From IMG/VR virus record IMGVR_UViG_3300043313_000671, positions 1 through 28,995 of that record: DNA of 28,995 bases, one strand, 5' to 3'. Positions 1-28,995 of the stretch are shown here, piece by piece. The stretch is from a virus. Under the pieces are notes generated by a model, which was not told where the DNA came from, ran no database searches, and worked only from the letters and a program-made list of their open reading frames with translations. Position 1 is the first letter of the stretch; each line of letters opens with the position of its first letter. The translations under genes and the position numbers were made by a program.

Positions 1-103
1 GCCAGCCTTACGCGTTTTTCGAGGGCAATAATCAATACCTGGATCAGCTGCTGGTGATCGGCCAGGGCGAATTCGATTTGCTCGAGGTGAGCGTCGGCGA
101 AAC
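1..103. repeat. Terminal overlap, left copy
   Basis: These bases match 28893-28995 at 102 of 103 positions. The only difference is C at 33 versus A at 28925. The tail-tip reading frame runs through the join without interruption, which marks the overlap as closure of a circular (or circularly permuted) molecule of about 28,892 bp and not a gene duplication. The mismatch changes Gln to Lys in the encoded protein. Confidence 0.93.
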
Positions 104-1733
104 CCCGGTTTCGGCGTTGCAAGGTGGCAGCGTGCAAATATGGGCTTTCGGGCCAGCCGATCACGGGCAAGTGATGGGCGCGATAGAGGCCGCGACCGGG
201 ATCATGGAAAACGTGGTTTCGTCGCCAGAGGTGGCGGATCAAGAGTTTTCGGATCCGGGCGCGCCGACCGTCGGGCCGTTTGTTACCTGCAAGCCTGGCC
301 GCCTAGGCGACTATATCATGTGCGATTTTGTATTCCCGCAAGGGCTCTACGAAGTCGACGACGATTCCGGCGCGCTGCTGGGGTTACTGGTTAGTTTTTC
401 GATCGATTTCCAACAAATCGATGATGCCGGCGCGCCGCTGGGCGCGTGGCAATCTTTCCCGATCGATCATTCTAACAACACAAACACCCCGATCCGCTTG
501 AGCTATAAATTTGCCGTGGTTTCGGGCCGCTATCAGGTGCGCGTGACGCGACTAACCCCGCCGCCGGCCAACGCGCGCCAGGTGAGCAATTTTGTCTGGG
601 CGGGCCTGCGCTTTCGCCTGCTGAATGAGCCAACCCCGGTTTATGGGCCCGTGACATTGCTGGGCGTGCGGATCCGCGCAACCAACGGGATCGCGGGCAA
701 CGCGTCGAGCCGGATCCGCGCGCGCGTGCGGCGCCGCCTGCCGCGCCTGGGGCAAGGCCCGGCGCTGCCGTCGACAAGCCCGGCCGATGCCTTTGCCGAT
801 GTTTTCTGCAATCCGGTTTATGGCGCGAAACGCCCGCTGGCCGAACTGGACCTGGCCGAACTGGCGCGGATTGAATCGAGCTGGGGCGGCCAGGCGCATT
901 TCAACGGCGGATTTGCGCAGCGTTCGACCATTTGGGAGGCGCTGAATATCGTTTTGCAAACCGCCAACGCCGCGCCGCTGCCGCTGGGCCAGCTGATGAG
1001 CCTGGTGCAGGAAGGCGTAAAGGCGAACCGGCGCCAGCTGTTCAGCGATGCCAATATGGTCGAGGGATCGCTGGCGATTGGCTACACGTTCGACAAGCCC
1101 GGCGATTATGATGGCGTGCGCGTCGAATATCGCGACCCGGCAACCTGGAACGCGCTCTATTTCACCTGGCCGCCTGGCGCTTATGATGCCGATCAAGTGC
1201 AGCTGTTTGGCTGCAGCGATGCCGGCCAGGCCGAGCAATTCGCCAAGCTGCTTTGGCAAAAGCGCTTAGGCCTGCGCAAAACGGCGAGCTTTGAAACCGA
1301 GCTAGAGGGATTGCTGGCCCGGATGGGCGATCGGATCGCGGTTTCGGCCGAGCTCCCGCGCTGGGGTATGTCGGGCGTGGTGGTGGGCGTGCAAGGGCAA
1401 ACGCTGTGGCTGGACAAAGCCCCCGATTGGTCAGGATCCGGGCACAAGCTGATTTTGCGCGACGAACGCGGCAAGCCGTCGGCGCTGCTGGACGTTAGCG
1501 CGGGCGATGAGCCAAACAAGGTGATCCTGGCGGCGCCCGCACCGTTCGCGCTGTTCGGCACGGGCCGCCAGGAGCCGACGCACTACGCGTTCGGCACGAC
1601 GGTGCAGCTGGTGCGCGATTTCACGGTGCAGAATATCGAACACCGCGACGGTGCGCGCGTGGCTGTCGAGGCGCTGGCCTATGATCCCGCGGTTTTTGCC
1701 GGCACGCTGCCGTGGCTGATGGAGCCGACCTGA
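1..1733 (+). CDS. Tail-tip / host-specificity protein J-like, C-terminal part (5' end at window end)
   Basis: This is the larger part of the tail-tip protein whose start lies at 28424. The codon phase begins at base 3 and continues frame-perfectly from the other end of the window, giving a joined protein of 733 residues. Proteins of this type sit at the distal end of siphovirus tails, form the baseplate hub and contact the host. The position after DUF1833 and NlpC/P60 genes and before fibre genes is the usual one for TipJ. The visible part is rich in beta-structure-like sequence, with a stretch of arginine pairs near base 720 and the motif SYxFDKPGDYDGVRVEY-like around 1080-1130 that resembles tail-tip proteins in general. 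It is short compared with lambda gpJ (over 1,100 residues). The family call rests mainly on gene order and the N-terminal half. Confidence 0.82.
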   Translation, partial: QPYAFFEGNNQYLDQLLVIGQGEFDLLEVSVGETPVSALQGGSVQIWAFGPADHGQVMGAIEAATGIMENVVSSPEVADQEFSDPGAPTVGPFVTCKPGRLGDYIMCDFVFPQGLYEVDDDSGALLGLLVSFSIDFQQIDDAGAPLGAWQSFPIDHSNNTNTPIRLSYKFAVVSGRYQVRVTRLTPPPANARQVSNFVWAGLRFRLLNEPTPVYGPVTLLGVRIRATNGIAGNASSRIRARVRRRLPRLGQGPALPSTSPADAFADVFCNPVYGAKRPLAELDLAELARIESSWGGQAHFNGGFAQRSTIWEALNIVLQTANAAPLPLGQLMSLVQEGVKANRRQLFSDANMVEGSLAIGYTFDKPGDYDGVRVEYRDPATWNALYFTWPPGAYDADQVQLFGCSDAGQAEQFAKLLWQKRLGLRKTASFETELEGLLARMGDRIAVSAELPRWGMSGVVVGVQGQTLWLDKAPDWSGSGHKLILRDERGKPSALLDVSAGDEPNKVILAAPAPFALFGTGRQEPTHYAFGTTVQLVRDFTVQNIEHRDGARVAVEALAYDPAVFAGTLPWLMEPT

Positions 1734-2335
1734 TGGCGCTAGATGATCCCCGGCCGACGCCGCCCCCCCTGGCAACGCCAATGCAGGCATTTGCCGCCAG
1801 CGTGCCCAAATATCCGCTGGATTTCCCGATCCCCGATCGCGCGCCTTATTCGTATCAGGTGGATATGGGCGTGGTGCGATCGGCCATGGCGGCGGGCAAT
1901 ACGCGCCAGCGGCGGCTGTATAAAATCATGCCGCATTTTCTGGCGCTGTCTTTCCATATGCGCGTCGAGGATTTGACGCTGTGGCAGGGCTGGGCCAATC
2001 AATTCGCTTATCAATATTTCACCTGCCCGGTTTCGACCATGTATGCGGGCCAGCCGCCCGACGCGTCGAATATGCGCTATGAAGTGCTGCGCTTTACCAG
2101 TGATTTGCAAATTGCGATGGACGGCTGGAATTGGGTTTCGGTGACGGTGGCGGCCGAGCTGTCGGGCGATGCTTATGCGACATTCAAGCCGATCGGCCTG
2201 GGCGGCTGGATCGTCGGCGGCTATCCCGCGGCACCGTCGCCCGCCTGGATGACCGCGGGCACGCCCGCCGCGCCTGCCGCGGACTGGACTTTGGCGGGCA
2301 CCCCTAACGCCCCCGCCGCGCTAGTAGGAGTTTAA
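1733..2335 (+). CDS. Minor tail protein with C-terminal 13-residue repeats
   Basis: A 200-residue protein that starts inside the tail-tip stop codon (TGATG) with GGAG at 1721-1724, eight bases upstream. An earlier in-frame GTG at 1712 is less well placed. Residues of the type RQRR followed by a tyrosine and an aromatic/hydrophobic stretch occur in many small siphovirus proteins encoded just after the tail tip; this is a remembered resemblance, not an alignment. The last 40 residues form three imperfect 13-residue units, each starting with Trp and containing GG/AG-x-P-x-AP. No enzyme motif or membrane segment is visible. Its place between tail tip and fibre suggests a structural adaptor or fibre-attachment role; this is inference. 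Confidence 0.72.
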   Translation: MALDDPRPTPPPLATPMQAFAASVPKYPLDFPIPDRAPYSYQVDMGVVRSAMAAGNTRQRRLYKIMPHFLALSFHMRVEDLTLWQGWANQFAYQYFTCPVSTMYAGQPPDASNMRYEVLRFTSDLQIAMDGWNWVSVTVAAELSGDAYATFKPIGLGGWIVGGYPAAPSPAWMTAGTPAAPAADWTLAGTPNAPAALVGV

Positions 2336-2338
2336 GCC

Positions 2339-4270
2339 ATGGTCGATACACTTGCCAGAATGCGCCAAATGGTCGGCGCTACCGCCGATTGGACCGCGCA
2401 CGACCTGGTGCTGGGCGATGGCGAAGTGGCGCTCGAGCGTTACGGCACGGGCCAGGTGCGCGCGCGGATCGGCAACGGCGTCACCCCGTTTTCATCGTGC
2501 CCGGTGCTGGGCGGATCGCTGGACCTGGCCGCGGCCGATGCGCGCTATGTGCAGGAAGCCGAAACCTTTGTGATCGGCGGCGCGCCCGCGGCGAACAAGT
2601 GGCCGCGGCTGGACGCCAGCGGCAAAATCGACGCGTCACTGGTAACGATTCCGCTGGTGCTGAAATACCGCGGTACGATCAACGCAACGGGAATGCCGCC
2701 AGGCGGCGCTGTGGCCGGTGATCTGTGGATCAATGACACGCCCGGCACGGTCAATGGCACCTGGGGACCGCCCGCGGCCGGGCAAACGATCAATCCCGGC
2801 GATTGGCTGATTTTGAACACGTCGGGACAATGGCAGGTGGTGCCGATGACCGCGGGCATAGTTTCCGAGGCGCCCGCCAACGGCAAGACCTACGGGCGGC
2901 AAGATGGCGCCTGGATTAGCGCGTTTACGATCGACGGGCTGACGGTGAACAATAACGCGTCGATCGGCGCGACCCTGCAAACGGGAACGGGCGTGGCGGG
3001 CGCCGCCTGCGCGATCGAAGTCGGCGGCGGGCGCACGGCTGTGGGCGAAAGTTTTGTCGATTTTCACGCAGTCCCAAGCGTCGATTACGACGCGCGAATT
3101 TTGCGGCTGGCGGGCGTGGATGGCGACTTGCATATTCTTAACGCGGGCGCGGGCCGGATGGCGCTTGTTGCGCCCGGCGGCCTGATAAATCTGTGGACCG
3201 CGGGCAATCAGGGTTTGGAGATTAAAAACGATGGCAGCTGTTATGCGTCAAGAAACCTTGTTGTCGCTGGCGATCACTACGTTAGCGGGACGGCGTTTCT
3301 TGGCCCAGCCATCTCAATGCGCGATGATCCGGCCAATGATAAAGAGATGTATCTAAGCTGGGCTAATAACGCCAATTCGATTGTTTATGGCGGCATTGGC
3401 ATTAACAACGCTGGACATATGAGAATCTGGTCAACGACTGGATCAATAGTTTTACAAAGCGACGTTATTACCGAATCAAGTCTTTCGGTGTCTACTAACC
3501 TAGGCGTTAGCGGTACGATCTGGTGCGCGACGACGATTAGCGCCGTGAGCAATATTAGCTCGTCTGCCAATATTTTCGCAACGGGCTCGATTTCGGTTTA
3601 TCCCGCAACGGCGGGCGGCATTGAGCTTTTGCCCGGCACGGTCGGACGATCTGGGCATGTGCGGATTATCAAAAACGATCGCACGTCGATCGGATATATC
3701 GGCAACCAACCCGAGGCCGCGGGCGGCAATATTGAATACAACAACACAAACGCCGGCGGGCACGCGTTCATCGGCAGGGTATATATTCCCGACGCGGCGG
3801 TGGGCGGATCGGGCCGCCTGCACGTTCGCGCCGATCCGACGCAAACAAACTATGCGCTAGCGCTGGTCAATTCGGATCCGGCCGGAATGCAGGCCGTCGG
3901 ATTTACCGTCAACGGCGTGCAAGTCGGGCAAATTGGCTGCAACACGACAACAACAAGCTATGCGACGACAAGCGACGAACGGTTGAAGGAAAACATTGCC
4001 GACGCGGCCGACGCGGGCGCGGTGATCGACGCGCTGGCCGTGCGGCAATTCGATTGGAAGGCGAACGGCGAGCACGTCGCGTTCGGCATGATCGCGCAAG
4101 AGCTGGACTCCCAATATCCCGGCGCGGTGTGGAAACCGATCCCGGGCGAAGATGGCACGGTGCCCGAGGAACTGGACACTTGGGGAGTCGACTATTCCAA
4201 GCTGGTGCCGCTGCTGATCAAAGAAATCCAAAGCCTGCGCGCGCGCGTTGCTACTTTGGAGGCGGGATAG
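2339..4270 (+). CDS. Tail fibre with Mtd-like N-terminus and S74 chaperone C-terminus
   Basis: A 643-residue receptor-binding fibre or spike. The start at 2339 has AGGAG at 2326-2330. Residues about 15-55 match the pattern of the major-tropism-determinant N-terminal domain (W-T then GEVALERYGTG and GNGVTPF), which anchors phage fibres. The middle is a long beta-rich repetitive shaft. The end is an intramolecular chaperone (peptidase S74): TSDERLKEN places the catalytic Ser at residue 545 and Lys at 550, and a 99-residue tail including WGVDYSKLVPLL and a short coiled coil follows. Known relatives trimerise the fibre and then cut themselves off before that Ser. The DNA around 3200-3560 is clearly more AT-rich than the rest of the gene, as expected for an exchanged host-range segment. 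Confidence 0.9.
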   Translation: MVDTLARMRQMVGATADWTAHDLVLGDGEVALERYGTGQVRARIGNGVTPFSSCPVLGGSLDLAAADARYVQEAETFVIGGAPAANKWPRLDASGKIDASLVTIPLVLKYRGTINATGMPPGGAVAGDLWINDTPGTVNGTWGPPAAGQTINPGDWLILNTSGQWQVVPMTAGIVSEAPANGKTYGRQDGAWISAFTIDGLTVNNNASIGATLQTGTGVAGAACAIEVGGGRTAVGESFVDFHAVPSVDYDARILRLAGVDGDLHILNAGAGRMALVAPGGLINLWTAGNQGLEIKNDGSCYASRNLVVAGDHYVSGTAFLGPAISMRDDPANDKEMYLSWANNANSIVYGGIGINNAGHMRIWSTTGSIVLQSDVITESSLSVSTNLGVSGTIWCATTISAVSNISSSANIFATGSISVYPATAGGIELLPGTVGRSGHVRIIKNDRTSIGYIGNQPEAAGGNIEYNNTNAGGHAFIGRVYIPDAAVGGSGRLHVRADPTQTNYALALVNSDPAGMQAVGFTVNGVQVGQIGCNTTTTSYATTSDERLKENIADAADAGAVIDALAVRQFDWKANGEHVAFGMIAQELDSQYPGAVWKPIPGEDGTVPEELDTWGVDYSKLVPLLIKEIQSLRARVATLEAG

Positions 4271-4291
4271 CCCGACGAAAGGAAAAAGATA

Positions 4292-4636
4292 ATGGACGAT
4301 AGAAAACGCGAGGATCGCCGCGAGGATCGCCGCGACCGCCGCGAGGACGAACGCGAGGACGAACGCGAGCGCGGGCACCCCGATCAAGGCCTGCCCGGCA
4401 CGCCTGGGCACCCCGATCAGGGATTGCCGGCCGATCCGGCGCGACCCGATCAGGGCCTGCCCGGCACGCCTGGGCACCCCGATCAGGGCCTGCCCGGTGG
4501 AGGCCTTAACCCGGATCTGGATCCGAACCTGAATCCGAACGTGAAGCCCGGCGGGCCAAAGCCCGATCAGGGCCTGCCGAACGCGCCAGCCAAGCCCGAT
4601 CAGGGCCTGCCGCCAACCGCGCAGCCTAAAACGTGA
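4292..4636 (+). CDS. Charged, proline-rich repeat protein with six PDQGLP repeats
   Basis: A 114-residue low-complexity protein. The start has AAAGGA at 4278-4283, eight bases upstream. Residues 1-28 are nearly all Arg, Asp and Glu in short repeats. Residues from about 29 on hold six copies of PDQGLP, most spaced by 11 residues, interrupted by a stretch of NPDLDPNLNPN type. No signal peptide, membrane segment or folded domain is visible, so it is probably extended or disordered. Short proteins with this kind of repeat occur near tail genes in other phages, from memory. It lies directly after the fibre and overlaps the next gene by four bases. Possible roles are a fibre accessory or a lysis/virion-surface protein; no function can be assigned. 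Confidence 0.75.
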   Translation: MDDRKREDRREDRRDRREDEREDERERGHPDQGLPGTPGHPDQGLPADPARPDQGLPGTPGHPDQGLPGGGLNPDLDPNLNPNVKPGGPKPDQGLPNAPAKPDQGLPPTAQPKT

Positions 4637-4821
4637 AGAAGGGAATGGGGGGATTGGCGCCCCCCCTTCTCTTGCTAACCGCCTGCACGACGACGATTGA
4701 CGCCGCGCACGAACCTGGCGTGGGCACGATTATCAATCCGAATTGCCTGGCGTTCTGCAAATATGAGCAAGGGCGCCAGATGCCCGATTTCCTCAAGGCG
4801 GCTATCGCTGCCGACAAATAG
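4633..4821 (+). CDS. Small lipoprotein
   Basis: A 62-residue protein starting at GTG 4633 inside the stop of the previous gene (GTGA). Two lysines, a hydrophobic stretch and the lipobox LTAC (Cys at residue 18) form a clear type II signal peptide. The mature part is about 45 residues and has two further cysteines (C-x3-C). Thr after the lipid-bearing Cys is compatible with outer-membrane sorting. Position after the tail fibre makes an Rz1-like outer-membrane spanin or a superinfection-exclusion lipoprotein possible, but there is no adjacent Rz-like inner-membrane partner and the mature part is not proline-rich. The ATG at 4645 would remove the lysines and has no better ribosome binding site. 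Confidence 0.7.
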   Translation: MKKGMGGLAPPLLLLTACTTTIDAAHEPGVGTIINPNCLAFCKYEQGRQMPDFLKAAIAADK

Positions 4822-4876
4822 CGCTAAAGCCAAACCCGCCAGGTGTTGCGACCCCCCTGGCGATCCTGCACCTATC

Positions 4877-4910
4877 CGGGCGGCCGAGGGCAATCGACCT
4901 GGGCCGCCCG
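4877..4910 (+). terminator. Hairpin between lipoprotein and HNH genes
   Basis: Perfect 9-bp stem (CGGGCGGCC at 4877-4885 and GGCCGCCCG at 4902-4910) with a 16-base loop in the gap before the HNH gene. There is no U-tract. The same sequence core occurs in the hairpin at 11057-11091. Terminator or mRNA-processing element is inferred. Confidence 0.45.
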
Positions 4911-4929
4911 CCTTGTAAGGGAACGCACC

Positions 4930-5262
4930 ATGGCCCGGATCCCTAGCCTTAGCCCGCGCGTCAAGGTGGCAAGCCTGGCGCGTGCGCGCACGATCACAAC
5001 CGACCTGGTGCGGCTGGTGCCTGGCAGCATGGCCGAGCGCCAGGTTAAGCGCGCGATTGCCAAGCGATCGCAGGGCTGGTGCGAGTGCACGGCCTGCCGG
5101 CGATCGGGCGCGCCGCTGCCCGCTGCCGAGTTCGACCATGTTGTTCCATTATGGGAAGGCGGGACCAATGACCTGGGCAACTGGCAACACCTGGCGAGCG
5201 ATTGCCACAAAGCCAAATCCGCTGCAGAAACCCGCCGACGCCTGGGCATTGGACCGGCCTAG
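4930..5262 (+). CDS. HNH endonuclease next to the terminase block
   Basis: A 110-residue HNH nuclease. The sequence shows a zinc-type CxxC (C53, C56), the core FDHVVPLWEGG (D69, H70), N84 and DCH (C92, H93), which is the complete HNH arrangement. In HK97 and many similar phages a small HNH protein encoded beside the terminase genes takes part in DNA cleavage during packaging. Here it lies one gap upstream of the small terminase, which fits that job. The start at ATG 4930 is chosen because the protein then begins just before the folded part; upstream in-frame sequence overlaps the hairpin at 4877-4910. A homing-type role is an alternative. Confidence 0.88.
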   Translation: MARIPSLSPRVKVASLARARTITTDLVRLVPGSMAERQVKRAIAKRSQGWCECTACRRSGAPLPAAEFDHVVPLWEGGTNDLGNWQHLASDCHKAKSAAETRRRLGIGPA

Positions 5263-5289
5263 GCGTCAACCCCCTGCCATGGTGACGCC
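5262..5289 (+). terminator. Hairpin at the HNH stop codon
   Basis: Perfect 7-bp stem, GGCGTCA at 5262-5268 and TGACGCC at 5283-5289, with a 14-base loop, beginning at the last base of the HNH stop codon. No U-tract follows. It may end the late transcript that runs from the head genes around the circle to the HNH gene. Confidence 0.35.
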
Positions 5290-5649
5290 CGGCCAGGCGC
5301 TCGAGCCAGGCCCGATCGAGCGGGCACCGATCATTCAGAAAAGGACGCGCGAAGCTGAACGAAAACGCGCGCGCCATGGGGGCGCCCGCCGGCGAGGGGG
5401 GGAGGGAGCGCGCGGGCGCAATCAAACGCCGCAACCCCCAAGCCTCTCAGCGACAAGTTTTTTTTGCCTTTGATTTTCAAAAAAATGACCGTTTGATTTC
5501 CATAATCAAAAGCGCGATGGTGGCAACGGTCGGGCGTCGTTTTGCCCCTTATCCCCCCTGGATGTAGCCAGCGGCGGCGCCCGGCTATCTCGAGCGATCG
5601 CAGGCCGTTTGCGGCCGATCGGCGCCAGGTGCGAAGGGATCAAAGGACA
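5263..5649. other. Non-coding gap before small terminase, candidate cos/pac and promoter region
   Basis: No convincing gene lies in these 387 bases. The left half is very GC-rich with runs of G and C. The middle (5456-5515) is an AT-rich island with a run of eight T (5458-5465) and a dyad TTTGATT / AATCAAA. The position between an HNH nuclease and the small terminase is where cos or pac sites usually lie. A CATAAT hexamer (5501-5506) resembles a -10 box but has no good -35. Nothing in the sequence alone proves a cleavage site. Confidence 0.4.
5492..5510. promoter_or_regulatory. AT-rich dyad, possible operator
   Basis: TTTGATT (5492-5498) and AATCAAA (5504-5510) form a perfect inverted repeat around TCCAT. 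A related half-site, TTTGATTTTC, lies at 5469-5478. This is the most AT-rich spot between the HNH and terminase genes, so a repressor or integration-host-factor-type site is plausible. Confidence 0.4.
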
Positions 5650-6093
5650 ATGGCCCGAGGTGGGCGCCGACCTGGCGCAGGACGAAAGGCCGGATCGAAA
5701 ACCCGGCCGCAAATCGAAATAGACAAGGAACGCGCGTTCAAGGCGGTTAAGCGCGCGGCGCGCGATGCCAAGCGCGAGGCCGATCAGGACGCGGCCGCCG
5801 CGGCCGAGCGCGAGCGCCAGGCGCGCCGCGAAAGCCGATCCGAAAAACTGACGGTGCAGATTCTGCCGCCGATCGATATGCCCGAAATGTCAGAGGGCGC
5901 CGAGCCGCTGGATTTTCTCAAAGCGCTAATGCGCGACAACCGCTTGCCCGTCGGGTTTCGCCGCGACTGCGCGGCGATCGCGCTGCCCTATGTGCACCCG
6001 AAACCGATCCTGGGCCTAAAGGACGCGCGCCGCCTGGCCGCGTTCGATGACGACGACGACGACGAAATTGCGGCCGTGATGCGCGGGCAATGA
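5650..6093 (+). CDS. Probable terminase small subunit
   Basis: A 147-residue protein starting at ATG 5650 (AGGGA at 5635-5639). It begins with a GGRRPGAGRKAGS-type sequence, a hallmark of the N-terminus of many phage small terminases, continues with a long basic and alanine-rich helical stretch (about residues 25-75) and ends with a run of Asp. The small subunit recognises the packaging site and recruits the large subunit. Its place one gene before the large terminase supports the call. No helix-turn-helix is evident. The stop overlaps the methylase start (ATGA). In-frame sequence back to 5542 is open but lies in the non-coding gap and has no better start. Confidence 0.75.
   Translation: MARGGRRPGAGRKAGSKTRPQIEIDKERAFKAVKRAARDAKREADQDAAAAAERERQARRESRSEKLTVQILPPIDMPEMSEGAEPLDFLKALMRDNRLPVGFRRDCAAIALPYVHPKPILGLKDARRLAAFDDDDDDEIAAVMRGQ
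6081..6093 (+). repeat. 13-base direct repeat, left copy, flanking the methylase
   Basis: GCGCGGGCAATGA at the end of the small-terminase gene is repeated exactly at 7019-7031, the end of the methylase gene. Both genes therefore end in the residues RGQ. The second copy lies just before the large terminase. Confidence 0.7.
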
Positions 6094-7031
6094 ACGATGA
6101 CGTGGATTTACCTGCCTTCAACGTGCTGTCGCTTTGCGCAGGCGTCGGCGCGCTCGATATCGGAATCTCGATTGCCGAGCCGCGCGCTCGAACAATCGCT
6201 TACGTGGAGAGGGAAGCATATGCCGCGGCCGTTTTGGCTGCGCGCATGGAAACGCAAGACCTGGATGACGCGCCTATTTGGTCTGACGTTGCCAGTTTCG
6301 ACGCTCGAGCGTGGCGCGGCCTGGTGGATTGCGTCGTTAGCGGCGATCCGTGCCAACCAAATAGCACGGCCGGAAAGCGGCGCGGCGCCGATGACGAGCG
6401 CTGGCTGGCCGGGCATGTCGTGCGCATTTTCGACGAAAGCGGGGCTAATCGTTTATTCCGCGAGAACGTCGCGGGGAATCTTGCGGGACAACTCGAATTT
6501 TTCATTTCGGCATTGGAGCGGCTGGGCTGCCGCGTTGCGTGCGGAATATTCAGCGCGGCCGAAGTCGGCGGCGCGCACCGACGGGAACGGCTGTTCATTA
6601 TGGCCGACCGCAGCGGCGGCGGATTGCACGGGGTCGACGGGCGGCGGGCAATTTTCCAGCCTGCGAACCGAAACAAGCCGATGGCCGACGGCGACGGCTG
6701 GCGATGCCAAGGCGGCGGGCAACCGCAACCTGCCTGGTTCAACGGCAAATCAGGGAACGAGTCTGACGGATGCCGCGGTGCGGCGCCCGCTCCCTTATTC
6801 GCCCCTGGCCCAAATGACTCCCGCTGGCCCGAATTCATCGCGGCCGCGCCTGGCCTTGAACCCGCGCTTTGTCGAATGGCTGATGGGATGGCCGATCGGC
6901 TGGACCGATTGCGCGCGTGCGGCAACGGAGTCGTGCCATTGGCGGCGGCGCGCGCGTGGATTGCTCTTAACGATTTGCTGGCCGACGGCGCCCGATCAGG
7001 GGGAATTGCCGCTATGACGCGCGGGCAATGA
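6090..7031 (+). CDS. C5-cytosine DNA methyltransferase
   Basis: A 313-residue enzyme that transfers a methyl group from S-adenosylmethionine to cytosine C5 in DNA. Motif I is LSLCAGVGALDIG (13-25), motif IV has the catalytic Cys88 in GDPCQP, motif VI is FRENVAG (123-129), motif VIII is AHRRERLF (162-169) and motif X is GNGVVP (278-283). The target-recognition part between VIII and X is short. The target sequence cannot be read from the protein. It sits between the two terminase subunits, so it may protect packaged DNA from host restriction or mark it. A second frame (+1), open from 6097 to 7017, also encodes methylase-like sequence over the 3' half. A 13-base repeat flanks the gene, consistent with late insertion. 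Confidence 0.92.
   Translation: MNDDVDLPAFNVLSLCAGVGALDIGISIAEPRARTIAYVEREAYAAAVLAARMETQDLDDAPIWSDVASFDARAWRGLVDCVVSGDPCQPNSTAGKRRGADDERWLAGHVVRIFDESGANRLFRENVAGNLAGQLEFFISALERLGCRVACGIFSAAEVGGAHRRERLFIMADRSGGGLHGVDGRRAIFQPANRNKPMADGDGWRCQGGGQPQPAWFNGKSGNESDGCRGAAPAPLFAPGPNDSRWPEFIAAAPGLEPALCRMADGMADRLDRLRACGNGVVPLAAARAWIALNDLLADGARSGGIAAMTRGQ
7019..7031 (+). repeat. 13-base direct repeat, right copy, flanking the methylase
   Basis: Exact copy of 6081-6093 at the end of the methylase gene, seven bases before the large-terminase start. Confidence 0.7.
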
Positions 7032-7037
7032 TAGCCG

Positions 7038-8690
7038 ATGGATCCTGCCCCCTGGTCGGCCGCGGTGCCCGATTGGCCGGCGCGGCTGGCGGCCGGTCAA
7101 TCGATGTTGCCCCCCTGCCCGTGGATCGAGGGCCAGGCCGCGAAAGCGCTGGCGTTTTTCGGCGCGCTGCAGCTGCCCGACGTGCCCGGCACGCCGCGGC
7201 TGCGCGATGCGGCTGGACCCTGGCAAACCGACCTGGTGCGCGCGCTGTTTGGCAGCTGGGATCCGGCGCTGGGAAAACGGCACCTGCGCGAATTCGGCGT
7301 GATGGTGCCGAAAAAGAATTCGAAAACGACGACCGGCGCCGCGGTGATGCTGACGGCGCTGATGATGTCGCCGCGGCCGCGCGCCGAATTTCTGATCGTC
7401 GCGCCGACGCAGGAAATTTCCGACGTTTCGTTTGCGCAGGCCGTCGGGATGGTCGAGCTTTCCCCGTACCTGTCGCGCCGCTGCCATGTGCAGGCCGGGC
7501 ACAAAAAAATAATCGATCGGCGTTCGGGCAGTTTTCTCAAGGTGAAATCGTTTTCTCCCGACGTGCTGACGGGATCCAAACCCGCCGGCACGCTGCTGGA
7601 CGAAATCCATGTGATCGCGGATCGGCCGAACGCGGATCGCGTGCTGGGCCAGCTGCGCGGCGGGATGCTGTCGCAACCCGAGGCGTTTTTGCTGGTGATC
7701 ACGACACAATCCGAACGCCCCCCGTCGGGCGTTTTCCTGGCCGAGCTGCGCAAGTGGCGCGCGGTGCGCGACGGCAAGCTGGCCGCGGCAATCCTGCCGC
7801 TGCTGTTCGAAATGCCGCCCGGGATCGATTGGCGCGACCCGGCAACCTGGGCGATGGTCAATCCGAACAATGGCTATTCGATGGAGGTCGACCGGCTGGC
7901 CGAAGAATTCGCGATCGCGGACGCTGGCGGGATCGAGGAATTGCGGCGCTGGGCCAGCCAACACTTAAACGTGGAAGTCGGTTTGGCGCTGCTAACCGAT
8001 TCCTGGGCGGGCGCCGAATATTGGGAAGCGGCCGAGGATCAAACGCTAACGCTCGAAATGATCCTGGATCTATCCGACGTGATCGAAATCGGAATCGATG
8101 GCGGCGGCCTGGACGATATGTTGGGCCTGGCGGTGCTGGGCCGCGAACGCGCGACGGGCGAATGGCTGCTGTGGACGCACGCTTGGCTGCACCCGATCGC
8201 GCTGCAGCGGCACAAGCAAATGGCGGCCAGGTTCAAGGATTTTGCCGACGACGGCGATTTAACGATTGTCGAGGAAATCGGCCAGGACGTCGCGCAGGTG
8301 GCGGATATCTGCGCGCAGGTGGACCGCAGCGGCAAGCTGGACCGGATCGGCGTCGACCAAGTGGGGATTTCGAACGTGCTGGACGCGCTCGCCGCGATCG
8401 GGATCGATGGGGATCGCGTGATCGGGATCCCGCAGGGCTGGCGGCTGTCGGGCGCGATCAAGACAACCGAACGGCGGCTGGCCGAGGGCGCGTTGCACCA
8501 TGGCGGGCAACGCCTGATGGCCTGGTGCTGTGGAAACGCCAAAGTCGAGCCGCGCGGCAATGCCGTGACGATCACGAAACAGTTTTCGGGATTCTGCAAA
8601 ATCGATCCGCTGGTGGCGGTTTTCGATGCCGCGGCGCTGCTGGGGATGAATCCGCAACCGCGGCTGGATGTGAGGGACTGGATTGCATGA
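7038..8690 (+). CDS. Terminase large subunit (HK97-type)
   Basis: A 550-residue packaging motor. The ATPase part has a deviant Walker A, VPKKNSKT (90-97), typical of the HK97/Terminase_1 group, the motif VAPTQE (121-126) and Walker B TLLDEIH (185-191). The nuclease part shows IGIDGGGLDDMLGLAVL with an active-site Asp around residue 354, GVDQVG and a C-terminal FDAAALLGMN with another Asp. It cuts concatemeric DNA and drives it into the prohead through the portal. Length is usual for the family. The start ATG 7038 follows the methylase stop by six bases. A 550-codon stretch in another frame is also open, but its arginine/glycine-rich product looks like a compositional shadow. Confidence 0.95.
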   Translation: MDPAPWSAAVPDWPARLAAGQSMLPPCPWIEGQAAKALAFFGALQLPDVPGTPRLRDAAGPWQTDLVRALFGSWDPALGKRHLREFGVMVPKKNSKTTTGAAVMLTALMMSPRPRAEFLIVAPTQEISDVSFAQAVGMVELSPYLSRRCHVQAGHKKIIDRRSGSFLKVKSFSPDVLTGSKPAGTLLDEIHVIADRPNADRVLGQLRGGMLSQPEAFLLVITTQSERPPSGVFLAELRKWRAVRDGKLAAAILPLLFEMPPGIDWRDPATWAMVNPNNGYSMEVDRLAEEFAIADAGGIEELRRWASQHLNVEVGLALLTDSWAGAEYWEAAEDQTLTLEMILDLSDVIEIGIDGGGLDDMLGLAVLGRERATGEWLLWTHAWLHPIALQRHKQMAARFKDFADDGDLTIVEEIGQDVAQVADICAQVDRSGKLDRIGVDQVGISNVLDALAAIGIDGDRVIGIPQGWRLSGAIKTTERRLAEGALHHGGQRLMAWCCGNAKVEPRGNAVTITKQFSGFCKIDPLVAVFDAAALLGMNPQPRLDVRDWIA

Positions 8691-8923
8691 AGGATTACGA
8701 CACGCTGGAAATCTGGACGATCACGCGGCGGCCGATCGATCTGCCCGGCGTCGAATATGCCGCCCGCGCGCACCGCATAAAGCCGGGCGGCAAAACCGAA
8801 GTGGCGGCCGAACACCTGCAGGCCGACACGCTCGAGGAAATCCGCGCGGCGCTGCCGCCGCATTTGTTTCGCCTGCCGCGCCAGCCTGGGGATGATCCCG
8901 TGGTGGTGGAGTGCTGGCTATGA
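8687..8923 (+). CDS. Small hypothetical protein after large terminase
   Basis: A 78-residue protein whose ATG at 8687 overlaps the terminase stop (ATGA). It has a mixed, globular-looking composition with several aromatic and charged residues (TLEIWTITRRPIDLPG near the start) and no signal peptide, membrane segment or known motif. It lies in the same tightly overlapping chain as its neighbours. Function unknown. Confidence 0.68.
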   Translation: MKDYDTLEIWTITRRPIDLPGVEYAARAHRIKPGGKTEVAAEHLQADTLEEIRAALPPHLFRLPRQPGDDPVVVECWL

Positions 8924-9450
8924 AAGGACCGACCAAAATGGATGAAGCCGGATTTTTAACCGCGGTGCACGGGCACGTTAAGCTGATGACGGCCGACGGC
9001 GAACTAGGCCTGGCCGGCTATCTGTGGCGGCTAACCGACGAAGGCCTTTCGATCATGGCGCTGGACTTGGAACCGCCGCAGGCCTGGCAGCTGTTTCTGC
9101 TCGAGGCGATGAAGGAGGACACGCGGCAAATCGCGTTCTGCCTGGATCGCTACGGCAACCCGCACCAAGGGACGTTGCTAGGTGACCTGGTGGCGGGAAT
9201 GTATCTCGACAAGGCGCGCCCGGCGGCGCTGCCGCGGCCGTTCATTATCGAATATTGCGCCAAGCCGACCCCGCGCGCGCTGTGGTTTAATTGGGAAAAC
9301 GAATTCTGGAACGGCGCGCTTAGGTTCGAAATGCTGCAGGTGCTGAAAGATTTGCACGGCGGCAAAACCAACCGCGAATATTCTAACGTGATGATCGACG
9401 CGGACGGCACGCGGCGGCCGATGCCAAAGAACCGAGGGCGCGGCCGATGA
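8920..9450 (+). CDS. Hypothetical protein, 176 residues
   Basis: Starts at ATG 8920, overlapping the previous stop, with GGAG at 8908-8911. A second start at ATG 8938 has the better AAAGGA (8923-8928) and would give a protein six residues shorter, so the true start is open. The protein is acidic to neutral in the first half, with helical stretches such as PQAWQLFLLEAMKEDTRQ, and has a basic end (PKNRGRGR). There is no catalytic signature I recognise. Its place in the block after the terminase, with HNH and zinc-ribbon genes, suggests an accessory or early role. Confidence 0.7.
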   Translation: MKGPTKMDEAGFLTAVHGHVKLMTADGELGLAGYLWRLTDEGLSIMALDLEPPQAWQLFLLEAMKEDTRQIAFCLDRYGNPHQGTLLGDLVAGMYLDKARPAALPRPFIIEYCAKPTPRALWFNWENEFWNGALRFEMLQVLKDLHGGKTNREYSNVMIDADGTRRPMPKNRGRGR

Positions 9451-9794
9451 CTGACGCTGGCGACGTGATCGAAACCGCGATTAAGGAAAGCGTGGCAGCC
9501 TGGCCCGGCCGTTTTGACCCCGGGCCGCTGGCCGAAAGGTTTGGGCGCCATGTTGCGTTTTTGGTGCTGGAAAAGCTGGGCGTGGATCCCGACGCGCCAG
9601 GCGAACCGCAATACGAAACGCACCTGCGCGATATGTTTGCCATGATGGCATTGCCCGCGGTTTTCGCGGATTGGTCGAACGGGCCGAGCGGCCGGCCGCC
9701 GGCGACGATCGCGACAACGGCCTGGCGCCTGGCCGACCTGATGATGGACGCGCGCGAGGGCCGCGCGCCCGATGGGAGCGCGGCCGATGCCTGA
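9447..9794 (+). CDS. Hypothetical protein, 115 residues
   Basis: ATG 9447 overlaps the preceding stop (ATGA). The protein looks mostly alpha-helical, with hydrophobic patches such as HVAFLVLEKLGV and MFAMMALPAVF that are too short and broken to be clear membrane spans. No known motif. It is translationally coupled with both neighbours. Confidence 0.65.
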   Translation: MTDAGDVIETAIKESVAAWPGRFDPGPLAERFGRHVAFLVLEKLGVDPDAPGEPQYETHLRDMFAMMALPAVFADWSNGPSGRPPATIATTAWRLADLMMDAREGRAPDGSAADA

Positions 9795-10044
9795 CCCTAT
9801 CCCCCCGATGCTGCGCGAGCGCATGAACGACCTGGCCCGCTGGAACGATCGCGCGCTGAATTTTACCGGCGAAAAGAAATATGGGTTTGTGCTGCTGGTG
9901 GCTGAATTCGGCAAAATCGATCACGGCCGGGTTAACTACATTTCGAACGGCCAGCGCGCCGATATGATCGCGATGGTTCGCGAATGGCTGGCGCGCGCGG
10001 AGGGCAGGTTTGTGGAGGGCGCGCGCGATGCCGATCCGTCCTGA
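9787..10044 (+). CDS. Hypothetical protein, paralogue of the gene at 10625
   Basis: An 85-residue protein starting at ATG 9787 inside the end of the previous gene. Residues 34-55 (FVLLVAEFG, then YISNG) match residues 42-63 of the protein at 10625-10897 (FVLMVAEFG, then YICNG). Both proteins have a helical N-terminal stretch followed by this short motif and a second helix. The family is unknown to me; its size and repeated occurrence in the early block suggest a small regulator or host-takeover protein. Confidence 0.72.
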   Translation: MPDPIPPMLRERMNDLARWNDRALNFTGEKKYGFVLLVAEFGKIDHGRVNYISNGQRADMIAMVREWLARAEGRFVEGARDADPS

Positions 10045-10444
10045 AAACCGCGCGCGCTATCCGAAGGATTGGAAAGCGATCGGCCAGGCGATCCGCCGCC
10101 GCGCGCGCGATCATTGCGAGCAATGCGGCGTTGCGAACGGCACGCTGGGCGGCCGAACCGGCGATGGCGCCTGGCACCCGGCAATCCCCTATGGCGACGG
10201 CAACCTGCCGCGGCCGGGCAGCTGGGCAACCTGCGAGGGCAATCTAAACCTGCGCATTATCAAAATCGTTTTGACGGTGGCGCACCTGGATCATGTGCCC
10301 GAGAACTGCGCGCCCGAAAACCTGCAGGCGCTGTGCCAGCGCTGTCACAATCTGATGGACGGGCCGATGCGGCGCGCGGGCACGCGCGCGCGCAAATGGG
10401 CCGATCAGCTGCAGCTGGATCTAAAGGGGCAAAGCGATGACTGA
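10028..10444 (+). CDS. Second HNH endonuclease
   Basis: A 138-residue HNH protein. C30 and C33 form the first zinc half (CEQC), C103 and C106 the second (CQRC), and the active-site pattern is AHLDHVPENC (H86, D88, H89), N98 and H107. Between the first CxxC and the HNH core lies an extra stretch of about 50 residues rich in Gly and Pro, which is longer than in the HNH protein at 4930. The two HNH proteins are not close copies. Start ATG 10028 is preferred over GTG 10010. Possible roles are homing, nicking or degrading competing DNA, or cos-site work. Confidence 0.85.
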   Translation: MPIRPENRARYPKDWKAIGQAIRRRARDHCEQCGVANGTLGGRTGDGAWHPAIPYGDGNLPRPGSWATCEGNLNLRIIKIVLTVAHLDHVPENCAPENLQALCQRCHNLMDGPMRRAGTRARKWADQLQLDLKGQSDD

Positions 10445-10628
10445 AAAAACGGTGCCGTTTTTTGGCCGGTGCGGCGAGTGCGGCCATTGCTGGCCGGTTT
10501 GCTATCTGCCGATGGAATTGGAAAAGGCCGCGAACCTGATGGCGGGCGCGATGTGCCCGAAGGGCTGCGATGGCAGGGTGATGATCCCGCGGCAAACGAA
10601 CGGCAATCTGCAGGATCCGGCGGGATGA
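10437..10628 (+). CDS. Small zinc-ribbon protein
   Basis: A 63-residue protein starting at ATG 10437 within the HNH stop region. Cysteines in CGECGHCW near the start and CPKGCDG at about residues 41-46 look like a zinc ribbon or rubredoxin-like knuckle. Such small phage zinc proteins often bind nucleic acid or a host protein. It overlaps the next gene by four bases. Confidence 0.72.
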   Translation: MTEKTVPFFGRCGECGHCWPVCYLPMELEKAANLMAGAMCPKGCDGRVMIPRQTNGNLQDPAG

Positions 10629-10897
10629 GCGACACGCGCGCGCCGATCGATCGGGATCCGCCGGTGGTGATGACGGCACTGGCCCGCGGGATTGACGAGA
10701 TTCTAAACGGGGTCGACGGGCCAGGCGCGCCAGGCCCGCGGTTTTGTTTCGTGCTGATGGTGGCGGAATTCGGCGCGATCGACGGCGCGGGCGTGCACTA
10801 CATTTGCAACGGCGCCGACGCCCGGCTGCAGAGCTTGTTTCGCGCAACGCTGGCGACGGCCAGGCCGGCGCCGACCGCGGCCAGCAACGATCGCTGA
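10625..10897 (+). CDS. Hypothetical protein, paralogue of the gene at 9787
   Basis: A 90-residue protein with ATG 10625 overlapping the zinc-ribbon stop. It shares the FVLxVAEFG and YIxNG motif with the protein at 9787-10044. Only the nuclease and zinc-ribbon genes separate the two, so an old local duplication is likely. It is the last gene before a 568-base gap and probably ends the transcript. Confidence 0.7.
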   Translation: MSDTRAPIDRDPPVVMTALARGIDEILNGVDGPGAPGPRFCFVLMVAEFGAIDGAGVHYICNGADARLQSLFRATLATARPAPTAASNDR

Positions 10898-10967
10898 TTT
10901 GCCGCGCGCTGTCGGCGCAAACCGGGCGCCTGGCGCGCAGGCAAGGGATCCGGGCATAATTCCCTAG

Positions 10968-10988
10968 CCAGGCGCGATCGGCGCCTGG
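10968..10988. terminator. 8-bp hairpin after the small-gene block
   Basis: CCAGGCGC (10968-10975) and GCGCCTGG (10981-10988) form a perfect stem with a five-base loop, 70 bases after the last stop of the block. A run of five T follows about 17 bases later. Probable transcript end or mRNA 3' stabiliser. Confidence 0.45.
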
Positions 10989-11056
10989 TGAGCCTGTGAG
11001 GGGATTTTTCCACGATAGCCAAGCAAGCGCGGCGCGATATGCTGGCGATCGGCACG

Positions 11057-11091
11057 GGCCGCCCGGATTCACTGCCGTTATCCGGGCGGCC
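11057..11091. terminator. 12-bp perfect hairpin
   Basis: GGCCGCCCGGAT (11057-11068) and ATCCGGGCGGCC (11080-11091) pair perfectly around an 11-base loop. It is the longest uninterrupted stem I found in the window. Ten of its stem bases are shared with the hairpin at 4877-4910. A terminator that works on either strand, or a structured DNA site, is possible. Confidence 0.5.
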
Positions 11092-11120
11092 TGCGCCAAC
11101 CCCCCATAAGCAAAACCGCA

Positions 11121-11168
11121 GCGGGCCTTTTAGCGGGCCTTTTATTCGAGGGCCTTTTGCCGGGCCTT
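11121..11168. repeat. Tandem GGGCCTT repeats, first cluster
   Basis: GGGCCTT begins at 11123, 11135, 11150 and 11162, so with spacing of 12, 15 and 12 bases. Two units are exact 12-base copies (GCGGGCCTTTTA). The opening 22 bases of this cluster recur exactly at 11351-11372. Iteron-like protein-binding sites are a reasonable guess. Confidence 0.65.
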
Positions 11169-11170
11169 GA

Positions 11171-11219
11171 AATATAGCGATATTACTATGGTTTATGGTT
11201 ACCGTAGGGGTCACCATAG
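11171..11219. promoter_or_regulatory. AT-rich nested dyads, possible operator
   Basis: AATAT/ATATT surrounds AGCG at 11171-11184. CTATGGT (11186-11192) and ACCATAG (11213-11219) are inverted copies, and between them GGTTACC (11197-11203) and GGTCACC (11209-11215) are spaced 12 bases. The spot is AT-rich in a GC-rich genome. It looks like a regulator or integration-host-factor region; no clean -35/-10 pair is visible. Confidence 0.45.
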
Positions 11220-11229
11220 GGCGGTTTCC

Positions 11230-11333
11230 AACCGTGTCGAACCGGACCAAACCGGAAAAGGCCCGCCGCTAATTGCCGGCAATCCGCGGAAAACCCGCCG
11301 ATTATGGTTCCCAACTGTGCCAAACCGTGTCAA
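11230..11333 (+). repeat. Three copies of AACYGTGYCRA upstream of integrase
   Basis: The motif lies at 11230-11240 (AACCGTGTCGA), 11313-11323 (AACTGTGCCAA) and 11323-11333 (AACCGTGTCAA). The last two are exactly 10 bases apart, one helical turn. Two related copies lie on the other side of the integrase gene. They may be integrase arm sites or operators. Confidence 0.5.
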
Positions 11334-11349
11334 TTAAGCGGACGACGAC

Positions 11350-11372
11350 GGCGGGCCTTTTAGCGGGCCTTT
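11350..11372. repeat. GGGCCTT repeats, second cluster
   Basis: Bases 11351-11372 repeat 11121-11142 exactly. The 12 bases at 11350-11361 are also the reverse complement of AAAAGGCCCGCC at 11256-11267. The cluster lies about 95 bases before the integrase start. Confidence 0.6.
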
Positions 11373-11465
11373 CGGCAAAGGCCCAAAAAGCCCCCGCGAA
11401 AAAGCCCCCTGTTGTCCGCCCGGCCGATCCAACCGGGCGTCTGACACAAAGGGAAACCCGATCCA

Positions 11466-12737
11466 ATGCCTACACTGACAACGCTGGCCGTGAAGGCCGC
11501 GAAGCCCGCCGAAAAACCCTATAAGCTGGCCGACGGCGGCGGCCTGATATGCCTGGTGACGCCCGCCGGCGGCAAGCTGTGGAACCTGCGATACAAGCTG
11601 GACGGCCGCGAAAAGAAACTGTCGCTAGGGGCCTTTCCCGGCGTCGGCCTGGCCGAGGCCCGCGAGGCCGCCGACAAGGCGCGCGCCTTGCTGCGCGAAG
11701 GCGTCGACCCGTCGGCCAAAAAACGCAGCGCCAAAGTCGAGGCCGCGCAGGCCCGCCGCGACACGTTCGAATATTTTGCGAGAGGCGTGCTGGATCGCGC
11801 GCTGGCAAGGTTCGATCCGGCAACCTGCCGCAAGTGGCGTTTGCATATGGGCTACGCGCTGGCGCAATTCGGCAAGCGGCCGATCGCGGAAATTAGCCGC
11901 GTGGAAGTGATCGAGTTTTTGCGCACGTTCGAAAAGGCGGGCAAGGTTTCGACAATGCGCGACGTAAAAAGCAAGCTGGCGCAAACCTTCGCCGAGGCGA
12001 TCGAACTGGAAGCGTGCACCGCTAACCCCGCGGTGATTTCAAGCGGCCGGCTGCTGACGCCGCAGCCAAAGCCGCGCGCGGCGATCCTGGACCCCGTGCG
12101 TTTCGGCCAGCTGCTGCGCGCGATCGATGCCTATGGCGGCGATGTTGGCACGGTGCTGCGCATGAAGTTTTCGGCGCTTACGTTTCAGCGGCCCGGCGAA
12201 ATCCGGCTAATGCGCTGGGCGGAAATCGATTGGCAAAACGCGCTTTGGGAAATCCCGGCCGAGCGCATGAAAAAGGTTCGCGGCGTTCGCCTGCCGCACC
12301 TGGTGCCGCTGTCGCGCCAGGCGCTCGAGGTGCTGCGCGATCTGCAGCGGATCACGGGCCAGGCGCCGCTGGCGTTTCCCGCGGTGGGCAAGCCCGATAA
12401 ACCCTGCAGCGATATGACGATCGGCCTGGCGCTGCGCCGCATGGGATTTGCGCAAGAGGAAATGAGCGCGCACGGATTCCGGGCCAGCGCCAACACGCTG
12501 ATAAAGGAGCGCGTGCCGTTCCCCGCCTGGATCCTGGACCGTAACGACACTATCCAGCGCCAGCTGGCGCACCGCGAACCCAACGAAGTGACGGCCGCTT
12601 ACGATCGATCGATCCTGCTGCGCGAACGCACGTGGATGATGCAGGCATGGGCCGACTATTGCGACACGCTGCGCGAGGGCGGCCAGGTGGTGCCGATCGG
12701 CGGCGGCAAGCCGGCCGCAAGACAAGCGGCTGGCTGA
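11466..12737 (+). CDS. int: P4-type tyrosine integrase
   Basis: A 423-residue site-specific recombinase. Residues 1-90 form the arm-binding domain typical of P4-like integrases (KPYKLADGGGL, LSLGAFPGVGLAEAR), residues about 98-190 the core-binding domain and the rest the catalytic domain. The active site is visible: R242 in QRPGEIR, H336-x2-R339 in AHGFR, H369 in LAHRE and the nucleophile Y379 in AAYDR. The C-terminal WADY-type helix is present, so the gene looks intact. The start matches the normal family N-terminus; AAGGGA (11449-11454) lies 11 bases upstream. P4-type enzymes commonly integrate at the 3' end of tRNA genes. The surrounding repeats and the downstream AlpA/Xis-like gene complete an integration module. 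Confidence 0.95.
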   Translation: MPTLTTLAVKAAKPAEKPYKLADGGGLICLVTPAGGKLWNLRYKLDGREKKLSLGAFPGVGLAEAREAADKARALLREGVDPSAKKRSAKVEAAQARRDTFEYFARGVLDRALARFDPATCRKWRLHMGYALAQFGKRPIAEISRVEVIEFLRTFEKAGKVSTMRDVKSKLAQTFAEAIELEACTANPAVISSGRLLTPQPKPRAAILDPVRFGQLLRAIDAYGGDVGTVLRMKFSALTFQRPGEIRLMRWAEIDWQNALWEIPAERMKKVRGVRLPHLVPLSRQALEVLRDLQRITGQAPLAFPAVGKPDKPCSDMTIGLALRRMGFAQEEMSAHGFRASANTLIKERVPFPAWILDRNDTIQRQLAHREPNEVTAAYDRSILLRERTWMMQAWADYCDTLREGGQVVPIGGGKPAARQAAG

Positions 12738-12982
12738 TACAATATAACGCCACGTTTTGTAGTGAAATTATAAAACCAGTTTAGGAAGCGATCGGCGGGC
12801 CGTGGCATTTGTGCGACGGTCCGTTTGCTGTCCAAACCGAATTAGAAACAATTTGGCACGGTTTGAAACAACCAACTATGCCAAAACCCGTTAGGTTAAG
12901 CTAAACCAGTTTGTTGTTTTCCCCGATTTAATTTCATGCGAGGTTCTAAACATAGATTAAGCGATTCTCGGAGAATGGCGCG
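12738..12982. promoter_or_regulatory. AT-rich regulatory region between integrase and AlpA/Xis-like gene
   Basis: A 245-base non-coding region, the most AT-rich longer stretch of the window. It holds AACTATGCCAA at 12874-12884 and the inverted motif TTGGCACGGTT at 12853-12863, both related to the repeats upstream of the integrase. AAACCAGTTT, which has AAAC/GTTT inverted ends, occurs at 12773-12782 and 12903-12912. An imperfect hairpin at 12797-12822 (GGGCCGT and ACGGTCC) may end integrase transcription. A promoter for the downstream gene is expected here, but I see no clear boxes. Confidence 0.5.
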
Positions 12983-13300
12983 ATGCTAGAATCCTTTGCG
13001 GCGAACGAAAAACTGCAGTCGGCCAAGTCGCCGCTGTGGCGAATTAGCCAGGTTTGCACCGTCACGGGCCTGTCACGCTCGCAAATCCTGCGCATGGTCA
13101 AGCAAGGCAAATTTCCGCAACCCGTGCGGCCGACCGAGCGGCAACCCTACTGGTTCGCCAGTGACGTCGACGATTGGCAGACGCAGCTGGCCGGCCTGCG
13201 CGACCGCGCGCCGCCCGCACCTGGCGCCGCCGCCGACGCCGCGCCCGATCCGCCCGCGCCGCGCCGCCGCGGCCGCCCGCCTGGCAGCGCCAAGAAGTAA
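12983..13300 (+). CDS. AlpA/Xis-like regulator with basic AT-hook-like tail
   Basis: A 105-residue DNA-binding protein. Residues about 18-65 have the AlpA/MerR-like winged-helix pattern: WRISQVCTVTGLSRSQILRM, then FPQPVRPT and WFASDVDDW. AlpA-like proteins bend DNA and control integrase expression or excision, and lie next to P4-type integrases. After a proline/alanine-rich linker the protein ends in RRRGRPPGSAKK, which looks like an AT-hook. The start ATG 12983 has GGAGA at 12970-12974, eight bases upstream. The likely role is excisionase or regulator of the integration module. Confidence 0.82.
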   Translation: MLESFAANEKLQSAKSPLWRISQVCTVTGLSRSQILRMVKQGKFPQPVRPTERQPYWFASDVDDWQTQLAGLRDRAPPAPGAAADAAPDPPAPRRRGRPPGSAKK

Positions 13301-13310
13301 TTTCGAGTCT

Positions 13311-13364
13311 CGCTGGCGGGCGCGTTCCCCCCCTGGACGCAAGCCCCCCGAAAGCCCGCCAGCG
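13311..13364. terminator. 11-bp perfect hairpin after the AlpA/Xis-like gene
   Basis: CGCTGGCGGGC (13311-13321) and GCCCGCCAGCG (13354-13364) pair perfectly with a 32-base loop, between the AlpA/Xis-like stop and the next start. There is no U-tract. Confidence 0.45.
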
Positions 13365-13398
13365 GGAACCCTGACTCACGTCCAAAGGATCCGCGCCG

Positions 13399-13758
13399 AT
13401 GGTGCGATGGTTTCGACATTATCCCGGCCTGGCCCGCGACGGAAAGCTGGTGGCGACCGCGCTGCGCACGGGCCAACCGATCGAGCGCGTGGTGTGGCTG
13501 TGGTGCGCGATCCTCGAGGATGCGGCCGAACGCGAGGCCGAAGGCGCCTTCAAAATCGACACGCTCGAGGCCGCGCATTTCCTGGGCTGCAGCGCGGACG
13601 ACGTGACCGCGGTGCTGGCCGAGCTTGAGAGCAACGGCCGCACGGCCGGCGGCAAAATCTGCGCCTGGCCGGCCAGGCAATATCAATCCGACAAGTCGAC
13701 GCGGCGCGTTCAGGAACACCGCGCGCGCCAGAAACGGGCGCCGCCTTTGCTGCAATGA
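13399..13758 (+). CDS. Possible replication-initiator-like or winged-helix protein, perhaps shortened
   Basis: A 119-residue protein. The pattern of an aromatic start (MVRWFRHYPG), a helix with VVWLWCAILEDAAE, a segment LGCSADDVTAVLAELESNG resembling a winged helix and then a basic QYQSDKSTRRVQEHRARQK tail recalls the N-terminal part of phage replication-associated proteins; this is from memory. Those are usually longer and continue past the basic tail. Here TGA at 13756 stops the frame, but the same frame then stays open to about 13950 over a low-complexity stretch. It may be complete, or a truncated remnant. It lies 0.65 kb before the DnaA boxes. Confidence 0.6.
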   Translation: MVRWFRHYPGLARDGKLVATALRTGQPIERVVWLWCAILEDAAEREAEGAFKIDTLEAAHFLGCSADDVTAVLAELESNGRTAGGKICAWPARQYQSDKSTRRVQEHRARQKRAPPLLQ

Positions 13759-13906
13759 AACACCGATGAAACGTTTCGCAGCGTTTCAATGAAACAAAGT
13801 GAAACGGACCAGAGACAGAAACAGAGTCAGAATCAGAAACAGATTATTATGCCGTTACATGCAAACGCCGCGCGCGCGAGCCGCGGGCCAAAAAGGATAA
13901 AGGGCT
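13759..13906. other. Purine-rich low-complexity stretch after the replication-like gene
   Basis: GAAAC occurs repeatedly at 13759-13806, followed by short CAGAAA/CAGAGT/CAGAAT units at 13810-13846. All three forward frames read as short Glu/Thr/Ser or Gln/Arg low-complexity peptides. It may be the decayed 3' part of the preceding gene or a repeat-based DNA site. AAAAGGA at 13891-13897 is the ribosome binding site of the next gene. Confidence 0.45.
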
Positions 13907-14206
13907 ATGCGGGAAGAAGAAAAAAAGCGGGATTTTGCCGGCGTCGATAGTGAGGTGGTGACCGCGATGGGCGGCCGGGAATTCCATTGCGTGCCCGCCG
14001 ACGCGGTGGACGTCACGGCCTTTCGCGAGGGCGCCGAAACCCGGCTGTCGCTGCTGCTCGAGGGGCCGATTAAGACCGGCCTTTATGTGCGGCTGGACCT
14101 GGATCAAGCGACCATGCTGGCGACGGTGCTTAACAAAATCATTCGGGAATTAGGGGATTTCTCGCCGGTGGCGCGGCCCGATCCGATCGCCGCGCGCGTG
14201 CACTGA
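13907..14206 (+). CDS. Hypothetical protein, 99 residues
   Basis: ATG 13907 has an excellent AAAAGGA nine bases upstream, so the gene is probably well translated. The protein starts with a run of charged residues (MREEEKKRD) and continues as an alpha/beta-looking sequence with GLYVRLDLDQATMLATVLNK. No recognised motif. It shares its last base with a possible upstream ATG of the next gene (TGATG). Confidence 0.68.
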   Translation: MREEEKKRDFAGVDSEVVTAMGGREFHCVPADAVDVTAFREGAETRLSLLLEGPIKTGLYVRLDLDQATMLATVLNKIIRELGDFSPVARPDPIAARVH

Positions 14207-14220
14207 TGGAGGGCAAGCGC

Positions 14221-14418
14221 ATGAACGACACCGAAATCCGCGAAACGCTGGCGCCGATGGTGGCGGATCGGATTTGCCGCGCGTGCCCGACGCTGGCGCA
14301 AACCGACGCTGTGCTGCTGGCGCATGAAATCATTGCCCGGCTGCAATCGGTGCTGGCGGCCGAGGCGATCCCGGCGCCTGGCCCGGTGCCTGGCGAAACC
14401 CCGCTGCCCCCCTGTTGA
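14221..14418 (+). CDS. Small hypothetical protein
   Basis: A 65-residue helical protein with a Pro/Ala-rich end and three Cys. The start ATG 14221 is chosen because GGAGGG (14208-14213) lies seven bases upstream. The earlier ATG 14206, which overlaps the previous stop, would place this Shine-Dalgarno sequence inside the gene. Function unknown. Confidence 0.65.
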   Translation: MNDTEIRETLAPMVADRICRACPTLAQTDAVLLAHEIIARLQSVLAAEAIPAPGPVPGETPLPPC

Positions 14419-14450
14419 CAGCCTGTGGATAAGCTGTGGAAAAACTGTGC
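14415..14450. other. DnaA-box pair, possible replication origin
   Basis: TGTGGATAA at 14424-14432 is the exact complement of the consensus DnaA box TTATCCACA. TGTGGAAAA follows at 14435-14443, one helical turn (11 bases) later in the same orientation, and a degenerate TGTGCAGAA begins at 14446. TTGACA at 14415-14420 looks like a -35 box, but no good -10 follows. The cluster lies in the gap between two small genes. Confidence 0.6.
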
Positions 14451-14471
14451 AGAAGCAAGGGATAAAACACG

Positions 14472-14672
14472 ATGTGTAAGCCCGACGTCAAAAGCCAGTC
14501 GCTGCCCGAATGGTTTGAGGACCGCGACAACGCTTATTTTTGCGGACTGATCGCGCGCCAGCTGCGCACCCGGGCGGTGCAGCAACGCGCTTGCGGCCAG
14601 GCCGCGCAGGCGATCGAGGCCGAGTGCATCGCGGCGATTGTCGAGGCCGGCGATTTTCACTGGCTGAATTGA
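14472..14672 (+). CDS. Small hypothetical protein after the DnaA boxes
   Basis: A 66-residue, mostly helical protein with five Cys, starting at ATG 14472 with AAGGGA nine bases upstream. The N-terminal part is WFEDRDNAYFCGLIARQLR, followed by an Ala/Gln-rich helix. No motif is known to me. Its start lies just downstream of the DnaA-box cluster, and it begins a chain of four overlapping genes. Confidence 0.65.
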   Translation: MCKPDVKSQSLPEWFEDRDNAYFCGLIARQLRTRAVQQRACGQAAQAIEAECIAAIVEAGDFHWLN

Positions 14673-14770
14673 TGGGCGCGCTGTGCCTGATCGGCGCCGC
14701 CGCCGGCTGGCTGGCCGCCGGTTTCGTTTTCGCGCTGTTGCTGGGCGGCGTGCTGGACCGCGGCCGGTGA
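14672..14770 (+). CDS. 32-residue membrane peptide
   Basis: A tiny gene fitted exactly between its neighbours: its ATG overlaps the previous stop (TGATG) and its stop overlaps the next ATG (TGATG). The product is nearly all one hydrophobic segment (residues 3-26, with Gly-rich GAAAGWLAAG) followed by the charged end LDRGR. It would span the inner membrane once. Size and type suit a small holin-like, toxin-like or regulatory membrane peptide. Translational coupling is the main evidence that it is real. Confidence 0.55.
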   Translation: MGALCLIGAAAGWLAAGFVFALLLGGVLDRGR

Positions 14771-15000
14771 TGCTGGGCCAGGCCGAAATCATGGTGCTGC
14801 GACGGCTGCGCCAGGGCCCGCAACCGCTGGGCGCGCTGGGCAATGGCTGGATCATTCTGCAGCTGCTGGAACGCGGCCTGGCGCGCAGGGTCGAGCGTGC
14901 GCGCGTTGGTGGGCATGATCGGATTGCGCTAACCGGATCGGGCGCCGCCGAACTGATGCGATCCGAAGTGATGGGCCTGGGCGATGAGGTGCGAAAATGA
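14770..15000 (+). CDS. Small winged-helix-like protein
   Basis: A 76-residue protein starting at ATG 14770 over the stop of the membrane-peptide gene. The order of elements (a helix with VLRRLRQG, then GWIILQLLERGLARRVER and a turn leading to DRIALTGSGAAEL) looks like a winged helix-turn-helix with a beta wing. It may bind DNA as a regulator. It is the only gene besides the AlpA/Xis-like one that could act as a repressor, but no repressor family is recognised. Confidence 0.6.
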   Translation: MLGQAEIMVLRRLRQGPQPLGALGNGWIILQLLERGLARRVERARVGGHDRIALTGSGAAELMRSEVMGLGDEVRK

Positions 15001-15650
15001 CCGAACAACGTTTCGATGATGTGCCCGCCAAAATGCGCGGATTACCGATTGATGCCCGCGGCTATTCGGTGCCGTGGTTTGTGCCATGGGTCGACGGCCG
15101 GCCGATCTTTCCCGCGATGGACGCGCCGAAATTGCTGCAGGCCTGGCGCGGGCGGCTGTGCTGGGTTTGCGGAAAACCGCTGGGCCGCGTGTCGGCGTTT
15201 GTGATTGGGCCAATGTGCGCGATCAATCGGACGTCTGCCGAACCGCCTAGTCATTTGGAGTGCGCGCGGTTTTCGGCCAGGCGCTGCCCGTTTCTATCGA
15301 AGCCCGAAATGGCGCGCGTCGGCGGATCCTACAAAGGGCACCAACTAGGCCAGGAAACCGCGGGCGTGATGATCCCGCGCAACCCGGGCGTGACGCTGGT
15401 TTGGCAAACGCTGCGCGCCGATATCTATGGCGACGGCAATGGCCGCTGGCTGTTCGATATCGGCAAGCCGCACGCTGTCGAATGGTACGCGCGCGGCCGG
15501 CCGGCAACGCGCGCCGAAGTGCTGGAATCGATCGAGAGCGGAATTCCTATCCTGTTGGAAATGGTCGAGGCCGAACCCGATCCCGACGGCGCGGCCGCCG
15601 AAATCGCCGCGCGCTTTGCCGCGGCGATCGATCTATTGCCCGGCGAATAG
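14997..15650 (+). CDS. Conserved-looking hypothetical protein with Cys motifs
   Basis: A 217-residue protein starting at ATG 14997 over the previous stop. Residues about 54-100 hold LCWVCGKPLG, IGPMCAINR, HLECARFSARRCPFL, a cysteine pattern that suggests a zinc site, followed by GVMIPRNPGVTLVW and RPATRAEVLESIESG. I recall this arrangement from unassigned proteins of phages and other bacteria, but know no function. It is the largest gene of the block between the DnaA boxes and the head genes. Nucleic-acid binding is a guess based on the cysteines. Confidence 0.72.
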   Translation: MTEQRFDDVPAKMRGLPIDARGYSVPWFVPWVDGRPIFPAMDAPKLLQAWRGRLCWVCGKPLGRVSAFVIGPMCAINRTSAEPPSHLECARFSARRCPFLSKPEMARVGGSYKGHQLGQETAGVMIPRNPGVTLVWQTLRADIYGDGNGRWLFDIGKPHAVEWYARGRPATRAEVLESIESGIPILLEMVEAEPDPDGAAAEIAARFAAAIDLLPGE

Positions 15651-15656
15651 CGCGCG

Positions 15657-15857
15657 ATGGCGCGGCGCCCCTATCGTGAAAGCGTGCCCGAGCTGATCGC
15701 GCGATTGCGCGCGCTGGACGTTTACGAAACCGGCAACACGCTGGCGTGCAAGGCGGCCGACGCGCTCGAGCGCCAGGCGGCGGCGCTGGATCGCATAACC
15801 AAGATTCTCGACAAGCTGGCCGACCGGCCGCCGCCCGATCGCGGCGAGCCTGGCTGA
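15657..15857 (+). CDS. Small hypothetical helical protein
   Basis: A 66-residue protein, ATG 15657, six bases after the previous stop. It has a basic start (MARRPYRES) and two helices, the second with heptad-like hydrophobic spacing (LERQAAALDRITKILDKLA), so it may dimerise as a short coiled coil. No recognised family. Confidence 0.6.
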   Translation: MARRPYRESVPELIARLRALDVYETGNTLACKAADALERQAAALDRITKILDKLADRPPPDRGEPG

Positions 15858-15861
15858 CAGT

Positions 15862-15898
15862 GCGGAATTGAACGCAAGCGCGCTTGATGTTATTCCGC
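15862..15898. promoter_or_regulatory. Nested palindrome, probable operator upstream of head genes
   Basis: A perfect 12-base palindrome CAAGCGCGCTTG (15875-15886) sits inside a second inverted repeat, GCGGAAT (15862-15868) and ATTCCGC (15892-15898). It lies at the start of the 165-base gap before the capsid gene. TTGAAC (15868-15873) and TATTCC (15891-15896), 17 bases apart, may be a weak promoter overlapped by the palindrome. This suggests regulation of the head operon. Confidence 0.5.
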
Positions 15899-16022
15899 GC
15901 CATGCCGAACAACCGCGAGCGCCCCCGCAAGGCCGACCGGGAAATTCGACCAAGTGGCAACGGTGTGATTTCGGGCACGCCCGAATTCCGTAACTCCGGC
16001 CAAACCCGAAAGGTTTTGGCCG

Positions 16023-18173
16023 ATGCCCCGCAGTCTAGCCCCCGCTGAAACCCCGCACGGATCCCCGCGCGTTTTCACGCCCGGCCAGATTGTCCATCGC
16101 CAGGCCGAGCAATCGCAAACCGACGTTTACGAATTCGTGATGGCGTCCGATGCCGTCGACCGCATGGGCGACGTGATCGTGATCGAGGGCATGGACCTGG
16201 CGCAATTCAGCGCCAACCCGATCGCGCTATGGGGCCACGATTTTTCGCAACCGATCGGCACCTGGGCGAACGTGCGGCGCCAGGCCGGCAAACTGATCGG
16301 CCGCCTGCAGCTGGCCGCGCAGGGCACAAGCCAGAAGGTCGATGAACTGCGATCGTTTCTTGAGCAACGGATCCTGAAAACGGTTTCTGTCGGGTTTCGC
16401 GTACTCGAGGCCGAAGAAATCAAGGGCAGCTGGGGCCTGCGTTTCACCAAATCCGAATTGCTCGAATGCAGCCTGGTGCCCGTGCCCGCGAACGCCGCGG
16501 CCGTGCGGATCAAGTCGCTGCTGCCCAACGCTCCCGACTATCTGTTTTCCGACGGCCAAAGCCCAAGCGATCGCGCACCGCGTATCAGGGCCGAGGCGTC
16601 ACAACCGCGCAGGCAACTCGCACCCGGCCAGAGTGGAACCCCGGCAATGGCAACGATTTCCGAAAAAATCGCCGCGAATATGACGCGTTCGGCAACGATC
16701 GATGATGAGCTAAACGCGATCCTGGCGGCGGCCGACAACGACAACGGCCGCGAACTGACCGAGGACGAAACCGCGACGGTCGAGACGTTAAGCGCTGAAA
16801 AGATTAACGTGGTGCGCAATATCGAGATTTTCCAAAATGCCGAGGCCGCGCTAGGCGCCCGCGCCAAAGCGCAAGGCGCGCCGCGCCAGCTGCCGATCGC
16901 GGCGAACGTCGCCAAGGTCGAGCCGGCCGGATTCATGCTGGCAAAGATTGCGACCGCGCAGGCGCTGGCCTTCACGCAGCGCGTGCCCGTTTCGCAAGTG
17001 ATCGCGCAGCGTTACGCGCACGACGACCGCGTGGCGGCGTGTGTCGAGTTTGTGCAGCGCGCCGCGGTGCAGGCCGCCGACACGACGACCCCGGGATGGG
17101 CCGCCGAGCTGGTGCGCCAGGACGTCGGCGGGTTTATCGATTTCATGGCGACGCAAAGCGTTTTCGCGGCGCTGCGCGCGCGGGCGTCGAGCCTTGACGT
17201 TTCGCTGGACGGCGTGGGCAAGGTGACAATCCCAAGTCGCAGCAACCGCGGCAACCTGGGCGGCGCGTGGGTCGGTGAAGCCGGCGTGATCCCGGTGCTG
17301 CAGGGCAACCTGGGCGCGGTTTCGCTCGAGCCGACCAAGCTGGCGGGCATTACCGTTTTCACTGCCGAGCTGATGAACGCGACGAACGATCAGATTGAAA
17401 CGATCCTGCGCCAGGCGATGCTGGCCGATACGGCCTATATGCTGGACACGGCCTTGCTCGATAACGTGGTGAAAGTGGCGGGCGTGCGGCCGGCGGGCCT
17501 GCGCGTCAATTCGACCATTGCGGCGTCGGGCGGTGCGAACGCTGTGGCGGCCGACCTGGCCGCGGCGATCGGCGCTATCATTGCCGCAGGCGGCGGCGAC
17601 GATATCGTGGTGATCATGAATCCCGCGCAGGCGTCGGGCCTGGCCTGGGCCAAAAACGCTTTCGGGCAATTCGAATATCCCGAAGTCGCCAGCGGCACGA
17701 TCAACGGCAAGCCGATCATCATTAGCAAGAACGTGCCCGCGGGAACGGTTTTCGTGGTCGACGCAGCCTATTTCGTGAACGCCGCGGGCGTGCCCGAAAT
17801 CAAGGTTTCGGAGGAAGCAACGCTAACGATGGCGAACGCCGCGGCGTCGGCGCCGACGCAGGCAATCGACGCGGCGGGCGCGATCGGCACGGCAAACCAA
17901 GTGCTGCCCGATGGCGGCATTAAGGTGCTGGGCGGCGTGGCAGGTGCCGGCACGGCCGGCGCTGTGGCGATGTCGGTTTTCCAGCAAAACCTGATCGCGC
18001 TGCGCCTGCTGCTGCCCGTGCATTGGGTGATGCGCGCGCCGCAAATGGTTTCGGTGATAACGGGCGTTGCCTGGGCCGGCCTGTCGGGCGGCGCGCCGCT
18101 GCTGGCCGATCCGACGTCGGAAGCGAATGACAACCGGCCGGCGAGGTCGAAGGACGACAAGAAGGCCGACTAA
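16023..18173 (+). CDS. Prohead protease fused to major capsid protein (HK97 fold)
   Basis: A 716-residue fusion. Residues 1-170 are the prohead protease: H72 in LWGHD, S122 in VSVGF and the ELLECSLVPVPAN motif (145-157). A linker follows, then MATISEK at residue 209, a helical delta/scaffold region (about 210-290) and the HK97-fold capsid domain (about 345-690; TPGWAAELVR, SRSNRGNLGGAWVGE, MNPAQASGLAW). The protease normally removes the delta domain during maturation. HK97 encodes the two as separate genes; fusions are known in related phages. The start has GAAAGG at 16008-16013. An ATG at 16647 could start a separate capsid protein, but only weak ribosome-binding sequence precedes it. Confidence 0.93.
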   Translation: MPRSLAPAETPHGSPRVFTPGQIVHRQAEQSQTDVYEFVMASDAVDRMGDVIVIEGMDLAQFSANPIALWGHDFSQPIGTWANVRRQAGKLIGRLQLAAQGTSQKVDELRSFLEQRILKTVSVGFRVLEAEEIKGSWGLRFTKSELLECSLVPVPANAAAVRIKSLLPNAPDYLFSDGQSPSDRAPRIRAEASQPRRQLAPGQSGTPAMATISEKIAANMTRSATIDDELNAILAAADNDNGRELTEDETATVETLSAEKINVVRNIEIFQNAEAALGARAKAQGAPRQLPIAANVAKVEPAGFMLAKIATAQALAFTQRVPVSQVIAQRYAHDDRVAACVEFVQRAAVQAADTTTPGWAAELVRQDVGGFIDFMATQSVFAALRARASSLDVSLDGVGKVTIPSRSNRGNLGGAWVGEAGVIPVLQGNLGAVSLEPTKLAGITVFTAELMNATNDQIETILRQAMLADTAYMLDTALLDNVVKVAGVRPAGLRVNSTIAASGGANAVAADLAAAIGAIIAAGGGDDIVVIMNPAQASGLAWAKNAFGQFEYPEVASGTINGKPIIISKNVPAGTVFVVDAAYFVNAAGVPEIKVSEEATLTMANAAASAPTQAIDAAGAIGTANQVLPDGGIKVLGGVAGAGTAGAVAMSVFQQNLIALRLLLPVHWVMRAPQMVSVITGVAWAGLSGGAPLLADPTSEANDNRPARSKDDKKAD

Positions 18174-18180
18174 CCGAGTG

Positions 18181-18200
18181 CCGCCGCAGGGATGCGGCGG
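18181..18200. terminator. 8-bp hairpin with GGGA tetraloop after capsid gene
   Basis: CCGCCGCA (18181-18188) and TGCGGCGG (18193-18200) pair perfectly around GGGA, a GNRA-type loop, seven bases after the capsid stop. In the RNA this is very stable. It may protect the 3' end of capsid mRNA or cause partial termination. Confidence 0.55.
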
Positions 18201-18205
18201 AAGTG

Positions 18206-18259
18206 CCTGGCCGGGATGCCCTGCGCGTTTTCCTTTGTGGACCGCGGCGCCCGGCCAGG
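18206..18259. terminator. 10-bp hairpin before the proline-rich gene
   Basis: CCTGGCCGGG (18206-18215) and CCCGGCCAGG (18250-18259) pair perfectly, extended by three pairs that include wobble. The loop is 34 bases. It lies between the GGGA hairpin and the next start. Confidence 0.45.
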
Positions 18260-18284
18260 TGCGATCTTACGAGAGGGCGCGCGC

Positions 18285-18653
18285 GTGGCGGTACTGATTT
18301 GGCTGCATAGGCGTCACCAACTGACCGGCGGCGCTTTGGGGTTTTATCAGGTGAGCGACGAACTAGCCCGCGATTGCATCGCCAAGGATATCGGATCAGA
18401 CCCGATCGGCGGGCGGCTGCGACATCGCAATTTCAGCTGGCCCGCCGACCTGGATCCGGGCGCGCAGCTGGCGCCTATCAATAATCAAAATGCGGCGCGG
18501 CCGCCGATCGATCCCGAACCCGAGTTCGAACCCGATCCCGAACCCGAGTTCGAACCCGATCCCCCGCCATGGCCCGAACAACCGGCGCCGCCGCCTGAAC
18601 AACCCGCCGGCACCCCGGCCAGGCGCCGCGGCCGCCCGCGCAAGGGAACCTGA
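18285..18653 (+). CDS. Proline-rich protein with acidic repeats and basic AT-hook-like tail
   Basis: A 122-residue protein. Start GTG 18285 has GAGAGGG (18271-18277) upstream; in-frame sequence before it lies in the hairpins. The first 65 residues look folded (VLIWLHRRHQLTGGALGFY). A repeat of EPEFEPDP type, a Pro/Glu-rich stretch and a terminal RRRGRPRKGT follow. The tail resembles that of the AlpA/Xis-like protein at 12983. Its position between capsid and portal suggests a head-associated protein that might touch packaged DNA. This is inference. Confidence 0.65.
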   Translation: MAVLIWLHRRHQLTGGALGFYQVSDELARDCIAKDIGSDPIGGRLRHRNFSWPADLDPGAQLAPINNQNAARPPIDPEPEFEPDPEPEFEPDPPPWPEQPAPPPEQPAGTPARRRGRPRKGT

Positions 18654-18654
18654 T

Positions 18655-20094
18655 ATGGCTGGACCGATCCCCGCCGCTGCCCGGCCTGGACCGCTGGCCC
18701 GGATCGGCCAGGCGATTTCGCTGGCCTGGCGTTCGGTGGTGGGCGGCACGCGCACGGGCGGGCCTGTCGGGCCGGTGAACTGGACAAGCAAGGGCGGGAT
18801 CCCGACGGGCTGGAACTGGAACTGGTGGCAGCAAGGATTCAACCATTTGCAAGGCGGCGAAAGCGCGACGGTCAACGCGTGCGTCAACGCCTACGCGCAA
18901 ACGCTGGCGCAGCTGCCCGGCGGCCATTACCGCAAGCTGGACGGCGGCGGCGCCGAACTGGTGACGACTAGCGCGCTGGCGCGCGTGCTGCGCAACCCGA
19001 ACGGCTATCAAACCCGATCGGATTTCCTGCTTAACCTGGTGACCGAGCTTTTATTTCACGGCAACGCCTACGCCTGGGCCGAGCGAAACGATCGTTTCGA
19101 AGTGACCGCGCTGCACCTGATGCCCGCGCGCGCCTGCGAACCGCTGATCGATCCCGAAAGCCGCACGGTGTTTTATGCGCTGGCGGAAAACCCGCTGGCC
19201 GGCACCGCGGATTATGCGGTGCCCGCGCGCGACGTGCTGCACCTGCGCGTGCGGACCATGCCAGGCCGGCCGCTGCACGGGGTTTCCCCGATTACCTGGG
19301 CGGCGATGGCGCGCGATGCCAACGTGGCAATCGCGGCAACGCAGGCCGCGTTTTTCGCCAACGCCAGCCAACCGTCGGGATTCCTGTCGACCAAGGAACG
19401 CGTTTCGAAAGAGCAAATGGACGGCCTGCGCGAGGCCTGGGAAAATCGATCGACCGGCGTGGCTATGGGCAGCGTGCCGATCCTGGGCGGCGGCCTGGAA
19501 TTTCAGGCAATGGGGATTTCAAGCCAGGACTCGCAATTGGTCGAGGCGTTCGGAATGACGGTGGCAGATATCGCCCGGGCGTTCGCGGTGCCGCTGCCGA
19601 TCATAGGCGACCTATCGAACGCGACATTCAACAACGTGGAAAACCTGATCGGGCTGTGGCTGTCGCAAGGCCTGGGGTTTTATCTCGAGCATATCGAAAT
19701 CGCGTTCGATAAATTTTTCGGCCTGCCCGCCGGCGAATATGTCGAGTTCGATTCCGATAGCCTGATGCGCACGGCGTTTCGCGATCGGATCGAGGGCCTG
19801 GCCCGCGCCGTGTCGGGCGGGATTTACGCGCCCGACGAAGCGCGCGCGCGCGAAGGCCTGCCGCCGGCGGAAGGCGGTTTCGGGAAAGAGCCGCGCTTGC
19901 AAGCGCAAGTGGTGCCGCTGTCGGCCGCGGGCAGCGCACCCGCCGCACCGTCGGCGCCTGCAGCTGGCGATCCGCCGGCCGAACCGTCGGCGCCCGATCC
20001 GGCAAACGATAACCCGGCGCCCGAGGAAATCGCGCGCGCTATTCGCGCCGTGACCGATCGCGCGATGGACAAGGGATCGATCCATGGCGCTTGA
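18655..20094 (+). CDS. Portal protein (HK97 family)
   Basis: A 479-residue portal, which forms the dodecameric DNA channel at one head vertex. The core pattern NACVNAYAQTLAQLPGG, LHGNAYAWAER-like and PLHGVSPITWAAMARD is typical of the HK97 portal family, as are the segments GMTVADIARAFAVPLPIIGD and FNNVENLIGLWLSQGLGFYL. The C-terminal 70 residues are Pro/Ala-rich. ATG 18655 has AAGGGA (18642-18647) seven bases upstream. The gene comes after the protease-capsid gene, the reverse of the usual order (portal, protease, capsid). Confidence 0.93.
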   Translation: MAGPIPAAARPGPLARIGQAISLAWRSVVGGTRTGGPVGPVNWTSKGGIPTGWNWNWWQQGFNHLQGGESATVNACVNAYAQTLAQLPGGHYRKLDGGGAELVTTSALARVLRNPNGYQTRSDFLLNLVTELLFHGNAYAWAERNDRFEVTALHLMPARACEPLIDPESRTVFYALAENPLAGTADYAVPARDVLHLRVRTMPGRPLHGVSPITWAAMARDANVAIAATQAAFFANASQPSGFLSTKERVSKEQMDGLREAWENRSTGVAMGSVPILGGGLEFQAMGISSQDSQLVEAFGMTVADIARAFAVPLPIIGDLSNATFNNVENLIGLWLSQGLGFYLEHIEIAFDKFFGLPAGEYVEFDSDSLMRTAFRDRIEGLARAVSGGIYAPDEARAREGLPPAEGGFGKEPRLQAQVVPLSAAGSAPAAPSAPAAGDPPAEPSAPDPANDNPAPEEIARAIRAVTDRAMDKGSIHGA

Positions 20095-21142
20095 AACCGA
20101 ACCCCTGGTGGCAGCGATGGGCCTGGCGCTGGCCGATACCGAAACGCGCGCGCTGGCGGCGCTGGCCGAGCTCGAGGAACGCGGCGAGGATCGGCGCCTG
20201 GCCGGCATTCAGGAACTATGGAACCGGATTGCGGCCGACCTGAACGACCTGGAAAGCCGCACGGCCGACGCGCTGCAAACGCGCATGGCCGAATTCCTGG
20301 AACGGATGGCCGCCGAAATCGCCGCGCTGCCGGCGCCCGAACCTGGCGAACCGGGCGCGCCTGGCCGCGACGGCGCCGACCGGATCCTGGCGCTGCCGCG
20401 CGTGGTGCGCGCGTCCGATACCTGCGAGGCAAACGAGATTGCGCACCATGCCGGCGGCCTATGGCAATCGGTGCGGATCACAAGCGGCGGGCCAGGCGAG
20501 GATCCGGCCGGCTGGAAATGCCTGGTGCCCGGCGTGGCGGCGTTCGAGGTCAAGACCGATTGGCAGGCGCGCGAACTGATATTCGCCGCGCGCATGAGCG
20601 ACGGCGCTTTGCACGAATGCCGCGGCCGCATGGGCGCCTGCGCGCTGCCGCCCGATTACCTGGCGCTGGGTTATGGCGTGCTGGCCGGCGACACGTTCAG
20701 GCCCGAGGGATCCGAAATCGAATTGCTGGCGCTGCGCGACGGCGCCTTGCTGGGCCAGGCCGAGCATTGGCAGGAAACCCGGCTGCGCGGCTATCGCGGC
20801 CAGCGCGGATTGCCCGGCGAGCCAGGCCCGCGCGGGCCAGCTGGGCCAGGCCTGATCGGGCTGGACCTGGTGCGCGGCGATGCCGGGCTGGTGCTGCTGC
20901 CGCGCTTTGCCGATCCCGCTATTGAGGCCGAGCCGATCGCGATCGATTTCCTAGTGAATGATCCCGGGCCAGGCCGCGCGGTTTTCACCTGCTTTGCTGG
21001 CGGCTGGAACGCGGCGCGGACCTATGCGCGCGGCGAGGCGGTGCGCGCGTTGGTGGGCGATCGGGAACGCCTGGTGCTGTCGATCCGATCCGAAAACAAC
21101 GCGCGGCCCGACGACGGCGCCGCCTGGCTGGTGATGATCTGA
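20084..21142 (+). CDS. Collagen-like head-region protein
   Basis: A 352-residue protein. ATG 20084 lies inside the portal end. Residues about 1-85 form an Ala/Glu/Arg-rich helix, likely a coiled coil. GEPGAPGRDGAD is followed by a globular part with AHHAGGLWQSV and DPAGWKCLV, motifs that resemble sugar-binding or chitin-binding-like modules. A second Gly-X-Y stretch, GQRGLPGEPGPRGPAGPG, leads to a beta-rich end. Trimerisation through the helix and collagen-like parts is likely. The position between portal and connector genes suggests a head-surface fibre or decoration protein and not a tail fibre. Confidence 0.75.
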   Translation: MALETEPLVAAMGLALADTETRALAALAELEERGEDRRLAGIQELWNRIAADLNDLESRTADALQTRMAEFLERMAAEIAALPAPEPGEPGAPGRDGADRILALPRVVRASDTCEANEIAHHAGGLWQSVRITSGGPGEDPAGWKCLVPGVAAFEVKTDWQARELIFAARMSDGALHECRGRMGACALPPDYLALGYGVLAGDTFRPEGSEIELLALRDGALLGQAEHWQETRLRGYRGQRGLPGEPGPRGPAGPGLIGLDLVRGDAGLVLLPRFADPAIEAEPIAIDFLVNDPGPGRAVFTCFAGGWNAARTYARGEAVRALVGDRERLVLSIRSENNARPDDGAAWLVMI

Positions 21143-21789
21143 TGCCGCTGGATCCTGAAATTCTTAAACTGCGCTGGGGTGTGACCGATGCCGCGCTGGA
21201 TCCGCTGGTGGAGGATACGGCCGCGACCGCGCAGGCGATGTGCGAATCCTATACGGGCCGCCTGTTTGACCTGGCCGACGAGGCCGAGGATTTTTCGGGC
21301 GTGGTGACGTCGCTGCAGGTGAAGCGCTATCCGCTCGAGAGCGTGGCGGCGATTTGGCATTGGCTAACCGGCCAGGCGCCCGAGGATCCGCCGCAGGGAA
21401 CCGGGATTGCCGCCTACCATATGGACAAGTCCGCGGGCCTGATTTGGCCCGGCGTCAATCCGTGCGGCTGGCCCGGCGTGCTGCATGTCGAATATCGCGG
21501 CGGCTATGCGACCTGGCCCGCGGATCTTAAATTTGCCGTGACGCTGGCCGCTGATGTCATTTGGAACGCGACCCCGGGCGGCGGCGCGCCCGCGGGCACG
21601 CCAGGCGAAGCGCTGGGCGCCTATAAAAAACTATCGGTGGTGGGCGCGTTTTCGGCCGAGCTGGACACGGCGGGCGGCGGCGATGCCGGCGGCGGATCCG
21701 ATGGAGATAACACCTGGGGAATTCTGCCGCCGAACGTGACGAGCGTTTTGGACCGCTATCGCACCGCGGCCGTGCTGGGGATCGGCTGA
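21142..21789 (+). CDS. Head-tail connector (gp6-like)
   Basis: A 215-residue protein. It begins as HK97 gp6/YqbG-type adaptors do: MPLDPEILKLRWGVTD, then helices with DTAATAQAMCESYTGR, then RYPLESVAAIWHW and HVEYRGGYATWPADLKFAVT. Such proteins form a ring under the portal. The C-terminal 50 residues are Gly-rich. The ATG overlaps the previous stop. Confidence 0.85.
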   Translation: MPLDPEILKLRWGVTDAALDPLVEDTAATAQAMCESYTGRLFDLADEAEDFSGVVTSLQVKRYPLESVAAIWHWLTGQAPEDPPQGTGIAAYHMDKSAGLIWPGVNPCGWPGVLHVEYRGGYATWPADLKFAVTLAADVIWNATPGGGAPAGTPGEALGAYKKLSVVGAFSAELDTAGGGDAGGGSDGDNTWGILPPNVTSVLDRYRTAAVLGIG

Positions 21790-22154
21790 TGGCAATGGCT
21801 GATCAATTCATGCGGGCAGGAAAGGCCGCCTATCAGCTGCTCGAGGCCGTGGGCGAACCCGTGATGCTGCACGAACGCCAGGCCGCCGGATTTGTCGACC
21901 ATGGCCCGATCAAAGCGTTTGTCACGGCCTTTGCCCGCACCGATCTGATTCCGGGCGGGCCGATCGAGCAAGGCGATTTTCGCGCGATATTCAATTTTGC
22001 CAGCTGGCCGACCGCGCTGCAGCGGCGGCTGGGCCGCGGCGATCGCGTGACCTGGCGCGGCGAGATTTACGCGGTGATGAACCAAGACGACGCAACCCGC
22101 GGCGCGGCCGGCCAATTGGGCGTCGAATTGCAATTGCGCGGCGGTGCAGGATGA
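21789..22154 (+). CDS. Head closure / head-tail joining protein
   Basis: A 121-residue protein, ATG 21789 over the previous stop. Size, position after the gp6-like gene and the beta-rich end with GDRVTWRGEIYAVMN fit the head-closure (lambda gpFII-like) family. It would plug the portal after packaging and receive the tail. Confidence 0.72.
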   Translation: MAMADQFMRAGKAAYQLLEAVGEPVMLHERQAAGFVDHGPIKAFVTAFARTDLIPGGPIEQGDFRAIFNFASWPTALQRRLGRGDRVTWRGEIYAVMNQDDATRGAAGQLGVELQLRGGAG

Positions 22155-22870
22155 CCGCGCGGGCAACCTTTACGACGTCCAAGCAACGCGTCGGGATCGA
22201 CGGGATTGACGACCTGACGGATTCGTTGCGCTGGTTTGCCAGCCTGTTGCCGCAAACGGCCGAGGAAGAACTGGCGAAAGAGCAAGCGCGCGGCAACCTG
22301 CTGAAACCGATTGTCATTGTCGACGGCCGCAAGGGTAAGGACGAGGACACGGTTAAGCCGTTCGGCAATATCACTTACGTGGAAGGCGTCGGGCCGATGC
22401 GCGAGGCGATCGCCGCGGCCGATGCTTTCGTGCGCAGCGCGGCGCCGCGGCGTTCGGGATTCTATGCCGAAAGCCTAACCTGGTTTGCCAACGGCCGGCG
22501 AACCGGAAGCCCGCCCGCTGCCGATAAGGTCGGCCTGGCCGGCAATGTGCAGCTGATCGACCTGGCGCCTTATGCGAGCATGGTAGAAATCGACGTGCCG
22601 CGCGGCGTGATTTTCGGCGCCTATACCATGCTTGTCCGCCAGTTTGGCCGGCAACTTTCGATTGCTTACTCTTATGTCAATCCTGACAAATATGGCGGAT
22701 TGCGCGAGCCGCCCGGCAAGGCCGCGCGCGTGCCCTATGCCGTGCCCGTGCTGACGATCGGCAATCCGTCGAGCTCCGTTAAACCCGGGATCGGATCGCG
22801 GCCTGGCGCGCACCGCAGGCGGGCCGCCAGGAAGGCCGCCAGGGCGGCAAAGAAGGCGGGCGGCGCATGA
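22151..22870 (+). CDS. Neck / tail-completion protein
   Basis: A 239-residue protein, ATG 22151 over the previous stop. Residues about 90-150 (AIAAADAFVRSAAPRRSGFYAES) resemble HK97-gp10/lambda gpZ-type proteins that finish the tail. The last 25 residues are strongly basic (RRRAARKAARAAKK), unusual for this type. Identification is mainly from position between the head-closure and tail-terminator genes. Confidence 0.68.
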   Translation: MTARATFTTSKQRVGIDGIDDLTDSLRWFASLLPQTAEEELAKEQARGNLLKPIVIVDGRKGKDEDTVKPFGNITYVEGVGPMREAIAAADAFVRSAAPRRSGFYAESLTWFANGRRTGSPPAADKVGLAGNVQLIDLAPYASMVEIDVPRGVIFGAYTMLVRQFGRQLSIAYSYVNPDKYGGLREPPGKAARVPYAVPVLTIGNPSSSVKPGIGSRPGAHRRRAARKAARAAKKAGGA

Positions 22871-23298
22871 CTAGCCCGGCCTTCCGATCGGCGCTGCTGG
22901 GGCTGTTAGCGGCCAATTGGCAGCATAGCGAAATTTTCGACCTGTCCGAATGGATCGAGGCCGGCCAGGTGCCCGCGGGCGTTACCGATGCCTGGCTGGG
23001 CGTGCAATTCATCGGCGGGCCGGTGACGCTGGCGACGATTGGCCCGATCGAGCATCATTCGTGGCGAGAACAAGGCACGGCGATTTTGCACCTGGGGTTT
23101 CCCGTCGGAGAGGACACAAGCCGCGCGCTGCTGTGGAGTGACGAGCTGGTGAACCTGTGCCGCGGCGTTCGCCTGGGCGCGCACACAATCGATTTTATGG
23201 AATATTTTTCGGATTTCGCCGGCGCTGCAATCCGTTTGAACGGCCGCTGGCACGGATGGAGCGCCAACCTAGGCTATTCCAGCCTGGTTTGCACATAG
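22867..23298 (+). CDS. Tail terminator (gpU-like)
   Basis: A 143-residue protein, ATG 22867 over the previous stop. The order of a helix at the start, beta strands and position directly before the tail tube match the tail-terminator family, which caps the growing tail. The motif GTAILHLGFPVGEDTSRAL is consistent with it. Confidence 0.72.
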   Translation: MTSPAFRSALLGLLAANWQHSEIFDLSEWIEAGQVPAGVTDAWLGVQFIGGPVTLATIGPIEHHSWREQGTAILHLGFPVGEDTSRALLWSDELVNLCRGVRLGAHTIDFMEYFSDFAGAAIRLNGRWHGWSANLGYSSLVCT

Positions 23299-23303
23299 GA
23301 GGG
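23297..23303 (+). promoter_or_regulatory. Strong ribosome binding site of the tail tube gene
   Basis: AGGAGGG ends seven bases before ATG 23311. It is the best Shine-Dalgarno sequence of the window, as suits a highly made structural protein. Confidence 0.8.
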
Positions 23304-23310
23304 TAAAGCA

Positions 23311-24540
23311 ATGTCGAGCGCAAACGCGGTGCAGGATATTTTCGTTAGAGAAACGCAATATGGCGTGACGCCCGCGCTGGGCACCGCGCAGGCGCGCACG
23401 GTGCGGTTTACGACCGAAAGCCTGTCGGGCACCCCGACGACGACCGCCAGCGCGGAAAACCGCACCGATCGCATGAGCGGCGGCCAGGTGGTGACCGGGC
23501 TAGAGGTCGGCGGCGCGATCGAGGGCGAACTGTCGGCGGATCCTGCTTATTGGGATCTGTTCGAAATGGGCATGATGCAAACCTGGACTCCGGCCGTCGA
23601 CGTGCCCGCGGCAACCGGCATTGTGCTGACGAAGGACGCGGTTAACCCGCAGCTGGCGACGATCGAGATTGCCGGCGCGACCATGCTGGCCGACCTGGCG
23701 GTGGGCGATATGCTGCTGTTATCGGGTTTTACCAACGCCGCTAACAATGGCCCGAGCCAGATTGTCGCATTGACGAGCGACACGGCGGCACAAGTCACGG
23801 TGAAGCGCGAGGCGGTTTCCGAAACGATCGCGGCGGGCGAAGCAAGCCGGCCGCAGTATGCCGACATCGGCAAGGAAATCCTGTCTGCAACATTTTCCAA
23901 ATCCTACACCGATATGGTGCACCAAGCGTCAACTTGGCATCATTCGCAGCGTTACCCGGGCGGGATTGTCAACGGATTCACCGTCGGGCTGACCTATGGC
24001 GAACTGGTGAGCGTGGCGTTCGCGATCCTGGCAAATGGTTATATTCAAGAGGCGCCAAGCCTGGCGCAACAAATCGAAGTGGCGGGCGGCACGGTGAACC
24101 CGCCCGGCACGGCTAACCCGCTAAACGCGTCGATCGACCTGGGCATGGTGACGGTGGACGGCCTGCCGACCGACTATTGCATCGAACGCCTGCAAATCGC
24201 GCTGGACAACGGCAACACGCCGCAGCTGTGCCTGGGGCACGCCGCGCCGATGCGATACAACCCGGGCACGGCCGGGATTGCGATCGAGGCGCGCATTTAC
24301 CTGTCGGATTCGGCCTATGATGCTTTCATGCCCGGCAAGCTGTCGATGGATTCCGTCGGGATGCTGTTCGCCGCGGGCAATCAAGATGGCGGCTATGCGT
24401 TCGAAATGCCCGCGGTGCAGCTGTCGTTTCCCGATCCTGGCGTGACCGGGCAAAACGCCCCGGTTTATATCGAGGCCGCCGGCGCCGCCAAAGTCGGGCC
24501 GCCCGAAAGCCCGTCGGCGTTGCGGATCTATGCCTGGTAA
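23311..24540 (+). CDS. Major tail tube protein
   Basis: A 409-residue tube subunit. It opens with ANAVQDIFVRETQYGVTPALG and has RFTTESLSG and ENRTDRMSG, typical of one group of siphovirus tube proteins, then beta-rich sequence with an Ala/Thr-rich central insertion and a C-terminal lobe. It polymerises in rings around the tape measure. It is longer than lambda gpV (246 residues), perhaps because of added Ig-like parts. The next gene is the chaperone. Confidence 0.88.
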   Translation: MSSANAVQDIFVRETQYGVTPALGTAQARTVRFTTESLSGTPTTTASAENRTDRMSGGQVVTGLEVGGAIEGELSADPAYWDLFEMGMMQTWTPAVDVPAATGIVLTKDAVNPQLATIEIAGATMLADLAVGDMLLLSGFTNAANNGPSQIVALTSDTAAQVTVKREAVSETIAAGEASRPQYADIGKEILSATFSKSYTDMVHQASTWHHSQRYPGGIVNGFTVGLTYGELVSVAFAILANGYIQEAPSLAQQIEVAGGTVNPPGTANPLNASIDLGMVTVDGLPTDYCIERLQIALDNGNTPQLCLGHAAPMRYNPGTAGIAIEARIYLSDSAYDAFMPGKLSMDSVGMLFAAGNQDGGYAFEMPAVQLSFPDPGVTGQNAPVYIEAAGAAKVGPPESPSALRIYAW

Positions 24541-24604
24541 AAATCCCGCGCTCGAGCGCCTGCGCGCCAGGCATGAACGCGGCCAAACGAAAGGAAAACG
24601 AGCA

Positions 24605-25003
24605 ATGGATTTCGAACGCTATCGCACCCCGCGCAGCGTGACCGAGGGCGTGACGCTGGAATTGCCCGGCACGTCGGGCGCCGAATTTGTCGTGGCGCTG
24701 CCGAGCGAACACAACCGCGCGTTCATGGCCGCGCAGCAACGCGCGCTGGTGGGCAAAGGCAAGGCGCAGCTGGGCGAGGATAACGAACTGAATTTTGCCG
24801 ATTTCGATGCCGTCGAATTTCAGGAAGCGCGCACCAAAGCGTTTCTGGATCACTGTATTTTGAAGCTGCCCGACGGGCTAACCCGCGAAATGCTGGCCGG
24901 CGAATATTATGCGGGCCTGCAGGCGCTGTTTGCGCAGGCGAACGACCTGGCCGAGGACGAAAAGAAGGCCGCGGCTATCGCCACAAAAAAATCCAAAGCC
25001 TGA
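24605..25003 (+). CDS. Tail assembly chaperone, short form (gpG-like)
   Basis: A 132-residue protein. Start ATG 24605 is preferred for its AAAGGA (24590-24595); an earlier in-frame ATG at 24530 overlaps the tube gene but has no good site. Position between tube and tape-measure genes, size, and the slippery site near the end match the lambda G/GT system. The chaperone coats the tape measure and recruits tube subunits. The stop TGA 25001-25003 lies four codons after the slip site. Confidence 0.85.
   Translation: MDFERYRTPRSVTEGVTLELPGTSGAEFVVALPSEHNRAFMAAQQRALVGKGKAQLGEDNELNFADFDAVEFQEARTKAFLDHCILKLPDGLTREMLAGEYYAGLQALFAQANDLAEDEKKAAAIATKKSKA
24985..24991 (+). promoter_or_regulatory. -1 frameshift slippery site A AAA AAA
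   Basis: A run of seven A is read in the zero frame as (AC)A AAA AAA TCC. A tandem slip by one base gives AAA AAA ATC and continues in the downstream reading frame to 25383. It lies 13 codons from nothing else but the stop region, exactly where lambda-type G/GT slips occur. A downstream GC-rich stretch (25008-25032) might pause ribosomes. Confidence 0.85.
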
Positions 25004-25383
25004 TCACCTGGCGGCTGGATTGGGCGGGACGCGAAAAAGCCTATGTGAGACTGGCCGCAAGCGGACGCCTGCGCGCCGATCACCGCGCGCCGCGGATTGA
25101 ATCTTGTGCCTGGCTGTGGCGCGCGTTCCTGGAATTGCTGTCATGCCGCCAGCTGGGCGCCGAACAATGCGGGCCGATCCCGATCACCGCGGTTTGGCAA
25201 TATATCGATCGCTATGGCCTGCCCGAATGGACGGTCGACGCGCTATTTTCGATCGAAATGACCTGGCGCGAAACCGAGCGCGAACGCCAGGAACGCGCAG
25301 CCGCGGCGGCGCCGAAACCGCCAGGCCTGCCCGCGCCGCCGCGCCGCCAGGTGCGGCCATGGGAGGCGCCCGCCGATGCCTAA
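24991..25383 (+). CDS. Tail assembly chaperone, frameshift extension (gpT-like part of GT)
   Basis: This frame has no good start of its own; the GTG at 25045 lacks a clear ribosome binding site. It is reached by -1 slippage at 24985-24991, giving a 259-residue GT-type protein. The first part has ITWRLDWAGREKAYVRLAA and the second ITAVWQYIDRYGLPEWTV; the end is Pro/Arg-rich. In lambda the T part binds the tube protein. The stop overlaps the tape-measure start. Confidence 0.82.
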   Translation: MQSLITWRLDWAGREKAYVRLAASGRLRADHRAPRIESCAWLWRAFLELLSCRQLGAEQCGPIPITAVWQYIDRYGLPEWTVDALFSIEMTWRETERERQERAAAAAPKPPGLPAPPRRQVRPWEAPADA

Positions 25384-27493
25384 CGAACGCCGCATAGTCG
25401 AGCTGGTCCTAAAGGCCGTCGGAGACAAAGAGCTCAAGGCGATCACGCGCGACCTGGTGGCGCTCAAACAATCGGCCGAGGCGAGCCAGGCGAGCCTGGC
25501 CGGAATCGGCGGCAATATTACGGGCGCGTTTAGCCTGGCGAAAAAGGCGCTGGCCGCGTTCGGCATTTACGAAACGATTGTGCAAATCGTCGGCGTTGCG
25601 CAGCGCGCGATCGACCAAATGGACGAATTGGCCGTCACGATTAGCAAGGTGGGCGTGGCCGCCGGTGACCTGCAGAAGCTGCAATATGCGGCGGCGCTGT
25701 CAAACGTCGGCCTGGACGACCTGAACAAAGGCCTGGTTAAATTATCCGTCAATATGGCCGACCTAAAGGGCAAGGGCGGTTTTGTTGTCGACACGCTGCG
25801 CAAGCTGGGCGTCGAGGCCGGGACCGGCACGCTCGAGGCAATGAAAAAGATTGCCGACCAATTCGAAAAGATGCCCGACGGCGCGCAGAAAACCGCGCTG
25901 GCCGTGGCGCTGTTCGGCAAGGCCGGCGCCGAATTGATTCCGCTGCTCAATTCAGGATCCGACGGCCTGGCGGCGATGGCGGCCGAGGCCGAGGGCCTGG
26001 GCGCGGTGCTGTCGGGCGAAGCGCTGGCCGGCGCCAACAATTTTAACGACGAAATCGACAAAATGACCGCGCTTGTCGGCGGCGCCGTCAAGCAAATCAT
26101 GGGCGGGATGGCGCCCGCGCTGATCACGATCGCCAAGCTGCTAGTCGGCGCGGCGTCGACCGGCGCCAATTTCGCGGCCGTCGGCGCGCAAATTGGCGAT
26201 GCCATGATCGATGCCGCCAAGGCGATCGCCTACGCGGGCAGCTATGTGCAATCGTTTCTAACGCTCGTCGCCGCGGCCGAGCGCGCGGCCGTCAAGGCGT
26301 CCGAGGGATTCCGTAAATCGTTTACCGATCCGGCCGCGGCCGAGCGCGCGTTTGTCGAGGCCGGCCAGGCCGGCGCGCTGGTGGCGAATACCTGGAACAA
26401 CATGGGCAGCGCGGCCGATGCCGCCGCGCAGTCGGTGCACAACCTGGCGCAAGAAACCAAATATCAAACCCGCCTGGCCGGCCGCCTGCTGGACCGCGGC
26501 GGCACGGGCGGCGGCGCCGACGACCTGGCGGCCAGCGGCGGCGACAAGGGCAGCAAAGGCGACAAGGGCGCCGCCGCGGCCAAACGCGCCGCCGCGGCCG
26601 CGGCGCGCGAGGCGGCCAAGGCGGCCAAGGCCGAGGCCGACGCGATCGCGGATCTCAATTCCCGGATCGTGCAAAACAACGCGCTGATGGAAAAAAACCT
26701 GGTCGACATCGGCAAGGCCGCCGACGCCTACAACCGCGCCGCCGATCCGACGATTGCCTATGCCGAAGGGATCAAGGCGCTAAACGATGCGCAGCGCATG
26801 GGCCAGGTGACCGCGGCCGCCTACGCGCTCGAGCTCGAGCGCCTGGCCGACGTGCGCGACAAGGCAACGCAAGCGCTGCTGGAAAATTCGAAGGCCGAGC
26901 GCGCGCGCGTCAAGGAGCAAGAGAAGCACAAGGAAGCGCTGGCGCAGCTGGTGCAGCAATGGCAATTCGTCGGCGATGCCGTGCAAAATGCGACCTATGA
27001 TATTTTGACCGGCGCCGAGAGCATCGCGCAGGCGATCCGCCGCATGGTGGCGACGATCGTGGCCGAATTCCTGCGAATGCAGCTGGTGGCGCTGGCTAAC
27101 AAGGTGCTGGGCAGTTTCCTGCAGTCGGCCGGCGTGCCGCTGTTCAGCGCCAACGGCAACGCGTTCGGAGCGGGCGGCGTGATTTCAACGCCTACCATGC
27201 ACGGGATCGCCGGCGGCGGAATCGGGATCGCCGGCGAGGCCGGGCCAGAGGCGATCATGCCGCTAAAGCGCGGATCCGACGGCAAGCTGGGCGTGGCGGC
27301 CGGCGGCGGCGGAATTAGCGTGGTGGTGAACAATATGACGCCCGCCGATGTTGGCGTGCGGCAAACCGACCCAGGCCTGCAAATCGACGTGATCGAACGC
27401 CAGCTGGCCGATCGCGTGCGGCGCGGCGGCACAAGCCTGCCCGGCGCGATCGAAAACACCTATCGATCGGGCCGCCAGGCGAGTGCCTACTGA
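25376..27493 (+). CDS. Tape measure protein
   Basis: A 705-residue protein that sets tail length and probably helps DNA entry. It is long, helical and Ala/Lys-rich, with a coiled-coil block (about 395-560). A hydrophobic part lies at about 215-300 (MAPALITIAKLLVGAAS). The end holds GEAGPEAIMPLKR, a hallmark of the C-terminus of many tape measures. The length would suggest a tail of roughly 100 nm by the usual rule of about 0.15 nm per residue. ATG 25376 overlaps the chaperone end. Confidence 0.92.
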   Translation: MPNERRIVELVLKAVGDKELKAITRDLVALKQSAEASQASLAGIGGNITGAFSLAKKALAAFGIYETIVQIVGVAQRAIDQMDELAVTISKVGVAAGDLQKLQYAAALSNVGLDDLNKGLVKLSVNMADLKGKGGFVVDTLRKLGVEAGTGTLEAMKKIADQFEKMPDGAQKTALAVALFGKAGAELIPLLNSGSDGLAAMAAEAEGLGAVLSGEALAGANNFNDEIDKMTALVGGAVKQIMGGMAPALITIAKLLVGAASTGANFAAVGAQIGDAMIDAAKAIAYAGSYVQSFLTLVAAAERAAVKASEGFRKSFTDPAAAERAFVEAGQAGALVANTWNNMGSAADAAAQSVHNLAQETKYQTRLAGRLLDRGGTGGGADDLAASGGDKGSKGDKGAAAAKRAAAAAAREAAKAAKAEADAIADLNSRIVQNNALMEKNLVDIGKAADAYNRAADPTIAYAEGIKALNDAQRMGQVTAAAYALELERLADVRDKATQALLENSKAERARVKEQEKHKEALAQLVQQWQFVGDAVQNATYDILTGAESIAQAIRRMVATIVAEFLRMQLVALANKVLGSFLQSAGVPLFSANGNAFGAGGVISTPTMHGIAGGGIGIAGEAGPEAIMPLKRGSDGKLGVAAGGGGISVVVNNMTPADVGVRQTDPGLQIDVIERQLADRVRRGGTSLPGAIENTYRSGRQASAY

Positions 27494-27990
27494 TGGCCGT
27501 TTCCCTGGCCTTGCAACGGATTTACGCCAGCGCGCCAGCCGACGCGCAGATATGGGAAACGCTCGAGCTTAGGCATCCGCTGTTCGCGAAGGTGCACTAT
27601 GTGACAAACACCGCGCTGGCCTTTCCCGCAACGCTTGAAACCGGCGAGGCCGTGACATTCGAAACGCTGCCGTTTGCCGCGCGCCAGCCGGGATCGAACG
27701 CGGGCGGCCAGCAAGACCTGGCGCTGGTGATCGACAATGTGGACCGCGAAATAATCGAGGAACTGGAACGCGCCAGCGCGGATCCGCAAACGCGCGTGTC
27801 GGTGATCTATCGCGCTTTCGCGTCCGATGACCTGTCGGCGCCTGGCAGCGATCCCATTGCGCTGTCGATCACTGAAATATCCGCGGGCCTAACGACGGTC
27901 GAGGCGACCGCCGGCCGCACCGATGTGCTGAACAAGAAATTTCCCGCGGTGCTTTACGATATTCACCAGTTTCCCGGGCTGGACCGATGA
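27493..27990 (+). CDS. DUF1833-type distal tail protein
   Basis: A 165-residue protein, ATG 27493 over the tape-measure stop. The pattern LRHPLF, then LALVIDNVDREIIEELE and LNKKFPAVLYDIHQFPGL at the end matches the DUF1833 family of phages. By position it takes the place of lambda gpM/gpL, at the junction of tube and tip. Confidence 0.85.
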   Translation: MAVSLALQRIYASAPADAQIWETLELRHPLFAKVHYVTNTALAFPATLETGEAVTFETLPFAARQPGSNAGGQQDLALVIDNVDREIIEELERASADPQTRVSVIYRAFASDDLSAPGSDPIALSITEISAGLTTVEATAGRTDVLNKKFPAVLYDIHQFPGLDR

Positions 27991-28427
27991 TCATGGAGCG
28001 GCCGCCCGATCCGCCGCGCGATCCAGCCGAGCGCATGACCGGCGACGAATTCGTGGCGGCCTGGCAAGGCGTGCCGTTTGCCTGGGATGGCCGCGATTTT
28101 GCCGGGATCGATTGCTGGGGCCTGGTGGTGCGGTTTTATGCCGACGTGCTGGGGCTGGATCTGCCCGATTGGCAACGCGGCGCGCACGGCCGCAGCTGGA
28201 TTTCCCAAACCTTCGCGCGCGAAGCGAAAAGCCATTTTCTGCAGCTGGCAAACCCGCGCGACGGCTGCATTGCGCTGGCGTTCAAGGCGCACGCGCCGCA
28301 CCATGCGGGCATTGTCTGGCGCGGATCGGTGCTGCACGCGGATCAACTGCGCGGCGTGATATGGGAGAGGGTGACAGATTTTGTCACCCTCAACCCGGGC
28401 ACCGTTTTCGGGAATTATCGGCCATGA
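27987..28427 (+). CDS. NlpC/P60 peptidase of the tail tip
   Basis: A 146-residue cysteine peptidase, ATG 27987 over the previous stop (ATGA). The catalytic Cys is C43 in GIDCWGL, and the His is H106 in HHAGIVW. The family cuts peptide links in the cell wall. The position matches lambda gpK and the wall peptidase of gene-transfer-agent clusters, between DUF1833 and the tail tip. It helps the tail pass the wall on infection and is not a lysis enzyme by context, though a double role cannot be excluded. Confidence 0.92.
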   Translation: MIMERPPDPPRDPAERMTGDEFVAAWQGVPFAWDGRDFAGIDCWGLVVRFYADVLGLDLPDWQRGAHGRSWISQTFAREAKSHFLQLANPRDGCIALAFKAHAPHHAGIVWRGSVLHADQLRGVIWERVTDFVTLNPGTVFGNYRP

Positions 28428-28995
28428 TCGCGCCAGTTATTCCAGCCGCAACGATCGCGATCCATCGCAACCCGGTGAACCCGCGCGATCGCGAATTGCA
28501 CGCCTGCGCAGCCGGCCGGCCGCTGATCGATTGGCTGGTGGAGCATTACCCCGCCGGTTTCGGCCGCGGCGTCGAATTGCTGATCAACGGCGATCCGCTG
28601 CCGATCGAGCAAGCCGACCTGGTGCTGGCGCCCGGCGATGAGGTGGCAATTCTGGTGGCGCCCGGCGGCCAGGCGATCGGCGCGCTTATCGTCAAGGCGC
28701 TGATATCGGCGGCAATCGCCGCGGTGGCGTCGATCGCGTTTAGCCTGATTTTCAAGCCGTCACGGCCGCGCGCGCAGGAAACCCCGACGCCCGATCCGAT
28801 CTATGCGATTGCCGCCGCGCAAAACGCCGCGCGCCTGGGCGAACCCGTGCCTGTGCTTTATGGCGAAATCACAACCGTGCCCGATTTCGCAAGCCAGCCT
28901 TACGCGTTTTTCGAGGGCAATAATAAATACCTGGATCAGCTGCTGGTGATCGGCCAGGGCGAATTCGATTTGCTCGAGGTGAGCGTCGGCGAAAC
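28424..28995 (+). CDS. Tail-tip protein, N-terminal part with ubiquitin-like gpI domain
   Basis: ATG 28424 overlaps the NlpC/P60 stop (ATGA). The frame runs out of the window and continues at base 3 (733 residues in all). Residues about 10-80 look like a beta-grasp fold (ELLINGDPLP and LAPGDEVAILVAPGG, the end of many MoaD/ThiS/gpI-like domains). Residues 84-110 are a hydrophobic segment like that of lambda gpI. The TipJ motif AAQNAARLGEPVPVLYG follows at 131-147. In lambda these are separate gpI and gpJ proteins, so this appears to be a fusion. Confidence 0.85.
   Translation, partial: MIAPVIPAATIAIHRNPVNPRDRELHACAAGRPLIDWLVEHYPAGFGRGVELLINGDPLPIEQADLVLAPGDEVAILVAPGGQAIGALIVKALISAAIAAVASIAFSLIFKPSRPRAQETPTPDPIYAIAAAQNAARLGEPVPVLYGEITTVPDFASQPYAFFEGNNKYLDQLLVIGQGEFDLLEVSVGE
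28893..28995. repeat. Terminal overlap, right copy
   Basis: Second copy of bases 1-103; A at 28925 replaces C at 33. See the left copy. Confidence 0.93.

Follow-up and report, generated by a model that had tools for sequence, protein, structure and literature searches.

The window, comprising the whole of a 28,995-base virus record, carries a methyltransferase locus composed of two open reading frames on the plus strand (the strand of all features given below). The first, designated alpha (6090-7031; 313 aa), contains the C5-cytosine methyltransferase core motifs I-VIII, a low-constraint linker, a conserved PGPxDxxxW segment and motif X. The second, designated beta (6097-7017; 306 aa), is nested inside alpha in frame +1 and consists of the start MTWIYLP, an echo of the core, recognition-type modules and motif IX. 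A preliminary description of the sequence had reported both frames, and they were found as described there, with the motif positions right to within one codon (e.g. WPTATAGDAKAAGNR, given as starting at 6679, lies at 6682-6726). The beta ATG is located 7 nt downstream of the alpha ATG, which overlaps the stop codon of an upstream ORF (5542-6093). Alpha is followed on its 3' side by a large terminase ORF (7038-8690), and no restriction gene was found among the neighbours examined. In blastn comparisons with annotated phages, DNA similarity could be recognised nowhere in the gene except along a 74-nt stretch (6846-6919) spanning motifs IX and X, which is also the place where the alpha and beta frames hand over.

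The alpha translation matched Pfam family PF00145 (2e-20) and phrog_363 (2e-43), while its motif X also touched phrog_1008 weakly. Motif I (LSLCAGVGALD, 6126-6158) was placed using the relatives' alignment A1. Motif IV with the catalytic cysteine (SGDPCQPNSTAGKRRG, 6339-6386) and motif VI (ENV, 6456-6476) contain residues that are invariant in alignment A3, namely PCQ in the former and E125, N126 and V127 in the latter. Motif VIII (GGAHRRERLFIMA) is located at 6567-6605, and the conserved segment APGPNDSRW...LEPAL (6801-6855; consensus FPPxPxDxxxW in alignment A3) precedes motif X (LRACGNGVVP, 6909-6938). In the AF2 model of alpha, the core was predicted with pLDDT >90, the linker (residues 177-230) fell below 40 and appears disordered, and the motif X helix reached about 94; values below 50 were obtained at residues 260-271 (ADGMADRLDRL). 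A Foldseek search with this model retrieved M.HaeIII (1dct, E 4e-13). With PCQ in motif IV, ENV in motif VI and a class-I fold, alpha has the characteristics of a C5-cytosine methyltransferase.

The start peptide of beta (MTWIYLP, 6097-6117) belongs to a start motif, M[TAS]WLY[LIV]P, that is kept in 73 of 114 loci. A hundred or more weakly constrained codons precede the conserved part of beta, which includes two WPTP-type modules (WPTAAAAD... and WPTATAGDAKAAGNR...SLTDAAV; 6601-6780, with SLTDAAV at 6760-6780). These were assigned as a putative target-recognition region on the basis of the beta-type periodicity found between motifs VIII and IX across 48 pairs of relatives (see below). The relatives carry from one to six WPTP modules per beta, and this array suggests modular, possibly multispecific recognition. 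Alike modules were seen in distant hosts, for example in a Bacillota locus (L153) and a viral contig (L004). On clustering, the modules chained into one big group instead of separating into discrete types, and the exchange of recognition modules among hosts is therefore no more than suggested by these sequences.

In family searches, the beta translation matched phrog_1008 (2e-20), phrog_27243 (2e-13) and phrog_26627 (5e-7), and a phrog_1008 match was present in all 57 aligned beta relatives. Searched separately, each of the two frames therefore has homologues (PF00145 and phrog_363 for alpha, phrog_1008 for beta), and the earlier impression that both read as methylase-like is borne out by the motifs and family matches in each. 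Comparison of beta with Pfam models and PDB sequences gave no relevant match. The AF2 model of the isolated beta C-terminus was weak (pLDDT 66, pTM 0.25), and a fold search with it found no match; a poor model might be expected if the subunit requires its partner. A clamp-binding QLxLF motif considered at the beta C-terminus was dropped, being present in just 2 of 114 loci.

Motif IX (LNPRFVEWLMGWPIGWTD, 6856-6909) was found only in the +1 ORF, which has a constraint of its own and would constitute a separate polypeptide. Its canonical counterpart in a single-frame C5 methyltransferase is LTTRMTARIQGFPDDW, although the profile match of beta to canonical motif IX was not significant by itself. 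The position rates of this segment against the window were.346/.038/.092. In the alpha frame, the same DNA reads ADGMADRLDRL (6879-6911). The preliminary description took LMGxPxGW and ADGxxxRxDR both for C-terminal signatures. They are not equivalent: the first is canonical motif IX, constrained in +1, and the second is its out-of-frame echo, because the alpha third positions are frozen there (.099/.019/.009 for alpha codon positions 1/2/3 at LMGWP) and the model has pLDDT <50 at the corresponding residues. The genuine signature of the main frame is motif X.

The frame under selection was identified from substitution rates per alpha codon position (1/2/3) in 48 independent pairs, alpha position 1 being equivalent to beta position 3. 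The rates were.093/.060/.243 in motifs I-VI,.094/.062/.205 just before motif VIII,.237/.085/.090 between VIII and IX,.161/.071/.083 in the IX block, and.115/.072/.259 from motif X onward. The fastest-changing base thus moves from alpha position 3 in the core to position 1 between VIII and IX and back to position 3 at motif X. Since alpha position 1 is beta position 3, it is the beta frame that is constrained between VIII and IX. The switches are sharp, to beta about 20 codons past motif VIII and back to alpha about 5 codons past LMG. A beta-type periodicity is also present ahead of motif I, in agreement with the conserved beta start peptide.

A comparison centred on the window, using 13 relatives that are not independent of one another, gave a beta-type pattern at 6090-6125 and 6856-6900 and an alpha-type pattern at 6126-6605 and 6901-7028. 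The interval 6800-6855 was also alpha-type against the relatives (.264/.233/.467, position 3 fastest). The module region of the window aligns too poorly for periodicity, and its assignment to beta was taken from the relatives (the 48 pairs). In the core region, the amino acids of beta are little constrained. Along the DNA the constrained frame thus alternates, with little simultaneous constraint; this is neither a choice between two endings of a single protein nor the truly dual-coding stretch proposed earlier, but one frame or the other being constrained by turns. The +1 translation does have real homologues, and these conserve its residues rather than changing freely, so that the outcome named in the preliminary description as refuting its proposal was not observed. 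The family-wide constraint argues for placing the VIII-IX recognition region in beta.

Retention of both frames was examined in 40 divergent representatives, with alpha-preserving or beta-preserving synonymous shuffles as the expectation. Beta was open across the whole core (motifs I-VIII) in 24 of the 40, compared to 2.9 expected, and in its last 60 codons in all 40 (16.2 expected). Alpha was open between VIII and IX in 37, where beta-preserving shuffles gave an expectation of 4.7; of the three representatives in which it was closed, two (L150 and L177) carry motif X in the beta frame. Third-frame controls were open in 1-2 of the 40, and the pattern persists in relatives of 43-50% GC. For the window itself, a shuffle of alpha-frame synonymous codons that preserves the alpha protein and its codon usage left the 306-codon +1 frame open in 0.45% of 20,000 trials (P 0.004).

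Relatives were collected by tblastn with the beta part of the window (68 phage records) and with beta of coliphage K1H (223 records). The first beta search depended on DNA encoding LMG and was biased in this respect, so loci were resampled by the alpha catalytic core alone, and alignment of this core yielded an unbiased sample of 160 loci. In 105 of these, IX lies in +1 and X in the frame of alpha. A further 24 had IX in +1 and a motif X unmatched by the pattern, and most of the remaining loci either have, as judged by eye, a variant IX (LMNFP, LMRWP, LMGWD, QMGWP) in +1, as in about 16, or lie on contigs that end early. Overall, IX is in +1 in nearly all of the sample, and X is in the frame of the core in most. 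In 12 annotated loci of phages and plasmids, motif X shares the frame of the core, and an IX-like block, LNPxxxxWLMGxPxxW, is in +1 (a variant in Stenotrophomonas S72 reads LNPCFGDWVMGWVTGW). Purifying selection on the +1 frame was detected in about 150 loci, distributed over Pseudomonadota, Bacillota, Bacteroidota, Planctomycetota, Chloroflexota and others.

Other partitions were also observed. In two Streptomyces loci (L161 and L175), motifs IX and X are in the alpha frame, with PTPRASDG modules in +1. In L150 (Bacillota) and L177 (Parafrankia), the recognition region, IX and X are all in +1 and the core frame is closed. These sequences suggest that domains have shifted from one frame to the other during evolution. 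Two further loci, L169 (after about 4350, in the +1 frame) and L162, have HNH endonuclease-like sequence between IX and X in +1, with alpha open; they resemble out-of-frame HNH insertions reported in phage methylases (PMC11855218).

Taken together, the motif distribution, the alternating constraint and the retention of both frames point to a single C5-cytosine DNA methyltransferase encoded as two overlapping polypeptides, a reading to which we assign a probability of about 0.88. Alpha would form the large catalytic domain, which binds SAM and holds motifs I-VIII, and would add motif X through a C-terminal helix located beyond a disordered linker. Beta would provide motif IX and, in the WPTP modules, the putative target recognition. 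From the starts 7 nt apart, and the overlap between the alpha ATG and the upstream stop codon, both subunits are probably produced from one mRNA by coupled initiation. They would be expected to assemble to a single active methyltransferase acting on phage DNA, probably with an anti-restriction role; this expression, assembly and activity, like the specificity, we infer from the computed features. One set of loci counts against the simple two-polypeptide model: in L198, L029, L077, L088 and L049, stops interrupt the alpha frame between VIII and X, while beta is unbroken and motif X can still be read in the frame of alpha; the model does not account for these breaks.

Among the other explanations, one that we consider improbable is a single polypeptide produced by programmed frameshifting: ribosomes would move to +1 once past motif VIII, translate the recognition region and IX there, and return before X. 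The order of constraint (alpha, +1, alpha) does follow the canonical order of motifs, and L150 and L177, with the core followed by all later elements in +1, would fit such a scheme. However, frameshifting gives no reason for beta to be open before VIII or for alpha to be open between VIII and X, and both are kept (z 15.5 and 18, respectively), which argues for two nested polypeptides. Moreover, beta owns a conserved start peptide, the five alternating blocks of the window lineage (alpha, beta, alpha, beta, alpha) would need four shifts, and reading of the junctions revealed no fixed junction sequence.

A much less probable explanation is that the gene is the fossil of an ancient frameshift, i.e. 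once single-frame, and now making an alpha protein, inactive or altered, in which the recognition region is scrambled. Single-frame C5 methyltransferases do exist (e.g. L261), and the other partitions of IX and X described above (L150, L161, L175, L177) indicate that frames have moved. Such a fossil is at odds with the +1 purifying selection in about 150 loci of many phyla, and the relaxed constraint in both frames between VIII and IX was looked for and not seen. The ancient frameshift altering the protein end, offered in the preliminary description, is unneeded, since both frames are still kept open. Finally, it is barely conceivable that alpha alone is made and that the +1 ORF arises from GC-rich codon usage together with the conserved residues of alpha: at 64% GC, long +1 ORFs are frequent, and the core region of beta is little constrained, but between VIII and IX it is the alpha frame that is free to change and the beta frame that is not, the same holds in 43-50% GC relatives, and LMG[WF]PxGW appeared in the +1 frame in 0.1% of alpha-synonymous shuffles.

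The frame-alternating arrangement could be the one that prevails in this large methyltransferase family of phages and prophages, with beta as an exchangeable array of one to six recognition modules, read in +1 where alpha has its disordered linker. New DNA specificities could then evolve within a second gene and leave the catalytic protein untouched, leading to multispecific enzymes. We offer this extension tentatively, and hold it somewhat more likely to be wrong than right.

Public annotation of these loci is uneven. Both ORFs are annotated in phage K1H (as 'C-specific methylase' and 'Mte8-like protein') and in phage Genki (as two 'DNA cytosine methyltransferase' entries). At four loci (L093, L095, L099, L262) only the beta frame is annotated and the overlapping catalytic ORF was missed. 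Proteins of phrog_1008, or 'Mte8-like' proteins (e.g. ORF28 of phage K1H), are the same as beta and are annotated as 'DNA methyltransferase' or hypothetical, not as an out-of-frame second subunit. No paper on nested phage methyltransferases was found in the literature searched; relative to that literature, the new elements are the breadth over phages and many phyla, the one to six WPTP modules per beta, and the widespread mis-annotation. What were two-subunit exceptions (M.EcoHK31I and M.AquI) appears to be a class common in phages and prophages of many bacterial phyla, hidden by annotation that chose one frame or the other. The locus is also an unusually clean and testable pair of genes overlapping on the same strand, along which selection can be seen to change frame, and it carries a warning: a conserved 'motif' of the ADGxxxRxDR type can be the echo of a protein in another frame.

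Among known enzymes, the small subunit of M.EcoHK31I is reportedly encoded in an alternate frame within the large-subunit gene, both subunits being required; the window is similar in the nesting, with the beta ORF lying in another frame inside alpha. The conventional enzymes M.HaeIII and M.HhaI, as well as L261, share the core fold and motifs I-VIII and X with alpha, but have all motifs in one frame. In L261, a methyltransferase adjoining the NgoMIV endonuclease, RLTTRMTARIQGFPDDW...QIGNAFPP is read in a single frame, and there is no long +1 ORF. In M.AquI, the break is in the variable region and the small subunit carries IX as well as X (PMC3404938). The window locus resembles M.AquI in being a probable split enzyme and differs from it in having motif X on alpha, where it is constrained; L150 and L177 have the M.AquI-like partition. 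The larger subunit of M.EcoHK31I (YGGCCR) comprises motifs I-VIII and X and the predicted recognition domain, and the smaller one motif IX only (Slaska-Kiss et al. 2012, PMC3404938). Compared by this published motif partition, the window is alike, with I-VIII and X on alpha and IX on beta. The two would differ in the recognition domain, which was predicted on the large subunit of M.EcoHK31I, while across the present family the VIII-IX recognition region is constrained in beta. They also differ in that M.EcoHK31I is a bacterial restriction-modification enzyme, whereas the present gene belongs to a phage, and its examined neighbours include no restriction gene. Judged by its sequence, the window locus is probably a phage member of the known M.EcoHK31I kind.
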